From positions 2,340,501-2,404,500 of the forward strand of contig NZ_JPON01000001.1 in assembly GCF_000733935.1 (NCBI RefSeq): a stretch of DNA of 64,000 bases, read 5' to 3'. Source of the DNA: Methylomarinum vadi (lineage in GTDB: Bacteria; Pseudomonadota; Gammaproteobacteria; Methylococcales; Methylomonadaceae). This document shows positions 1 to 64,000 of the stretch, in pieces. The translations under genes and the position numbers were made by a program. Numbering within the stretch: the stretch's first letter is position 1; the number at the start of each line of letters is the position of its first letter. Under the pieces are notes generated by a model. The model did not search any database. It was not told the origin of the DNA and saw only the letters and a list, made by a program, of their open reading frames with translations.

Positions 1-84
1 GCCCTCACTGACGCCGCCGGTGCGCAGCGTGGTAACGGCATGAACATGAGCCGGTGCCGGCCAGTCGGCTTCAATCCAATTCAT
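1..84 (-). CDS. pgeF: PgeF/YfiH purine nucleoside phosphorylase-like (laccase-domain) protein, N-terminus only
   Basis: The ATG lies at 84-82 on the minus strand and the frame stays open to the window edge. The 28 visible residues begin MNWIEADWPAPAHVHAVTT and continue LRTGGVSEG, which is the usual start of the YfiH/PgeF (DUF152) family. The start overlaps the end of rluD by 14 bp, and rluD-yfiH is a common gene order in Gammaproteobacteria, so the two are probably co-transcribed. Family members are periplasmic or cytoplasmic multicopper-fold enzymes acting on purine nucleosides or correcting peptidoglycan precursors. The catalytic part is outside the window. Confidence 0.8.
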   Translation of the reverse strand, partial: MNWIEADWPAPAHVHAVTTLRTGGVSEG

Positions 85-1015
85 CTTCCGCCAACACACT
101 TAACAATTGCTGCATGTCCGCCGGCAACGGCTGCTCCCATTCGCAATATTCTCCGCTCACCGGATGCTCCAGCCCCAACTTGGCCGCATGCAAAGCTTGG
201 CGCTTGAAATCGCGCAAAGCCTGCGCCAGCTTCTCGCTACATCCGGCCGGCAGTTGAAATCGCCCACCGTAAACTTGGTCTCCGACCAAGGGATAATTGA
301 TATGGGCCATATGCACCCGGATTTGGTGCGTACGGCCCGTCTCCAATTTGACCCTGATCAGTGTATGCCGTTTGAAACGCCGTTCTAGCCGGTAGTGTGT
401 CACGGCCGGCTTGCCGTCCTCTCTGACGGCGTTGCGCTTGCGGTCCACCGGATGCCGGCCGATCGGTTCATCGATCGTGCCGCCGGCGGTCATCCAACCC
501 TTGACCAAGGCCAGATATTCGCGGTTGATGCTGCGTTCCTGTAATTGCTCGGTCAAACTATGATGGGCCTGCAATGTTTTTGCCACCATCAATAAACCAC
601 TGGTGTCTTTATCCAGGCGATGTACGATGCCGGCGCGGGGCAATGTGTTCAGATTCGGGTCATGGTTGAGCAGCGCATTGACCAAAGTACCATGCCAATT
701 GCCTGCGGCCGGATGTACGACCAATCCGGCCGGTTTATTGACGATCAAGATGGATTCGTCTTCATAGACGAGATCCAGCGGAATATCCTCGGCCTCATTC
801 TCCAGAACCACTTCCGCCTCGGCATCCAGCCTGATCTCCTCGCCGCCGACCAATTTGTCCTTTGCTTTCAGTGTGCGGCCGTCGACCAGCACCCGTCCGG
901 ACTTGACCCAGGTTTGCAGTTTGCTGCGCGAATAGTCCGGAAACATTTCCGCCAAACACTGATCCAGACGCATTCCCGCTAGCTCATCGGGGACAATTGC
1001 CGTTAATATAGCCAT
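71..1015 (-). CDS. rluD: 23S rRNA pseudouridine synthase RluD
   Basis: This 314-residue protein is the usual length for RluD, which isomerises uridines 1911, 1915 and 1917 in helix 69 of 23S rRNA. An S4-like RNA-binding domain occupies about residues 12-75 (MRLDQCLAEMFPDYSRSKLQ). The RsuA/RluA catalytic domain follows, with the family motif HRLDKDTSG at 132-140; Asp135 is the expected nucleophile. I chose the ATG at 1015 over an in-frame TTG at 1021. It is divergent from bamD across about 95 bp, which is the arrangement seen in E. coli (rluD/bamD), and its end overlaps pgeF. Confidence 0.95.
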   Translation of the reverse strand: MAILTAIVPDELAGMRLDQCLAEMFPDYSRSKLQTWVKSGRVLVDGRTLKAKDKLVGGEEIRLDAEAEVVLENEAEDIPLDLVYEDESILIVNKPAGLVVHPAAGNWHGTLVNALLNHDPNLNTLPRAGIVHRLDKDTSGLLMVAKTLQAHHSLTEQLQERSINREYLALVKGWMTAGGTIDEPIGRHPVDRKRNAVREDGKPAVTHYRLERRFKRHTLIRVKLETGRTHQIRVHMAHINYPLVGDQVYGGRFQLPAGCSEKLAQALRDFKRQALHAAKLGLEHPVSGEYCEWEQPLPADMQQLLSVLAEDELD

Positions 1016-1111
1016 ATCCAACTGTTTTTAAGTTATACTCGCCTGTGGCGATAAGCCCGGGCTTTAAAAAATCACAAAAAACCCGCTATATTACAACGTG
1101 CTGTCATTAAT

Positions 1112-1954
1112 ATGCGATTTCTTTTCATAAAAATTTTATTTCTTCTAACCTTACTGACCCTGCTGCCGGGCTGCGAAACATTGAAGAATTTGCAATCGGG
1201 CGACTCCGGTTCCGATGCCGAATACACCGGCTGGGACGCCAAACAATTCCATGAAAAGGCGCGAGCCGCCATGGAGGCCGGCAATTATCAAAAAGCGATC
1301 AAGCTCTATGAAACGCTGGAAGCGCGTTATCCGTTCGGCGATTATGCCGCGCAAACCCAACTCGATGTCGCCTACGCCTATTACAAAAACGACGACCCGG
1401 AAGCTGCCATCGCCGCCGCCGACCGTTTTATCAAAATTCATCCCAGAAATCCCAATGTCGATTATGCCTATTATTTGAGAGGCTTGGTCAATTACAATCG
1501 CGGCATCGGCTTTCTCGACCGTTTTCTGCCCACCGACGCCTCGCAACGCGACCCCGGCAACGCCCGCAACGCCTACGATAACTTCGCCGAACTGATACGC
1601 CGGTTCCCCGACAGCAAATACGTGCCCGATGCGAAACAGCGCATGATTGCGCTGCGTAACAATCTGGCCATGTACGAAGTTCACGTGGCGCGCTTTTATA
1701 TGAAACGACGCGCCTATGTCGCCGCCGCCAATCGCGCCAGCCATGTCGTGCAAGAATACCAACGCACGCCGGCCGTCCCTTATGCCCTGCAAATCATGCG
1801 GCAGGCCTATACTAAACTTAACCTGACCGACCTGGCCGCCGATGCGGAGCGGGTGTACAAGCAAAACTATCCCGACGGCCCCCCGGTGAAAGAAAGCGAA
1901 GGCGAGAAAACTTTTGTCGAAGCGCTTTGGGACAGCATTGGTTTCGACGAATAA
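1112..1954 (+). CDS. bamD: Outer membrane assembly lipoprotein BamD (ComL)
   Basis: This 280-residue lipoprotein is an essential part of the BAM complex that inserts beta-barrel proteins into the outer membrane. The N-terminus is a hydrophobic signal ending in a lipobox (LLPGC, Cys21). The rest is a run of TPR helices, including the typical YEALEARYPFG-like repeat (YETLEARYPFGDYAAQTQLD region, about residues 66-85) and AYYLRG further on. Length and divergence from rluD match the E. coli neighbourhood. The gene is likely expressed from its own promoter in the 1022-1111 gap. Confidence 0.95.
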   Translation: MRFLFIKILFLLTLLTLLPGCETLKNLQSGDSGSDAEYTGWDAKQFHEKARAAMEAGNYQKAIKLYETLEARYPFGDYAAQTQLDVAYAYYKNDDPEAAIAAADRFIKIHPRNPNVDYAYYLRGLVNYNRGIGFLDRFLPTDASQRDPGNARNAYDNFAELIRRFPDSKYVPDAKQRMIALRNNLAMYEVHVARFYMKRRAYVAAANRASHVVQEYQRTPAVPYALQIMRQAYTKLNLTDLAADAERVYKQNYPDGPPVKESEGEKTFVEALWDSIGFDE

Positions 1955-1968
1955 CACAAGGTCGAGCG

Positions 1969-3198
1969 ATGAGGGGAAAACAGAGAACGCTTTTTAACAA
2001 ATGGCAATTACTGTACCTCCTCATCGCTCCGGCACTCGCCTGCGCCCACCACCCCGCTAACGCGCCCCCACTGTTTCAAAACCGCTTTTTCACCCTCTCC
2101 CAAGACAATTCATTGCTGTGCGCGACCAGCGACAACCAATATAAACCCATCGCAGAACTGCGCCAGGTCATCGCTTATTACGAAAAGGACGCGGCGGATC
2201 TGCGTTCCCATTCCGTTGCGGTATTAACCGACCACACCCACCCGCGTCATTTGGAGGATTTGCAGGAATTTCGCGAAGATTGCGCCGGTCGTTCGTCGCC
2301 CGATCTGTGTGTGCTGGAGAAATATTGGGACAGCGAGGAAGCGGCGCTCAGGGCCCTGGCGCTATTCTACGACACCAAGACCATCATCAAGCACAGCGAC
2401 GATTACCGCATTCCCCGTTTTAAGGACGACCATCTGCGCGTCTTCGAGAAAGGCATCCGGAAGATTCCGCCGTTCCTGCGGCAAACGATCAGCCGGGCAA
2501 AACCGATGGAACGATTGGAGCAAGCGATAGAAAAAGTTCCGGCGCATATACAAAGCCTGATCAAGGAGGCGTTCCCGGAAGATTACGGCACCAGCGTCTG
2601 GACAGATCACACCCGCCCGTTGATGATCGTACCGGGCACCGGTTTCAGGGGGGAAACGGTCGCGCAAGTGTTCAGCGGCCAGAATATGATCATCTTCACG
2701 ATCAAGGCCTTCGACAAGGCCAAGGATGGCAGGATGTACCGCGACATTAACTTAAAATACCTGGTTGACTTCCGCCTGCCCATCCTGATTCATGAAATCG
2801 CTCATACCATCGACAACTTCCATTTCTGGAACGGCACCGACGATCTGTACTTCTTTTACTGGTACCGCAAGATGTCCACCGACAATGCCACAGCGAAATT
2901 AATCCTGAATGCTAAACTGGCGCTATGGCCGTCGAAATGGTTCGAAGCCTTCGAATATTTATGGGAAGTCAATGAAGGCCGCTATAACGGCAGAATCCAG
3001 GAGAAATTGGCCGAACTGGTGGCGCAATATGTGCTGATTCCCGAACGATTGAAGCAAAGTTCGCCGGTCGCGTATCGATGGTTGCGGGACGACGTCTTTC
3101 ACGGCCTCGAATACCAAGGCTACGACACCTGTTCCAGCCCGGTTACCAAACCGCTCAACCTGTGGGAAGACGCCATCGCCAAGGTCCTTGGCCAATAG
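1969..3198 (+). CDS. Putative secreted zincin-like metallopeptidase, family not recognised
   Basis: The protein has 409 residues when started at the ATG 1969, which follows an AAGG-type ribosome site and starts 15 bp after bamD; a longer frame from 1927 would overlap bamD and is less likely. The N-terminus is basic then hydrophobic and ends ALACA, so a cleaved signal peptide is likely. A zinc-site motif HEIAHTID sits at 275-282, and a second acidic residue in AELVAQYVL (Glu349) fits a gluzincin-type third ligand. The middle region is rich in charged helices. No named family is evident to me. Placement directly after bamD suggests an envelope role, but that is only context. Confidence 0.6.
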   Translation: MRGKQRTLFNKWQLLYLLIAPALACAHHPANAPPLFQNRFFTLSQDNSLLCATSDNQYKPIAELRQVIAYYEKDAADLRSHSVAVLTDHTHPRHLEDLQEFREDCAGRSSPDLCVLEKYWDSEEAALRALALFYDTKTIIKHSDDYRIPRFKDDHLRVFEKGIRKIPPFLRQTISRAKPMERLEQAIEKVPAHIQSLIKEAFPEDYGTSVWTDHTRPLMIVPGTGFRGETVAQVFSGQNMIIFTIKAFDKAKDGRMYRDINLKYLVDFRLPILIHEIAHTIDNFHFWNGTDDLYFFYWYRKMSTDNATAKLILNAKLALWPSKWFEAFEYLWEVNEGRYNGRIQEKLAELVAQYVLIPERLKQSSPVAYRWLRDDVFHGLEYQGYDTCSSPVTKPLNLWEDAIAKVLGQ

Positions 3199-3213
3199 TC
3201 ACCGGGTTTCGAT

Positions 3214-4479
3214 TTACCAGACCCAGAGCCAAACCGCAATTCCGCCGCCCATAACGCTGCCCGACAAAGGCAGCCCGACGCGAATACCAATTTGGCGTCC
3301 ACCGATAAAAGTTGCCATCCCGCTTTTTATCAGGTTGTTGACGCTAGCCGCGATAATGATGCCGGTCACCGCTATTTGCACTGCCAAATCATCCTGACTC
3401 ATACGCGCCAGCGATAATGTAATCGCATCCACGTCCGCCACGCCCGAAGCGGCGGAGAGCGCCAAAACCCCGGCTTCGCCGAACCAATTCTGTAAAGCTT
3501 TTCCAAGCAACATAACGATGGCCAGCAACAAGCCGAAACTCAGCGCCGTGGTTAATTCCAAGGGATTTTTCAAAGGCACCGACGCGACCGCTTTCTTGTG
3601 CGATGCCAGCCGCCAATAACACAGTGCCGGCAGATAGCAGATCAGCGCCATCACCGCCGCCGGCACCAACAGTAACTTGAATAAATCGGGATTGATCAAA
3701 CTCGCGACCAGCAACATGCGCGGAAACATGGTTCCGCAGGCGAGCAACACCCCCATCGCCAGTATCGATGCCATTGCTCCGTCGCGATAACGCGACAACC
3801 GGGAAAAGTGCAACGTGAGCGCGGTGGACGAGGCCAAGCCGCTGAACAAACCGGTAAAGAGAGATCCCCGTTTCGCGCCGCCGATCTTGATGGCAAAATA
3901 ACCGACAAACGAAATGGTCGCGACCAATACCACCATCCACCAGATCGTATAAGGATTTAGGGCTTGCCAGGGACCATAACCCTGATTCGGAAAAATCGGC
4001 AATAGCACCACCGAAATCAGTAACAGTTTGATTCCCGCTCTCAGCTCGTTGCCTTCCAAATGACTCACCCAACGATGCAGCAACGGCTTGTAACTCAACA
4101 GCATCGTCGCCACCACCGCCGACGCCGCGGCAATCGCTATTTCCCCGCTTGCCGCCAGCGCGCCCAGAAAAAAGGTCAACAACGCCGCAATCAGACTTGT
4201 GATGCCGACATCTTTCCCCTTACGCATATTGACCACATAAGCCACGGTCAGCATGCCCGCCAACCCGAGGAATACCAAACCCAAGACCAGCGAACCGAGC
4301 TGTTCCGTCAGCAAGGATGCAACTCCGCCCAACAGGCCGATCAAGCCGTAGGTGCGCACTCCAGCGATGCGGCCGCCTTCCTCCGCCTCGCGTTCTTCCC
4401 AGCCGCGCTCAAGGCCGATCATCAGACCGATGGCCAGAGCGACGCTTAAAAAATAAAAAGCTTGTTGAGTCTCACTCAT
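3214..4479 (-). CDS. MgtC/SapB N-terminal plus DUF4010 integral membrane protein
   Basis: This 421-residue polytopic membrane protein begins with an MgtC/SapB-like segment (ALAIGLMIGLERGWEERE, then RTYGLIGLLGG) followed by a DUF4010-type C-terminal half with many hydrophobic helices and a motif SAASGVADVDAITLSLARM near residue 340-360. I count roughly 11-13 hydrophobic segments. Family members are inner-membrane proteins of unknown transport function. It converges with the zincin gene, leaving 15 bp between stops. The 5' side faces the btuB riboswitch region. Confidence 0.8.
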   Translation of the reverse strand: MSETQQAFYFLSVALAIGLMIGLERGWEEREAEEGGRIAGVRTYGLIGLLGGVASLLTEQLGSLVLGLVFLGLAGMLTVAYVVNMRKGKDVGITSLIAALLTFFLGALAASGEIAIAAASAVVATMLLSYKPLLHRWVSHLEGNELRAGIKLLLISVVLLPIFPNQGYGPWQALNPYTIWWMVVLVATISFVGYFAIKIGGAKRGSLFTGLFSGLASSTALTLHFSRLSRYRDGAMASILAMGVLLACGTMFPRMLLVASLINPDLFKLLLVPAAVMALICYLPALCYWRLASHKKAVASVPLKNPLELTTALSFGLLLAIVMLLGKALQNWFGEAGVLALSAASGVADVDAITLSLARMSQDDLAVQIAVTGIIIAASVNNLIKSGMATFIGGRQIGIRVGLPLSGSVMGGGIAVWLWVW

Positions 4480-4744
4480 GTATTTGCCATGTATTGTTCG
4501 ACAGATAATAGGTATAACAATACATCAGACGATGGGCTTAGCAAAAATTCGAGCGATATCGTGTAAAAAAATCATTTAGCCGACTTGCTTGGGGACGAAT
4601 TGCTATTTTTTCTCACTCATTAAAACATTTATATAGCGCGCAAAGTGTGAGTGTATTTTGGATGTTATTACATCGTTGCAAACGTCCCCTCTATTCTCTC
4701 AACCTTGACTTTATTTGTTGACTCTCTATAATTCGCCTCTTGCT

Positions 4745-4930
4745 TTCTGGTGCCTGGTGACTTCATCACAGGCTTAAAAGGGAAGCCGGTGCGTTGTTCG
4801 ACAACAAGGCCGGCGCTGCCCCCGCAACGGTAGATAAGTAAAAGAACCGTCATATGCCACTGTGTCCGAGGATATGGGAAGGCGATAGTTTTGGCTTCCG
4901 CCACTTATGAGCCCGGAGACCTGCCTGAGA
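4745..4930 (+). promoter_or_regulatory. Cobalamin (adenosylcobalamin-type) riboswitch
   Basis: The leader shows the conserved cobalamin aptamer blocks in the right order: GGTGCCTGGTGA near 4750, GGGAAGCCGGTG at about 4780, GCTGCCCCCGCAACGGTA (B12-box region) at about 4815, ATGCCACTGTG at about 4855, GGGAAGGCG at about 4876 and AGCCCGGAGACCTGCC at about 4910. It ends about 120 bp before the btuB start, so it probably shuts off btuB and btuM when cobalamin is plentiful. The upstream 4480-4744 stretch is AT-rich and should hold the promoter. Confidence 0.95.
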
Positions 4931-5052
4931 GTATCTCGGTGCAGCGGAGGGCTGTGTACGAAAGCGACAAGGCCATTCCCTTTTGTCTTTTCCTCATTCC
5001 TTCCTCTGCGATTATTTCAGCTTTCGTTTGCGCGGGCGGCGCAGAGGATATA

Positions 5053-6855
5053 ATGTATAAAGTTTATTTCAGCACGTTCTTGTTGGCCGGAATCAGTCCG
5101 GCATTGGCCGACGAATCGGTCCAGCTCCCTAACTATGTCGTCACGGCTACACGGGCCGACATTCCCACTAACCAGTTGTCGGCGGCCACCACCGTTTATA
5201 CCCGTAACGATATCGAGCAATATCAGGTCAACACATTGCCGGAACTGCTGCAACGCACCACCGGCATCGATATGACCCAGAACGGCGGCATGGGCAAAAA
5301 CACCAGTGTTTTCATGCGCGGCACCAATTCCGATCATGTCTTGGTGCTGATCGACGGCATCAAAGCCGGCTCGGTTACGAGCGGCACGTCACCGTTTCAA
5401 TACCTGCCAGTCGATCAAATCGAACGCGTCGAAATCATACGCGGGCCGCAATCGAGCCTGTACGGCTCCGAGGCCATCGGCGGCGTGATCCAGATTTTCA
5501 CGCGCAAAGGCAAACAACAGGCAACGCCTAGCATCACGCTCGATGCCGGAGGCGGCAATTACGATACCCTGCAAACTTCAGGCTCGATCAGCGGCAAATG
5601 GCACAAGGCCTGGTACACCCTTTCCGCCTCGCATATCAATACCCAGGGCTTCGATGCCCGCGAACCGACCAGCCGGGTCGATGATCCCGACAACGACGGT
5701 TATTACAACACCGGCCTCAACGCCAAGCTCGGGTACCGTTTCGACAACAACGCCGAAATCGAAGCGTTTTATATGAGGACGGAAGGACGCACCGATTTCG
5801 ACGGCACCCCGAACAAAACCGAATTCGTCAATCAGGTGGTCGGCCTATCCGGAGCGGCGGATATAACCGATATCTGGCATTCGACGTTACGGCTGGGGCA
5901 AAGCCGCGACGATAACGATAATTTCGCGCCGGACGGTTCTTTTTACAGCCGCTTCGGCACCACCCGCTGGAACGTCAGTTGGCTGAACGAATTGCAATTG
6001 GCCGACGACCATCAATTGGTGCTCGGTTCCGATTACCGCCTGGATGAAGTCGATAGCAGCACCGATTTTACCGAGAGCGAACGCTATGGCGTCGGCATCT
6101 TTGGTGAATTACACAGCCGTCTGTTCGAGCGTCACTACATCAACGCCTCGCTGCGCTGGGACGAAAACGAAGCCTTCGGCGACTATGTCACCGGCAGTTT
6201 CGGCTGGCGTTTTAACTGGGACTATGGAATCAGCGCTTTCGCTAGTTTCGGCAATGCCTTCAAGGCCCCGACATTCAACGAACTGTTCTGGCCGAACACC
6301 GGCTTCGGCGGCGGCAATCCCAATCTGGAACCCGAGGAATCGACCACCTTCGAAGCAGGCCTGGCCGGCGCTCATGACTGGCTGAACTGGGAAGTGCGCG
6401 CTTACCACACCAATATCGATAACCTGATCGCTAATTGGCCGCCGGAAAATATCGACAAGGCGCAAATCGACGGCATCGAAACGGAAATTGGCGCGAAGAT
6501 TCTCGGCTGGCACAACAAGCTAGGATTTCAGCTATTGAGCCCCAAAGACCGCATCACCAACAAACGGCTACCGCGCCGGGCCGAGAAAATCCTGACTTAC
6601 GACCTGTCCCGCTCATTCGAGGCGATCGATGTCGGCGCCAGCATTTTGGCGCGCGGCGACAGTTTTGACAATAGCAGCAACAGCACCAAGGTGGCAGGGT
6701 TCGTCACAGTTGATCTGAGGGCCGCTTATCATTTCGACCGGCACTGGCGCATCAGCGCCAAACTGAAGAATCTGCTGGATAAACAATATCAACTCGCCGA
6801 TACTTATAACACTGCGGATAGAAACTTTTTTGTATCGATTCATTATAATAACTGA
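5053..6855 (+). CDS. btuB: TonB-dependent vitamin B12 outer membrane receptor BtuB
   Basis: The 600-residue product starts at ATG 5053 behind AGAGGA; the same frame is open upstream into the riboswitch, which is not coding. A signal peptide (about residues 1-19, ending SPALA) is followed by a TonB box-like PNYVVTATR, a plug domain with SVFMRGTNSDHVLVLIDG and ERVEIIRGPQSSLYGSEAIGG, and a 22-strand barrel region ending in a short aromatic-rich strand. It imports cobalamin into the periplasm using TonB energy. Riboswitch control and the following btuM gene support the B12 substrate. Confidence 0.92.
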   Translation: MYKVYFSTFLLAGISPALADESVQLPNYVVTATRADIPTNQLSAATTVYTRNDIEQYQVNTLPELLQRTTGIDMTQNGGMGKNTSVFMRGTNSDHVLVLIDGIKAGSVTSGTSPFQYLPVDQIERVEIIRGPQSSLYGSEAIGGVIQIFTRKGKQQATPSITLDAGGGNYDTLQTSGSISGKWHKAWYTLSASHINTQGFDAREPTSRVDDPDNDGYYNTGLNAKLGYRFDNNAEIEAFYMRTEGRTDFDGTPNKTEFVNQVVGLSGAADITDIWHSTLRLGQSRDDNDNFAPDGSFYSRFGTTRWNVSWLNELQLADDHQLVLGSDYRLDEVDSSTDFTESERYGVGIFGELHSRLFERHYINASLRWDENEAFGDYVTGSFGWRFNWDYGISAFASFGNAFKAPTFNELFWPNTGFGGGNPNLEPEESTTFEAGLAGAHDWLNWEVRAYHTNIDNLIANWPPENIDKAQIDGIETEIGAKILGWHNKLGFQLLSPKDRITNKRLPRRAEKILTYDLSRSFEAIDVGASILARGDSFDNSSNSTKVAGFVTVDLRAAYHFDRHWRISAKLKNLLDKQYQLADTYNTADRNFFVSIHYNN

Positions 6856-6925
6856 ATGGAGTCGCCATGGAGGGCGTGACCTAACCGTCTTACCCGATTT
6901 ATCAATTTAACACTGAGGATTCATT

Positions 6926-7510
6926 ATGCTAAGCAAACTACTCCCCGCCCAACTCAAACCCGGCGCATTCGCCCTGATGGTTGTCATGGCCGCGACCCGC
7001 ATTCATCATTACGGTGGCCCCGTGTCGTTACCGGACGCCTCGGTGGCGGTATTTTTTCTGAGCGGTTTATGGTTCGGCGGCATCACGCTGTTCGTCGCCC
7101 TGTTGGTCGAAGCCGCAGTATTGGACTATATCGCCATCGGACATCTCGGCGTCAGCGGCTATTGCGTTTCGCCCGCTTACGTCTTTTTGATCGCGACCTA
7201 TGGTGCGGTTTGGTTCGGAGGCCAATATTGCAAACGTTTTACCGGCCATAACGCTTCTCACTTAGCGATAAAATTCGCCATTTTGATTGCTTCCGTTTCG
7301 ATGGGCTTTTTGATCTCCAACGGCAGTTTCTATCTGTTATCGGGCAGATACCCCGACAGCAACTGGGCCGAATACATAAACCGCGTCATGATGTATTACC
7401 CCCCTTATTTGAAATATGCTGTCGTTTACGTCCTCGGCATTTACGGCGTGAGCCGGTTATTCAAGCTGTTAGCCGCTACGGCGACGGAAAAGGAATCTCC
7501 TAAAGCTTAA
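6926..7510 (+). CDS. btuM: BtuM-type cobalamin inner-membrane transporter
   Basis: The protein has 194 residues with about five to six hydrophobic helices, matching the short solitary S-component-like BtuM family described in Proteobacteria. A cysteine at residue 80 (GVSGYCVSPAY) sits exactly where the characterised Thiobacillus denitrificans BtuM uses Cys80 to ligand and decyanate cobalamin. A SD-like GAGG precedes the ATG. It lies 70 bp after btuB under the same riboswitch, so outer-membrane and inner-membrane B12 uptake appear to be co-regulated. No ECF module genes or BtuCDF genes are nearby. Family assignment is by recall and context. Confidence 0.75.
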   Translation: MLSKLLPAQLKPGAFALMVVMAATRIHHYGGPVSLPDASVAVFFLSGLWFGGITLFVALLVEAAVLDYIAIGHLGVSGYCVSPAYVFLIATYGAVWFGGQYCKRFTGHNASHLAIKFAILIASVSMGFLISNGSFYLLSGRYPDSNWAEYINRVMMYYPPYLKYAVVYVLGIYGVSRLFKLLAATATEKESPKA

Positions 7511-7841
7511 TCGCCCAAATCAAGCAACCGCTTCGACAGCAGTACACACAAGGACGTGTTCACTCCCTCCCAAGCAGCCTATGCCGCAAGCCGATTCGAG
7601 CGGTAAACGATTCGTAAACTAGCAAAAATCAACGCCTGACAAGCCGCCATATCTTCAATAATTGTTGCCGATTGCTACCCTCTACATTTCCTATTGTCTA
7701 CCCAAGCCAAAAAACATTACACTAGCTAGGGATAAAATCTAATAAAGCGAACAACCGTTTAAGCTAAGGAATGCTGCGCAGGCGGACACCTTCGGCTTTA
7801 TCGGATCGCGACTCTCTCAACAACGGCATTGTCTTCCCTAG
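7511..7841. other. Intergenic stretch between btuM and the IS1380 element
   Basis: About 330 bp with no ORF having a ribosome site. It ends in the CTAG target duplication (7838-7841) of the IS element. I see no clear terminator for the btuB-btuM transcript. Confidence 0.5.
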
Positions 7842-9423
7842 CCCGGATATTTCATCAGTCCCTTGAAACCCTATCGAAACCCTCATTTGTTTTAAAACAT
7901 GCGATCGTAAGGAGAAATTGAGCGGTCAAAAAGGGAATTAAGCATTGATTTCCGTTTTTCAGGCGCAACTTCCCCTTACCCCATTGTTTATCAGCGTGCC
8001 GGGCACAGCACTCTGTTTGTACTAATCAGGGCACAGGCGCTGACAAACGGATTTAAACAGGGATTGAAACGGATACTGACTGCTGAACAGCAGTCGAATA
8101 CGACGGGTGTTACGAATGATGACGGCACCGATTTTAAACAATTTCAGGCGAATGGTGGCGCAAGTGGCTGTCGCTAGTTCGGTGTTGTTGAGGGCGATTC
8201 GGCGAATCGCCTGGATCAGGGTATAGGCCAAGGTGGATAACAGCAAACGAAACTGATTCGGCCACCACAGGCTGCAACTGGTGCGGTCGGCAAACAGATC
8301 CAACTGTTGTTCTTTAATCCGGTTTTCCATGTCGCCGCGGGCGCAATAAATTTGTTCATAAAGGCTTTGGGCATCGCCGTCCAGATTGGTTACGACATAG
8401 CGGGGATTACTCCCTTGGCTCATGTGTTCGGCCTTAAGAATGACACGGCGTCGGCGTTTCCAGGTGCCGGCTTTATAGTGGAAATCGGTAAAGAGACGCT
8501 GTTTCTGCTGTTCGCTTTGGAACTGTTGCCGGGCTTGTTCAATCCAGGGTTGGCTTAAGCGCGTTAAGCGTTTATTTTTGGCCAACCCGACAATATAGTG
8601 AACGCGATGCCGCTCGCACCAACTCAGCATCTTATGGCGACAAAAACCGCCATCGCCGCGAAACGTGATGTCAACGTCCGGCCAAGCCTGACGCAAGCGC
8701 CGAACCAGCAAAGCCAGAATCGCCCAACTATGCTTGGCGCCATCAATATTGCTGGGACGTAGATAACTGACCAAGCAGTGATGGCCGCAAAAGACATACA
8801 ACGGCAGGAAACAATAGTGCCGATAGTAGCCATGAAAAAAACGTCCGTCCTGTTCGCCATGAACCGGATCATCGGTGGCGTCGAAATCCAGGATCAACGA
8901 TTTCGGCGGTGTCTCATACGAAGCGATAAACTGCGCCACCAGTTCCTCATGAACGCGCCACATTAATTCTCGATCCGCCCGCTGTTCGAACCGGCACAAG
9001 GTCGATGGACTACTGAGGGTGCGATCCTGCTCCACCGCCGTCTGCAAGGCGATATCATTTCTGAGCGTGTCATGATCATTCAAATCCTCATACCCACACG
9101 CCAAGCCATAAACCCGTTGACGGAGCAGGTTGATCACAGAGTGTTGCACGCGGTCAGGGGCTCTGGCGTCAGGAATCTGCGCCGCTATCCGTTCGGTTAA
9201 TCCTAATTGCTGGTCAATCGCTCTTAACAACAGCACACCGCCATCACTGGTGATCGCTCCACCACTGAATTGGGCGTCTATTTTACGGCGTTTTAAGGGA
9301 GGAAATTCTATCTGAGCTGGAGTACAATTTGTCATGGGCAAGTTGTTGGTTAAATTCAATATAAGTAACTGAATTTTATCAAATATCAACAAACTTGCCC
9401 GCCTCTATCATGAAATATTCGGG
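7842..9423 (-). mobile_element. Complete IS1380-family insertion sequence, 1582 bp, CTAG target duplication
   Basis: The ends are imperfect inverted repeats: CCCGGATATTTCAT at 7842-7855 and the complement of CCCGAATATTTCAT at 9410-9423. Both are flanked directly by CTAG (7838-7841 and 9424-9427), a 4-bp duplication of the kind IS1380 elements make. The single transposase gene reads leftward. About 180 bp of non-coding DNA lies between its stop and the left end. Element size, target duplication size and transposase family agree, so this copy looks potentially active. It is the probable parent or sibling of the rearranged copy at 12835. Confidence 0.9.
8022..9335 (-). CDS. IS1380-family transposase (DDE)
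   Basis: The protein has 437 residues from the ATG at 9335 (MTNCTPAQIEF); an in-frame upstream ATG at 9392 also exists within the IS end. IS1380 hallmarks are present: an N-terminal GGAITSDGGVLLLRAIDQQLG block, the first catalytic Asp in LILDFDATDDPVHG, the second in FRGDGGFCRHKML, and the C-terminal YCARGDMENRIKEQQLDLF block holding the catalytic Glu. No frameshift or internal stop is seen. It differs at several residues from the second copy (for example EQDRTLSSPS here against EKDQTLGSRS), so the two are not a very recent duplication. Confidence 0.93.
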   Translation of the reverse strand: MTNCTPAQIEFPPLKRRKIDAQFSGGAITSDGGVLLLRAIDQQLGLTERIAAQIPDARAPDRVQHSVINLLRQRVYGLACGYEDLNDHDTLRNDIALQTAVEQDRTLSSPSTLCRFEQRADRELMWRVHEELVAQFIASYETPPKSLILDFDATDDPVHGEQDGRFFHGYYRHYCFLPLYVFCGHHCLVSYLRPSNIDGAKHSWAILALLVRRLRQAWPDVDITFRGDGGFCRHKMLSWCERHRVHYIVGLAKNKRLTRLSQPWIEQARQQFQSEQQKQRLFTDFHYKAGTWKRRRRVILKAEHMSQGSNPRYVVTNLDGDAQSLYEQIYCARGDMENRIKEQQLDLFADRTSCSLWWPNQFRLLLSTLAYTLIQAIRRIALNNTELATATCATIRLKLFKIGAVIIRNTRRIRLLFSSQYPFQSLFKSVCQRLCPD

Positions 9424-9497
9424 CTAGCGGTAACAATGGAGGTTCAAAGGCTCAGCCGAAGCAATCCCGCGAAAATTATAATTAAAAGGGGTGTGTT

Positions 9498-12400
9498 ATG
9501 AATCGGTTCTTGTTCGCGTTAACTCTGGTTGCCTCCCTGTCACTTTCGCCATACTCGATAGCAGCGGATACCCTCCGTGAGGAATTGGCGCTGAAAGCCC
9601 AGCAACAACTGCTCGGTATGCGCGATGCCTTCGGCCTAAACGAAAATCATTCGTTTCAAGTAAAGAATCTGCAACAGGACGCGCTGGGGCATACCCATGT
9701 GCGTTTGCAACAGTATTATCATGGCATCCGCGTTTGGGGCGGCGAGGCCATTACCCATACCCAGGCCAATAGAATGGCGCTGCCCCCGACCTCGATGCTC
9801 AAACCGGACATTCGGGTCGATATCGAACCCAAGCTTTCCGGCGCCGAAGCCCTCGCCGTCATCGAACATGACAACGCGCCTCGCGCCGGTTTTACCCTGA
9901 AACCGGAACCGGAGTTGGTGATCTATCCGCAAACGATCAGGCATTTACAGGCCAACAAAGCGCTAAGACGACGCCAAGAACCCAATGCGGCCGATTTCGC
10001 GACCGAAGTAACCGGTTACCGACTGGCTTACTACGTCCATACCGAACGTAACAAACTCGGCGATACCCAACACACCGATTATTTGATCGATGCCCACAAC
10101 GGTGAAATCATCGAAAAATGGGACAGCCTGATGACGGCCAATGCCATCGGCGCCGGCAAGAGCCAATACAGCGGCACGGTGCCACTGAATAGCAACAGCG
10201 TGACCAGCGGATTCGAATTGAAGGACTCTACCCGGCCCAGCAGCGGCAGCAACATGGTTTACAACTTGGATCATGCCACGTCAGGCACCGGCACGCTTTA
10301 CACCGATGCCGACAATACCTGGGGCGACGGCAACAATTACCAGGAGGACCCGGAGCCGACCACCTCCGCCAACGGCCAGACCGCCGCGGTCGATGCCGCT
10401 TACGGCATCCAATTGACCTGGGACATGTACAAGAACGTCTTCGGCCGCCAGGGTCTCGATGGACAAGGCACCGCGACCTACGCCCGCGTGCATTACGACT
10501 ACGCCTACGACAACGCCTTCTACTCAAAATATTGCAAATGCATCACCTATGGCGACGGCACCAAGCTGCAGACGCTGACCGCGCTGGATGTCGCCGCCCA
10601 TGAATACTCCCATGGCGTCTGCACGATGACGGCCGACCTGATTTACAAGGGAGAGTCCGGCGGCTTGAACGAAGCCAATTCGGACATCATGGGAACGATG
10701 GCGGAATTTTATTCCAGGGGCGCCAACGGAAAAGGCAACAAAATTCCCGATACCGGCGGCAACTGGACGCACGGCGAGCAAATGACGACGCCCGCCTATC
10801 CATTGAAAATGCGCTTCTTGTACAAACCCAGCAAGGACGGCAAAAGTCCCGACGCCTGGAGTCCCGGTCTGAAGGATATCGACGTGCATTACAGTTCGGG
10901 ACCGATGAATCGCGCCTTTTACTTCCTGAGCCAGGGCGCCACCACCAGCGGCGACACCTCGTCCACCTATTTGCCGCAAGGCATGACCGGCATAGGCAAC
11001 GACAAGGCCGCCAAGATCTGGTTTCGCGCCATGACCGTCTATATGACCTCTTCGACCGATTATTTGGGCGCGCGAATCGCCTGCATCAACGCGGCTAGGG
11101 ATTTATACGCCACCGCCGGCCCCGAGGAAATCGCCGTCTGGAACGCCTTCGCCGCGATCAATGTCGGCGACCCTTGGACCGGGCCCGACAATCCGCCCGT
11201 CGTCAACGTCAGCGTCAACGGCGACAAGGGCGTTCTGACTTTCAGCGCCAGCGCCAGCGACGACCAAGGCGTCGTCAAGGTTGAGTTTTTCTTGGACGGC
11301 GCCTTAGTCGGAACGAAAACCGCGCCGCCCTATACGATGGACTACGACTCCCGGATGCAGAACGACGGGGCGCATACGCTGGTAGCCAGGGCGACCGACA
11401 CCACGGGGCAATATACTGACGCCAGCAAGACCATTACCATCAACAACGGCCAATTGATTCGTAACGGCAGCTTCGAGAAAGGCTATGGCGTGGGCTGGTC
11501 GAATACGACCGGCATGCAGATCGGCGCGATACTTAACGAAACGCCTTACGACGGCACCAAGATGGCCAAGTTCTGCGGCAGCGGCTCGCAAAAAAGCGTC
11601 GCCCTGTTCCAAACCGTCGCCATTCCCGCCACCACCCCAGCGGCGACGCTGAGTTACGCCTTGCATATCGCTACCGAGGAAACCTCGAGTTCGGTCCGCG
11701 ACACCCTGGCCGTGCAGCTACGCAACACCTCCGGAGACATTCTGACCACTTTGGCGACCCACAGCAATCTGAACGCGAAAGCGGGCTATCAACTTCATAG
11801 CCACGACGTCTCCGCCTACAAGGGGCGATCCGTCCAGGTCTATTTCCTGTGCGCCGAGGATTCGGCCCTCGCCACCGGCTTTATTTTGGACAAGGTGAAT
11901 CTGAACGTGAGCGGCGATGGCGGCACTGGAGAGGATAACGTCGCGCCCAACGTCAGCGCCAGCGTAAGCGGTTCCAGCGGCAACATCACGTTTTCGGCCA
12001 CGGCCTCCGACAACGTCGGCGTCGTCAAAGTTTCGTTTTACGTCGACAACAGCTTGAAAGGAAGCGATCAAACCGCGCCTTACATCATGACACTGGACAG
12101 CAAAACGCTGGCCAATGGCAGCCATACGCTTATCGCGAAAGCCTATGACGCCGCCGCTAACGTCGGTACCTCCACGCCGGTAACCTTCACGGTGAACAAC
12201 GCCACCGAAGACGACGAAGCACCGACCATTGCGGTCGGCACGAGCGGCAACGGCGGCCCCATTACCTTCAACGCCACGGCCAGCGACAACGTCGGCGTCA
12301 GCAAGGTGGAATTTTATGTCGACAATGTCCTGAAAGGCTACGATACGACCGCGCCTTACTCCTTGGTACTCGACTCGCTGACACTCGGCAACGGCAGCCA

Positions 12401-12872
12401 TACGCTGGTCGGCAAGGCCTACGATGCCGCCGGCAATGTCGGCACATCCCAGGCTGTCGCTTTCACGGTCGACAACACCGGCCCCGGAGCAACGACTTAT
12501 CACGAAAGGGAAAGCAACGGCACCACCCAAACGGCCAATAGCGTCGGCAACGCGGTCACGACTATCGTCGGGTATATCGAGAACTCGATCGACAAAGATT
12601 ATTTCAAGATCGAACTGCTTGCCGGCCAGGATCTGACGGTGAACATGACCGGGCCCGCCAGGGACTACGATCTTTACTTGCTGAACAGCTCCGGCAGAAC
12701 CTTAAGAAGCAGCGCCAATGTCGGCTCAAGCGAATCGGTGAATTACACCAATTCGGGTTCGTCAATCGCCAGCTTTTACCTCAAGGTCGTCGCCTTCGGC
12801 GGCGCGTACAGCAAAAACGAGCCTTATAATCTAACCCGAATATTTCATGATAGAGGCGGGCAAGTTTGTTGA
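9498..12872 (+). CDS. Secreted M4 (thermolysin-like) metallopeptidase with Ig-like and PPC domains, 3' end formed by IS DNA
   Basis: This 1124-residue protein has a signal peptide (cleavage near SIAA-D, residue 23), then an FTP/PepSY propeptide region to about residue 210. The M4 domain has zinc ligands HEYSH 368-372 and Glu392 in GGLNEANSD, 24 residues after the first His as in thermolysin, plus a catalytic-type His464 in DVHYSSGPMNRAF. After it come an Ig-like domain (about 570-650), a carbohydrate-binding-like NGSFE domain (about 654-800), two near-identical Ig-like repeats (about 815-900 and 910-995) and a C-terminal PPC-like domain (DYFKIELLAGQDL). The last dozen codons (from 12835) are the end of an IS1380 copy, so the natural C-terminus is lost by a few residues. 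It is probably exported by a type II route. Confidence 0.9.
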   Translation: MNRFLFALTLVASLSLSPYSIAADTLREELALKAQQQLLGMRDAFGLNENHSFQVKNLQQDALGHTHVRLQQYYHGIRVWGGEAITHTQANRMALPPTSMLKPDIRVDIEPKLSGAEALAVIEHDNAPRAGFTLKPEPELVIYPQTIRHLQANKALRRRQEPNAADFATEVTGYRLAYYVHTERNKLGDTQHTDYLIDAHNGEIIEKWDSLMTANAIGAGKSQYSGTVPLNSNSVTSGFELKDSTRPSSGSNMVYNLDHATSGTGTLYTDADNTWGDGNNYQEDPEPTTSANGQTAAVDAAYGIQLTWDMYKNVFGRQGLDGQGTATYARVHYDYAYDNAFYSKYCKCITYGDGTKLQTLTALDVAAHEYSHGVCTMTADLIYKGESGGLNEANSDIMGTMAEFYSRGANGKGNKIPDTGGNWTHGEQMTTPAYPLKMRFLYKPSKDGKSPDAWSPGLKDIDVHYSSGPMNRAFYFLSQGATTSGDTSSTYLPQGMTGIGNDKAAKIWFRAMTVYMTSSTDYLGARIACINAARDLYATAGPEEIAVWNAFAAINVGDPWTGPDNPPVVNVSVNGDKGVLTFSASASDDQGVVKVEFFLDGALVGTKTAPPYTMDYDSRMQNDGAHTLVARATDTTGQYTDASKTITINNGQLIRNGSFEKGYGVGWSNTTGMQIGAILNETPYDGTKMAKFCGSGSQKSVALFQTVAIPATTPAATLSYALHIATEETSSSVRDTLAVQLRNTSGDILTTLATHSNLNAKAGYQLHSHDVSAYKGRSVQVYFLCAEDSALATGFILDKVNLNVSGDGGTGEDNVAPNVSASVSGSSGNITFSATASDNVGVVKVSFYVDNSLKGSDQTAPYIMTLDSKTLANGSHTLIAKAYDAAANVGTSTPVTFTVNNATEDDEAPTIAVGTSGNGGPITFNATASDNVGVSKVEFYVDNVLKGYDTTAPYSLVLDSLTLGNGSHTLVGKAYDAAGNVGTSQAVAFTVDNTGPGATTYHERESNGTTQTANSVGNAVTTIVGYIENSIDKDYFKIELLAGQDLTVNMTGPARDYDLYLLNSSGRTLRSSANVGSSESVNYTNSGSSIASFYLKVVAFGGAYSKNEPYNLTRIFHDRGGQVC

Positions 12873-12922
12873 TATTTGATAAAATTCAGTTACTTATATT
12901 GAATTTAACCAACAACTTGCCC

Positions 12923-13849
12923 ATGACAAATTGTACTCCAGCTCAGATAGAATTTCCTCCCTTAAAACGCCGTAAAATAGACGCCCAATTCAGTGGTGGA
13001 GCGATCACCAGTGATGGCGGTGTGCTGTTGTTAAGAGCGATTGACCAGCAGTTAGGGTTAACCGAACGGATAGCGGCGCAGATTCCTGACGCCAGAGCCC
13101 CTGACCGCGTGCAACACTCTGTGATCAACCTGCTCCGTCAACGGGTTTATGGCTTGGCGTGTGGGTATGAGGATTTGAATGATCATGACACGCTCAGAAA
13201 TGATATCGCCTTTCAGACGGCGGTGGAAAAGGATCAGACATTGGGCAGCCGATCCACCTTGTGCCGGTTTGAGCAGCAGGCGGATCGCGCCTTGATGTGG
13301 CGCGTTCATGAGGAACTGGTGGCGCAGTTTATCGCTTCGTATGAGACACCGCCGAAATCGTTGATCCTGGACTTCGACGCCACCGATGATCCGGTTCATG
13401 GCGAACAGGACGGACGTTTTTTTCATGGCTACTATCGGCACTATTGTTTCCTGCCGTTGTATGTCTTTTGCGGCCATCATTGCTTGGTCAGTTATCTACG
13501 CCCCAGCAATATTGATGGCGCCAAGCACAGCTGGGCGATTCTGGCGTTGCTGGTCAGGCGCTTGCGTCAGGCTTGGCCGGACGTTGACATCACGTTTCGC
13601 GGCGATGGCGGTTTTTGTCGCCATAAGATGCTGAGTTGGTGCGAGCGGCATCGCGTTCACTATATTGTCGGGTTGGCCAAAAATAAACGCTTAACGCGCT
13701 TAAGCCAACCCTGGATTGAACAAGCCCGGCAACAGTTCCAAAGCGAACAGCAGAAACAGCGTCTCTTTACCGATTTCCACTATAAAGATCGTCGGTGGCG
13801 TCGAAGTCCAGGACCAACGATTTCGGCGGTGTCTCATACGAAGCGATAA
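12923..13849 (+). pseudogene. IS1380 transposase fragment, rightward arm
   Basis: The first about 288 codons match the intact IS1380 transposase, including both the DFDATDDPVHG and FRGDGGFCRHK blocks. At 13787 the reading frame runs into the inverted arm and continues for about 20 unrelated residues to a stop. The YxxRGxxEN block with the catalytic Glu is absent, so it should be inactive. Confidence 0.88.
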
Positions 13850-14255
13850 ACTGCGCCACCAGTTCCTCATGAACGCGCCACATCAAGGCGCGATCCGCCT
13901 GCTGCTCAAACCGGCACAAGGTGGATCGGCTGCCCAATGTCTGATCCTTTTCCACCGCCGTCTGAAAGGCGATATCATTTCTGAGCGTGTCATGATCATT
14001 CAAATCCTCATACCCACACGCCAAGCCATAAACCCGTTGACGGAGCAGGTTGAGCACAGAGTGTTGCACGCGGTCAGGGGCTCTGGCGTCAGGAATCTGC
14101 GCCGCTATCCGTTCGGTTAATCCTAATTGCTGGTCAATCGCTCTTAACAACAGCACACCGCCATCACTGGTGATCGCTCCACCACTGAATTGGGCGTCTA
14201 TTTTACGGCGTTTTAAGGGAGGAAATTCTATCTGAGCTGGAGTACAATTTGTCAT
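13767..14255 (-). pseudogene. IS1380 transposase fragment, leftward arm
   Basis: About 155 codons of the transposase N-terminus, from MTNCTPAQIEF to LDFDATDD, are followed by a short tail read from the other arm. Only the first catalytic Asp region is retained. It shares the EKDQTLGSRS and QADRALMW variants with the rightward arm. Confidence 0.87.
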
Positions 14256-14400
14256 GGGCAAGTTGTTGGTTAAATTCAATATAAGTAACTGAATTTTATC
14301 AAATATCAACAAACTTGCCCGCCTCTATCATGAAATATTCGGGTTAGATTTACGTTGCGAAGCGTTGTCGGAAGTTAAAATAATAACAGAGGAATAGCGT

Positions 14401-15174
14401 ATGTGTTGGAGTGGAGAGGCCTCGGCTGTCCTGGCAACGGCCGGATTTAGCAGTACCGCGTATTTTTATAGGAAAGGCGAGTCTAAAGCGTTATGCGCCG
14501 CGCTCGCGTATTTTTCCCTAATGGAGTTATTGCAGGCCAACACCTACACGGTAATCGACCAATGCTTCAATCCGCGCAACCAGGTCGCCACCTTTCTCGG
14601 CTATATGCATATCGCCTTTCAGCCGTTCTTCGTCAATGCCGTCGCGATGCATTTTATTCCGCCGCCCATGCGACAGCGCATCGCTCTTTGGGTCTATACG
14701 CTGTGTTTCGCCGCCGCCGTCGTCTTTATGATGCGTATTTATCCTTTCTCGTGGGGAGAGTTCTGCTTCGATAAAAGCTACCAACTTTTATTTAATTCAG
14801 ATATTAAATTCAGCATGCCATTTTGCGGCGAACGGATTTGCTCCACCTCCGGCGAATGGCATATCGCTTGGGCGATTCCGGCCAAGGGAGGTATCGGCAT
14901 GGCTAATTCCTACATTTATGCCACATTTCTGCTGCCGTTGCTCTACGGTTCCTGGAAAGTGGTTCTATACCACGCAATCACCGGACCGTTGCTGTCCTTT
15001 TTGACCACTAATAACATGAACGAATGGGCGGCGGTCTGGTGCCTTTATTCCATCGGCTTGCTGCTGTTGCTGATCAAGACCCCGATCCGTCATTATTTGC
15101 ACACCGACTCCTGGTACGGTCTGCGACTGCCGCCATATTTCCGCGTCGAGGCCAAGACCAGCGGCGAAGCATGA
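14401..15174 (+). CDS. Polytopic membrane protein, DUF5765-like
   Basis: The protein has 257 residues and starts MCWSGEASAVLATAGF, a beginning I associate with a family of uncharacterised integral membrane proteins (DUF5765). I see about seven hydrophobic helices. The soluble part near residues 118-165 contains several Cys (FCFDKSYQ, PFCGERICS) that could form disulfides. An AGAGGAATAG ribosome site precedes the ATG. It overlaps the next gene by 4 bp (ATGA), so both are one operon. The IS palindrome ends only 57 bp upstream, so the native promoter may be displaced. Confidence 0.6.
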   Translation: MCWSGEASAVLATAGFSSTAYFYRKGESKALCAALAYFSLMELLQANTYTVIDQCFNPRNQVATFLGYMHIAFQPFFVNAVAMHFIPPPMRQRIALWVYTLCFAAAVVFMMRIYPFSWGEFCFDKSYQLLFNSDIKFSMPFCGERICSTSGEWHIAWAIPAKGGIGMANSYIYATFLLPLLYGSWKVVLYHAITGPLLSFLTTNNMNEWAAVWCLYSIGLLLLLIKTPIRHYLHTDSWYGLRLPPYFRVEAKTSGEA

Positions 15175-16184
15175 CTCAACGCCACGCTTTCCAGCCGGCC
15201 TGGTGGCTACGCAATGCCCATTTACAAACGCTGTATCCGGCGCTGCTGCGCAGGGAAAAAACATCGTTGCCTTTGCGGCGGGAAAGATTGAATACGCCGG
15301 ACGGCGATTTTATCGATTTGGACTGGTGCGGCGCGGGAAATAAGCCGCTGACGATTTTGCTGCACGGCCTGACCGGCAGTTCCCGTTCCGGTTACGTCAC
15401 GGGTTTGCAAAAAACACTGTTGGATCGAGGGTGGCGCAGCGTCGCACTGAATTTTCGCGGCTGCAGCGGCGAACCGAATCGTCTGGCCCGGGGATACCAT
15501 TCCGGCGACACCGGCGATATCGACTTCGTCTACCGCACCTTGCGCCAACGCGAACCGAACGCTAAATTGGCCGCCGTCGGCTTTTCCCTGGGCGGCAACG
15601 TTTTGCTTAAATGGTTGGGCGAACGAGGCGTCAAGCTTAAGCTGTCGGCTGCCGTAGCGGTCTGCGTGCCGCTGCAACTGGATATCTGCGCGACGACCAT
15701 GGACAAGGGTTTCAGCAAAGTCTACCGCGACAGGTTGATCCGCGAGTTAAAACACTATATCCGCGACAAGCATCGTTATTTGCTTAACGCCGGCAATACC
15801 CAGGAAGCCGATAAGATCGCCAGGCTGGGTAATTTATCGAAAATCCGCTCATTTTGGGAATACGACGACCAGGTCGTGGCCGCCTTGCACGATTTCGACA
15901 GCGCCACGCATTATTACCGCCAGTCCAGCTCGCGCCAATATCTTAAAAAAATCGCGGTGCCGACCTTGTTGATTCAGGCCTTGGACGACCCCTTCATGAC
16001 GCCCGAAGTGTTGCCCAAGAAACACGAATTATCCGCCCATGTCAGGTTGGAAACGACGGCAGGCGGCGGCCATGTAGGCTTCATCTCCGGCCGCGTCCCC
16101 TTCAAGCCGCACTACTGGCTGGAACGACGGATTCCGGAATTTTTGCAGCGCTACCTTAACAATTCGCCGTCTGCCGGACTCTAA
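15171..16184 (+). CDS. YheT-like alpha/beta hydrolase
   Basis: The 337-residue protein starts at the overlapping ATG 15171. It has the YheT/ABHD family opening WWLRNAHLQTLYP, an oxyanion motif LLHGLTGSSRSGY, the nucleophile elbow GFSLGGNVLLKWLGE, an Asp in QALDDPFM and the catalytic His in GGGHVGFISG. Family members are esterases of unknown physiological substrate. The coupling to a membrane protein of unknown function gives no further clue. Confidence 0.88.
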   Translation: MTQRHAFQPAWWLRNAHLQTLYPALLRREKTSLPLRRERLNTPDGDFIDLDWCGAGNKPLTILLHGLTGSSRSGYVTGLQKTLLDRGWRSVALNFRGCSGEPNRLARGYHSGDTGDIDFVYRTLRQREPNAKLAAVGFSLGGNVLLKWLGERGVKLKLSAAVAVCVPLQLDICATTMDKGFSKVYRDRLIRELKHYIRDKHRYLLNAGNTQEADKIARLGNLSKIRSFWEYDDQVVAALHDFDSATHYYRQSSSRQYLKKIAVPTLLIQALDDPFMTPEVLPKKHELSAHVRLETTAGGGHVGFISGRVPFKPHYWLERRIPEFLQRYLNNSPSAGL

Positions 16185-16521
16185 TCGATTTCATAAAAAC
16201 ACCAACAGGATGAACAAGCCGACTGAACCTCTTGTCAGTGCTACCGCAATCACGACCGCAAACTCAGACCCGGCATGGCATTTTCGCATTGTTATTACCC
16301 GGACCTGGTATTGACTGGCTGGACTGGACCGGCGGATTGCGACGCTGGGCATCAGTGATAACAGTTGAGTCGTTCGCTTTCGGCTGATGACTTGTTACGG
16401 CATTTATTCCTAGTGAGTCCAAATCCTTGATACGTTGTTTGCTTTTTCTTCCGCAAACAATACTCGTTTGCCGAATGGCGAGATACGCTAAAACCATCTG
16501 GCGCCGAGTTGGCAATATCGA
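16185..16521. other. Intergenic stretch, nothing convincing
   Basis: About 340 bp between convergent genes. One 83-codon leftward frame exists (16515-16264) but it has no ribosome site and no recognisable protein features. No terminator hairpin with a T-run is apparent. Confidence 0.4.
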
Positions 16522-17745
16522 TTAATCCAATTCCATCCGAACTCCCATAGACAACGAGTCACTGGTGACACTATTCAAATCCAATAATTTTTCGTATATC
16601 ACGAATGCCGAGAGCCCTTTGCTAAATTGTGCGGAAAAACCGGCCGTGATAGCCGCATAGTCTCTGTCCATCGCACTGTTGCGCAAGGTGAAACCGCCCG
16701 TCCCGGTTGGAGCGTTGACGAAGCGCACATTGACGCTTTGAGAGTTATTGGCAAACTCATGAATGTATTCGGCCGATACTGTCGGCATCAATACGCCCCA
16801 GGATTGGCTCCATGCATAACTGACCTGAGTACCGAAATTTCCGGTAATGGATTCGTATTCTTGTTCGCCGATAGCCAAAACCAAAGAACCGCCTTTTCCG
16901 GAAGGATTGGATAGCGATTCGGTATAGCCTTCCAATTGAATATTACGATACATCCAACGTGCGGTCGGCGTTACGGTCCATCCGCCGAAATTAAAATTGT
17001 AACCGGTGATGACGCCGGCAGAATAAGTGTCGGAATCGACATTAGCGGTCGCAACCTGATTAACTCCGGTATAAGCCACGTTGCGCAAAGTGCGGTGACG
17101 CTGATCGGCGTAAGCAAAGGTACCGTCAATAAAAAAACTATCGCCAACGTAATATGATCCATAAATCGAAAAAGCGTAACCATTGGTATCGATATCGCCG
17201 GCCCCTTGTTTTAATTCGCTGTCTGAACTGAGATAACTGCTAGTCAATCCGACAATCAAATTATCGGTAAAACGATAATCTGCGCCGATAGTCACTTTGG
17301 AATCGAACAAGTTAAAACCGGGGTTCAGGTTGATGCGATCATATTCTTGCCAGGAAGTGTGGCCATTGGCAAAAACATCGAAACGACTGATAATCGAATC
17401 CGCGCTCGCACCACCGCCAATTTGACGCAACAGCGCCAAACGGGTAAAACTGTCCATAATGGCGCTGCTCGTGATATTGGCATTATTGGCAATAATTTCA
17501 TCCGGGGTCAAAGCGCCTAAAGAACGGCTGGCATCCGATAAGGCATCAAAACAATCCGCTTCAAAATCAGATCCTAGAGTAGCGGAATTACAGGCTTCAA
17601 ACAAAGCGTCGGCCAAATCGTCAAAATTTAAATTGTCGGTTGGTAACGGTAATGGTGGCGACGGAGGCGAGCCAGCAACGGCGATTTGAGTTGATGAAAT
17701 AAAGAACAGTAAAAATAAGAGAACGAGACGACTATATAGTTTCAT
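16522..17745 (-). CDS. Autotransporter-type outer membrane beta-barrel protein with short passenger
   Basis: The 407-residue product from the ATG at 17745 carries a signal peptide (LVLLFLLFFISSTQIAVAG). A short region of about 100 residues holds two Cys (residues 51 and 65 area) and the phrase LGALTPDEIIANNANITSS. The remainder from about residue 130 is an autotransporter barrel: alternating strands such as KVTIGADYRFTDNLIVGLT and GYAFSIYGSYYVGDSFFIDG. Size and composition fit the autotransporter beta-domain family without a large passenger. The gene is lower in GC than its neighbours. It is divergent from the dehydrogenase operon across about 110 bp. Confidence 0.82.
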   Translation of the reverse strand: MKLYSRLVLLFLLFFISSTQIAVAGSPPSPPLPLPTDNLNFDDLADALFEACNSATLGSDFEADCFDALSDASRSLGALTPDEIIANNANITSSAIMDSFTRLALLRQIGGGASADSIISRFDVFANGHTSWQEYDRINLNPGFNLFDSKVTIGADYRFTDNLIVGLTSSYLSSDSELKQGAGDIDTNGYAFSIYGSYYVGDSFFIDGTFAYADQRHRTLRNVAYTGVNQVATANVDSDTYSAGVITGYNFNFGGWTVTPTARWMYRNIQLEGYTESLSNPSGKGGSLVLAIGEQEYESITGNFGTQVSYAWSQSWGVLMPTVSAEYIHEFANNSQSVNVRFVNAPTGTGGFTLRNSAMDRDYAAITAGFSAQFSKGLSAFVIYEKLLDLNSVTSDSLSMGVRMELD

Positions 17746-17857
17746 TGTATTATCAGCGTTAATTGAAAAGAATGTTTTAAACTGAATAAATATTAAAATT
17801 TTTTTCAAATTTTAATAGAAATGTGAACTATTACAAACTTTAATAAAAATATCGCCT

Positions 17858-18373
17858 GTGCTAATAAAAAGACGATTATTGATTAAATCAGTGTGGATTA
17901 GTTGGTGGAGTAAATGGTTTTGGCTTACTCTACCGGGATTCGCCTCCGCAAGCGAAGGCGAAAAAATAGCCGGCCGCAAAGCTTTACAAACTTATATCGA
18001 TTTACTGCTTCCTGAGGACGAATGGCCGGGCGCATTACAATTAGGCGCGGAACAAATAATTATCGATAAGGCCTTGCAAGACCCGAGTTTCGGTCGCCTT
18101 ATCAGAAAAGGCGTCTTATGGTTAAACTTCTTAGCCAAAAAGCTGAATGTCGATGATTTTGCCGACCTGCCACAACTAGCCCAACTGAAAATCATTGCGT
18201 TATCCGAAAAAGGAAACGCAAACAGCTTACCTAATCAATTTTATCAATCGGTCAGACAAGAAGTATTTACATTCTATTATTCCCACCCCGAAATTATGCG
18301 GCACTTTCGCTATGCCCGCCCACCCCAACCGCTTGGCTTTCCTGATTTTACTAAACCGCCCCAACAACCGTGA
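17858..18373 (+). CDS. Gluconate 2-dehydrogenase subunit 3-like small (gamma) subunit with Tat-like signal
   Basis: The 171-residue protein uses a GTG start. Its N-terminus KRRLLIK followed by a hydrophobic stretch ending ASAS looks like a twin-arginine signal. The mature part fits gluconate 2-dehydrogenase subunit 3: TYIDLLLPEDEWPGALQLG, then GVLWLNFLAKK and YYSHPEIMRHF. In known FAD sugar dehydrogenases this subunit carries the Tat signal and ferries the FAD subunit to the periplasm. It overlaps the GMC gene by 4 bp (GTGA), so the products are probably translationally coupled partners. Confidence 0.8.
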   Translation: MLIKRRLLIKSVWISWWSKWFWLTLPGFASASEGEKIAGRKALQTYIDLLLPEDEWPGALQLGAEQIIIDKALQDPSFGRLIRKGVLWLNFLAKKLNVDDFADLPQLAQLKIIALSEKGNANSLPNQFYQSVRQEVFTFYYSHPEIMRHFRYARPPQPLGFPDFTKPPQQP

Positions 18374-20043
18374 AAGATCAAGTTTACGATGTCGTTATTA
18401 TCGGTGCGGGTGCGGGAGGCGGCGCTTGCGCTTGGGCGCTCACTCGATCCGGCATCAATGTTCTGTTATTGGAAGCCGGCCCTGAATACGACCCACTTAA
18501 AGATTATCGGCTCGATCAGTGGCGGTGGGAACGTGACCTATTTCCGGATAAACAGGAAAACCACACTTTTTACGATTTTGCCCCATTGCAAGCGCTCAAT
18601 CCGCAATTGAACCACTTGCGCTCGTGGAATCATATAACCGGATATCATAATAAATCGGCCGTCAGACAAGCGTTCCGTTACCACCATATCCGCGGCGTCG
18701 GCGGCTCGACTCTGCACTTTACCGGTGAAGCCCATCGCATGAACCCGACTTCAATGCAAATGGAAACTCTATTCCAGACCGGCGCCGATTGGCCGCTGAG
18801 TTACCGAGACATTGAACCTTATTACCTGCAAGCTGAGCAAGTGATCGGCGTTGCCGGACCTGAAAACGATCTTCGCGCTCCGAGATCGTCCCCTTACCCT
18901 TTACCAGCCCATCCTTTGAGCTTCGCTAGTCGCAAATTGGCTGAAGGCATGCAAAAAATCGGTTTGACTCCAGCCGTCAATTCGCGGGCAGCGCTTTCCC
19001 GCCCTTACGACGGTCGACCTGCATGTAATTATTGTGCTAACTGCAATCGTGGCTGTCCGCGTACCGACAAAGGGAGCGTCGATATTACTTTCATCCGCAA
19101 AGCGCGCAAGACCGGGAGGCTCTCCCTACTTACCGAAACGACGGCGCTTCATATCGATGCCGGAAGAGATGACCGAATCCGTAGCGTAACCGTTGACAAT
19201 CGTTCAGGAATCCAAAAGCTCTATTGCCGTACCGTGGTACTAGCGGCTGGAGCCATTCAAACTCCGAGACTGTTATTGCTCTCGACCAACCCGAATGCAG
19301 CGGAAGGTTTAGCCAATGAAAGCGGGTTGGTCGGCAGGCATTTTATGGAAACGCTGCATTGGTCCGCCAGCGGCTTGTATCCCAAACATATCGGCAGTCA
19401 GCGCGGACTACCTGCCGATCTGATTTGCTGGGACTACAATGAGCCAAACGCGATACCCGGCGTTATCGGCGGTTGTCGTTTCGGATCCTCGGTTTCGGAG
19501 GCGGATCTGTTGGGCCCGATAAATTACGCGACACGGGTAGTTTCAGGATGGGGATCCGCCCATAAGCAACAAATGTTGAAAAACTACGGCAACGTCATCA
19601 GTGTCAGCGCCATCGGCGAACATTTAAGTAATCCCCACTCCTTTATCGAACTTCACCCGAACCAGATCGACCAAAACGGTCAACCTAAGGCGCTCATTCA
19701 TTCCCACCTGGCCGATTCCGATATCAAACGGCTGGAATTTATGGCTCTAAAATGTCGTGAAATCCTAAATGCTTGTGGAATAGAAGCGATTTTCGAGCAG
19801 TACGGCAGTTACGACTTTTTTAATTCAACCCATGTTTTCGGAACCTGCCGGATGGGGAAAAAACCGGATACTTCGGTAGTCGATCCTTACGGCCAAAGTC
19901 ACCGCTGGAAGAATCTATTTATTGCCGATGCCAGCGTTTTTCCAACCACAGGCGGAGGAGAAGGGCCCTCCCTAACCATCGAAGCACTAGCTATCAGAAC
20001 CGCCGAAAAGATCAGACAACTAATGTCTGACAAAGCGCTTTAA
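18370..20043 (+). CDS. FAD-dependent GMC oxidoreductase with iron-sulfur-type cysteine motif (large subunit)
   Basis: The 557-residue protein has an N-terminal Rossmann motif VVIIGAGAGGGACAWAL, a GMC signature RGVGGSTLHFTGEAHR near residue 113, and a C-terminal GMC block HVFGTCRMG followed by FIADASVFPTTGGGEGPSLT. Cys219, 222, 225 and 229 form CNYCANCNRGCP, placed where FAD glucose and fructose dehydrogenases bind a 3Fe-4S cluster. It should oxidise a sugar or alcohol in the periplasm after Tat export with its small subunit. The cytochrome c subunit usual for this class is missing from the window; the CRISPR array begins 190 bp downstream. The substrate is unknown. Confidence 0.85.
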   Translation: MKDQVYDVVIIGAGAGGGACAWALTRSGINVLLLEAGPEYDPLKDYRLDQWRWERDLFPDKQENHTFYDFAPLQALNPQLNHLRSWNHITGYHNKSAVRQAFRYHHIRGVGGSTLHFTGEAHRMNPTSMQMETLFQTGADWPLSYRDIEPYYLQAEQVIGVAGPENDLRAPRSSPYPLPAHPLSFASRKLAEGMQKIGLTPAVNSRAALSRPYDGRPACNYCANCNRGCPRTDKGSVDITFIRKARKTGRLSLLTETTALHIDAGRDDRIRSVTVDNRSGIQKLYCRTVVLAAGAIQTPRLLLLSTNPNAAEGLANESGLVGRHFMETLHWSASGLYPKHIGSQRGLPADLICWDYNEPNAIPGVIGGCRFGSSVSEADLLGPINYATRVVSGWGSAHKQQMLKNYGNVISVSAIGEHLSNPHSFIELHPNQIDQNGQPKALIHSHLADSDIKRLEFMALKCREILNACGIEAIFEQYGSYDFFNSTHVFGTCRMGKKPDTSVVDPYGQSHRWKNLFIADASVFPTTGGGEGPSLTIEALAIRTAEKIRQLMSDKAL

Positions 20044-20230
20044 CTCAAGGAAAAACCGTTATCTTTTCAATCTGTCCAGGCTAAAACCGTCCCCATACAG
20101 AATCAATACGCCTAATTCACACACGTCAGATTTCTTCTAATGCCATCTGAGGCCGTCTGGCGTGCGATTCCTTGGCCTTTCATCTCAGGTGATGGGGCCT
20201 TATTACTGGGCACCCGTGACGGCTGGCTGT

Positions 20231-20498
20231 TTTCTAAGCTGCCTGTGCGGCAGTGAACGGTGAGGATGAACCATACGGCTTGTTTGTGTTTTTCTAAGCT
20301 GCCTGTGCGGCAGTGAACTAAAGAACAGCCGGCCGACCGAGACATCGTGTTTTCTAAGCTGCCTGTGCGGCAGTGAACGAGCGTGAGGCTAAAATAAACG
20401 CCGAAATATTTTTCTAAGCTGCCTGTGCGGCAGTGAACTATTTCATTCGTCGACATACAAGAACTCTCGTTTTCTAAGCTGCCTGTGCGGCAGTGAAC
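20231..20498 (-). CRISPR. Type I-F CRISPR mini-array: five 28-bp repeats, four 32-bp spacers, no adjacent cas genes
   Basis: Repeats at 20231-20258, 20291-20318, 20351-20378, 20411-20438 and 20471-20498 are identical by eye, with a strict 60-bp period. Read on the minus strand each begins GTTCACTGCCGCACAGG and ends CAGCTTAGAAA, with the CTGCCG/CAGGCAG stem of type I-F repeats. Every repeat is also preceded on the plus strand by T, so the unit could be 29 bp. The orientation puts the AT-rich leader to the right (20499 onward). No cas1, cas2-3 or csy gene is visible in the window, so any activity depends on cas genes elsewhere. Confidence 0.95.
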
Positions 20499-21099
20499 TG
20501 TAGTATAAAACATAAAAAATTAATGGCAACAGTCACTTATTAGCAAATAACCGTTTTAACCATTATTTTTTGCTGTTTTACAACCTATTGATTTTTATAT
20601 ATTGCTAAAGAGCCTTAATTTTTTTGGTCCAATCGCTTAATTATTAGCATAAAGCAAAAAATCAGCCAACACTTCTTTCGTTCATTCCGAAATCAAAATG
20701 CAAAGGGGTCATCCATTAGCCGTTGTCGACTGACAATTGCACAATCGCTTGTCACGAATAAACACTCCCATCTCTTTCGCTTTTGGTTCATGCCGCCTTT
20801 TATTTTTTGGCATGTGAACTACATCAATACAAAATAATTATTTATGGCACTGGTAAGCAAACACTTTAATTGATGGCCGCTAAACTTTTTCCGACTTTTC
20901 ATCAAAGCAACTGCCCTTACTGCTTTTCAAACGAAAAAAAGTTAATCAAGGATGGCCTTAATAAGATTTATTTAATCCAAAGAAAATATCATCAAGGATG
21001 TTGGCAATTTTCATATTTCATTTTTTGCGAACCCAGTTGTTAGCTTTTAAACAGCTTTGCAAGGCTGAGTTAATTTTTACATTTTAAAGAGTAATCCCA
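20499..21099. other. AT-rich region: presumed CRISPR leader and non-coding DNA
   Basis: About 600 bp, clearly lower in GC than its surroundings. The first 100-150 bp next to the array, rich in A/T runs, should be the CRISPR leader. A 56-codon frame at 20873-21043 (plus) begins MAAKLFPTFHQSNCPYC and has a second CxxxxC-like tail (CEPSC); it could be a zinc-finger relic of an IS helper protein but lacks a ribosome site. No cas or integrase 5' fragment can be read. Confidence 0.5.
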
Positions 21100-22482
21100 G
21101 AGCTATGATCATTTCTGGTGTATGACTTGAGAAGAAAGCGGTGTAACCTGTTTGGCTAAGATCTCGCCAGATCAACCACCAAACGAGAAGGAAACACCAC
21201 CATGGTACATAGTAATGTCATCAACCTGAATAAGCTAGAGCAAAATGATCCGTTGCAAGAAGTGTTGCGAGACGGTGCCCGTAAAATGCTGGAGGTAGCG
21301 ATTGAAGCGGAAGTAAAAGCCTTTATTGATCAGCATAGCGGGCTGAAGACCGACGAAGGTAAGGCAGCGGTCGTTAGAAATGGTTATTTGCCTGAACGTT
21401 CAATTCAAACAGGGCTGGGTGATATTGAAGTCAAAGTCCCGAAGGTTCGGGATCGATCCGGTTCGGGGATCAAGTTTAACAGTCGCTTGGTGCCGCCATA
21501 TTTGAAGCGAAGCAAGAACATCGAGGAATTTCTGCCTTGGCTGTATTTGCGAGGAATCTCGACGGGAGATTTCCCGGAGACCTTAAAACACCTATTGGGA
21601 TCGGACGCTCCTGGCTTATCCGCTGCGACGATCAGTCGGCTCAAGCAGGATTGGGAGCATCACTATCGGGACTGGACGCGTCGGGATCTGAGTAATAAAC
21701 GATATGTGTATGTCTGGGCCGATGGTATTTACAGCAACGTCAGAATGGATGATCGACTCTGTCTACTAGTCATCATTGGTTCCGATGAAACGGGGCGCAA
21801 AGAACTCATCGCCTTAGTCGATGGCTACCGGGAATCGGCTGCGAGCTGGGAAGAGGTGTTGATGGATTTAAGGCAGCGTGGCCTCTCTACGGACCCGAAA
21901 TTAGCGATTGGAGATGGCGCTCTCGGTTTCTGGAAAGCCGTCGCTAAGCTTTGGCCGCAGACCGACCAGCAACGCTGTTGGGTGCATAAGACAGCCAATG
22001 TACTGGAGAAATTGCCCAAAGCCATGCAACCCAAGGTTAAAGAGGCGTTGCACAATATCTGGCAAGCCGAGACGCGGGAGGCGGCCTATCAAGCCTTTGA
22101 TCACTGCCTCGAACGGTTTAGTCCGAAATACCCGAAGGCTATGGAATGCTTGGCAAAAGACAAAGCCTCGATGTTGGCATTTTATGATTATCCTGCTGAA
22201 AACTGGCAGCATATTCGAACGACCAACCCGATCGAGTCCGTCTTTGCTACGGTGAGATTGAGAACGACTAAGACCAAGAATTGCGGCAGCCGGATAACCA
22301 CGTTGGCGATGGCGTTTAAACTGATCGAAACAGCCCAGAGAAGATGGTTTCGGCTTAGGGGCTATAAACATTTAGCCGATGTGATTACCGGCGTGAAATT
22401 CGTCGACGGTATTAAACAAACGGGAGATCAAAAACAGGACGCCGCTTGATTCTCTTCTATACACCAGATTTGACAATAGCTC
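21100..22482 (+). mobile_element. IS256-family insertion sequence, about 1383 bp, without target duplication
   Basis: The ends are imperfect inverted repeats starting GAGCTAT: left 21100 onward (GAGCTATGATCATTTCTGG) and right as the complement of GAGCTATTGTCAAATCTGG ending at 22482, both continuing into TGTAT. A single Mutator-type transposase fills the element. The 8-9 bp flanks (TAATCCCA on the left, GTCTTGTC on the right) do not match, so the insertion has lost its duplication through a neighbouring deletion or recombination. The right end abuts the truncated integrase. Confidence 0.85.
21202..22449 (+). CDS. IS256-family (Mutator) transposase
   Basis: The 415-residue protein is full length for the family, with a GAGAAGGAAA ribosome site before the ATG. 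Catalytic blocks are intact: the first Asp in YVWADGIYSNVR, the second in LAIGDGALGFWKA with the following CWVHKTANVLEKLPK helix, and the Glu in TTNPIESVFATVRLRT. The N-terminal half has the usual KVPKVRD and PPYLKRS phrases. No frameshift is seen, so it could be active. Confidence 0.95.
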   Translation: MVHSNVINLNKLEQNDPLQEVLRDGARKMLEVAIEAEVKAFIDQHSGLKTDEGKAAVVRNGYLPERSIQTGLGDIEVKVPKVRDRSGSGIKFNSRLVPPYLKRSKNIEEFLPWLYLRGISTGDFPETLKHLLGSDAPGLSAATISRLKQDWEHHYRDWTRRDLSNKRYVYVWADGIYSNVRMDDRLCLLVIIGSDETGRKELIALVDGYRESAASWEEVLMDLRQRGLSTDPKLAIGDGALGFWKAVAKLWPQTDQQRCWVHKTANVLEKLPKAMQPKVKEALHNIWQAETREAAYQAFDHCLERFSPKYPKAMECLAKDKASMLAFYDYPAENWQHIRTTNPIESVFATVRLRTTKTKNCGSRITTLAMAFKLIETAQRRWFRLRGYKHLADVITGVKFVDGIKQTGDQKQDAA

Positions 22483-23145
22483 GTCTTGTCCCGCGAAGAA
22501 ATCGAATTGATTTTCGATCATCTCGACGGACCGGTGGACCTAAACCTAATCGCCAAGCTTTTATATGGTTGCGGACTCCGGCTTTTCGAATGTTTGAATC
22601 TACGCGTTCAGTGTTTTAATTTCGATGCGGGTATTTTGACCGTTCATGATGGCAAAGGCCAAAAGGATCGGACGGTTCCGTTACCTCAAACATTAATACC
22701 GGAATTAAAACAACAGTTACGGAAAGTTGCCGCGTTACATGAAACCGATTTGAAAACCAATTATGCCGGCGCGTTCTTGCCTGATCAGTTAGGAAGAAAA
22801 TATAAAAATGCCGCCAAGGAATTCGTCTGGCAATGGTTTTTTCCGCAACCCTCGTTAACTCTGATTACCGAAACTCAAGAACGTAAGCGCTATCATATCC
22901 ATGAGTCGGTGGTGCAAAAAGCGATCAAGCGCGCGGTGAATGATGCAAAAATAAACAAACGGGCAACCGCCCATACGTTCCGGCACTCTTTTGCCAGCCA
23001 TTTATTGGAAGCCAACTATGACATTCGTACGATTCAGGAATTACTGGGCCACAGCGATGTCAGAACCACGATGATCTATACCCATACCGTACAAAGCAGG
23101 ACGCTTAAGCAAGCAAAAAGCCCTTTGGATTTTGATGCCGAATAA
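22483..23145 (+). pseudogene. Integron integrase (IntI-like tyrosine recombinase), N-terminal half deleted at the IS256 end
   Basis: About 220 codons remain of a protein that is normally about 320. The catalytic domain is complete: Arg in [14 protein letters not shown], Lys in [39 protein letters not shown] with the Tyr nucleophile. The insertion [16 protein letters not shown] then WQWFFPQP is the extra patch that separates integron integrases from XerC/D. The SAM-like N-terminal domain is missing; the frame starts (TTG at 22486) 4 bp after the IS256 terminus. It should be non-functional because the attC-clamping domain is gone. No attI or attC array is recognised. Confidence 0.85.
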
Positions 23146-23317
23146 GTTGCCTGATTTCCTCCGTTGACGTCCATGCTAATTTTATATCGAAATTAAGCGA
23201 CGGCTTTTGCTATCCAGCCGTTAGACAATATTGGCTCTGTGACGTTTAGCCCAGCATGCCCCGCTTTCAGCCAAGCCTTCAGGTTGTTCCGGTCGACTTA
23301 TCCCTGTCCATAAACAC

Positions 23318-23884
23318 TCATTGCCGCTGCAGTTCATTGCGGTCGGTATGCTCGAACACTTTGTCGTAAATCTCCACCATCGTCGTTTCCTCGTAGCTCA
23401 ACAGGCCGCTGCCGACCGTGATGCGATGACGGAATGCCGTGGTGCGGGCATGGTCGCGCATGAATGGCGACTGGATGATTTGCCAGTCTTCATCATCCAA
23501 GCCAGCCGCCACTTCCAGCATGATAGTGCCGTTCTCATCCTTTTCGCCGTCGTGGGTCCCGCCGGCCAACACGGAGACGCCCCTCGGTATCGTCAAGGAC
23601 TGCATGACGATGCCGGCCTTTTTATCCCACATCCAATAGCCTGTTTCATCGTGGAAAATTTCGTCGTTGGACTTCCGTTGCACGATCTGGCGGTAATGCA
23701 GTGCGGCAAGAAGCTGGGATTCCGCATTGGTGACATCGCCGATGGGCGCAAAGGTGATCGTTTCGTAATAGGGATTGCGCTCGCCGCCCTCCGGCTCGGG
23801 CGACACATCGAGCCCCTTATCGCCTTGCCACACGCCGATCAATTCCGTCAACGGACCGTAATCTATACTTGCATCGTCAGTCAT
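23318..23884 (-). CDS. Nitrobindin/THAP4-like heme-binding beta-barrel domain protein
   Basis: The 188-residue product starts at the ATG 23884. The opening YGPLTELIGVWQGDKGLDVSP resembles the GxWxGxG strand of the FABP-like nitrobindin family, with PYYETITFAPIGDVTNAESQ and later EETTMVEIYDKVFEHTDRNELQR matching the long barrel strands of that family. The family binds heme and reacts with NO or peroxynitrite, though many bacterial members are uncharacterised. It sits between the integrase relic and the Wadjet operon, divergent from the latter, and shows no direct link to either. Confidence 0.7.
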   Translation of the reverse strand: MTDDASIDYGPLTELIGVWQGDKGLDVSPEPEGGERNPYYETITFAPIGDVTNAESQLLAALHYRQIVQRKSNDEIFHDETGYWMWDKKAGIVMQSLTIPRGVSVLAGGTHDGEKDENGTIMLEVAAGLDDEDWQIIQSPFMRDHARTTAFRHRITVGSGLLSYEETTMVEIYDKVFEHTDRNELQRQ

Positions 23885-24083
23885 GTCGATCCCCCTTACG
23901 TTAGCGATTGCCTGAGGAGCATTAATGCCATTAAGCCAAACAATTTTCAATTTAACAAGCCGAATACGACGCGAAAATTGACGTCACCGATATGTATTTA
24001 TTCGAGCACCCGTTAATCCAGTCTTGTCATTGTTATTTATAAGATATTGATAAATAATAAATAAATTATTTTATGGCACTACA

Positions 24084-24112
24084 TTGACAAAGCTGGGTTA
24101 ACATTTTACGGT
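24084..24112 (+). promoter_or_regulatory. Candidate sigma-70 promoter of the Wadjet operon
   Basis: A perfect TTGACA at 24084-24089 is followed after 17 bp by TACGGT at 24107-24112, a weak -10. It lies 56 bp before the jetC ATG, in an AT-rich gap (23951-24167). An AAGGA ribosome site sits 6 bp before the ATG. Confidence 0.45.
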
Positions 24113-24167
24113 TCATCCGTTTCAACGTCTCTCTCTTACTCTGGAAATTAGTCATTTAAGGAAAAAA

Positions 24168-27100
24168 ATGTCCGATCACTATCAACTGAAGAAGATCATC
24201 CTGATAGACAGCTTCTGGCCCGGCAAAACCGTTTTGCTGAAACTGGACGGCCACACCAACCTGGGCGGCACCAACGGCGCCGGCAAGACCACTTTCTTAC
24301 GACTGATGCAATTGTTCTGGGGCGAACGGCCCAGCAATATCGTCTCCGGCAGCGGCAGCAAGAAAGGCTTTCTCGACTATTACCTGCCGCGCGCCAGCAG
24401 TTATTTGGTCTATGAATACCAACGTCCCTACGGCCAGGTCTGCCATGTCATGGTGCAAAGCGACGGCCGCGGAGCCAAATACAAATTCATCGACGCCCCA
24501 TACGACCAGGAATATTACATTGCCGAGAACGGTTTTCCCCGCGACAGCCAAAGTGTCGAGCGGCTCTATCGAAGCACGGCGGAAATCTCCAAATTCGTCG
24601 CGGTCGACGACTATTGCAGCATCATCCAATGCCATCGCGTCAGCAGCGGTAAAAAGTGGCTGCGGCCCTTGCAGCAACGCTTCGCGATGGGGTCCGCGCC
24701 GCTTACCCATATCGAAAAAGTGATCGGCTCGGTGATCGAAAAAATCGGCGATTTTGACGTCATCAAACAAATGCTAATCGACATTTCGCGTAACAAGCTC
24801 AGCCATACCTTTCTGCAACAGGAAGACGAGCAGCAACCTTTTCAACTCAACAAACAGCATATCGACGCCTGGCTTGCCGATTTGACCGCGGCCCGCGAAA
24901 TCGAGGCCAAACGCGATTATTTCGACGATTTACTCGGCACAATCACGGCATTGAAGGAGACGCTGAAGACCTTATCGCATCTGCATTTTCTAACGCTGGA
25001 CCAGTACAAGCATTGCCAACAGCTAGACAAAACGCTCACGCAAACCCTGAAAGACCTAGCGCAACAGCGCGAGCAGCTGCAACAGCAATACGACCGGGAC
25101 TTGGAGCCGAAAAACGACGAGCTGATCAAATACAAGGAACAGTTCAACGAACTGAAATACCAGATCGAAAGCCTGGAGGAACAAAAACTCGCTTACGAAC
25201 AGCAAGACGCGGAAAGCTTTGCGTTCGAGGCGTCGCTCGCCGACGAATACGCCGAACGGCAACGTAATATTCAGGAAGAGATCGACGCGCTGGAAAGCAA
25301 GACCCAGGAAATCAAACGCCATTACGAGCAACGCCTAAATGAATTAAAACACCGGCACGACAGCCAACTCAAAACCTACCAGCAGCAACTCACCGAAGCG
25401 AAATTCGAGCAGGAGAAAAACCTGCGCGAATGCGAAGCGGAGTTCCAGCAGCGCAAGGAACGATTGCAGCAGGACAAGGACGACAGAATCACTCCACTCA
25501 ACGAGCAGAAAACGCGCTTGTCGACCGAATTCGAGGTGACGAAAAACCGCCTGCAACACCCGCAGATTCCCGAAGCCCTCACCGAACAACAATGCAAAAA
25601 CCGGCAAGCGCTGGATGAAGCCGGCAGAGAGACCAAATCGGCCTATCAGGCGCAGGCCGATGCGCAAAACGACCATCAAAACGCCCTCGGTAACTATCAG
25701 CAGATCGAGCGCCAATTGCAACAGAAAAAGACGGAACGAATACAGGTACAGCAACGCCACGAGCAATGCCTTAAACGTCTGAGCCCCGATCCCGGCTCGC
25801 TGCAACATTACCTGGACCAGGAAGCCGAAGGCTGGCAACAAACCATCGGCCGCGTCATCGCACCGGACTTGCTGGACCATACCGAACTCGAACCGCACTG
25901 GAGCGACGGCGCGAACAAGGATTTTTACGGCCTCGGCATCAATCTCGATAAGCTGGCCGAGCGCAGCTATCTGACCTCGGACAAACTCAAGCTGGAACAA
26001 CAAGAAAAGGCCTTGTTCGAGCAGCTGGACGACCTCGCTACGGAATGCGAAAAGCTCGAAGCCAGCCTGCACGCGGCCAACAAACTGCGCGAGCACGCCA
26101 AGGCGGCCATGGACAAGGAGAAACAACGCCTCGAACGCGCCAAGAAGCTCGAACAAACCCTGCAAGACGAGGCCGATGCGCTGGCCGACCAGATCAAGGT
26201 GGAAACGGAAAAAGCCCGTCAACGCATACGACAGGACAGCGAACGCCTGTCCGCCGAGATAGCGACCTGCCAACACACGATAGACAGGATTAGCGGCGAA
26301 CACCGCGAGGCCCTGCAAAACCTGCAAAACGAACTCCTGGCCCGCAAAGGCATTATCGAATCGGACGGCGACAACCTGGCCGCGACGATTAGCGAGCAAA
26401 TCGCCGCGGACAAAGCCCATTTCAAGCAAGAACAAACGCGCATCTCGCAGCAATTGAAAAGCGACCTGCAAAGCAGCGGCGCCGACGATACCATCGTCAA
26501 GCTGGCCGAACAACGCGACGAAGCCAAGCGCCTGGAAAGGCAAGCGCGCAGCTTTCAGCAAAAAGACCGGGAATACCGGGACTGGTTGAAAAAACGCTGG
26601 AATCAGCATCCAGGACTTTGCCGGGACAGAGATACCTGCCAGAGCAAAATCCAACACGTGGAGACGGAGATAAGCCAGCTGAAGCAAGACTTCAAACGTC
26701 ATCGTCTCCAACTGAACCAGCAAATCGGCATCCAGGAAGAACAACTGAAGAAAAATCGCAGCTTGTCGAATCAACTGGAAAACTGCCTGGAACAGTTGAA
26801 AAACAACCCGCCGGTACGGGAAGAAGGCCAGCCCCACTATGCTCCTGGCACATTGCCGCAATTGAGCCAGGACTCTATCAAAGAGCGCAAACGCCATGAA
26901 CAAGTTATACATAGCGGCAAGCAGACGCTGGTGCAGCTATTTCTCAAGCATCACCGCAGCCAGTTGGCGGAGGCCTGGCAACAAGCCTTGGACGCTTCCT
27001 CGCAGCAAAGCCCCTTCTTTCAGGCCGAAGCCTTGGAGATCGAACAACCTTTACGCGATATTCTGCAAATGATCGAACACGTCAAGCAGGCCACCGCCCA

Positions 27101-27842
27101 ACAAATCGAGTTGCACGCCTCCGGCGTCAACACCTTTTACCAGCATCTGCATAATTTCGACCGCGCGATCAAAGCCACCGGCACCGAACTGTCCAAATAT
27201 GTCAGCGAGGAACGCTATTTCGCCGCGCTGGGCGATATCACCGTCAACGTCCGCTCCAAGATGAGCGACCTGGAATACTGGCAGGCCCTGAAAAAGTTCG
27301 GCGACCATTACGGCCAGTATCGCGACAATGCCGATCTGGGCCTGCACGACGATATACCCGAGGCGCTGGTGCAGGCGATGGGCGAACTGACCGCGCTGCT
27401 GCCTTCGGCCGGCGTCAAGATCAAACATTTGTCGTTGTTCGACATCGAATTCAGCATTCACGAAAACGGCCAGCTCAAGCACGCCCGGAACGCCAGGGAA
27501 CTTAAGGACGTCAGCTCCACCGGCCTGTCCTATCTGGCCTTGATCACATTCTTCACCGGCGTCACGTCGATGTTGCGGAAACAGAACCCGACCGTGGTTT
27601 GCTGGCCTATCGACGAGCTGGGCGATCTGGCGCCGGAAAATATCGAGGCGATGATGCAGCTACTGGAGAAACAAAACATCCATATTCTGTCGGCCACGCC
27701 GACCGCCGACCGTCATGTGCTCGGCTTGTTCAGGCGGCGCTATCTGTTGAGTCAACAAAAACTGCATGAAGTCGAGCTGCCGCAAAGCAAACTCGAACAA
27801 TTATTAACCGCCTTACCGAAGCAGGAGGATGCCCATGTTTAA
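24168..27842 (+). CDS. jetC: Wadjet SMC-like ATPase JetC (MukB/MksB type)
   Basis: The 1224-residue protein has the architecture of a MukB/DUF3584-type SMC. An N-terminal ATP head contains Walker A GGTNGAGKT at 33-41. A long Gln/Glu/Lys-rich coiled coil follows from about residue 280 to 1000, interrupted near 560-610 by a hinge-like globular part (GWQQTIGRVIAPDLLDH). The C-terminal head has an ABC signature SSTGLSYLAL at about 1115-1124 and Walker B WPIDELGDL at 1146-1154. In Wadjet it extrudes DNA loops on plasmids so that JetD can cut. The stop overlaps jetB, and four genes run together. Confidence 0.87.
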   Translation: MSDHYQLKKIILIDSFWPGKTVLLKLDGHTNLGGTNGAGKTTFLRLMQLFWGERPSNIVSGSGSKKGFLDYYLPRASSYLVYEYQRPYGQVCHVMVQSDGRGAKYKFIDAPYDQEYYIAENGFPRDSQSVERLYRSTAEISKFVAVDDYCSIIQCHRVSSGKKWLRPLQQRFAMGSAPLTHIEKVIGSVIEKIGDFDVIKQMLIDISRNKLSHTFLQQEDEQQPFQLNKQHIDAWLADLTAAREIEAKRDYFDDLLGTITALKETLKTLSHLHFLTLDQYKHCQQLDKTLTQTLKDLAQQREQLQQQYDRDLEPKNDELIKYKEQFNELKYQIESLEEQKLAYEQQDAESFAFEASLADEYAERQRNIQEEIDALESKTQEIKRHYEQRLNELKHRHDSQLKTYQQQLTEAKFEQEKNLRECEAEFQQRKERLQQDKDDRITPLNEQKTRLSTEFEVTKNRLQHPQIPEALTEQQCKNRQALDEAGRETKSAYQAQADAQNDHQNALGNYQQIERQLQQKKTERIQVQQRHEQCLKRLSPDPGSLQHYLDQEAEGWQQTIGRVIAPDLLDHTELEPHWSDGANKDFYGLGINLDKLAERSYLTSDKLKLEQQEKALFEQLDDLATECEKLEASLHAANKLREHAKAAMDKEKQRLERAKKLEQTLQDEADALADQIKVETEKARQRIRQDSERLSAEIATCQHTIDRISGEHREALQNLQNELLARKGIIESDGDNLAATISEQIAADKAHFKQEQTRISQQLKSDLQSSGADDTIVKLAEQRDEAKRLERQARSFQQKDREYRDWLKKRWNQHPGLCRDRDTCQSKIQHVETEISQLKQDFKRHRLQLNQQIGIQEEQLKKNRSLSNQLENCLEQLKNNPPVREEGQPHYAPGTLPQLSQDSIKERKRHEQVIHSGKQTLVQLFLKHHRSQLAEAWQQALDASSQQSPFFQAEALEIEQPLRDILQMIEHVKQATAQQIELHASGVNTFYQHLHNFDRAIKATGTELSKYVSEERYFAALGDITVNVRSKMSDLEYWQALKKFGDHYGQYRDNADLGLHDDIPEALVQAMGELTALLPSAGVKIKHLSLFDIEFSIHENGQLKHARNARELKDVSSTGLSYLALITFFTGVTSMLRKQNPTVVCWPIDELGDLAPENIEAMMQLLEKQNIHILSATPTADRHVLGLFRRRYLLSQQKLHEVELPQSKLEQLLTALPKQEDAHV

Positions 27843-28467
27843 GTCGGTCATCGAAACCTTGCTCGGCGGCCAGTTCATTTGCCCGACCGCATTCCCCGAC
27901 GCCTTCGACTATTTGTCGCAAGCGCCAAATGCGGACAAGGTGAACGCCTACCTCGAACCGCTGGAACGGGAATTGTGCAGCCTGGACGACGAATTGTTCT
28001 ATGCCGCCTACACCGTGGTCGACGACGGCAATCGCGGCGCCATCCGCGAGGCGTTCGCCGAAATCCGCTCGCAACTGCGCCCGGTCGTCGAATGGATGGA
28101 CATGGTCATGACCGCGCTGGGCCAGGACATGCCGATCCGGGCCCGCGACGAAATCCGTCTGCATCGATTGTTGCTGGCAATCGAACACGAACCGTCGCTG
28201 ACGGAACAGCTCAATAGGCTGACCCGGCTGAGCCTGTTCAAAACCAATAAAACCAATGTCTCCGAGCAATTGCTGTGGGTGTTGCAGAAACTGGAGCAAT
28301 GCGGTTACCTGGTCAAACCCAATGCGCAAGGCTCGCTGTACATCGCCACCGGCAAGATCAATTATCTGCACCGGGTCATCGCCTTTCTCAACGACGCCGA
28401 AGCGTTGGAGCTGGACCAGCATAACGCCAACCGCGATGACGGCGAGCAACAGGAACTGTTCCTATGA
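27835..28467 (+). CDS. jetB: Wadjet MukE-like subunit JetB
   Basis: The 210-residue protein starts at ATG 27835 with AGGAGG 7 bp upstream; an ATG at 27829 is too close to that site. It is helical and Leu-rich, with a winged-helix-like C-terminal part (EQLLWVLQKLEQCGYLVK, then YIATGKINYLHRVIAF). Size and position between an SMC and a kleisin gene fit MukE/MksE/JetB, which binds the kleisin dimer. It overlaps jetC by 8 bp and jetA by 4 bp. Identification leans on the operon. Confidence 0.75.
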   Translation: MFKSVIETLLGGQFICPTAFPDAFDYLSQAPNADKVNAYLEPLERELCSLDDELFYAAYTVVDDGNRGAIREAFAEIRSQLRPVVEWMDMVMTALGQDMPIRARDEIRLHRLLLAIEHEPSLTEQLNRLTRLSLFKTNKTNVSEQLLWVLQKLEQCGYLVKPNAQGSLYIATGKINYLHRVIAFLNDAEALELDQHNANRDDGEQQELFL

Positions 28468-29693
28468 GTTTCGATCAAGAGCAAATCGCCGGCCTGATCC
28501 GCAAACTGGCGAGCGCCGATCGACTGCTGGCCCAGACCTACATCGACGGCACGGTGTTCGTCGACGAGGACAACCGCAACGCGATCGACGGCCTGAAGAA
28601 ATCCGGCATCCTGCGTACCGCCGATTTCAGCGACGAATACCGTCTGACCGGCGATATCAAGCGACTGATCGACCGATTGTTGCTGCGCAACCAACGTTAT
28701 CAGCAGAATATCGACATGGCCAAGATGATCCTGAGCGTCGAGGAGGACATCGAAGACTACCGCCGCGCGCTGGAGCGCAACGAGCAGGAAGAAGCCCATT
28801 ATCATCTCGAGCAAATCGACGACACCCTGTACGAAGCGTTGGAATCGTTGGAGCACAGCCTGACGGTCATGTTCGCGGCGATCACCAGCCAATTCGGCTT
28901 CGTCGCCTCGCTGAACAGCAAGATCCGGCAAAACCAGCGGGCGCTGGCCTATGCCCAACGCCTGGTGCGGGAACTGAACCAGGTCAATCTGAACGATTGT
29001 TACGAATGGCTGAACTGGGCCGCGATTCCGACCGAGTTGAGTCGCAAGATCATCCGCTTCATCGACCAGTACAAGAGTATCGTCGAGCGGCTCGGCAGCA
29101 TCGTCGATCGCATGAAGACGCTGCTGTTCAAATTGCGCCTGCAGGAACAAACCGCCAACCGCGCCCGGGCGATGGCCCAGTTTCTGCGCCAGCACCCGGA
29201 ATGGGAGCCGCTCGAATGGAGCGAGGAGGCGGAAGTTCCCAAACTGTTAAGACGCGAGCCCGGCCTGAAACTGCAATCCGGTCTCAACACCGCCAACCCG
29301 GCGTTGCAGAGCGACTTCGCCGCGATCGTTCAGGAACTGAGACGCCAATCAAAACCCGTCGCCCCGTTGAGCCGGGACGGCGCGGCCACGCCTGTGGACA
29401 CGCAACAGCCGGAACCCATCGAATACGATCAAGACCTGTATGAAACCCACATCGAAACCTTGTTCGCACATACCCTGGAACGGCAAGGACGCAAAATGTC
29501 GGCCTTGCATTATTGGCGCGACCAGCGCTTGCAGGTCAAGGCGGCGCTCTGGCTGGACATGGTGTTCGCGCAATATTGTTGTCTGCCGCAGCGCATGCGC
29601 CGGGCCATTGCGCTGGAACTGCAAGGCGATTGCTTGGCCGGCTTCAACGGCAACCAGGTCATCGACGAAATCCTGCTGCAGCGGGTGGGATAA
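28464..29693 (+). CDS. jetA: Wadjet kleisin JetA (MukF/MksF type)
   Basis: The 409-residue protein has an N-terminal winged-helix-like region (RKLASADRLLAQTYIDGTVFV to SDEYRLTGDIKRLIDRLL), a helical middle with repeated Glu/Arg helices (residues 85-260), and a C-terminal folded part beginning QDLYETHIETLFAHTLE, matching the N-WHD/helical neck/C-WHD plan of MukF-like kleisins. Start ATGA overlaps the jetB stop and the jetD ATG follows the stop by one base. The kleisin would bridge the JetC heads. Confidence 0.75.
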   Translation: MSFDQEQIAGLIRKLASADRLLAQTYIDGTVFVDEDNRNAIDGLKKSGILRTADFSDEYRLTGDIKRLIDRLLLRNQRYQQNIDMAKMILSVEEDIEDYRRALERNEQEEAHYHLEQIDDTLYEALESLEHSLTVMFAAITSQFGFVASLNSKIRQNQRALAYAQRLVRELNQVNLNDCYEWLNWAAIPTELSRKIIRFIDQYKSIVERLGSIVDRMKTLLFKLRLQEQTANRARAMAQFLRQHPEWEPLEWSEEAEVPKLLRREPGLKLQSGLNTANPALQSDFAAIVQELRRQSKPVAPLSRDGAATPVDTQQPEPIEYDQDLYETHIETLFAHTLERQGRKMSALHYWRDQRLQVKAALWLDMVFAQYCCLPQRMRRAIALELQGDCLAGFNGNQVIDEILLQRVG

Positions 29694-29694
29694 G

Positions 29695-30594
29695 ATGAAC
29701 CGCCAGCTATTCAAATGGATCAGCGAACTGGTCACCGATAAACCGACCCAAACCACGGAGCGTCGCGTAAGTGCTCAGGGAAAGTCGGTGCTGGAACGCT
29801 ATCACTGCGGTCATGAGGCCAAGAACCGTTTGGTTTTCACGCCTCGGGACAAACTGACGCTACGACGGCGGGTCAAGGACGAACTGGGCCTGGACCCGTT
29901 CACGACCCCCGAATTGCCCGACGACCGTATCGCGATGGCGAAATATCATGGCAACGAAAAGCTCGCGGCCAAGCCGGCCAGCCATGATCATCTGTTGCTG
30001 AACGGCCCGGACGGCAAGCTGCGCCTGAATGGCCGGCTCGTCGATCTGCAATCGCAGCAAATACCGTCAGCCGGGCTGTTTTGCCTGAACAATGGAATAG
30101 AAACGGTCGAGCATGAGGTTATCGTGGTCGTCGAAAACCTGGCCATAATGTCGGTTGGCCCCGCCTTGCAACTGCCGCCTCGGGCGCAAAGCGCCTTGTG
30201 GGTCTATCGCGGCGATCATAAAACCGGCGCGAAAGCGGACATCTGCCGCCAATTCCTCACCCGTTTCGGCGCCGAAAAAACCGTCATCGTGTTCGGCGAC
30301 ATGGACCCGGAAGGCCTTGAAATCGCCTTGACGATGCCTCATGCCGATTACTGGATGGGCCCTGCCGAAAACGTCTGGCGCACCTGTCTGCGCAGCCGCC
30401 AAGCCAACCGCGACGGCTTCGACCTGCAAAGCCAGGCTGTAGTTTACCTGCAACATTTAGCGGACAACAACACCCTGACCGTTCCGATGAAAAACCTGTT
30501 GGAGTGTTTACGCCAAGAACGCAGTACTTACCGGCAAGAGCACATGGCCAGCCATCGCATCCCTTTAGACATTTTCTCTCTCGCGGGCGAATAA
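29695..30594 (+). CDS. jetD: Wadjet nuclease subunit JetD (TOPRIM, DUF2220/MksG type)
   Basis: The 299-residue protein carries a TOPRIM metal site: Glu147 in VIVVVENLAIM and the acidic pair Asp202/Asp204 in FGDMDPEG (201-208). The N-terminal half (RRVSAQGKSVLERY, then RDKLTLRRRVKDELGL) resembles a winged-helix, topoisomerase VI-like DNA-binding domain. JetD cleaves plasmid DNA once loop extrusion stalls. It is shorter than most JetD proteins I know (about 380-400 residues), so the N-terminal domain may be reduced or the type different. It is the last gene of the operon. Confidence 0.82.
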   Translation: MNRQLFKWISELVTDKPTQTTERRVSAQGKSVLERYHCGHEAKNRLVFTPRDKLTLRRRVKDELGLDPFTTPELPDDRIAMAKYHGNEKLAAKPASHDHLLLNGPDGKLRLNGRLVDLQSQQIPSAGLFCLNNGIETVEHEVIVVVENLAIMSVGPALQLPPRAQSALWVYRGDHKTGAKADICRQFLTRFGAEKTVIVFGDMDPEGLEIALTMPHADYWMGPAENVWRTCLRSRQANRDGFDLQSQAVVYLQHLADNNTLTVPMKNLLECLRQERSTYRQEHMASHRIPLDIFSLAGE

Positions 30595-30739
30595 CGCCGC
30601 ATCAGCGACCGCGTTAAATAACATAGTTTTATTAAGAAGTGAGGGACCTCTGCCCCGCATGGCCAGCTGTGGCTAGAGAATCGAGTCAGGCGTATTATTT
30701 GCTTAAATTAATCTTCCTATTGAATTTTGGCGATGTCAC

Positions 30740-31681
30740 ATGGCCCCTTTTACTATCGCTAGCGACGACTTACCCATACGCTACCTTTCCGATCAAGGCT
30801 GTTGGCAGCAATCTCTTCCGCTTGAAATTGGTCGCGGTCAGTCGAAAATCTATCGCCTGGACGAGGAAATGGCCTATATTGAAACCGATTACAGTCCGGT
30901 TAAGAATCTTGCCGTCTTGAATCGTACCGATGCCGATGAACCGCGCATGGTCGTTACCTTCGGCTTGCAAGGTTGTTCCAGCTTTTTCAACGATGGCGGA
31001 GGCGAATTGCTCTTTGCATCCGGTTACACGACGATTACGACGTTTTCCGCCACTAGCGGGAAGCGGCAGTATCAGGCCGAGCAGTGTTCGCGGCAGCTGC
31101 GACTCTCGTTGTCGAAAACCTTCCTGGAACAACAGTTCGGCGACCACCTTATCGACCGGCTGTTTCGCCGGACCGGTATGCGCTTGGTCAGTCGCCACCC
31201 CATGTCCAACTTCGCCGTCATGGCCGCGCGCCAATTAAGCCATTGCCGGCTACAGGCCGAATTGAAACCCGCCTTCATGCGCGGCATCGCTATCGCCACG
31301 GTCGCGGACGAACTCGACCGCTTGCTGCGGGAAAGCGAGCCGGCCGTAAAGAAGTATTTGCGCGGGGACCGGGACAAGGCCGAACAGGCACGGGACATCT
31401 TGGCGCAGGAATTCCGCGATCCGCCTACAGTCGCCCAACTGGCGCGACGGGTCGGAACCAATCAGCTGAAACTGAAGCAATTGTTTCATCATTACTTCAA
31501 TAATACCCCTTACGGCGTATTGCACGAGATTAGAATGAAAAACGCCTGGCGATTGCTGGCAAGCGGGCGCTATCCTGTCGACAGCGTCGCCAACCGAGTC
31601 GGCTACCGTCATGCCAGCAATTTTAGCGCGGCATTCACGAAATATTTCGGCCTGTCGCCGAGCCGTGTCGGCAAACGATAG
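30740..31681 (+). CDS. AraC/XylS-family transcriptional regulator
   Basis: The 313-residue protein ends in a typical double helix-turn-helix domain (about 215-313): FRDPPTVAQLARRVGTNQLKLKQ and SVANRVGYRHASNFSAAF with KYFGLSPSRVG. The N-terminal half resembles PchR-like siderophore or metal regulators (LEIGRGQSKIYRL, VVTFGLQGCSSFF). It stands 60 bp ahead of the CoA-disulfide reductase gene in the same direction and probably controls that gene and the P-type ATPase. The ribosome site at the ATG is weak. The inducer is unknown. Confidence 0.85.
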   Translation: MAPFTIASDDLPIRYLSDQGCWQQSLPLEIGRGQSKIYRLDEEMAYIETDYSPVKNLAVLNRTDADEPRMVVTFGLQGCSSFFNDGGGELLFASGYTTITTFSATSGKRQYQAEQCSRQLRLSLSKTFLEQQFGDHLIDRLFRRTGMRLVSRHPMSNFAVMAARQLSHCRLQAELKPAFMRGIAIATVADELDRLLRESEPAVKKYLRGDRDKAEQARDILAQEFRDPPTVAQLARRVGTNQLKLKQLFHHYFNNTPYGVLHEIRMKNAWRLLASGRYPVDSVANRVGYRHASNFSAAFTKYFGLSPSRVGKR

Positions 31682-31740
31682 CGCGCCATTTCATCGGCGG
31701 GCCTCGGTGGAATACTAACAATAAAAACGGGAGGACGGTC

Positions 31741-33489
31741 ATGACAAACAAACGCATTCTGATCGTCGGCGGTGTCGCCGGCGGGGCCAGTTGTGCGGCG
31801 CGACTGCGGCGCCTGTGCGAACATTGCGAAATCGTCATCTATGAAATGGGCTCTTATGTCTCCTTCGCCAACTGCGGACTGCCCTATTTCATCGGCGATG
31901 TCATCGTCGAGGAAGACAAGCTGCTGGTAGCGACGCCGGAGCTTTTCCGCAAGCGCTTCAATATTCAGGTCTGCACCGATTCCGAAGTGACTGAGATCGA
32001 CCGGAAGGCCAAATCCATCGTCGTCAAGGATTTGAGCAACGGCGCCAGCCGGGTCGAGAACTACGACGCCTTGGTGCTGGCCACCGGCGCCGCCGCGCTG
32101 TGGCCGGACATTGAAGGCGCCGACCTGCCCGGCGTCTATGCGCTGCGCACGATTCCCGACAGCCGCAAGATCCGCGCAGAATTGGACAACATGCGCCATG
32201 CCGTGGTGATGGGCGGCGGCTATCTCGGACTGGAGTTGGCGGAAAACCTGAAGAAGCGCGGCTTGGATGTGACCGTGCTGCAATCTTCCGGCCAGCTGAT
32301 GCCAACCTTGGACAAGGAAATGGCCCGCTATGTCGAACAGCATATCGGCCGGCACGGTATCGAGTGCCGCCTGAACTGCAGCGCGCAGGCAATTTTACAA
32401 AATCCCGATCAATCCTTGACGGTGCGCCTACAGGACGGCTGGACGCTGGCGACCGATGCGGTGATGATCTCGGTCGGAGTCAAACCGCGCGCCGAGCTGG
32501 CCCGCCAGGCCGGCCTGGAAATCGGCGAATTGGGCGGCATCCGCGTCGATGACACGATGCGCAGCAGCGATCCCGCCATCTGGGCGGTCGGCGACGCGGT
32601 CGAAGTGCGCAACGTCATCACCGGCGAATGGCAATTGTTCCCGCTGGCCGGCCCGGCCAACCGCCAAGGGCGTCTGGCGGCGGCCCATATCGCCGGACGC
32701 GAACAGGCCGGCGCGGCCGCCGAAACGACCTACCGCGGCGTGCAGGGCACTTCGGTTTGCGGTTTGTTCGGCCTGACCGTCGCCGCCACCGGCGTCAATG
32801 AAAAACAATTGCGAGCGGCCGGTATGAACGACTATGAAAAAGTCTACCTGCATCCCGGCAATCATGTCGGTTACTATCCCGGCGCCAAACCGATCCGCAT
32901 CAAACTGCTTTACGACAGCCGTGACGGGACGATTCTAGGCGCCCAGGCCTTGGGCGAGTCGGGCGTGGCCCGACGCATCGATGTGATCGCGGCCTTTATT
33001 CAGATGGGGGGAACGGTTTATGATCTGGAGGAAGCCGAACTGTGTTATGCGCCGCAATTCGGCGCGACCAAGGACCCGGTCAATCTGGCCGGCATGATCG
33101 CGGCCAACCACTTACGCGGCAACCATCCGTTGGCGCGCTGGGAGGAGCTATTCGACAGCCATATACAGGTGGTCGACGACAATGCCGACCAGGACGAAGC
33201 CGAGCGCCTGTTGACGCTGATTCTGGACGACCCCTACAGCCGGGCGCAGCTAGTCGACGTGCGCACCGCAGCGGAATTCGAGCGCAAGCATATTCCGGGG
33301 GCGCTGAATATTCCGCTGGATTCGTTGCGCGAACGCCTTGATGAACTGTCGCGGGAGCGGGAGGTTTGGGTGGTCTGCGGCGTCGGCTTGCGCGCCTACA
33401 ACGCGACGCGTATCCTGCAGCAGCACGGTTTTCAGGTGAAAAACTTGTCCGGCGGCATGCAAACCTATGACGTCTTCGAGGAGCAATGA
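31741..33489 (+). CDS. CoA-disulfide reductase fused to a rhodanese domain
   Basis: This 582-residue flavoprotein has an FAD motif ILIVGGVAGGASCAARLRR, the redox Cys45 in VSFANCGLPYF (single-cysteine CoADR type), an NAD motif VMGGGYLGLELAENL and a dimerisation domain with VGYYPGAKPIRIKLLYD. From about residue 485 a rhodanese domain follows, with Cys546 in VVCGVGLRAYNA at the active position. CoADR-rhodanese proteins reduce CoA disulfide or persulfide and handle sulfane sulfur. GGGAGGA precedes the ATG. It is co-directional and 1 bp from the next ATPase gene, linking thiol redox to metal export. Confidence 0.9.
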   Translation: MTNKRILIVGGVAGGASCAARLRRLCEHCEIVIYEMGSYVSFANCGLPYFIGDVIVEEDKLLVATPELFRKRFNIQVCTDSEVTEIDRKAKSIVVKDLSNGASRVENYDALVLATGAAALWPDIEGADLPGVYALRTIPDSRKIRAELDNMRHAVVMGGGYLGLELAENLKKRGLDVTVLQSSGQLMPTLDKEMARYVEQHIGRHGIECRLNCSAQAILQNPDQSLTVRLQDGWTLATDAVMISVGVKPRAELARQAGLEIGELGGIRVDDTMRSSDPAIWAVGDAVEVRNVITGEWQLFPLAGPANRQGRLAAAHIAGREQAGAAAETTYRGVQGTSVCGLFGLTVAATGVNEKQLRAAGMNDYEKVYLHPGNHVGYYPGAKPIRIKLLYDSRDGTILGAQALGESGVARRIDVIAAFIQMGGTVYDLEEAELCYAPQFGATKDPVNLAGMIAANHLRGNHPLARWEELFDSHIQVVDDNADQDEAERLLTLILDDPYSRAQLVDVRTAAEFERKHIPGALNIPLDSLRERLDELSREREVWVVCGVGLRAYNATRILQQHGFQVKNLSGGMQTYDVFEEQ

Positions 33490-33490
33490 C

Positions 33491-35944
33491 ATGAACCCAG
33501 TCGATTACAGGAATTTCTCGATCGCCCACCGTCTTACTCGCCGCCTGCGCATCGTCGCGCCGGCCTTGCGCCGGGACCCGGAACGGATTCATGTGCTGGC
33601 CATCCTGCTCAACAAGCGCGAAGGCATTACCAAGGTCAAGGTCGTCCCCGACATCGCCTCCGTCACGATTCATTTCGACCCGAAGCTTTTACCGGCCGAC
33701 AATCTATTGCGCCTGCTCGATTCGGTCATCGACAATCTCGGCCGCAAACCCCGCGCCGGCATCCGGGCCATACGGCGTAAAAACCGTCATCCCCGAAAGT
33801 CGCAACAGAACGTCCTGTTGGGCATAGGCGGCATGAGTTGCTCCTCTTGCTCGCTGTATCTGGAGATGTTGCTGCAGCGCCATCCCGATGTCGTCAAAGC
33901 CAACGTCAATTACCTAGCGGAAACCGCCCACATACAAAGTTATTTGTCCAGGGAAGAATTATGCGACCTGATCGCCGCCAACGGCTACCAGGCCTATGCG
34001 ATCGATTCGCTGAGCGAGCGAAAGCTGGCACTGCAGCTGGAGCAACGGCATCTACGCCAGGCCCGCGACCAGCTCAAGGCCCTGGCCGTGTTCAGCGTTC
34101 CGGTCGCGTTGCTCGGCCTATTGAATCTCCGCTCGCGGCCCTTGTTGCTGGTACAGGCCTTGCTGACGGCGCCGGTCGTGTTCGTCGGTGGGCGCGATAT
34201 TTTCAACAAAGCCTGGAACCACGCCAAACAAGGTTCGGCCAACATGGACAGCTTGATCGCGTTGGGCGTGGCCGCGACATACGTTTACAGCCTGCCGGCT
34301 TTATTGCGACCGCAGCGCCATGTCTATTTCGGCGCGGCCACCGCGATCATCGATTTCGTCAAGCTAGGCCGTTACCTGGAAGAAGTCGCCAAAAACAAGA
34401 TGGTGCGCGACATCCGTCGCTTGGTCGATCTGCAACCGCAGCAGTCGACACTGTTACGCAACGGAAATGAAGAAATGGTCAGTGCCGACCGGATCGCCGT
34501 CGGCGACATCGTGCTGATTCGTTCGGGCGAAAGAATTCCGGTCGACGGCATCGTCGTCAAAGGCTTGTCCGGCGTCGACGAAACATCGGTGACGGGAAGT
34601 TCCGTACCCAGTATCAAGGAATCGGGACATCGAGTCTTCGACGGCAGCCTGAATCTCAGCGGCGCGTTACAGGTCCGAGCGACGGCCATCGGCAAGGACA
34701 CGCTGTTGTCGGGTCTGATCCACATGGTCGACCAGGCCCAGGCTTCCAAGCTGACGATGCAGACGACGGCCGACCGCTTCGCCGCGCTGTTCGTGCCGGG
34801 CATCGTCGGCTTGTCGTTCGCCACCTTCAGCGGCTGGTTGCTGAAAGGGGCCAGCACTGGCCACGCCTTGGCCAACGCCATCGCGGTATTGTTGATTTCC
34901 TGTCCCTGCGCGCTGGGACTGGCCGGGCCGGCAGCGACCATGGTCGGCAGCGGCCGCGCGGCGCGTCGCGGTATCTATATTCGCAACGGCGAGGCCTTGG
35001 AAACCGCCGCCGCGATCGATCTGGTGATCTTCGATAAAACCGGCACCTTGACGCAAGGGGACGCCTCGATCACCGATTTGTTCAATGTTTCCGACTTCAA
35101 CGACGATCGTTTAGTGCAACTGGCCGCATCGGCCGAGTTCAATTCGGCCCACTATATCGGCCGCGCCGTCGTCCGCCGGGCCAAGCAAGCGCATATCGAA
35201 TTATTGGAATCGTCGCGTTTCCACAGCATGCCGGACCAGGGGATTAGGGCCGAAGTCGCCGGCCATCAAATCCTGTTGGGCAACCGCAGTTGGATGCAGA
35301 AACACCAGGTCGCGATCGATACCTTGAGGGCCACGGCGGAAAAATTGGGACAACAGGGTAAAACGGTGACCTATCTAGCGGTCGATCGACAAGCCGCCGC
35401 CTTGTTCGGGTTGACCGACCCGCTCAGGACTGACGCCGAACGGGTCGTGCAAATGCTGCAAGACCAGGGCATCGAAACGCTGATGGTCACCGGCGACAGC
35501 GAGGCGGTGGCCAAGACGATCGCCGGTCAAGTCGGCATTGCAACCTGGCATGCGGAAGCCGACCCGGCAAAAAAACTGTATTTAATTCGCGAACTGCAGC
35601 GGCAAGGACGCCGTGTCGCGATGGTCGGCGACGGCATCAACGATGCCCCGGCCTTGGCCGCCGCCGATCTCAGCCTGGCCATCGGCCACGGCGCCGATAT
35701 CGCCATCGCCTCGTCCGACCTGATACTGCACAATGCCGAGATCGGCCGAGTCGAGGATGCGATCGCGCTGAGCCGGGAAACGCTGGGCAATATCCGGCAA
35801 AACCTGTTCTGGGCTTTCACCTACAACGCGGTGGCAATCCCGTTCGCGGTCGCCGGCAAATTGACGCCCACCATCGCCTCGGCGGCGATGGCGCTCAGTT
35901 CGGTGTCGATCGTGGCGAATTCGTTACGGTTAAATAAAAAATGA
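33491..35944 (+). CDS. P1B-type heavy-metal (probably copper) ATPase
   Basis: The 817-residue protein starts at ATG 33491, 1 bp past the previous stop. Residues 1-85 form an HMA-like domain without CxxC; a second HMA domain has GIGGMSCSSCSL (about 114-125). The transmembrane CPx motif is SCPCALGLAGPAA, phosphorylation site FDKTGTLTQG, hinge MVGDGINDAPALAAADLSLAIG. These features fit P1B-1 copper-type pumps (Cys-Pro-Cys with GMSCSSC). The C-terminus after the last helices is short. Regulation is probably by the upstream AraC protein, as no MerR-type gene is present. Confidence 0.9.
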   Translation: MNPVDYRNFSIAHRLTRRLRIVAPALRRDPERIHVLAILLNKREGITKVKVVPDIASVTIHFDPKLLPADNLLRLLDSVIDNLGRKPRAGIRAIRRKNRHPRKSQQNVLLGIGGMSCSSCSLYLEMLLQRHPDVVKANVNYLAETAHIQSYLSREELCDLIAANGYQAYAIDSLSERKLALQLEQRHLRQARDQLKALAVFSVPVALLGLLNLRSRPLLLVQALLTAPVVFVGGRDIFNKAWNHAKQGSANMDSLIALGVAATYVYSLPALLRPQRHVYFGAATAIIDFVKLGRYLEEVAKNKMVRDIRRLVDLQPQQSTLLRNGNEEMVSADRIAVGDIVLIRSGERIPVDGIVVKGLSGVDETSVTGSSVPSIKESGHRVFDGSLNLSGALQVRATAIGKDTLLSGLIHMVDQAQASKLTMQTTADRFAALFVPGIVGLSFATFSGWLLKGASTGHALANAIAVLLISCPCALGLAGPAATMVGSGRAARRGIYIRNGEALETAAAIDLVIFDKTGTLTQGDASITDLFNVSDFNDDRLVQLAASAEFNSAHYIGRAVVRRAKQAHIELLESSRFHSMPDQGIRAEVAGHQILLGNRSWMQKHQVAIDTLRATAEKLGQQGKTVTYLAVDRQAAALFGLTDPLRTDAERVVQMLQDQGIETLMVTGDSEAVAKTIAGQVGIATWHAEADPAKKLYLIRELQRQGRRVAMVGDGINDAPALAAADLSLAIGHGADIAIASSDLILHNAEIGRVEDAIALSRETLGNIRQNLFWAFTYNAVAIPFAVAGKLTPTIASAAMALSSVSIVANSLRLNKK

Positions 35945-36138
35945 GCCATTTAAAGTCATTGCCGTCAATTTGCTCCGTTCTCGCTAAAAACAAATTGTTC
36001 TGACAATTTACGGCAGTTTGAGTCAATTATTGTTTGGCGACATATTGCGGATAAAGAGCAACAATCAACTCAGTTCTCTCCGTGACAATGGTTTTTGCCG
36101 GCCAATCGAAATAATGGCTGTCATAAATACCAGGCGGC

Positions 36139-36417
36139 TTATATCCGTTTATTGAGCCGCTTTAAAGCGAAAAAACCGAATACTCCCAAGCTGACAAGTG
36201 CGAATGGAGTCGGTTCCGGTACTGCGTAACCCTGCATTGCTTCTGGCCCGCCGCAGATTTCGGCTATTCTATCCGCGCTTGCATTCAAACAAGCTTGGGC
36301 ATTAGGAGCCGATAGTATAGCGCCGGGCGATGCCGCTACGAGCACTCCCACCGCAACCAACTTTTTCCAGTCGATCTTTTGCAGGCTCTGGTCTAACTGT
36401 GTCTTTTTTATACGCAT
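36139..36417 (-). CDS. Short PEP-CTERM anchor protein
   Basis: The 92-residue product starts at ATG 36417 with AGGA upstream. An N-terminal signal-like stretch (LVAVGVLVAASPGAILSAP) is followed by a short middle with two Cys (LNASADRIAEICGG) and a PEP-CTERM tail: VPEP at 66-69, hydrophobic helix (FALVSLGVFGFFALKR) and basic end. Such proteins are processed by exosortase and associated with extracellular polysaccharide. Its presence implies an exosortase elsewhere in the genome. The mature part is unusually small. Confidence 0.85.
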   Translation of the reverse strand: MRIKKTQLDQSLQKIDWKKLVAVGVLVAASPGAILSAPNAQACLNASADRIAEICGGPEAMQGYAVPEPTPFALVSLGVFGFFALKRLNKRI

Positions 36418-36642
36418 CGAAGTAGTTCCTGTTTTGGTTAATCTCAATCGACATCGCACAAAACATGCCACTGAAACGAGCGGGGCGTTTGCTTCGCCTG
36501 GCCGAAAAGCAGATTGAACCATGACGCGTCGAGCAAGGGGTCGGGGCCATCCAACTCGAGGAACTGTTCGGTTTATATCAATTGCAGCAGAAATGTCTTA
36601 TAGTTTCAGGGCTGTCCCCTTTAACGAAGAAAAGGAGTTACG

Positions 36643-39600
36643 GTGCCGAAGCAGGCCGAGAAGAAATTCCGTTTTTCCATCCGCGTGACCGTGGTCAGCG
36701 TGTTTATCCTGGCCACCTTGTTTACGGTCGCCGTCGCAATCAGTCTCCAATATCATTTCAGCCGCAAGATGGCGATCGATGCGGCCTTGTCGCGGCATCA
36801 ATTGACCGCCGCCGGCACCGGTCAGTATCTGCTATCGATCGATGACAAGGCCGTGCAGACGACACAAGTTTTGGCGAAGTTTCCGGGCCTGGTTGCCGGC
36901 GGCTGGATCGATCCGAACGCCAGAAACGTGTTCGCCGAAGTGATGCGCTCCACCCCGATCTATTACGCGCTTTATATCGGCTTCGCCAACGGCGATTTTT
37001 ACGAGCTGGTCAATCTGGAAACCAATCCGTTGATTCGGACAGAGCTTAGGGCGGCAGAGGAAGACCGCTGGGTCGCGATCACGGTCAGGGGAACAGGCAA
37101 ACAACGTAGACGCCGCTTCGATTACCTCGACGACGCGTTCAATCTCCGCATTTCGAGGCAGGAGCCCAGCGATTTCGACGCCAGCAAGCGCCCCTGGTTC
37201 ATCAACGCAAACGCGCGCCAGGTTTACAAAACGCCGCCCTATTTGTTCCAGCAGTTGCAAACGCCAGGGCAAACCTATTCGATCGCGATACCTTCGGCCG
37301 ACGCCGTGTTGGCCGTCGACATCACCTTATCGTCGTTGTCGGCCTATTTGAAGCAACAGCCGCTCAGCGGCGACGGCGAAATCTATCTTTACCGACAAAA
37401 TGGCGAGATGATCGCCAGTAATCTTGATGACGGCGAAATTGAAGACGAAGTGCCGGAAGCCGAACCGTTTTTGTTGAACGAACGGCAACAAGCCACTCTG
37501 AAAAAACTGGGCAAACTGCGCGTTTCGAATGAAATGAACTGGCCGCCGATCGATTATGCCGTCTCCGGCGAACCGAAAGGCTATGCCGTGGACCTGATCC
37601 GCCTGTTGGCGGAAATGACCGGATTGAGCGTCGAATTCGTCAACGGTTACCCCTGGCCCGAGTTGGTGGAGATGTTCAGAAATGGCGACTTGGACATTCT
37701 GCAGCCGGTCTTTCGCACCCCGGACAACGAAAGCCTGGGCATGATGAGTCGACCCTTTCTCAGACTGCCTTATGCCATCGTGACCCGATCAAACGAGGCC
37801 GAAATCCATCGATTCGAACAGTTGGCGGGCAAAACACTGGCGATTCCGCAAGGCTGGTCGATCATCGACGCGCTCCACGAGCATTTTCCGGCTATTCAAA
37901 TCAAGGAAGTCGAGTCGCCCCGCCAGGCATTGCTCGATGTCGTATCCGGTCAAGCCTACGCCACACTCGATTCGGCGGCAATTCTTCGTTATACGGCAAA
38001 GCAGTTTTTCATCGACGATTTGTCGTTTCATGAGAATCTCGACATGGCAGAATTGCAGTTGCCCGATGAATTGCATTTCGTGCTTCACCCGGAGCAGTCC
38101 GAACTGCTGGCAATTCTGAATTCAGCTCTGCAGGCACTTTCTCCCCCGGTACGGCAAGCACTGTTCGACAAATGGTTCGGCGACAAGGAGCTGGCGACGC
38201 AACAGACGATGTCGACGGTGCCGTATCCGCAATTATTAAACTGGCAAGAACAGGGCCGGCTTAACCAGTTGACGAGTAGCGTCATCAATGGCCGCGATTA
38301 TTTTATTTTCATTACCAGCCTGAGCGCTATTGCCGGGGAAAAGGAATATTTCGCCGCCGTGATTCCCGCCGAAAATATCTTGGCGGAAAGTCTGGATAAG
38401 GTAAAAATGTCGCTATTGATCACCAGTGCGGCATTATTGCTATTGCTGCCGGTTTCTTGGCTGTTCGCCTCGCCGATCGTCCGGCCGATCAAGCGTCTTG
38501 CCATCGAGAACGAGAAGATCAAGAACCGGAAATACGACGACGTGGTCTTGACCGACAGCGTCATCATCGAGATTCACGAACTGGTAATTTCGATCAAGGA
38601 AATGGCGCTTGCCATCAAACAGCACGAGCATGAACTGAAAGAATTGATGGAGTCGATCATCCGCCTGATCGCCCAGGCGATCGACGACAAGTCACCTTAC
38701 ACGGCAGGCCATTGCGCCCGAGTGCCGGAATTGGCGTTGATGATTGCGAAAGCGGCGGAACAGGCCGATAACGGCCCTTTCCAGGGTTTTCGTTTTCATT
38801 CGGCCGATGAGCTTAGGGAATACCGGATCGCGGCGTGGCTGCACGATTGCGGCAAAATCACCACGCCGGAACACGTCGTCGACAAGGCAACCAAGTTGGA
38901 AACGATTTATAACCGGATTCACGAAATCAGGATGCGCTTCGAAGTGTTATGGCGGGATGCCGAAATCGAGTACTTAAGGCAGTCGATCAACGCGCCGGAA
39001 CAAAGCAAACGGCTGTATGCCGAATTGGAGCAAAATCGATCGCAATTGCGCGATGACTTCGAATTCATCGCCCGCACCAATATCGGCGGCGAATCTTTGG
39101 CCGAGGCCGATCTCGCCCGCTTGCATGCTTTGTCGAAGCTGACCTGGCAGCGCCATTTCGACGATCGCGCTGGCCTGTCGACAACTGAACTGGAGCGTTT
39201 CAAATCGGAACCGCCGCCGCTGCCGGCAACCGAGACATTATTGAGCGATAAGCCCGAACATATCATCGAGCGCCTGCGCGATACCGACTTCCCCGCCGAA
39301 TACGGTATCCGCATGGATATCCCCGAACGGCTATACAATCTCGGCGAACTTTATAACCTGAGCGTATCCCGCGGTACACTGACGGCCGAGGACCGTTTCA
39401 AGATCAACGAACACATGATCAGCACGATCAAGATGCTGGAAAGCGTGCCGTTTCCGAAGGAATTGGCGCGAGTCCCCAAATACGCCTCGACCCATCACGA
39501 AACATTGATCGGCACCGGTTATCCGAGGAAACTGACGGCGGAACAATTATCGATTCCGGAACGGATCTTGGCCGTCGCCGACATATTCGAAGCGTTGACG

Positions 39601-39810
39601 GCGGCCGACCGCCCCTACAAGGAACCGAAGCCGGTCAGCGAAGCGATCGAGATTCTTTATCGAATGGTGCAGGAACAGCATGTCGACCGCGACGTGTTCG
39701 AATTGTTTTTACGCAGCGGCGTCTATCTCGATTACGGCCGACGCTTCCTGAAACCGCAACAGCTCGACGCGGTCGATATCGACCGCTATCTCGACAATTC
39801 CAATGTCTGA
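36643..39810 (+). CDS. Membrane sensor: Cache-like plus periplasmic SBP_bac_3 domain plus HAMP-like and HD-GYP c-di-GMP phosphodiesterase
   Basis: The 1055-residue protein uses a GTG start after AAGGAG. A membrane segment (about 14-36) is followed by a dCache-like sensor to about residue 270. A substrate-binding-protein-like domain (about 285-520; MNWPPIDYAVSGEPKGYAVDL) is inserted, then a second membrane segment (about 588-608) and a HAMP-like linker. The HD-GYP domain has HD at 734-735 (LHDCGKI), HHE at 951-953 and GTGYP at 957-961, with a roughly 200-residue insertion between. It would hydrolyse c-di-GMP in response to a small-molecule ligand. No GGDEF domain is present. Confidence 0.88.
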   Translation: MPKQAEKKFRFSIRVTVVSVFILATLFTVAVAISLQYHFSRKMAIDAALSRHQLTAAGTGQYLLSIDDKAVQTTQVLAKFPGLVAGGWIDPNARNVFAEVMRSTPIYYALYIGFANGDFYELVNLETNPLIRTELRAAEEDRWVAITVRGTGKQRRRRFDYLDDAFNLRISRQEPSDFDASKRPWFINANARQVYKTPPYLFQQLQTPGQTYSIAIPSADAVLAVDITLSSLSAYLKQQPLSGDGEIYLYRQNGEMIASNLDDGEIEDEVPEAEPFLLNERQQATLKKLGKLRVSNEMNWPPIDYAVSGEPKGYAVDLIRLLAEMTGLSVEFVNGYPWPELVEMFRNGDLDILQPVFRTPDNESLGMMSRPFLRLPYAIVTRSNEAEIHRFEQLAGKTLAIPQGWSIIDALHEHFPAIQIKEVESPRQALLDVVSGQAYATLDSAAILRYTAKQFFIDDLSFHENLDMAELQLPDELHFVLHPEQSELLAILNSALQALSPPVRQALFDKWFGDKELATQQTMSTVPYPQLLNWQEQGRLNQLTSSVINGRDYFIFITSLSAIAGEKEYFAAVIPAENILAESLDKVKMSLLITSAALLLLLPVSWLFASPIVRPIKRLAIENEKIKNRKYDDVVLTDSVIIEIHELVISIKEMALAIKQHEHELKELMESIIRLIAQAIDDKSPYTAGHCARVPELALMIAKAAEQADNGPFQGFRFHSADELREYRIAAWLHDCGKITTPEHVVDKATKLETIYNRIHEIRMRFEVLWRDAEIEYLRQSINAPEQSKRLYAELEQNRSQLRDDFEFIARTNIGGESLAEADLARLHALSKLTWQRHFDDRAGLSTTELERFKSEPPPLPATETLLSDKPEHIIERLRDTDFPAEYGIRMDIPERLYNLGELYNLSVSRGTLTAEDRFKINEHMISTIKMLESVPFPKELARVPKYASTHHETLIGTGYPRKLTAEQLSIPERILAVADIFEALTAADRPYKEPKPVSEAIEILYRMVQEQHVDRDVFELFLRSGVYLDYGRRFLKPQQLDAVDIDRYLDNSNV

Positions 39811-39846
39811 GTATAACACCTGCAACCAATCCTACCGTGCCTGAGC

Positions 39847-40479
39847 TTAAAATTTGAACGCGTCATGCAGCCCCTCGATGACCATTTGGGTACCGATGAC
39901 GGCCAGAATCAACCCCATCAAGCGGGTAATCACCCCTAATGCACCAACGCCGATGAATTCGACGAATTTTTTGCCGAAAATAAAAAGAACATAGGTAATG
40001 ACGCACAGGATTGCGAACGAGGAAATAGTCAGGATCATCTCCAAAATGCCGCCCCTGGCGGAAAAGTTCATGGCCGTGGTGATCGTTCCGGGACCGGCCA
40101 GAATGGGCATTGCCAACGGCGAGACCGCGATGCTCAGTTCCGCCTCCAAACATTTCTGATGATCTTCTTCCTTGAGTTGATGGACGCTGGATTGATTTCC
40201 CTGCAGCATATGAAAACCAATCAGCGAAACCACGATACCGCCGGTGATCCGCAAGGCGGGAAGCGAAATGCCGAACATGTCGAAGATCAATTTTCCGGCA
40301 ATCGCAAACACGGAGACGATCGCAAAGGCCAATAATAACGAGCGCAATGCCAGGGTTCTGGTAGTCCGTTCATCGTCGTCCGCCGTCAGGCTCACGAATA
40401 TGGGAACATTGGCGATGGGGTTCATGATCGCAAAAAACCCCATGAATACGGTGATGGTATGAAGCAGAATCGCGTTCAT
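39847..40479 (-). CDS. MarC-family integral membrane protein
   Basis: The 210-residue protein has six predicted hydrophobic helices and the family blocks FFAIMNPIANVPIFVSLT near the start, RITGGIVVSLIGFHMLQG and SPLAMPILAGPGTITTAMN. MarC-like proteins are widespread inner-membrane proteins with no settled transport role; the old link to multiple antibiotic resistance is disputed. It converges with the HD-GYP gene. Confidence 0.88.
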   Translation of the reverse strand: MNAILLHTITVFMGFFAIMNPIANVPIFVSLTADDDERTTRTLALRSLLLAFAIVSVFAIAGKLIFDMFGISLPALRITGGIVVSLIGFHMLQGNQSSVHQLKEEDHQKCLEAELSIAVSPLAMPILAGPGTITTAMNFSARGGILEMILTISSFAILCVITYVLFIFGKKFVEFIGVGALGVITRLMGLILAVIGTQMVIEGLHDAFKF

Positions 40480-40533
40480 CGTTGTTTTTCTCCGTGTCTT
40501 TCGCTATCGGTCATCATTGTTCCGTTTTGATAT

Positions 40534-41967
40534 TCAACGCAAATGATATTTGCCGATACGATAGCGTATTTTTTCCCGGGTGGTTTTCAATACCCGGGAC
40601 ACTTCGGTGACATTGCCGTGGTATTTCTCCAGCATTTTTCTGACAATTTCGCTTTCCATCTCATCCAGTCCCATACTGCCGTCGGTCGGGAATTGCAAGT
40701 CCAAACTGTGTTTCTCGTCTGCACCGCCATGCCCGAAAAATTCCGCATCGATGGCACCGGCATTGTTAACAATAGGCATCGTCGCAGCATGGCTGCCGGC
40801 GGCCGGCAGCCATTGTTCTGGCAACTGCTCCGTCGACGACAGAATGACGCTACGTTCCAGGACATTGCGCAATTCGCGGATATTGCCGGGCCAGGCATAG
40901 TTTTTCATGCGCTCCCAGGCTTGAGATGACACTTGCGTGACTTTTTTTCCGGCCTTGAGATTGAATTCGGCGATCAGGTTCGGGACGAGATCTTGCAAAT
41001 CCTCGATCCGTTCCCGCAAGCTGGGCAGGCGGATTTCGAATACGCTGAGTCGATAATAGAGATCGGAGCGGAAATTACCGGCCTTGATTTCGTCCTGGAG
41101 ATTGCGGTTAGTGGCGGTGATAATTTGGATATCGACAGTAGTTTCCTGCTCGCCGCCCAGCCTTCGAACTTTGCGGTCTTCCAAAACCTTGAGTAATTTG
41201 GCCTGTAAATCCAACGGCATCTCCCCGATCTCGTCGAGAAACAAGGTGCCTTTATCAGCTTGTTCGATCAAACCGCGATGGCGGCTTTTGGCACCGGTGA
41301 ACGCCCCGGCCTCATGGCCGAATAATTCGGATTCCATTAATTCCTTGGGCAGGGCCGCGCAATTCAATTCAACTAGCGGTTCGCGCGACCGCTGGCTGTT
41401 GTAATGCAGAATGCGCGCGGCAAGGCCTTTGCCGGAACCGGTTTCGCCCGTGAGGATCAACGCGCTATAAGGAACCTGGCTGAGTTGCCGCAGCATTTCC
41501 ACCGTTTGTCGCGCGACGTTGCTACTGCCGAGATAAGACTCCGGCGCATAGCGTTTCCCGGCGTTGAGGGAATCGGTCAAAATACGCCGTTGCGCTTGCG
41601 CGCTACGGACGGCGCTCTGCACGACCATGTCCAGATGCTCTTGTTCGCAGGGCTTGGTCAGAAAATCAAACGCGCCCAGGCGCAAGGCACGGACCGAGTC
41701 GGGAACATCGCCATAGCCGGTCAGAAAAACCCATTCGCAGGCCGACACGATCGCGCGGAATTCTTCCAGCAAATCCAAACCGTTGCCGTCCGGCAAGTTC
41801 AAGTCCGATAAAATGACGGCCGGCTTCATACCGGGGCTTTTTAGCGTCTCCCTGGCTTCCTGGCAGGTCGACGCCCACACGGCTTCATAGCCGAGGTCGA
41901 CATAATAACCCCGCAATTCCCGGCCTAATAATTGTTCGTCTTCGATAATGAGGATAGTTTCAGACAT
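40534..41967 (-). CDS. Sigma-54-dependent response regulator, NtrC family
   Basis: The 477-residue protein has a receiver domain (Asp55 in VILSDLNLPDGNG), a sigma-54 interaction AAA+ domain with Walker A GETGSGKG, the sigma-54 contact loop GAFTGAKS, Walker B-type GTLFLDEIGEMPL and a C-terminal Fis-type helix-turn-helix (VTEVSRVLKTTREKIRYRIGKY). It overlaps the histidine kinase gene by 8 bp, so the two form a pair. Target genes are not obvious; a sigma-54-like promoter is seen at 56658. It ends just ahead of the convergent or downstream marC region. Confidence 0.93.
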   Translation of the reverse strand: MSETILIIEDEQLLGRELRGYYVDLGYEAVWASTCQEARETLKSPGMKPAVILSDLNLPDGNGLDLLEEFRAIVSACEWVFLTGYGDVPDSVRALRLGAFDFLTKPCEQEHLDMVVQSAVRSAQAQRRILTDSLNAGKRYAPESYLGSSNVARQTVEMLRQLSQVPYSALILTGETGSGKGLAARILHYNSQRSREPLVELNCAALPKELMESELFGHEAGAFTGAKSRHRGLIEQADKGTLFLDEIGEMPLDLQAKLLKVLEDRKVRRLGGEQETTVDIQIITATNRNLQDEIKAGNFRSDLYYRLSVFEIRLPSLRERIEDLQDLVPNLIAEFNLKAGKKVTQVSSQAWERMKNYAWPGNIRELRNVLERSVILSSTEQLPEQWLPAAGSHAATMPIVNNAGAIDAEFFGHGGADEKHSLDLQFPTDGSMGLDEMESEIVRKMLEKYHGNVTEVSRVLKTTREKIRYRIGKYHLR

Positions 41968-43420
41968 GAGATAGATTGGAGCAGTTAAGTTTCATTTCGA
42001 CACAGGCGCCGTGAGGCTCGCGATTGTGAATGATCAGGTCGCCTTCGTGGTTACGGACAAAGCGCTTGACCATGGCCAGGCCCAGACCGGTGCCATCGCT
42101 GCGTCGCGTGGCAAATTCCCGGATGCCGTCGTGTAAAAATTCGGCGGAAAAACCGGGGCCTTCATCGCAAACGCTGATAACCAAGAAATCGTCCCGGTAT
42201 TCGGCGCGAATATCGATTTGGCCCGCGCAATCGCCCATCGCTTGCTGCGCGTTTAATATCAGATTCAATAACGCCTGACGGAATTGCACGTCGGGTAAGC
42301 GGCAAATCAATTCGCGCTTGCCGTGATATTGCAACTGTATCGTGTTGGGGATTTGATAACGGGCCAGTGTCAACAGGTCGTTGATGGCGCTATCGATATG
42401 AACATTTTGCAATGGCTCGGGGTCGTGATGAGCCTGTTGCAGAAACTGATTTAAAGTCGAAATTATCCGGTCTATTTCATTGATGACCAAATCAATCCGC
42501 TCGAGCGAATCCGGCTTGACCTCGCCGCTCGTTAATTTCTTTTTCAGATTGATGCAGGCCATTTTGATGCCCGCCAACGGATTGCGCAATTCATGCACCA
42601 GCCGGGCGGTAATTTCTCCCAGCGAGGCCAGATGTTCGGTATGAGCGAGGTTCCGCTGCAATTCGATCAATGTTCGCGCGGCCTGTTCGACCTGTTGTTC
42701 CAAGTTACGCTGATATTGCAAATGCTCATCTTCCAGTTCGGACAGGCGCACCACCATCGCATTGTAATTTTCCAGGATGGGTTTAAAACCCGGATCGACC
42801 TGGCGTAGCGACACCTGTTGATATTGCCGGTTGCCCAACAATTCCATCAGGTAACTCATTTGCTGCAAAGGATTGAAGATGCGTTTCCGCATCAGATACA
42901 AGGTCGCGACGGCGCCCAGCGGCAAGGCGATCATGATAATGACGCCCAGCTCGACCTCGAATTTGGCGGCCGCGGACACCGAATTGGTCAACACTTGGTG
43001 GGCCGACGCTTCTTGTCTGAAGGTTTTTCTCAAGATATTGAGCACGCTAAGCAACACCATTTTGGGATGGGATGTATTATCGGTCAGCGCCAGTTGCGCC
43101 ACACGGATGTTGTCCGGCGTCGTGGCGGCGAGATGATTATTTTTCTCCAACAGTTGTTGTAGCATTCGTTGCAAGCGCCGCCTGGTTGCCGTATCCAGGG
43201 TTTTATCCGCCGGCATCAAATTGGCCAGACCTTCCTCCATGCCGGAGATCACCGCCTGCAAATCCTCCAGGTGGGCCATGTGCCGTGAAACCGGTTCGAT
43301 TCTCTGCAGGGACTGCCAAGCCAACAGCAGCTGGATAATCAGCGAAATCAGCAATAACGCCCCTAATAAAGAAACAGGGATCCAGATCGGCAAACTGAAT
43401 TGTAGGTATTTTGCTTTCAT
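41960..43420 (-). CDS. Membrane histidine kinase partner of the sigma-54 response regulator
   Basis: The 486-residue protein from ATG 43420 (after GGGAAAGGGA) has two transmembrane segments (about 12-35 and 155-178) around a periplasmic sensor, a HAMP-like linker and coiled coil, an H-box with His276 in LVHELRNPLAG, and an ATPase domain ending GTGLGLAMVKRF. An in-frame upstream ATG (43471) would add 17 residues including an MPQMPQM repeat encoded by three copies of a 9-bp unit (43437-43463); I consider that less likely. It is translationally coupled to the regulator. Confidence 0.9.
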   Translation of the reverse strand: MKAKYLQFSLPIWIPVSLLGALLLISLIIQLLLAWQSLQRIEPVSRHMAHLEDLQAVISGMEEGLANLMPADKTLDTATRRRLQRMLQQLLEKNNHLAATTPDNIRVAQLALTDNTSHPKMVLLSVLNILRKTFRQEASAHQVLTNSVSAAAKFEVELGVIIMIALPLGAVATLYLMRKRIFNPLQQMSYLMELLGNRQYQQVSLRQVDPGFKPILENYNAMVVRLSELEDEHLQYQRNLEQQVEQAARTLIELQRNLAHTEHLASLGEITARLVHELRNPLAGIKMACINLKKKLTSGEVKPDSLERIDLVINEIDRIISTLNQFLQQAHHDPEPLQNVHIDSAINDLLTLARYQIPNTIQLQYHGKRELICRLPDVQFRQALLNLILNAQQAMGDCAGQIDIRAEYRDDFLVISVCDEGPGFSAEFLHDGIREFATRRSDGTGLGLAMVKRFVRNHEGDLIIHNREPHGACVEMKLNCSNLSHV

Positions 43421-43502
43421 TCCCTTTCCCTTATCCATTTGCGGCATTTGCGGCATTTGCGACCGGACCATCGTTTATTTTGACAATTGCCTGCTAACAG
43501 CA

Positions 43503-45176
43503 TCATGGCGATCTCGGGGTAACCGCGGCAGAGTTAGTAAGATCGCCCACAGGGGAGAAGCTGGCGGGCGTCGCCGCCCGCCAGTATTGTCCGTATGGAG
43601 TTCGGTCAGGATCGTCCAATAAGGCATTTTCCGACAAAAAACACCAAATTTGATCCACCGGATAGGCTTCTGTTGCGCTCAGCCTGTGATAAAGGTGATG
43701 CGGCTGTAAATCCTTCGGATGTTTGAAGCCCGCCGCGGCGACGATATCGGCCAACGCTGCGAGTGTTTCCCGGTGATAACGCGCCGCCCTGGCACCGGCG
43801 ACTTCGGCTATCAGTCCGCGTTGTCTATACCCATCCTGCGTCGTGATGCCGGTCGGGCAGGTCCCCTCATGGCAGCGCTGCGATTGAATGCAACCGATGG
43901 AAAACATGAAGGCCCGAGCCGCATTGCACCAATCCGCGCCGATAGCTAAATTTTTGGCCAGGCCGACGGCCGAAAAGACCTTACCGCCGGCGGCCAGTTT
44001 AACCACCTTGTTCAGCCCCGTTCCGACCAAGGCATTGCGCATCACCAACAGTCCTTCCTGTAACGGCATGCCGACATGGTTGGAAAGTTCCAGCGGCGCC
44101 GCGCCGGTTCCGCCTTCGGCGCCGTCGACCACGATATAGTCGAGATAAATTTCCGCTTCGAGCATGGCTTTGACGATGGCCATGACTTCATGAATGTGCC
44201 CGACGCAGAGCTTGATGCCCACGGCTTTGCCCTGCGCCAGTTCTCTTAATTGCGCGGCAAACTCAAGCATTTCGAGAGGGGTGGAAAACATGGCATGGGA
44301 ACGGGGGGAAATACAATCCTGGCCCATGCTAATCTTGCGCGTTCGGGCAATTTCCTCGCTAATCTTTGTCTTCGGCAGCAGCCCGCCATGCCCCGGCTTG
44401 GCACCTTGGCTCAATTTAATCTCGATCATCTTGACGGCTTCATGGCTGGCATTTTCCGCGAACAAAGCCGGATCGAAACGCCCTTTTTCGTCGCGGCAGC
44501 CGAAATAGCCTGACCCCAATTCCCAAACCAAATCGCCGCCATATGCCAAGTGATGAGGGCTGATGCCGCCTTCTCCCGTATCCTGATAAAAACGGCCCAA
44601 ACGCGCCCCTTTGTTCAAAGCCTTCACTGCCGCCCCGGACAAGGCACCAAAACTCATCGCCGAAATATTGAAGATCGAAGCGCTGTAAGGTCGCGAGCAT
44701 TGCGGCCCGCCCACCAAGACGCGGGGACTGCTATCGGGATTCGGCTCGGGCGAGACCGAATGGGTGATCCACTGATATTCGTAGGAATCGGTATCCAATT
44801 CGGTGCCGAATGGATGGGCGCTCATATTGCCTTGGGCCCGGGCATAGACCAGTTCGCGCGCCTCAAGACTATAAGGCTTCCCCTCCTGATCGTCTTCGAC
44901 GATATAGGCTCTGAAAAAAGGCCTTAGGTCATAAAAAAACCAACGCAAGCGGGCTGCCACGGGGTAATTGCACAGCAACGCCGATTTTTTCTGTAACACA
45001 TCAAAAAGCCCCAGCATGACGACCGGTAGGAAGACGGTGAAACCCACTAGCCTTAGCGTATTATCCATCCGGACTGTCAGTAGTAGCAGAGCGATTGCCA
45101 GGGCGATAAGCGGAATGAACGCTCGTTGAAGGGCTTTGAGAAATAAGGACAAAGCGCTTGCTTTATAAAATTTCAT
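43503..45176 (-). CDS. Membrane-anchored FMN-binding glutamate-synthase-like protein
   Basis: The 557-residue protein starts with two hydrophobic segments (about 15-35 and 40-62), then a glutamate synthase FMN domain: MSFGALSGAAVKALNKGA, KPGHGGLLP, DGAEGGTGAAPLELSNHVG and a Cys-rich IGCIQSQRCHEGTCPTGI. This is the archaeal-type GltB-like or FMN-binding glutamate synthase family, which has the synthase domain without the amidotransferase domain. Its physiological role is not established. No gltD partner is next to it. Confidence 0.88.
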   Translation of the reverse strand: MKFYKASALSLFLKALQRAFIPLIALAIALLLLTVRMDNTLRLVGFTVFLPVVMLGLFDVLQKKSALLCNYPVAARLRWFFYDLRPFFRAYIVEDDQEGKPYSLEARELVYARAQGNMSAHPFGTELDTDSYEYQWITHSVSPEPNPDSSPRVLVGGPQCSRPYSASIFNISAMSFGALSGAAVKALNKGARLGRFYQDTGEGGISPHHLAYGGDLVWELGSGYFGCRDEKGRFDPALFAENASHEAVKMIEIKLSQGAKPGHGGLLPKTKISEEIARTRKISMGQDCISPRSHAMFSTPLEMLEFAAQLRELAQGKAVGIKLCVGHIHEVMAIVKAMLEAEIYLDYIVVDGAEGGTGAAPLELSNHVGMPLQEGLLVMRNALVGTGLNKVVKLAAGGKVFSAVGLAKNLAIGADWCNAARAFMFSIGCIQSQRCHEGTCPTGITTQDGYRQRGLIAEVAGARAARYHRETLAALADIVAAAGFKHPKDLQPHHLYHRLSATEAYPVDQIWCFLSENALLDDPDRTPYGQYWRAATPASFSPVGDLTNSAAVTPRSP

Positions 45177-45924
45177 GGCGTTCTCGGCTCTTCATTATAG
45201 GACCATTAATCAATCTACCTTTCACGACAAGTTTAGCTAAGGAAATGCCGATTAATTCAGTATTTCCTGGAGTGCAAGTCCGCAAGGCCAAAAAACACTG
45301 TTCGATTGCAATACCCTAGCAAGCCTTTTCGCTTGCCTTTTGGAAAAAGGTGGCCCTCGCCCAGGAACAAGTATGGCGAGGGCTGACTGTCACAGCTGAC
45401 GGATGATGTTATCTTCACTAGAGGATTAACAATTTAAACCTTGGCCACGATACCTGCTGTCCCATTGTCGAAACCGCACCGGCTCAATCGAATTTTTACC
45501 CCTTTCTGTATTATCAGCAAATATCGCTCCATAACTTGTACAGTTTTTGCAAATCCGGGCTCGATTATGTCATCGGCCTGCCTCGACCCCGTAACTCTTT
45601 GTTTTCGCTTTCAATTACTCGCTTAACCCGTTTTGAATAGAAGCAAAACCGTTGACAGGAAAGCAGTAGGGAAGCATTTGCCCGATAACGTTGGTTGATA
45701 TTCCCCAAATCCAATTGGTGAATATACCCCAATTAACCGGCAATCTCCCTCTGCGCTTGGCGATTTACAGGGAAAAGAGGAGTTTTTTCATGGCTTGATT
45801 CCTGCTTAAGCAAATACATTCGAACATGATGCTTAAATCCTTGGCATAATTGCAGAGCAGTAACCGTTTTTGTTTTTGTCGGGAAAAAGCGTCGTTTTGC
45901 AAGGTTCACCGTCACAATGAGGTT
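45177..45924. other. Long intergenic stretch with two hairpins, no convincing gene
   Basis: About 750 bp. A weak stem-loop GCAAGC-loop-GCTTGC followed by CTTTT lies at 45319-45336, and a stronger one, GCCCTCGCC/GGCGAGGGC with a 13-nt loop, at 45353-45383. Both sit within about 65 bp and no gene precedes them on the plus strand. Frames of 60 codons here (45441-45626 plus, 45915-45733 minus) lack ribosome sites. The pair may be an RNA structure or a decayed repeat. Confidence 0.45.
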
Positions 45925-46500
45925 ATGTCCATGTTTTCAAAAGACCGTTTATTGACCATTCAACAATCTCTCCATAGCAAGATCAGAGTCATTCGCTACG
46001 ACGGCTACATTTTGATTTTTCTGCTACTCCTTTCCCTATTGGGCATAGGGATGACCGATGCCTTCGGCTATTGGAGTAAATGGTACTGGCTGGCGATGAT
46101 TCCGATTTTTTACGGCTGCAATTTATTTGTCGAATGGCAGTCCGCCAAGGATAAGAACATAAAATTCATGACCTTGCTAATGCAGCAGATACAATATTGG
46201 ATCGGCCTGTTCGGCGCGGTTTATCTGACGTTTTTTCTCGAAGAGATCGGCAGCTTCAACAATGAAACAACCGGCATGATTTTATTGCTGATATTGGCTT
46301 TGTCGATTTTTCAAACCGGCGTCACCACGGGTTGGTTGTTTCAGTTGCTCGGCGTTTTTCTGGGGTTATCGCTGATGATCGTCGCTTATGTGGAGAACTA
46401 TACCTGGGCGATTCTGGCGCTCTCGTTCATTGTCCTGCTCGTTTATATTTACATTCCGTCGAAAAGAAAATCAGTTGACACACAAACACAGGATCGGTGA
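45925..46500 (+). CDS. Hypothetical membrane protein, about five helices
   Basis: The 191-residue protein starts at ATG 45925 (a second ATG is 6 bp later) after a weak GAGG. After an amphipathic N-terminus (KDRLLTIQQSLHSKIR) there are about five hydrophobic helices (ILIFLLLLSLLGIG, WYWLAMIPIFYGC, YWIGLFGAVYLTFF, MILLLILALSIF, WAILALSFIVLLVYIYIP). I do not recognise a family. GC and codon use are a little lower than the neighbouring genes. Confidence 0.65.
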   Translation: MSMFSKDRLLTIQQSLHSKIRVIRYDGYILIFLLLLSLLGIGMTDAFGYWSKWYWLAMIPIFYGCNLFVEWQSAKDKNIKFMTLLMQQIQYWIGLFGAVYLTFFLEEIGSFNNETTGMILLLILALSIFQTGVTTGWLFQLLGVFLGLSLMIVAYVENYTWAILALSFIVLLVYIYIPSKRKSVDTQTQDR

Positions 46501-46627
46501 CCGGCCGAATCACGGCCCAAAACGCCTTTGGCGAAGGTTTTGCAAACTTTGCTATTAATCGCCTTAGGCCATTGAAACACAGACTAAAACAGATCGACCC
46601 TAGCAAAGTAACGTTCGATCCTCAGCC

Positions 46628-47080
46628 TTACGCCAGTTCGGCTTTAACCCTGTTTTTTGCCATGATGTAATCGAGATGAGAGACATGTAGCAAGTCAGCC
46701 ACCTTTCGTACCATGTGTTCTTCGTACATACATAGCTTTTCATCGGCGTAAGCGACCCGCCATAGCGCCTCTATCAGCTGAATTTTCTGTTCGCTGGAAA
46801 ATTCCCGATTAATTAAATGGGTGAACTGAAAGTAATCGGTTGCGGCATTGCGTTGCTGCTCGGCCAATTCCAGCAAGGCGCTGGTTTGTTCCCGCGTCAA
46901 GGAAAACAACTCTTCCAGTCTGGCGACGATCGTTTGTTGTTCTTCGTACTGCAACTCGTCATCGATGTGCATCATTTCGATCAACAGCGCCGCACATGCG
47001 ATATGTAAGTTTTGTTCGTCTGATTGCACCGGCGGAAGCGCCATGTGCTGCTCGAAAAACAGTTTTATCTGGTTCAGCAT
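46628..47080 (-). CDS. TerB-like tellurite-resistance-type helical protein
   Basis: The 150-residue all-helical protein matches the TerB (COG4103) pattern: LHIACAALLIEMMHIDDELQ with the Asp-rich loop, then EALWRVAYADEKLCMYEEH and VADLLHVS. Acidic residues at DDE and ADEK positions fit the metal-binding loops described for TerB-like domains. The family is tied to stress and envelope roles, not only tellurite. It runs with the next two or three leftward genes but with gaps of about 40 bp. Confidence 0.8.
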   Translation of the reverse strand: MLNQIKLFFEQHMALPPVQSDEQNLHIACAALLIEMMHIDDELQYEEQQTIVARLEELFSLTREQTSALLELAEQQRNAATDYFQFTHLINREFSSEQKIQLIEALWRVAYADEKLCMYEEHMVRKVADLLHVSHLDYIMAKNRVKAELA

Positions 47081-47123
47081 AAGTTAAGATCCGTAATGTT
47101 CTCGCTGTCGAAATATTAAAGAA

Positions 47124-47819
47124 TTATTTTTTGCCGCTTAATTCCTTAAGCGTATTGCCGGCAAGCTTGGACACATAAAACAATATCGCAAATGTCGCCA
47201 ACAACCCGGCGATTAACAGGGAATGCGGAATAGCGACATGCGTATTGTCGCCGGAGATTAAGCCTGCCAGGTGTTTGGTGGCATAGCCCAAATACACTAG
47301 CGTCCCATTGTAAACTAAAATACCACTGGTCGCGGCCAGGTAAGGCCAAAAACGAACCGGGCCGACGGCAAACGCATAACTGAGCAAGGCGAACGGTAAC
47401 GGCGTCAGTCTTAGTAACAACATCAACCTGAAGGCATGTTGTTGCAAAGAGCCGTTTAAATCGTATAATTTTCGTCGTTGCGCGATAAAGCTTTCCACTT
47501 TACGCTTAAATAAATGACGCGCCAGCAAAAAAATGACCGTGGCGGCAAGGTAGGTGGCGAGGATCATATAAAACTCGGCGGCGGCCAATGAAAACAATAA
47601 CCCGGCAGCAAAGCAAAGCGCATCGACGGAAACCAGCAAGGGCGTCAGCAACGCGAACAAAACGATGAAGCCGAGAGGCGCCCAATAGCCGAGACCGAGG
47701 ACCCATTGTTCAATAGCCGGCAGATGAAGTTTTAGTTCATGACTAAGAAAAATCAAGCCAGCGGCAAGCGCAACGGCGAGCATTAATTTGCGCCAGAGCA
47801 TCATCGTCTTTGTTGTCAT
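47124..47819 (-). CDS. TVP38/TMEM64 (VTT-domain) membrane protein
   Basis: The 231-residue protein has five to six hydrophobic helices with the VTT pattern: GYWAPLGFIVLFALLTPLLVSVDALCFAAGLLFS and RLTPLPFALLSYAFAVGPVRFWPYL. The VTT family is DedA-related and implicated in lipid scrambling or membrane homeostasis. It stands between terB-like and ndh genes in the same direction, with a gap of about 50 bp on either side. Confidence 0.85.
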   Translation of the reverse strand: MTTKTMMLWRKLMLAVALAAGLIFLSHELKLHLPAIEQWVLGLGYWAPLGFIVLFALLTPLLVSVDALCFAAGLLFSLAAAEFYMILATYLAATVIFLLARHLFKRKVESFIAQRRKLYDLNGSLQQHAFRLMLLLRLTPLPFALLSYAFAVGPVRFWPYLAATSGILVYNGTLVYLGYATKHLAGLISGDNTHVAIPHSLLIAGLLATFAILFYVSKLAGNTLKELSGKK

Positions 47820-47869
47820 ACATGCACCCTCTTTCGTCCTCGTTTCGCCCGATACATCCCAGGCGAAAG

Positions 47870-49144
47870 CTATGATTTAGTTTTTTCTATACCGAATATC
47901 AGGCGTACGCTCCGCTGCGAAGTTAAATAATTCCAAAACCAATTGAAGGCGACCAGAAAGCGGTTGGGAAAGCCGATCAAGTAGTAAATATGGACGACGC
48001 TCCACAACAGCCAGCCGGGAAAACCGGTGATTCGCCAACCGTTAAGCCAAACGACAGCCTTATTGCGACCGATCGTGGCCATGCTGCCGTAATCCCGGTA
48101 ACGGAACAGCGGCGGCTTGTTGCCGAGTACTTTGGCCCGAATGAATTTTCCGACAAAGTGCCCTTGCTGCTTGGCGACCGCCGCCACGCCAGGCAAGGGA
48201 CGGTCGCTTCCGGCCGGAATGAAACTCGCGGTATCGCCAATGGCAAAAATATTGTCAAAACCGGCCACGTTCATGTTATCGTCAACCGGGATATGATTAC
48301 CGCGCTCGGCTTTTATCCCTAGCCACTGAGCCGCGGGCGATGCCTGAACCCCGGCGGCCCAGATCACCGTTTCGCTCGCGATGTTATGATCGCCCAAGCG
48401 CACGGTAAGTTCATCGATTCCTTCCACCGGCGTGTTGGTCAGCACTTCGACTCCCAAACTTTTTAAATCGGCCAAAGCCTTGCGCGACAGCTTTTCATCG
48501 AATGCGGCTAACACGCGCGGACCGGCATCGACCAGAATAATGCGCGCCAATTCCGGCGAAATATGCCTAAATTCATGGGCCATCGACTTGCGGGCGATTT
48601 CCGCCACGGCCCCGGCCAACTCGACGCCGGTCGGCCCCCCGCCGACGATGACGAAGGTAAGCAACGCTTGGCGTAATTCAGGGTCGGCCTCGACTTCCGC
48701 TCTTTCAAAGGCGGACAGAATACGGTTTTTAATCAAGTGGGCGTCTTCAATCGTTTTCAGGCCAGGCGCAAACCTTTCCCACTGGTCATGACCAAAATAG
48801 CTGTGCCGCGCGCCAGCGGCCAGAACCAGGTAGTCATACGGCAATTGCTTACCGCTTTCCGTTGTCACGAGTTGGTTTTGCGTGTCGACGTCATTGACGG
48901 CATCAAGAATGACTTCGATATTTTGTGCTTTTTTGAGAATATGCCTGATCGGAACGGCAATCTCCGAAGCGGTCAGTTCTGCCGTGGCGACCTGATACAG
49001 TAATGGCTGGAACAAATGGTAATTGTGCCGGTCGATCAGAGTCACCCGCAGGGCTTGATTGGCCAGTTTCTTGGCGACCGCAAGCCCGGCAAAACCCGCC
49101 CCAACGATAACGACACGGGGAAACGCTAATTCTGAATTTGTCAT
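47870..49144 (-). CDS. ndh: Type II NADH dehydrogenase
   Basis: The 424-residue flavoprotein has an N-terminal FAD motif VVIVGAGFAGLAVAKKL, YHLFQPLLYQVATAELT, an NAD motif VIVGGGPTGVELAGAVAEIAR and IFAIGDTAS (FAD-binding). A C-terminal amphipathic region (WLLWSVVHIYYLIGFPNRF) fits membrane association. It passes electrons from NADH to quinone without pumping protons. The upstream gap (49145-49377) carries the yfdX terminator. Confidence 0.9.
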   Translation of the reverse strand: MTNSELAFPRVVIVGAGFAGLAVAKKLANQALRVTLIDRHNYHLFQPLLYQVATAELTASEIAVPIRHILKKAQNIEVILDAVNDVDTQNQLVTTESGKQLPYDYLVLAAGARHSYFGHDQWERFAPGLKTIEDAHLIKNRILSAFERAEVEADPELRQALLTFVIVGGGPTGVELAGAVAEIARKSMAHEFRHISPELARIILVDAGPRVLAAFDEKLSRKALADLKSLGVEVLTNTPVEGIDELTVRLGDHNIASETVIWAAGVQASPAAQWLGIKAERGNHIPVDDNMNVAGFDNIFAIGDTASFIPAGSDRPLPGVAAVAKQQGHFVGKFIRAKVLGNKPPLFRYRDYGSMATIGRNKAVVWLNGWRITGFPGWLLWSVVHIYYLIGFPNRFLVAFNWFWNYLTSQRSVRLIFGIEKTKS

Positions 49145-49313
49145 GCTATCCTCCGTTTAACGATCGATGCAGTCGGCCACCTACTTAGCGGTCTTCGACG
49201 AGCCGTCATTCCTTATGCCTGTTAAGCATCACAGACTTTTGCCGTCCGGACCGAACCCTCGACTCTATCCCGAGAGTGCGCAAGCAAGCACCACGACTTT
49301 TTTTAAACATCGT

Positions 49314-49353
49314 AAAAAACTGAAAAATCCACCCGGAAATAATCCGGGTGGAT
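49314..49353 (-). terminator. Rho-independent terminator after the yfdX-like gene
   Basis: A 10-bp stem ATCCACCCGG/CCGGGTGGAT (49327-49336 and 49344-49353) with a 7-nt loop has an A-run on its left side, which on the minus strand is a T-run. It lies 24 bp past the yfdX-like stop. Confidence 0.85.
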
Positions 49354-49377
49354 AGTCGCCAGCAACAAAGCCTTATC

Positions 49378-50043
49378 TCAAGAACCGGTAGCCGCTGTCG
49401 GTTGATAAAGCAATACCGAATCGACGATTAACCCGTCTTCGGCGGCTTTCAGCGCCAGGTTAGCTTCATAATATTTGTGTTCGCCCACCAATTCAATCGC
49501 CTTATCGACATGTTTGATGGTGTCCTTGACTGGCATCAGTACCCGGGAAACCGAAACACCGATATCCGCCTCGCGCAATACTTCGACGGCTTTCGAAGTC
49601 TCTTTTTTCTTCAAATGCTCGTTAGCCTGTTTGATTTTTTCATTCTTTTCCGGCGTGGCGACATAATCTTCCGCCAAAGACAGACCGGCATCGATCGGAA
49701 TCAAATCATTGGTCATCGTCGATTTTTGCTGGCCGATCGTTTTCCCTCCAAGCTTTTCCTCGGTATTGACGGTGACGACTAACTGCGGCTCTTGCTTTTC
49801 AACTTTGGCCAGATTTTCCTTTGCCTTCGTCAATAACTTGCTGGCCTGATCGATATTTCCATCAAACATGGCGACCCTGGACCACTTCATTTCGCGGGCC
49901 GCTTCCCGCCCCTCCTTGGAAATCTGTTCCAGCATTTTTTCGCCGTTATTCGCTTGGGCTGCCGACACTTCCTTGGAAAGAACCGTGGCCCCGAAAATGA
50001 AGGTAATGATTGTTACGGTATTGATTAATTTTTTTGTATTCAT
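49378..50043 (-). CDS. YfdX-family periplasmic stress protein
   Basis: The 221-residue protein has a signal peptide ending around KEVSAA and then the YfdX pattern: KEGREAAREMKWSRVAMFDG, LGGKTIGQQKSTMTNDLIPIDAG and EAEDGLIVDSVL-like C-terminus (KAAEDGLIVDSVLLYQP). Family members form multimers in the periplasm and are linked to acid and antibiotic stress. A strong terminator follows. An upstream 120-bp gap separates it from a small ORF on the same strand. Confidence 0.88.
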   Translation of the reverse strand: MNTKKLINTVTIITFIFGATVLSKEVSAAQANNGEKMLEQISKEGREAAREMKWSRVAMFDGNIDQASKLLTKAKENLAKVEKQEPQLVVTVNTEEKLGGKTIGQQKSTMTNDLIPIDAGLSLAEDYVATPEKNEKIKQANEHLKKKETSKAVEVLREADIGVSVSRVLMPVKDTIKHVDKAIELVGEHKYYEANLALKAAEDGLIVDSVLLYQPTAATGS

Positions 50044-50174
50044 GACACTATCTCCTCTTGAAATGAAATCCGGTTTCCAGCAACCAGATCGTTTCGTGCT
50101 AAAGCGCCCGGTAATCGTTTAAATCACTTTGGTCAATCGACTAATGGGCTGCTCAAAGTCTGAGCGGGCTAAGT

Positions 50175-50339
50175 TCAAGGTCCCTGGCCATAGGGAATTG
50201 GCAGCTTGAAGCAGAATTCCTGGGCTTGTTCACGCCCGGTTGCCGTTTGCGCAACACTGAAACCGGGAGCGACTAGGTAGCCTCTCAACAGTCTCTTCGT
50301 CTCATGTGCGATCTGAGAAAATGAATTGAACAACTGCAT
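50175..50339 (-). CDS. Small ORF of 54 residues with a strong ribosome site
   Basis: The frame begins MQLFNSFSQIAHETKRLLRG and ends LPIPYGQGP. An AGGAGA site sits about 5 bp before the ATG at 50339, better than many neighbours. It has no signal peptide and no transmembrane segment. It is too short for family assignment; whether it is translated is inferred from the ribosome site alone. Confidence 0.45.
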   Translation of the reverse strand: MQLFNSFSQIAHETKRLLRGYLVAPGFSVAQTATGREQAQEFCFKLPIPYGQGP

Positions 50340-50662
50340 GATATTCTCCTGAGATCAATTCCAACTTTCTTGTTGTCATCAATCTCAATACAGATACCAT
50401 GCCAAGTTTTATTTCGTTGAATTTACTGGTTTTTTAATAGTCCTTGACTGTTTCCGGGGGTAATTACCCAAACCGGAGGAGAATATTCACCACTGGTTAT
50501 GACTGGCGCACCAGCTCGGCAAAAGCGGATGGATAACTAAGTTGTAAAGAAACATCGGAAACCCGAAATATTTCCGATTCGGTCTCTTTTCGCAACTCAA
50601 TTATTCCGCCTCAATAGGTTTTGGAAAACTTTTGAAAATTGGCGAGCGGGGCTGCAGGGAGA
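50340..50662. other. Intergenic stretch upstream of the small ORF
   Basis: About 320 bp with no coding candidate. A short palindrome GGTAATTACC lies at about 50457-50468. The right part is the 3' side of the convergent or co-directional PhoD-like gene. Confidence 0.4.
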
Positions 50663-52078
50663 TTAAAATTGAAAACGAATTTTCTGCAACAACTCGCCCT
50701 TGCGCTCATAAACCTTGATATCCAGCGTTTTCGGCGTGACTTTGACGCGGGTGAAGTTGTCGCCGGAATAAACCTCGCTGATTTTGCCCAATTGATAAGC
50801 GTTTCTGTCATCGGCCGAGGCGACATGGCCGCTGAGTTGAAAGTGGCGGCGTTTCATGTGCGGATAAGGCCAGTAAAACGATGAGGAAATGACCGAATAA
50901 ATGGCCAACGGTTTGTCGGCGGTGCCGATATTGAGTTCGGCGGCCATCGAACAATGCACGTCGCCGGAAAGGAAGACGACGCGTTTTATTTTTTTCGCGC
51001 GGATCAAAGCGATGATGCGGTCGCGTTGTTTGCGGAAGCCGCCCCATTTGTCCTCGTTTTCCTTTTGCGTGTCGGGAAAAAAAGGCACGGCGGAAACGAT
51101 TAGTTTGGCTTTGCCGGAGCCGTCGCCCAGCCAATCGAGCAATGCCAGCATTTGTTGTTCGCCGATTATATCGCCTTCATCAGCACCCACCTCAGGTTCC
51201 CGCTCGGTGCGGGTATCGGTCACGAAAAAATCGCAACAACCGTCGCTGAACTGGTAATAAAAACAATCGGGCGTACCGACCAATTTACCCTTGCCGTCAT
51301 GTTTCAGCAGCGGACTATGGCTCATCTGATAGACCTGATAGGAATGGATCGCGGCCGGATATTTCAGCATCATGTCCCGTTGACTGGCCAGTGCCGGCCA
51401 GTTGTCCTCGATCTCATGGTCGTCCAGCGTCATGTAGGTCGGGACCTGACTCATCAATTCCCGGATATAGGGCTGGGAAAAGGCGTCGCGATAGCGCCGC
51501 AGGAATTCGTCCAATTGCGCATCGGGCGCCAGGAAATTGAGGTCATCCGCATAGATTTGGTCGCCGACCATCAACAGCTTGTCGACTTTTTTACCTTTTT
51601 CGATCTGCTGGTTGATGGACAGGAATGTCTTGTCGCCGCGGTCGTCGAACCAACTGCCGCCGAACAGCCGCAGCAGATAACGGCAGGAGCCGAAGATAAA
51701 TTCGCGGGTGGCCTTCGGATCGCTGCTGGCCGTGCGGAACCGTCCCTGGTCGGCGTTGCGCCAGTCTATGTCGGTGATCGCATCCAGTTCGGTCAGCTCC
51801 TGCTCGGCAAAAAAGTAGCCCATTTGAAATTCGTATGGGGTATCCGCCTTTAAATCGTGAAACAGGGCGATGCCGGTCATATCGAAGTTCGGGTTCATCT
51901 TGAAATAACGGGCGGGACTGTAATCGGCATCGCCGTTTTTGCGAATCCGGGCGACACCGAAACACCTGCGCGGTTTTCCGGCCGACGTGATTTCCAGTTC
52001 GCCGCGTCCCCACAGGCGGACGTGATCGGCATCGGCATGACCGACAATGGGACCAACAGTAAGCGGATTGATTATCAT
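50663..52078 (-). CDS. PhoD-like metallophosphatase
   Basis: The 471-residue protein has the PhoD-type metal-binding blocks: FIFGSCRYL, LLMVGDQIYADDLN, TLDDHEIEDNWP and a late LSGDVHCSMAAELN. No clear N-terminal signal is seen with this start, which opens directly with a fibronectin-like DHVRLWGRGELEIT strand region; an upstream extension was not supported. It is likely a phosphodiesterase or alkaline phosphatase dependent on Ca/Fe. It stands alone with a divergent gap before the arginine decarboxylase. Confidence 0.88.
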   Translation of the reverse strand: MIINPLTVGPIVGHADADHVRLWGRGELEITSAGKPRRCFGVARIRKNGDADYSPARYFKMNPNFDMTGIALFHDLKADTPYEFQMGYFFAEQELTELDAITDIDWRNADQGRFRTASSDPKATREFIFGSCRYLLRLFGGSWFDDRGDKTFLSINQQIEKGKKVDKLLMVGDQIYADDLNFLAPDAQLDEFLRRYRDAFSQPYIRELMSQVPTYMTLDDHEIEDNWPALASQRDMMLKYPAAIHSYQVYQMSHSPLLKHDGKGKLVGTPDCFYYQFSDGCCDFFVTDTRTEREPEVGADEGDIIGEQQMLALLDWLGDGSGKAKLIVSAVPFFPDTQKENEDKWGGFRKQRDRIIALIRAKKIKRVVFLSGDVHCSMAAELNIGTADKPLAIYSVISSSFYWPYPHMKRRHFQLSGHVASADDRNAYQLGKISEVYSGDNFTRVKVTPKTLDIKVYERKGELLQKIRFQF

Positions 52079-52521
52079 GATGTTGACCTCTCTGGTGGCT
52101 GGATCGCTTTAGCATGATTGCGGTAATGAGTTTAGATTCCAGCCTCGGGTCAGTCAATTGCTTTGCTTATCGAGGCATTGATTGCGTAACCTATGCCGCC
52201 ATCCTTGCAGGCCCGCGAAGGCACTCCGCGCCATGTTTGGCTCTATCGTGCCTGATAGAGCAAAGGATTGCGGCGATGACTGGCTGTCCAACAAATCCAA
52301 ACCATTACTCTCGATCGTTTCGCAATCAGTACGGTATTGCCTTACTCTCTTGACGTAAACGCCGTCCCATGAAATATCGGCATACAACCAGCGCCGTTAT
52401 ATCGGACAAGACACGCTTAGCTGGTATGAGTTGATAATACCACTTGCTTAGAATCCAGTTCGTGTTACATTCGAAGCGTTATGCAACCAAGAGACAAATA
52501 ACCAGGAAGGAATCAATCCCC
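52079..52521. other. Divergent intergenic region between phoD-like and arginine decarboxylase genes
   Basis: About 440 bp. An 8-bp hairpin GCTCTATC/GATAGAGC lies at 52240-52261 with a 6-nt loop but no T-run. An 80-codon frame at 52114 has no ribosome site. Promoters for both genes should lie here. Confidence 0.4.
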
Positions 52522-53049
52522 ATGCATGATTGGCACAAGAAAACGGGTAAGGCTTACCTCACCTCGGGCATAGGCTATGGAAAAACGGAGCTTTCGGCTT
52601 TCGACGCGGCGGAACGGGATGCGAATATCGTTGCGGCCAACGCCATTAAGGCGTCGTCGTTTATCCCGCCCCATTGGCAGATCGTCAATAGCAAGGAACA
52701 ACTGGCAAGCCATACGGACAACGGCGTTTTCCTGCCCATGGCTTATGCTTTCGCGGCGTCAAATAGCCATAATGTCGCGGCTTCCTTGTTAGTCGGTATC
52801 AACCAGGATACGAGCGAGGCATCAATCATCATCGAACATGGGGACGTCAATTTGAGCAAGCAACAATCACTGGAAAAATCGCTGGTTTGTTTAGAGGATA
52901 TCTACCGTTCCAGAGGTTGGGAATTCGCTAGCGTAGAACAAATTGCCGTGGAAGGCGCTCCCAGAAACGATCTATATGTCTGCGCGCTGGTTGCCGCTGT
53001 TTTATTGGTCGACCATCCCTATAACGACACAGCCAGTTCGGGAAATTAA
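52522..53049 (+). CDS. Pyruvoyl-dependent arginine decarboxylase
   Basis: The 175-residue protein starts at ATG 52522 with AGGAAGG upstream. It matches the PvlArgDC family: SGIGYGKTELSAFDAAERDA, then NAIKASSFIPPHW with the Ser45-Ser46 pair where self-cleavage creates the pyruvoyl group, and later VAASLLVGINQDTSEASIIIEHGD. It should convert arginine to agmatine, feeding polyamine synthesis. The family is typical of archaea and some bacteria. It stands as a single gene. Confidence 0.87.
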   Translation: MHDWHKKTGKAYLTSGIGYGKTELSAFDAAERDANIVAANAIKASSFIPPHWQIVNSKEQLASHTDNGVFLPMAYAFAASNSHNVAASLLVGINQDTSEASIIIEHGDVNLSKQQSLEKSLVCLEDIYRSRGWEFASVEQIAVEGAPRNDLYVCALVAAVLLVDHPYNDTASSGN

Positions 53050-53143
53050 GCAAAACGATAGCGAAGCCCAACATTCAGACACGGCTATAAATTGTAGTGC
53101 TTCATTCATGTTTAGCCCAACCGACTGACTACCGGACGAATAT

Positions 53144-53491
53144 TCAGGTTTCGTTCGATTCGTCATCCCCGACCGGTAACAACTGCATACTGCAGCGAAA
53201 CTCGTTGGCGTACTTAAACGCCACCGGTTGCAGCAGGCGGCGGTCGATACTCGCCAAATTAAGGGCCGTCATCATCATCGCCTTTTGGAAAGGCGCGCAT
53301 TTACGCGCCAATATCGACAATAAATATAACGCCTGCTCCTCGCTTATCTCCTGCTCGTCTATCATGCGCTGCGCCAAGCCAGTGACTTTCAGGTAGGCCG
53401 CGATTCTTTTTTTTCGGCTTAGGAATCCGATTGAGGGAACGCTTTGTTGTAGTTTGTCGTAGGCCTGCAGGGATTTATCAGCTTCATCCAT
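53144..53491 (-). CDS. Hypothetical 115-residue helical protein
   Basis: I do not recognise a family. The protein is helical, basic in the middle (SRKKRIAAYLKVTGLAQRMID) and carries an EEQALYLLSILARKCAPFQKAMMMTALNL stretch of about 29 residues that is moderately hydrophobic but interrupted by Arg and Lys. There is no signal peptide. The start is ATG 53491 without an obvious strong ribosome site. Neighbours do not suggest a job. Confidence 0.5.
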   Translation of the reverse strand: MDEADKSLQAYDKLQQSVPSIGFLSRKKRIAAYLKVTGLAQRMIDEQEISEEQALYLLSILARKCAPFQKAMMMTALNLASIDRRLLQPVAFKYANEFRCSMQLLPVGDDESNET

Positions 53492-53637
53492 CTTTTATAC
53501 CGCTTAACTTTTGATCAACGAGCGGCATGGTAACATGGTCCGCGCCATCCCACTCCAGTGTTTTACCAAGCCAGTCTATTACGGCGCGCTTAGTCTTCGC
53601 CAATTGATGCCCTCCATAACGGCCGATCGCGTTCGAT

Positions 53638-54903
53638 TCAATCGTCTTTTGGGCTGGCTCTTCTCAGTATCAAATCCACCGCGTTTCTCACCCCCTGCCT
53701 TCGGCTGATGATTTCACCCACTTGTTCAGCATGGGTGCGATAACGGTCGTCTGAGAGTATGGTTTTGATTCGCGAAGCCAATTGCGCGGCGTCGGCTTTT
53801 CTGGCCGGCAAGGGCTTGGTCGCCATGTCGAGTTTTTCGACGGCCCGCCCCCAAAACAATTGCTCGTCCATGAAAGGAATGACAATCGACGGCCGGCCGC
53901 ACAGGGTGGCGGAATGGGTGGTACCGGCGCCGCCGTGATGGACGACCGCCGCGCAGTGTTTGAACAGTTTTTGATGAGGATGCCGGCCGATGAAAAAAAG
54001 ATTTCCTTGGCGGCTGTTTTCCGGATAGTTGTTCGAGCTGGCCTGGATAATGGCTCGGCAACCGGCCAAGCGTGCCGCCTCGGTGAACAATTCCATGCTC
54101 CATTCCGGAACGGCCTGCTGCAGACTGCCGAAGGTCATGTAAACCGGAGCTGGCCCGTCATTTAAAAACTGTTGCAGTGCGTCGTTAATCGACCAATCGT
54201 CCTGGTCCGTGGGCAAGTTGAGAAAACCGCAGGCCTGGTGACGTGGCTGCCATTCGCTGCGGCTGGGACAAAACACCGGATCGACGGCGATCAGATTGAG
54301 CTGGTCCGAACTGAGCAGGTCGGTCATGACATGCTTGATCTCAGGCAAGCCTTCCTGATTCCACAGTCGGGTCAATTGTTTTTTTAAAATGAAATCGAAG
54401 GCGTAGTCCATTAACCGCCACTGCAACGGATTCAGCCAGCGCCCGAGATCGGGGAAGCGAAAGGGCGGAACGCTGGCGGACGGTATCACGCCATGGCAAA
54501 ACGTCACGCTGTAAAACGGCTTATTGCTTTTCAAGGCGGCGATTTTCAACGGATAGAGAAAATGATGGCCGATGACCAAGTCGTTTTCCTCGGCCAGTTG
54601 CCTGGCCGCCTGATAAATCGTTTGTTCATGCGGGAAAAACGCCGCATCGAGCAAAGCGACCAACCATTGCGCCGTATTCATGCGAAACGTTTGTTGGGCA
54701 AAATCTTCCAGATCGAACTCCATATGCTCGGGAACTTGCCGATAGGCGATGCTGAAATCGCCGCATTCTTTCGCATAACGTCTGTTATCGAGACTGGTCA
54801 CCACCAAGGTCACGCTATGTCCGGCTTTTTGCAGCCCATCGGCCAATGCGATCATCGGGCGGATGTCGCCGTTCGACCCCCAGGTCTGTATACCTATTTT
54901 CAT
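53638..54903 (-). CDS. GT1-family UDP-glycosyltransferase (sterol/macrolide type)
   Basis: The 421-residue protein starts at ATG 54903 (KIGIQTWGSNGDIRPMIALADGL), the N-terminal acceptor-domain signature of GT1 enzymes. The C-terminal donor domain has VYMTFGSLQQ and HGGAGTTHSATLCGRPSIVIPF with DEQLFWGRAVEKL, the nucleotide-sugar binding block. Acceptors in this family are often sterols, carotenoids or polyketides. No tailoring partner gene is beside it, so the acceptor cannot be named. Confidence 0.88.
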   Translation of the reverse strand: MKIGIQTWGSNGDIRPMIALADGLQKAGHSVTLVVTSLDNRRYAKECGDFSIAYRQVPEHMEFDLEDFAQQTFRMNTAQWLVALLDAAFFPHEQTIYQAARQLAEENDLVIGHHFLYPLKIAALKSNKPFYSVTFCHGVIPSASVPPFRFPDLGRWLNPLQWRLMDYAFDFILKKQLTRLWNQEGLPEIKHVMTDLLSSDQLNLIAVDPVFCPSRSEWQPRHQACGFLNLPTDQDDWSINDALQQFLNDGPAPVYMTFGSLQQAVPEWSMELFTEAARLAGCRAIIQASSNNYPENSRQGNLFFIGRHPHQKLFKHCAAVVHHGGAGTTHSATLCGRPSIVIPFMDEQLFWGRAVEKLDMATKPLPARKADAAQLASRIKTILSDDRYRTHAEQVGEIISRRQGVRNAVDLILRRASPKDD

Positions 54904-55509
54904 AACTACTTTGTCGTTCGCACGGAATGTCTTGTCTTGGAATGAACTCTGAACGTTCAATTGAAAAGCCGTTTGCCTTCAATTATAAATGATCGGTTAC
55001 CTCCTGAAATGTTTTGTTCCACGAAATTGTCGCCGATTACATTTTCGCGCGAACAAAGCTAGAGACGTGAATTATCGGAAATCACGAATCATTACAGTGA
55101 GGCATTTCGAGGAAAAAATAACCCAGAACTTTACTTGGTTTAAACATTAGTATACTCTAATTTTCGAGCTAGCCGTCCTAGCCGTATCTCGATGACCTGG
55201 GGTTACGCTTATGAAATTATAGAAGCCAATCAAGACTGAGAATTGATGCCATTTTCCCGATGACAATCCGCTATCTGCAACAAAAATTGCCTTGAGCGAG
55301 TTATTGTTTCAAGATGTCAGCTTGCTAGACCTAGCGATTAGGTTGCCTCTTAGCGACATTCACGCCGGCGTTGAATTCAAATCGGTTTGCTTAGTCTATA
55401 ACCCGATTGAAACATCGATATGCGCTGTAGCGAGCTAATGTCGATTAAGCTTTTCCAAATTATATTTACGAAGCGTTCTTAAACGCCTTCACTTACAGAG
55501 GAGGATGCT
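54904..55509. other. Long intergenic stretch upstream of the lipoprotein gene
   Basis: About 600 bp of lower GC with no ORF having a ribosome site. A good AGGAGG precedes the lipoprotein ATG. I see no structured RNA signature. Confidence 0.4.
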
Positions 55510-56052
55510 ATGTATCACTATCATAAAAATCATATCTCGAAAGGCCTACTGGCTTTGTTTTTTATGAGCAGTTTTTTGTTAGTGGCTTGCGATAGCCAAA
55601 AACCCAAAAGTCCCGCGCTCAAAGTTCCGGAACAAAGCTTTGAGCAAAACATGGTCTTGGAAGGCGTGGTAACCGATGAAAACGGACCGGTTCTGGAAGG
55701 AAAAATCAAAGTCGCCGATAGTTCCGGTCGCACTGTCGCAACGACGGAGCTAAAGAACGATAAACACTATAAAGTGGAAGTCCCCGCAGGCACTAAATTG
55801 CCGATTGTTCTGAGCATCCGTCCAAAAGGCGCTTCCGAGCCATTAATCGCCGTAGGCGTTTCCAAAATGGTGTCTGTCTACGACATTTCTCCTTACACCA
55901 CGAAAATAGCCAAGCGTGCCAAGGAGCTGGGCGGTTATACCTACAGCAATATGGTTTTAGCGGCCGATAGTACGGTCAATGCGCCAGACGCCAATAAGAC
56001 CTCGACCGGTTTTCGCGGCGACCCAACCAAGCAATATGGCGGTTGGCATTAA
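55510..56052 (+). CDS. Hypothetical lipoprotein with a carboxypeptidase-regulatory-like (beta-sandwich) domain
   Basis: The 180-residue protein has an N-terminal signal ending in a lipobox LLVAC (Cys27). Residues about 48-110 (LEGVVTDENGPVLEGKIKVAD) resemble a carboxypeptidase regulatory-like beta-sandwich. The C-terminal part (DISPYTTKIAKRAKELGGYTYSN) has no known match to me. AGGAGG is 6 bp before the ATG, so expression should be strong. It stands alone. Confidence 0.72.
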   Translation: MYHYHKNHISKGLLALFFMSSFLLVACDSQKPKSPALKVPEQSFEQNMVLEGVVTDENGPVLEGKIKVADSSGRTVATTELKNDKHYKVEVPAGTKLPIVLSIRPKGASEPLIAVGVSKMVSVYDISPYTTKIAKRAKELGGYTYSNMVLAADSTVNAPDANKTSTGFRGDPTKQYGGWH

Positions 56053-56184
56053 GGTAAGTATGTCCCGAAACGCTATCGGATATAAAAATATTGCATTATA
56101 GGCCGTGCCGCCGCTTTAGCCCTCTCTGAGGTTTGCTGGAGCAGGCGGCCATCCTGGCACAACCGGACACGCAAGGCATTCCTG

Positions 56185-56394
56185 TTAATTTGACAGTCTC
56201 CGCATGAGTAAGGGCAGATATTTAAGACCCGCCGCATGACCGATTCCATTCATTCTTCGGCAAACAGTATAATTGCTCTCGTTTTCAGCCAACTCCTTCA
56301 GTTTCTCGTCCTCAGCGGAACGAAACAACGCCAACAACGATTGTTCGTTCAGTTCATCCGGCAATCCTCTATTAACTTGTAACTCCTTTTTCAT
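56185..56394 (-). CDS. Hypothetical 69-residue protein
   Basis: I do not recognise this small protein. It begins MKKELQVNRGLPDELNEQSL and has an acidic helical first half and a basic tail with LKYLPLLMRRLSN. The upstream AAGGAAAAGG lies about 10-15 bp from the ATG. No signal or transmembrane segment. It is convergent with the lipoprotein gene. Confidence 0.45.
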   Translation of the reverse strand: MKKELQVNRGLPDELNEQSLLALFRSAEDEKLKELAENESNYTVCRRMNGIGHAAGLKYLPLLMRRLSN

Positions 56395-56470
56395 TTCTGC
56401 ATGGCCTTTTCCTTAAATGTCCTGTTGTAGATGGCGAACGGCATAGTCGCTGGCGCCAAAAGACCATATT

Positions 56471-56510
56471 GGTTGAAATAAACCGGCGGACCGGTTTATT
56501 TCAACCTTTT
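56471..56510 (+). terminator. Strong rho-independent terminator with a perfect 16-bp stem
   Basis: GGTTGAAATAAACCGG (56471-56486) pairs perfectly with CCGGTTTATTTCAACC (56491-56506) around a CGGA loop, followed by a T-rich tail. No plus-strand gene ends close before it; the lipoprotein gene stops about 420 bp upstream. It may end that transcript or a small RNA. Confidence 0.85.
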
Positions 56511-56657
56511 TCCTTTTTAGAATCATTATTCTCTGGTTACGGGCAGCAAAATAAGCCCCTTTCTGCCGTTTTATAAATCATTGATTTGATGAACTTATCT
56601 TTCGGGCCACCGACAGAAAACGCTTTTCTTTTACACGAAAAACACGCCGTAAGACGA

Positions 56658-56674
56658 TTGGCATGGAAATGGCA
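56658..56674 (+). promoter_or_regulatory. Candidate sigma-54 promoter
   Basis: TTGGCATGGAAATGGCA keeps the GG and GC doublets at the 10-bp spacing of -24/-12 promoters and differs from the consensus TTGGCACG-N4-TTGCA at two positions. It lies 67 bp before the ATG of the small ORF at 56741. Confidence 0.4.
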
Positions 56675-56740
56675 TTAACAGTAATCGACGTCTCTATGCG
56701 TTAGAGAAGAATGAAAACAATTTCAACCAGGAGCACAGTT

Positions 56741-56824
56741 ATGTTTATAGACATTCTACTTACCGGAATTTTTGGCGTTTCAGTGGCCTATGCCTATGTC
56801 TTTATCAAAAAAATGACCGACTAA
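56741..56824 (+). CDS. 27-residue single-span membrane peptide
   Basis: The frame MFIDILLTGIFGVSVAYAYV then FIKKMTD has an AGGAG 7 bp upstream, one hydrophobic helix and a basic Lys-Lys end, so it would sit in the membrane with C-terminus in. It is reminiscent of KdpF-like small subunits, but no kdp genes follow. A sigma-54-like promoter precedes it. Too short for family assignment. Confidence 0.45.
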   Translation: MFIDILLTGIFGVSVAYAYVFIKKMTD

Positions 56825-57583
56825 ACTATCGCCCCCTTTTACCTCCATCCCCGCCGGGCAAGCGTAAAACATTCCATTTTACTTTCAGCCCGGCCGATAT
56901 CGACATCCCAAATGAGGGATTTTGCAACACGTATTTTCGAAACTTGAGGCTGGATGTTTTTAGCCATGTAACCCACTATTTGATAGTTTTCATTCCTCGT
57001 AGACTCTTTTATTGACCGCGACTTGAGCTAATATTTTTATAAATTAGGTTGGATGTAATCAGATAAAGACAGTCACAATTCGGCCATTATGTGAAGTTTC
57101 CTTTTATGTATAGCAGTATGGTGCCGAAGGGTTTGTAGCGTGTAATCAGCGGCCTCAGCAAGGCATCCTGTCTAAAAGACTGGACATAATTTCTGCAATT
57201 ATCTGAAGTGGACATTCTTTAGTCCATTTCTGGAGACTGCCATGAGATTAACAACCATACACCTTTCGCCAGCCACTCAGCCAGCGTAGCTCCGATTAGC
57301 GATAGCGTAATCGGAGGAATGATGCCCTCGAAATGTGCGATTACGCAAGCTAATCGCACCTACGTTTTTAACGGCAGCTTATTTACCATTGCAACTTATG
57401 CCCTATTCGGGGGCCCTTGGGTCGAACTCATCCATCCAATTTTGATGGAATACAACCAGTTAAGTTTTAATAGCTAGAACTGCCAAAATTACGAAACCGG
57501 ACAACGGCTATTGTAAAGGAATGTGACTTACGGTTTTTATTTATCCATTCAGTTCATATCATTGATAAAATCAAAAAAACGAC
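56825..57583. other. Long intergenic stretch with REP-like hairpins
   Basis: About 760 bp with no supported ORF. The only clear structure is the REP-like pair at 57285-57364. The PPase gene begins at the right edge without a clear ribosome site. Confidence 0.45.
57285..57364. repeat. REP-like pair of palindromic hairpins
   Basis: The first hairpin, CTCCGATTA/TAATCGGAG (57290-57298 and 57308-57316), and the second, GTGCGATTA/TAATCGCAC (57335-57343 and 57351-57359), share the CGATTA core. They lie inside an outer CGTAG/CTACG pairing, as in REP or BIME units. Such elements are typically scattered in many copies, which cannot be checked within the window. Confidence 0.65.
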
Positions 57584-58075
57584 ATGTATTTTTTATCAGT
57601 GAATTCTACTTACCTCCACAAACAGGCTCCTTTGGTCGATGTCATCATTGAGATACCGCGCGGCAGCTTTTTGAAACGAGGCTCCAATGGAAAATTGGAT
57701 TTTATCTCTCCCGTGCCTTGCCCATTTAACTACGGCTCGATTCCCGCGCGCATCGGTTTGGATGGAGACCTTCTGGATGCGGTAGTCCTTGGCCCGCGGC
57801 TTCCCTTGGGCGCAAAGGTTTCAGTTTATGCCTGGGGGTCGGTAGGGATGATCGACGGCGGCATATACGAAGACAAACTGATATGCGCCCAGTCGCCAAT
57901 CTCCCGGAGGAAGCGGCGGCTTATTCTTCTATTTTTTCAAATTTATGCCAAAGCCAAATATCTGCTCAATTTAATCAAGGGACGTCATGGCCGCAACAGC
58001 TGCGAAGGCTGGCACGATGCCGCTAGCGCATTGGCGAACGCGACGCCCCGCAATCATCGAGACGAGAAAGCTTAG
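57584..58075 (+). CDS. Divergent inorganic pyrophosphatase-family protein
   Basis: The 163-residue protein fits soluble PPase: IIEIPRGSFLK, FNYGSIPAR, DGDLLDAVVLGP. Compared with E. coli PPase, metal ligands of the DGDxxD loop are kept (D65, D67, D70 type). The Asp102 position appears to be Glu (IDGGIYEDK) and the Lys142 position appears as Ala (FFQIYAKAK). The Arg43 position is missing as well. It may have reduced or changed activity. The start lacks a clear ribosome site. Confidence 0.7.
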   Translation: MYFLSVNSTYLHKQAPLVDVIIEIPRGSFLKRGSNGKLDFISPVPCPFNYGSIPARIGLDGDLLDAVVLGPRLPLGAKVSVYAWGSVGMIDGGIYEDKLICAQSPISRRKRRLILLFFQIYAKAKYLLNLIKGRHGRNSCEGWHDAASALANATPRNHRDEKA

Positions 58076-58140
58076 GATCGAATTCTAAGTTTTAGACTTT
58101 TGAATCAATGCATGCCATAGTCATTACGCAAGCGGCTTTG

Positions 58141-59229
58141 TTAACCGGACATGGCCTCCCCTCGTTCCTCTAAAGTCGGATAATCCGTATAGCCCACTGC
58201 GGGGTCCGGCAGGCCATAGCCATAGAACGTCTCCATGTCTTGGGCATTCAAAGGCGCATTCAGTCGCAGCCGTTTAACCAAATCAGGGTTGGCGATGAAC
58301 TTCCTGCCGAAAGCTATCGCATCGGCCTCGCCGGCCGCAATCGCCTGTTGCGCTTGCGCGAGGTCGAAGTCTTCATTTGCGATCAAAACGCCGCCGAAGC
58401 GCTTTTTTAATGCCGGACCGATGCTGTCGCCACCTCGAAATTCGCGGGTGAAGATAAAGCCGACCTTACGTTTCCCCAGCTGTTCGGCCACATAACCGAA
58501 GGTCTGCAACGGGTTCGAGTCGCTCATGGAATGCTTGTCCCCACGCGGCGACAAATGCACGCCGACGCGTCCGGCTCCCCAGACGGAAATGGCGGCATCG
58601 GTGACTTCCAGCAGCAACCGGGCGCGATTCTCCACCGAACCGCCGTAGGCATCGGTGCGTCGGTTGGTGCCGTCTTGCATAAACTGATCGAGCAAATAAC
58701 CGTTGGCGCCATGGATTTCGACGCCATCGAACCCCGCCCGTTTGGCGTTCTCTGCAGCTTTGCGATAACTATCGATAATAGCGGGGATTTCTTCGCTATC
58801 TAACGCCCTGGGCGTGACGAATTCCCGCTGCGGGCGCAACAGGCTGACAAAGCCTTCCGGGGCAATGGCGCTCGGGGCGACGGGTAATTCGCCATCAAGT
58901 AGGTCGGGGTGAGACACCCGGCCGACGTGCCACAGTTGCATGAAGATGCGTCCGCCGGTCGCATGCACGGCTTCGGTAACCTTGCTCCAGCCTTCGACTT
59001 GCCGCTCCGACCAAATGCCCGGCGTATCGGGATAGCCGACGCCTTGCGCGGAAACGCAGGTCGCCTCGCTTAAAATCAGACCGGCATCCGCGCGTTGCGC
59101 GTAATATTCGGCCATCAACTCGTTGGGCACTCTTCCTTCACTGGCGCGGCAGCGGGTCAGAGGCGCCATCACGATCCGGTTCGGCAAGTCGATGTCTCCA
59201 ATCTTAATTGGGTCAAACAAACTGCTCAT
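58141..59229 (-). CDS. Old Yellow Enzyme family alkene reductase
   Basis: The 362-residue flavoprotein matches NemA/OYE: IVMAPLTRCRA, LWHVGRVSHPDLL, GFDGVEIHGANGYLLDQF, and RVGVHLSPRGDKHSMSDS. AGGAGAG stands before the ATG. FMN-dependent NAD(P)H reductases of this kind reduce activated alkenes, nitroesters or N-ethylmaleimide. It is followed leftward by a convergent gap and is probably a single gene or coupled with the GNAT gene. Confidence 0.92.
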   Translation of the reverse strand: MSSLFDPIKIGDIDLPNRIVMAPLTRCRASEGRVPNELMAEYYAQRADAGLILSEATCVSAQGVGYPDTPGIWSERQVEGWSKVTEAVHATGGRIFMQLWHVGRVSHPDLLDGELPVAPSAIAPEGFVSLLRPQREFVTPRALDSEEIPAIIDSYRKAAENAKRAGFDGVEIHGANGYLLDQFMQDGTNRRTDAYGGSVENRARLLLEVTDAAISVWGAGRVGVHLSPRGDKHSMSDSNPLQTFGYVAEQLGKRKVGFIFTREFRGGDSIGPALKKRFGGVLIANEDFDLAQAQQAIAAGEADAIAFGRKFIANPDLVKRLRLNAPLNAQDMETFYGYGLPDPAVGYTDYPTLEERGEAMSG

Positions 59230-59264
59230 CTACTCTCCTGGTTTGTATGATTAATTTAGCGTGC

Positions 59265-60224
59265 CTACCATCCCAGCGCCCGAAATTCGCTACAGGGGCG
59301 GGAGCGTTGCCAGACTCGCTCGAATTCTTCCCGTAACTGGCGGTTCCGGGCCGGCAAATTGGGGCTCCAATGTCCCTCGAAGCGGTTACCGGCCAAGCGA
59401 AACAAATAACCATCGCGATCATTGATGACGAACGCCGAAGGATATTGCAGGTCCTCCTCTTCGAGGGGCGTGCGGATCAGAAAAAAAGATGCCAATTTTT
59501 GCGCCAAATCCAACAGTGGATGAGATCGGCCGCGTAACTTCGCCGGGTCCTGAATGATGATTTGCACGCTTTCGCCGCGACTACGCAGGGCAAACTGCTT
59601 CAGGGCCTCGACGACTTCGCTTTGGCCATAAAGGCTATATTCCAGGTCGCGACTGTAGATGCAAAGTTGGCGCCGCGATTCGGCGATGAGTTGCACGGTG
59701 CTCTGCAAAGTTGCTTCGATGCTTGCCAGACGCGCGGCCGGCACGGAAGGCGAGCGTAGCTTAAGAGCCGGACGAGGCGGCTTATCCACCGGTCGCAACT
59801 TGAGCCGCATGGTTAGATGAGGGATGCCGGCCTCGATAAATTCGTCGCCTTCTTGTGCGAAGGCGAACTTTCGGTAAAAAGCCAGGGCGGTGACTTGGGC
59901 GTTTGCATGGACCGTCGTCAATCCCAGGCTGCGCGCCTTGTCGATAATGGCGCGCAGCAATGACCCGCCGACCCCTTGCTTTCTCCAGCCGGGCAGGACC
60001 GCCAGGCGGCCGATCTTGCCATCCGGCGACAGGCGCCCGGTCCCGATCGGCCGGCCCTCCAGGTCGCGCGCGAGCACGTGATGGCATTGCCGGTCGAGTT
60101 CGTCAAATTCGATTTCAGGCGGAATGTTCTGCTCTTCGACGAACACCGCGTTGCGCACATAACGCAGCTCCTCTGAGTCGACTGGGTAATGGGCGGGCTC
60201 GACGTAGAAATTCGGAATATTCAT
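59265..60224 (-). CDS. GNAT acetyltransferase fused to a phospholipase-D-like/DUF7931-type C-terminal domain
   Basis: The 319-residue protein has a GNAT domain (about 1-145): RYVRNAVFVEEQNIPPEIEFD, GRLAVLPGWRKQGVGGSLL with the acetyl-CoA loop, NAQVTALAFYRKFAF. Residues about 165-319 form a second domain (STVQLIAESRRQLCIYSRDLE, then FVINDRDGYLFRLAGNRFEG) resembling the DUF7931/PLD-like fold. Such fusions occur in Gammaproteobacteria; the acetyl acceptor is unknown. It shares direction with the OYE gene, 35 bp upstream of that start. Confidence 0.75.
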   Translation of the reverse strand: MNIPNFYVEPAHYPVDSEELRYVRNAVFVEEQNIPPEIEFDELDRQCHHVLARDLEGRPIGTGRLSPDGKIGRLAVLPGWRKQGVGGSLLRAIIDKARSLGLTTVHANAQVTALAFYRKFAFAQEGDEFIEAGIPHLTMRLKLRPVDKPPRPALKLRSPSVPAARLASIEATLQSTVQLIAESRRQLCIYSRDLEYSLYGQSEVVEALKQFALRSRGESVQIIIQDPAKLRGRSHPLLDLAQKLASFFLIRTPLEEEDLQYPSAFVINDRDGYLFRLAGNRFEGHWSPNLPARNRQLREEFERVWQRSRPCSEFRALGW

Positions 60225-60495
60225 GGCTCGATATGACTGGATTGGAACAATGCTTTACCTTCATTATCCTGCGAGAACGAACGACTTGCCTTTGCACAAC
60301 AATATTACTGTTCGCACTTCAGAATTTGAACCCTCAAAAGATTCGCCGATCAGGTAATGCTTGGCTAAGAAAGCGAATTTTGAAGTGCGGCGCTAATAAG
60401 ATTAAGATGCAAACCAATGGGACGCAACACATCATTGCAGTATAGCCTCTCATGGCTGCCCTGGCTGACCGATTCTTCATTTTCGAGGTTAAGCA

Positions 60496-60930
60496 TTGTC
60501 CTGGTACGAACTCGTAGAGCAAATCTGGAACGACGAAACCGCCTTGCTGGCGCTGGGCTTGTTGAGTCTGTTCTCGCTACTCGTCTCAATGTTTCTCATT
60601 CCCTTGCTGATAGTACGCATCCCGGTCGATTATTTCTCGGAGGAAAAACGCCATATTCTGCCATGGGCAAGCCGGCACATAGCCTTTCGTTGGCTGGGGC
60701 TAGTGCTGAAAAACATCGTCGGCACGCTTTTCATCGCGCTCGGCATCGCCATGCTGTTTTTACCGGGACAGGGACTACTGACGATGTTTGTCGGCATCCT
60801 GTTGTTAAATTTCCCCGGCAAATATCGGCTGGAACGCTGGTTGATCCGGCGACCGTCGGTGCGGAACGCGGCGAACTGGTTGCGGCACAAGGCCGGTCGC
60901 CCGCCATTGCGTTTCGATGGCTTTGAGTAG
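60496..60930 (+). CDS. PGPGW-type small transmembrane protein
   Basis: The 144-residue protein uses a TTG start at 60496 behind GAGG; no ATG alternative in frame gives a better fit. It has two hydrophobic helices near the N-terminus and two in the middle, with LPGQGLLTMFVGILLLNFPGKYRLERWLI matching the PGPGW family pattern. Function unknown. It is upstream of the alpha/beta hydrolase gene with a 70-bp gap. Confidence 0.65.
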   Translation: MSWYELVEQIWNDETALLALGLLSLFSLLVSMFLIPLLIVRIPVDYFSEEKRHILPWASRHIAFRWLGLVLKNIVGTLFIALGIAMLFLPGQGLLTMFVGILLLNFPGKYRLERWLIRRPSVRNAANWLRHKAGRPPLRFDGFE

Positions 60931-61003
60931 GTAACGTTCGGATGGCGCATAAGCATTGCTTGTCTAAGACGGCTACCTCTGGCCACTTTCGGCCTCCTTA
61001 TGT

Positions 61004-61795
61004 ATGAAGACTCGGCGAATGACGACTTTTCTCTTGCTCTATTTATTATTGTTACTGGCGGTTTTCTTGCTGCAACGCAAACTGCTGTATTTCCCGAGCA
61101 CCTTCAGCCAACGCCAGCAGGAAGCCCAACTCACGGAATTAAGTTTAAAGCCTTGGCCCTCCGCCAACCAATTGCATGGTTTGACCAGTAAAACACCGCC
61201 ACCAAATCCGCAAGGCACGGTGTTGGTTTTTCACGGCAATGCCGGTTCCGCCGTGCATCGGACATACTTCATCGACGCTTTGCATAATCTAGGCTACCGC
61301 ATCATCGTCGCCGAATATCCGGGTTATGGCACGCGCCAAGGCCCGCCTACCGAGTCGGCCTTGATCCGGGACGGTATTGTCGCCGCAAAACTGGCCGTGC
61401 GCGAATTCGGCGAGCCCTTGTTCCTATGCGGCGAATCGCTCGGCAGCGGCGTCGCCGCCGGCATCGTCGCGTCGCAAGAAGTTCCGGTGAAAGGCTTGCT
61501 GTTTATTACGCCGTTCGATTCGATGGCCAACGTGGCGCAGCATCATTATTGGTATTTCCTGGCGCGCTGGTTGCTTTTGGATAGCTACGATAACATTTCC
61601 AGACTGATCGATTATCGAGGTCCGGTTGCGATGGTGCTGGCAGACAAGGACGAGATCATCCCAGCCCGCAACAGCCTGGCTTTATTCGACAGCTTGGCTG
61701 GCCCCAAAAAGCTCTGGCGCTTTGCCGGCGCAAGCCACAACACCTTACCGCTGCAGCCCTGGTGGCGGGAAGCGATGAAATTTATCGATGATTAG
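61004..61795 (+). CDS. Membrane-anchored alpha/beta hydrolase
   Basis: The 263-residue protein has an N-terminal hydrophobic anchor (TFLLLYLLLLLAVFLLQ), then the alpha/beta hydrolase fold: VLVFHGNAGSAVHRTYF, nucleophile elbow LCGESLGSGVAAG, Asp in LADKDEIIPA and His in AGASHNTLP. It belongs to the BEM46/YfhR-like group of anchored hydrolases. Substrate unknown. The ATG start has no clear ribosome site. Confidence 0.87.
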   Translation: MKTRRMTTFLLLYLLLLLAVFLLQRKLLYFPSTFSQRQQEAQLTELSLKPWPSANQLHGLTSKTPPPNPQGTVLVFHGNAGSAVHRTYFIDALHNLGYRIIVAEYPGYGTRQGPPTESALIRDGIVAAKLAVREFGEPLFLCGESLGSGVAAGIVASQEVPVKGLLFITPFDSMANVAQHHYWYFLARWLLLDSYDNISRLIDYRGPVAMVLADKDEIIPARNSLALFDSLAGPKKLWRFAGASHNTLPLQPWWREAMKFIDD

Positions 61796-61827
61796 ATTAG
61801 AAAATCCAACGCAGCACCTCGTTTCCA

Positions 61828-63033
61828 CTACTCATGCCGCAAGGCCTCGATCGGGTCCATGCGCGCCGCCTTCCGCGCCGGGACGTAACCGAAGACGATG
61901 CCAACCGTGGCCGAAAACGCGAAGGCCAGGGCGATGACCGACAGATTAAGCACCCACGGAACCAGCAGCACCTTCGCCAGGACGGCCGACGTCAACAGCG
62001 CCAGCACGATCCCGATGAGCCCGCCGGTCGACGACAACACCACCGCCTCGACCAGAAACTGCAACAAGATCTCTTTTTCCAGCGCGCCGATCGCCAGGCG
62101 TATGCCGATTTCGCGGGTGCGCTCGGTCACCGAGACCAACATGATGTTCATGATGCCGATGCCGCCGACCAATAGGCTCACCGCCGCCACCGCGCCGAGC
62201 AAGCTAGTCAGCGTCTGCGTCGTACCGGACAGCATCGTCGCGATTTCCTTCATGTCCATGATATTGAAATTGTCCTCTTCTTGTGCCGACAAATGGCGGC
62301 GCACGCGCAGCAGCCGGCGCAATTCCTGTTCGATCTCTTCGGTGGATACGCCATCCTTGGCCGACACCTGAATCAGGCTGACGTCGTTGTTGCCGGCGAT
62401 GCGGCGCTGGAAGGTGCGCAACGGCACGATGACGATATCGTCCTGGTCCGTTCCCATGCTGGATTGGCCCTTGGCTTGCAACAGACCGATGACCTCGCAG
62501 GACAATTTTTGCAGACGCATCCGCGTACCCAGCGGGCTTTCTCGGCCGAACAATTTCTCCCGCACGGTTTCGCCGATGATGCAGACGGCGGCGCCGGAAC
62601 GTGCCTCGCTGGCGGTAAACAAGCGCCCTTCCGCCAGTTGATTATTGGTGACCGTGAAATAGGCGTCGGTGCTGCCGGTGATTCGCGTGTTCCAGTTCTC
62701 ATTGGCATAAATCGCGGTGGCGGAAGTCGTGGCTTGCGGCGCCACCGCCAATAACCCCGGCACCTCTCGCGCGATCGCTTCGGCATCCGCCAGCTTAAAC
62801 GCCGGCGCCGTCGACCGTTGCCCCGGTCCCATGCGCTTGCCGACCGTGATCATCAACAAATTGCTGCCCAGGCTGGCGATGCGCTCGGTCACCTGCTGGG
62901 TCGCGCCGCTGCCCAGCGTCACCAGCACGATGACCGCCGCCACGCCGATGATAATGCCGAGCATCGTCAAAATCGAACGCATCAGGTTACGGTGCAATTC
63001 CCGAAAAGCCAACCGAAACGCCACGCCTAACAT
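61828..63033 (-). CDS. MacB-type ABC transporter permease
   Basis: The 401-residue protein starts at ATG 63033. An N-terminal transmembrane helix (SILTMLGIIIGVAAVIVLVTLG) is followed by a large periplasmic MacB-like domain (LADAEAIAREVPGL, VTNNQLAEGRLF) and three C-terminal helices of the FtsX-like domain (NIMLVSVTERTREIGIRLAIGA). This is the permease of a MacAB-type efflux system. It overlaps the ATPase gene by 7 bp. Confidence 0.92.
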   Translation of the reverse strand: MLGVAFRLAFRELHRNLMRSILTMLGIIIGVAAVIVLVTLGSGATQQVTERIASLGSNLLMITVGKRMGPGQRSTAPAFKLADAEAIAREVPGLLAVAPQATTSATAIYANENWNTRITGSTDAYFTVTNNQLAEGRLFTASEARSGAAVCIIGETVREKLFGRESPLGTRMRLQKLSCEVIGLLQAKGQSSMGTDQDDIVIVPLRTFQRRIAGNNDVSLIQVSAKDGVSTEEIEQELRRLLRVRRHLSAQEEDNFNIMDMKEIATMLSGTTQTLTSLLGAVAAVSLLVGGIGIMNIMLVSVTERTREIGIRLAIGALEKEILLQFLVEAVVLSSTGGLIGIVLALLTSAVLAKVLLVPWVLNLSVIALAFAFSATVGIVFGYVPARKAARMDPIEALRHE

Positions 63034-63740
63034 AACGTTTGCTCCGCTTGTTGTTGATCGCTTTCGATCAGGCCGTCGCGAAAATGCACGATGCGCTTGG
63101 CGTATGCGGCCATTTCCGCTTCGTGCGTGACCATGAGAATAGTAATGCCGTGGTCGCGGTTGAAGCCGGTCAATAATGCCATGATCTCCTCGCCCCGCTT
63201 GGTGTCGAGATTGCCGGTCGGTTCGTCGGCCAGCAACAACAAGGGCTGGGTGACGATGGCGCGGGCGATCGCCACCCGCTGTTGCTGGCCGCCGGACAGT
63301 TCGTTGGGCATGTGGTGCTCCCAGCCGCGCAGCCCCACCGTCTCCAAGGCCCGAGAAGCGGCGGCATAGCGCTCCCTGGGCGGCATGCCCCGGTATATCA
63401 ACGGCAATTCGACGTTTTCCAGGGCCGAGGTGCGATTGAGCAGATTGAAGCCCTGAAAGATGAAGCCCAGATAATAACGCCGCAGCAAGGTGCGCTGGTC
63501 GCGGCCGAGCTTGCCGACATCGACGCCTTGAAACAAATAGCGCCCTGCCGTCGGCTGGTCCATGCAACCGAGAATGTTCATGCAGGTGCTCTTGCCGGAA
63601 CCGCTCGGCCCCATCACCGCGACGAATTCGCCTTGCTCGACGCGCAAGGTGACACCGCGCAAGGCATGCATCGCGGCCTCGCCGCTGCCGTAAACCTTGC
63701 TGACCTGTTGCAACGCCAATAAAGCTTCCCCCCCGTTCAT
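63027..63740 (-). CDS. MacB-type ABC transporter ATPase
   Basis: The 237-residue protein from ATG 63740 has Walker A MGPSGSGKSTC, Q-loop region, signature NELSGGQQQRVAIARAI and Walker B LLLADEPTGNLD, with an H-loop in MVTHEAEMAAYA. It energises the MacB-like permease. The start overlaps the stop of the fusion protein gene by 4 bp, so the three genes are one operon. Confidence 0.93.
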   Translation of the reverse strand: MNGGEALLALQQVSKVYGSGEAAMHALRGVTLRVEQGEFVAVMGPSGSGKSTCMNILGCMDQPTAGRYLFQGVDVGKLGRDQRTLLRRYYLGFIFQGFNLLNRTSALENVELPLIYRGMPPRERYAAASRALETVGLRGWEHHMPNELSGGQQQRVAIARAIVTQPLLLLADEPTGNLDTKRGEEIMALLTGFNRDHGITILMVTHEAEMAAYAKRIVHFRDGLIESDQQQAEQTLC

Positions 63741-64000
63741 TGCTTGTTCATCTGCCCTGAAACCAGCTCGGAGCCAACCGTTACATCCCCGGCGACGATC
63801 TCGGTCACGAGCCCGTTGGTCGCCCCCTTGGTGATCGTAAAGGGCACCAGTTCGCCGTCGCGCAAGCCCCACACTTGTTGGGTTCTGCCGTTCGCCGCTG
63901 CGGCCGGGCGTTGAGCGCGGGAACGCGGACGGCGCGGCAGCAGCGCGTCCAAAAAGCCGCGGCTGCCGGTTTCTTGCTCGTCCTTAACCGGCGGCGAGAA
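63737..64000 (-). CDS. MacA-like periplasmic adaptor (membrane fusion protein), C-terminus only
   Basis: The frame is open from 64000 to the stop at 63737. The C-terminal text RTQQVWGLRDGELVPFTITKGATNG and VTVGSELVSGQM is typical of the last barrel of MacA/HlyD adaptors. It contains an Arg/Pro-rich insert (RRPRSRAQRP) before that. The 5' part is outside the window. Confidence 0.8.
   Translation of the reverse strand, partial: FSPPVKDEQETGSRGFLDALLPRRPRSRAQRPAAAANGRTQQVWGLRDGELVPFTITKGATNGLVTEIVAGDVTVGSELVSGQMNKQ

What the first reader, a model, noticed from the sequence alone, without database searches (positions are those of the whole stretch)
24168..30594. Complete Wadjet-like plasmid-defence operon with gene order C-B-A-D
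Four overlapping genes encode an SMC-like ATPase, a MukE-like protein, a kleisin-like protein and a TOPRIM nuclease. The described Wadjet order I know is jetABCD (MksFEB with MksG), where the kleisin comes first. Here the SMC gene is first and the kleisin third. JetD is short at 299 residues. This could be a variant type or a reorganised operon. It sits next to a CRISPR array, an IS256 and an integrase relic, i.e. in a defence island.
Basis: partly seen in the sequence, partly recalled or inferred. Interest (0 to 1): 0.75.

Follow-up and report, generated by a model that had tools for sequence, protein, structure and literature searches.

The report
Wadjet-like SMC nuclease operon, unlisted lineage
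A methane-eating bacterium carries a four-gene machine, a ring-shaped DNA motor joined to a likely DNA-cutting enzyme, that resembles the plasmid-destroying Wadjet systems but belongs to a separate lineage missing from the defence catalogue searched, and some relatives have lost the cutter while keeping the motor.

Summary
In detail: four abutting genes (24168-30594) encode an SMC ATPase (C), a MksE-like KITE (B), a probable MukF/JetA-like kleisin (A) and a Topo VI-A/JetD-like TOPRIM nuclease (D). It resembles Wadjet but fails PADLOC types I-III: no JetA or JetB hit, JetC/JetD only 10-20 bits. C is Pfam DUF3584 (753 bits), D is DUF7281 (144 bits). The order is no local rearrangement: 90 of 90 distinct loci with C, B and A detected read C-B-A, D last in 51 and absent in 39. 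Type I, type II and MukBEF examples read A-B-C. SMC heads form their own clade. The set also sits on plasmids and in one large cyanophage. In one family (taken as Alteromonadaceae) 34 of 37 loci lack D; one keeps a gutted D remnant, and one sister pair shares flanks with and without D. This echoes the proposed route from armed Wadjet to unarmed condensins. The "defence island" is weak. Plasmid cleavage is inferred. Older Mks surveys and newer defence models could not be checked.

The parts
24168..27842 (+). C: SMC-type ATPase, 1224 aa, Pfam DUF3584; Walker A GTNGAGKT, signature SSTGLS, Walker B WPIDEL
   Evidence: Pfam PF12128 753.5 bits over 11-1195; motif residues counted over 41 relatives; own clade in SMC-head trees
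27829..28467 (+). B: MksE-like KITE, 212 aa (210 aa from ATG 27835)
   Evidence: Pfam MksE PF21980 25.6 bits, E 1.8e-5, just under the 27-bit cut-off; orthologues pass it: L097 29.0, L205 28.8. No structure was predicted
28464..29693 (+). A: probable kleisin, 409 aa; N-terminal winged-helix-like part, helical middle, low-confidence linker, C-terminal helix-strand part
   Evidence: AlphaFold2 model, pLDDT 75.8, pTM 0.42; best PDB hit MukBEF chain 7nz2_C1 6.8e-4, then 9gm7 6.3e-3 and 3euh 9.0e-3; VIA Z 12.4 MukBEF head module, 10.2 Wadjet-II JetABC, against unrelated helical bundles up to 11.7
29695..30594 (+). D: JetD/MksG-like TOPRIM nuclease, 299 aa, DUF7281; conserved acidic residues E147, D202, D204
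   Evidence: PF23947 144.3 bits; model pLDDT 90.5; Topo VI-A 3e-5, MksG 8b7f 2.1e-3; VIA Z 12.8 Topo VI-A, 12.6 MksG, 11.6 JetD, 10.2 Spo11, next fold 5.9 (a TOPRIM primase)
24011..24108 (.). Interspersed repeat just upstream of C; 15 further matches (79-97% identity, whole or part) elsewhere in the genome; not part of the mechanism
20231..20498 (.). Small CRISPR array: 5 repeats of 28 nt, period 60 (repeat recalled as I-F type); probably unrelated

Best explanation
The operon encodes a Wadjet-like DNA-restriction complex of a separate SMC lineage. C (SMC), B (KITE) and A (kleisin) should form an ATP-driven, probably dimeric ring that loads on DNA and translocates or extrudes it; D, a homologue of Topo VI-A/JetD/MksG, should dimerise through its TOPRIM domain and cut DNA when the motor stalls on a small circular molecule. 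Shown here by sequence and models: the families or folds (A and B less firmly), conserved motifs, fixed order C-B-A-D, a separate clade, presence on plasmids and in one phage, and loci where D is gone and C-B-A kept. Inferred: complex formation, loop extrusion, cleavage, preference for circular DNA. D-less copies are most likely unarmed, condensin-like complexes derived from armed ones.
For: Subunits: C DUF3584, B near MksE, A MukF-like model, D Topo VI-A/JetD fold; D matches by profile the D of a MksBEF-like A-B-C-D group, E 4e-13. One unit: 51 loci C-B-A-D and 39 C-B-A, no other order among loci with C, B and A; C and D identities co-vary over 22 loci, r 0.948, 0 of 2000 permutations as high. 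Not the housekeeping condensin: canonical Smc in 6 of 6 genomes tested, MukB in 0 of 6; DUF3584 over the cut-off in 11 of 61 related genomes, three of them fragments only. Mobile carriage: eleven Pseudomonadota plasmids opened carry C-B-A-D, ten of them over 100 kb; type I JetC is found on 10 plasmid records, 9 of them over 100 kb; one 209-kb phage record. Mechanism by analogy: JetABCD/MksBEFG (PMC10586767, PMC10123090, passages).
Against: No activity data. A is a modest model (pTM 0.42), and unrelated helical bundles reach nearly the same Z; profile comparison of A and of B with the MksBEF-like group finds nothing convincing (probability 7%); sequence searches of the PDB with A and B found nothing. 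D shows no hit to DUF3322, the N-terminal domain that hits the type I JetD of L155, and its first ~95 residues are barely covered by the structural matches. An apparently intact C-B-A-D sits on a 40-kb plasmid, which a Wadjet-like size rule would target. 39 of 90 loci have no D, so the core must also do something else. Several MksBEF families are on record (PMC7485682, passage), and this may be one of them.
Confidence: 0.7

Rival explanations
1. It is an ordinary Wadjet (type I, II or III) whose genes were shuffled or have diverged.
For: Same four kinds of subunit; PADLOC labels its JetC models as DUF3584 domain; weak JetD3/JetD1/JetD2 hits.
Against: No JetA or JetB hit and JetC at most 13.3 bits, whereas two type I loci and one type II locus score hundreds of bits with every subunit. 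Pfam DUF3584 does not hit the two type I JetC tested at E 0.01. Separate SMC clade. Order fixed in 90 of 90 loci. Type III was compared only through its HMMs.
Confidence: 0.07
2. It is mainly a chromosome-organising or repair complex (MksBEF-like); D is a topological or repair enzyme, not a restriction nuclease.
For: 39 of 90 loci keep C-B-A without D; Walker A and B residues are kept in the 17 D-less C proteins among the 41 examined; in family f146 presence of C agrees within 24 of 26 genera with two or more genomes (0 of 5000 shuffles as high), so it is largely inherited vertically there.
Against: In the window's family all 8 genomes with full-length C in the sample have D (one D cut to 113 aa near a contig end; in one genome C and D lie on different contigs), and SMC relics occur; D is a JetD/MksG fold; carriage by plasmids and a phage.
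Confidence: 0.17
3. It is a defence against phages or other invaders, perhaps by cell killing, rather than a plasmid-specific system.
For: Carried by plasmids and by one phage, as weapons between mobile elements can be.
Against: Closest mechanistic relatives (JetABCD, MksBEFG) act on circular plasmids (PMC10586767, PMC10123090, passages); no toxin-like subunit seen. Not excluded.
Confidence: 0.12

Closest known systems
Wadjet / JetABCD (types I, II, III) and MksBEFG
   Same: SMC + KITE + kleisin + TOPRIM nuclease in one operon; D fold matches JetD/MksG (Z 11.6-12.6); type I JetC is also found on large plasmids
   Different: Order C-B-A-D; SMC is Pfam DUF3584, which does not hit two type I JetC; D is 299 aa and has no DUF3322 hit, unlike the L155 JetD; outside the PADLOC models; separate SMC clade
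MksBEF-like group with a DUF7281-like D (controls L036-L039, L043, L085, L089; likeness to P. aeruginosa PAO1 MksBEF is recalled)
   Same: MksE-family KITE (112 bits in L039), short D related by profile, four-gene operon
   Different: Order A-B-C-D and SMC of only 917-936 aa, kleisin and KITE not detectably alike, own clade
MukBEF
   Same: MukF is the nearest solved fold to A; D-less copies match its SMC-KITE-kleisin make-up
   Different: Order F-E-B; 1486-aa MukB outside the clade; MukB not found in the 6 genomes tested
Topo VI-A / Spo11
   Same: TOPRIM fold of D
   Different: D is encoded with an SMC complex; a Topo VI-B partner was not searched for beyond the four genes
Bacteroidota DUF3584 operon (L207, Phocaeicola plasmid record)
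   Same: DUF3584 SMC 183 bits, MksE 140 bits, JetD-like D
   Different: Order A-B-C-D by ORF position and size (A not recognised by profile); branches outside the C-B-A clade

Membership tests
Wadjet types I-III (PADLOC-DB 2.0.0) | JetA, JetB, JetC and JetD models of one type hit the four proteins | tested here: not met
   JetA none, JetB none, JetC at most 13.3 bits, JetD at most 19.7 bits; controls, best model per subunit: type I L155 and L160 315-1864 bits, type II L078 403-1525
Wadjet | Kleisin-KITE-SMC-nuclease order A-B-C-D | tested here: not met
   Window C-B-A-D; type I L155, L160 and type II L078 A-B-C-D. Type III order not examined
Wadjet | JetD fold: TOPRIM nuclease with conserved acidic residues | tested here: met
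   E147/D202/D204 in 26 of 26
Wadjet | Restriction of small circular plasmids | not testable with these tools
   needs an experiment
Pfam DUF3584 SMC | PF12128 over cut-off, full length | tested here: met
   753.5 bits against 31, residues 11-1195
Pfam DUF7281 | PF23947 over cut-off | tested here: met
   144.3 bits against 27
MksE / KITE | PF21980 over cut-off | tested here: inconclusive
   window 25.6 against 27; orthologues L097 29.0 and L205 28.8 pass
Kleisin (MukF/JetA) | N- and C-terminal winged helices round a helical middle and linker | tested here: inconclusive
   model agrees and the best Foldseek rows are MukBEF entries, but pTM 0.42 and helical background near
Lamassu | LmuB SMC with LmuA effector and LmuC | tested here: not met
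   only a 16.4-bit LmuB hit (residues 251-536), no LmuA or LmuC hit

The most novel reading that the evidence does not exclude
This is an undescribed major lineage of nuclease-armed SMC-KITE-kleisin complexes, traded among chromosomes, large plasmids and at least one jumbo phage, and inside it the nuclease has been lost many times to leave working condensins: a replayed and still-visible version of how MksBEF and MukBEF may have arisen from defence systems.
Probability: 0.45. Interest if true: 0.8.

Novelty: new variant of a known kind. Interest (0 to 1): 0.62.

Why it matters
In the annotated plasmid records opened, these genes are called "ATP-binding protein" and "hypothetical protein" (one D is "DUF2399 domain-containing"), and the 2023 PADLOC models do not recognise the window's set, so likely plasmid-restriction systems in methanotrophs and other Gammaproteobacteria may be going uncounted; if active, it could hinder genetic work in strains such as Methylotuvimicrobium buryatense 5G, which carries it (L058). 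A review proposes that MksBEF, and MukBEF too, came from Wadjet-like systems by loss of the nuclease (PMC10586767, passages). Here an armed and an unarmed copy lie in matching surroundings at about 77% DNA identity (L072 and L124), so that idea becomes directly testable.

Tried and rejected
Rejected: canonical Wadjet; Lamassu; an operon shuffled here alone; a defence island. Led nowhere: sequence searches of the PDB with A and B (none) and with C (12 rows, none an SMC protein by name, mostly coiled-coil proteins); with D only Topo VI-A at E 0.014 and 1.3 and one unrelated row; viral-contig scan with D (3 pattern matches, no relative); profile comparison of A and B with the MksBEF-like group (their alignments, include L090, whose genes run D-C-A-B by ORF size and which may not belong there). 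CorA, STAT and syntaxin rows in the VIA list of A are taken as helical background. Synteny as proof of vertical inheritance was weak: 54 of 550 between-genus pairs of D-less f146 loci share a flanking gene, against 4 of 120 pairs in the window's family. The papers PMC3179180 (Petrushenko 2011), PMC6387622 (Doron 2018) and PMC9637719 (Deep 2022) are not held, so whether older Mks surveys already list this family is open.

Literature checked: DUF7281 in 0 papers; DUF3584 in 5 papers (listing), one of them opened by passage (PMC9674854: Wadjet 0 times); Wadjet with JetD 17 papers (listing); other searches (15 of 28 listed; listings). Passages only were read of PMC10586767, PMC10123090, PMC10512200, PMC12287153, PMC12647877 and PMC7485682. 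No statement is made about preprints or closed journals.

Dropped or limited rows: of the 115 loci with any hit, 7 duplicates and 18 loci lacking C, B or A (D alone 10, C alone 4, A-D 2, B-A-D 1, C-D 1) were left out of the 90; thresholds were C 80, B 40, A 20 and D 15 bits, best hit each. Among the 51 with D are loci with a short or split gene (L057, L067, L091, L200, L202). The C trees used 41 DUF3584 proteins and a subset with others, both by the quick method without bootstrap and with long branches flagged. Searches scored only two candidates per genome, so their counts may be low. Family f146 is called Alteromonadaceae because the named Bowmanella and Paraglaciecola loci fall among its members.
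Full report
What is there. The window lies in a single-contig 4.34-Mb genome of a Methylococcaceae bacterium (judged from the named relatives). Four genes on the + strand read C (SMC, 1224 aa), B (212 aa), A (409 aa), D (299 aa), overlapping or one base apart. C matches Pfam DUF3584 nearly from end to end (753.5 bits), B falls just short of Pfam MksE (25.6 against 27 bits), A hits no family over a cut-off, D matches DUF7281 (144.3 bits) and, below cut-off, JetD_C. PADLOC's Wadjet models give at most 13.3 bits for JetC and 19.7 for JetD and nothing for JetA or JetB.

What the two unclear proteins are. The AlphaFold2 model of D (pLDDT 90.5) matches topoisomerase VI-A (Foldseek E 3e-5) and the C. 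glutamicum MksG nuclease (2.1e-3). The second aligner gives Topo VI-A 12.8, MksG 12.6, P. aeruginosa JetD 11.6 and Spo11 10.2 and 9.5, then drops to 5.9 for another TOPRIM protein. The acidic residues E147, D202 and D204 are unchanged in 26 of 26 D proteins. The model of A is weaker (pLDDT 75.8, pTM 0.42) but has the kleisin plan. Its only PDB match under 1e-3 is a MukBEF chain (7nz2, 6.8e-4), and six of the next seven rows are MukF, MukEF or MukBEF entries. Z is 12.4 for a MukBEF entry and 10.2 for a type II JetABC entry, with unrelated helical bundles up to 11.7. So D is firm, and A is likely rather than proven.

The order. Over all distinct fetched loci with C, B and A detected, 90 of 90 read C-B-A; D follows in 51 and is absent in 39. 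Controls read the other way: type I loci L155 and L160, confirmed by PADLOC, type II L078, E. coli mukF-mukE-mukB, and seven loci of a MksBEF-like group with a short SMC and a related D (L036-L039, L043, L085, L089 by ORF position and size; families of L039; D-D profile E 4e-13). Type III order was not examined. One further locus with a weak DUF7281 match, L090, seems to run D-C-A-B; it gave no hit and is not counted. In trees of the SMC heads the DUF3584 proteins form one group (SH-aLRT 99; 91 in the wider set) apart from type I, MksBEF-like, Smc and MukB proteins; the method is the quick one and several long branches make deeper joins unsure. A Bacteroidota plasmid record (L207) has a DUF3584 SMC but A-B-C-D order and branches just outside, which suggests, weakly, that the order was changed once.

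Where it occurs. DUF7281 reaches E <= 0.001 in 15 of 61 genomes (the window's and its relatives; this includes the MksBEF-like group) and in 13 of 369 genomes of the class. DUF3584 is over its cut-off in 11 of 61 (three of them only fragments), 10 of 369, 37 of 79 genomes of family f146 and 22 of 398 of the phylum, all 22 in the window's own class. Six of six genomes tested keep canonical Smc and none has MukB. In PLSDB, 40 of 72,556 records match C in whole or in part at E 1e-10, 36 of them at least 100 kb long, median 336 kb; many of these matches are short (13 records, of 266 to 455 kb, match only query residues 7-205), and the one such record opened holds only an SMC fragment. Type I JetC gives 10 records at E 1e-30, 9 of them at least 100 kb. 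No size baseline for plasmids in general was computed. Of the records opened, eleven Pseudomonadota plasmids carry C-B-A-D (40 to 904 kb, ten over 100 kb), two of them with C or C and A split (L200, L202); two Acinetobacter plasmids (20 and 50 kb) and the IncHI2A plasmid keep only an SMC fragment. Against the size idea, the 40-kb plasmid carries an apparently whole set. One of 50,697 phage records, Dolichospermum phage Dfl-JY45, holds all four genes; of ten other proteins of that record, PHROGs matched four to phage families, one of them weakly to a terminase.

The unarmed copies. In family f146 (taken as Alteromonadaceae), 34 of 37 full-length loci lack D. A scan of 4 kb downstream of A in these loci found no other D than the three known ones and one remnant. 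In that locus, L138, the N- and C-terminal pieces of D remain in different frames with the middle, including the TOPRIM core, gone, while C, B and A are open. Bowmanella L072 (D present) and L124 (D absent) match on both sides of D at 76.5 and 80% DNA identity, with 1,332 bases between the matched blocks in one and 227 in the other. In another family L181 and L182 (with D) and L183 (without) share the next gene, judged by its first 26 residues. On the C tree the D state needs at least 7 changes (shuffled mean 13.2), and C and D identities go together over 22 armed loci (r 0.948), which favours an old D lost repeatedly over many gains but does not prove it. Walker A and B residues are kept in the 17 D-less C proteins examined, and presence of C agrees within 24 of 26 genera with two or more genomes (this count includes the three armed loci), so the complex is maintained there. 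Canonical Smc is present as well in the two D-less genomes tested, so it would be a second, accessory condensin, as MksBEF is in P. aeruginosa (PMC7485682, passages).

How it most likely works. By analogy with JetABCD (PMC10586767 and PMC10123090, passages), C-B-A should be the DNA-translocating motor and D the cutter that fires when the motor stalls on a small circle. Subunit families, co-inheritance and mobility are supported here; extrusion, size sensing and cleavage are inferred. D is shorter than the type I JetD proteins examined and has no DUF3322 hit, so the autoinhibition described for JetD may differ.

Filing. It works, as far as sequence can tell, like Wadjet; it is not a member of PADLOC Wadjet I-III, since two defining features (type-specific models and A-B-C-D order) were tested and not met. 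I file it as a new variant of the SMC-nuclease kind. What could lower the novelty is an earlier Mks family survey (several MksBEF families are mentioned in PMC7485682, passage) or a newer defence catalogue that I could not read.

Setting. Within about 8 kb on either side are a 5-repeat CRISPR array with Cas1 matches only elsewhere in the genome, an IS256-type transposase, an integrase-family ORF, a THAP4-like haem-binding protein, an AraC regulator, a redox protein, a metal ATPase, a GMC oxidoreductase and an autotransporter. That is a place with mobile-element traces rather than a defence island.

Noticed in passing
L205 3407-9762 (PP438435.1 86907-93262): Dolichospermum phage Dfl-JY45 (209 kb) encodes the full C-B-A-D set; the only such record found among 50,697 phage records. 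Possibly used against plasmids or rival phages, or on host DNA.
   Followed up: partly
   Followed up: yes
L207 3209-9526: Bacteroidota plasmid record with a DUF3584 SMC in A-B-C-D order, a possible sister of the C-B-A-D lineage.
   Followed up: partly
L036-L039, L043, L085, L089: MksBEF-like A-B-C-D operons with a 917-936 aa SMC and a DUF7281-like D, also poorly covered by PADLOC (at most 26.1 bits in the two loci scanned).
   Followed up: partly
L090 2619-8156: A further arrangement, apparently D-C-A-B, with a 956-aa SMC and a weak DUF7281 match.
   Followed up: no
window 24011-24108: Short repeat, with 15 further matches elsewhere in the genome, directly upstream of C.
   Followed up: no
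L092, L093, L095, L099: SMC relics: only short parts of C remain, signs of recurrent loss of the system.
   Followed up: no
L199 (40-kb Acinetobacter plasmid): Apparently intact C-B-A-D on a plasmid smaller than the Wadjet size limit in the papers: self-immunity or a different rule.
   Followed up: no
window 12866-14312: Two facing ORFs (327 and 181 aa) with nearly identical N-terminal parts, the first a DDE transposase: probably an inverted IS pair.
   Followed up: no
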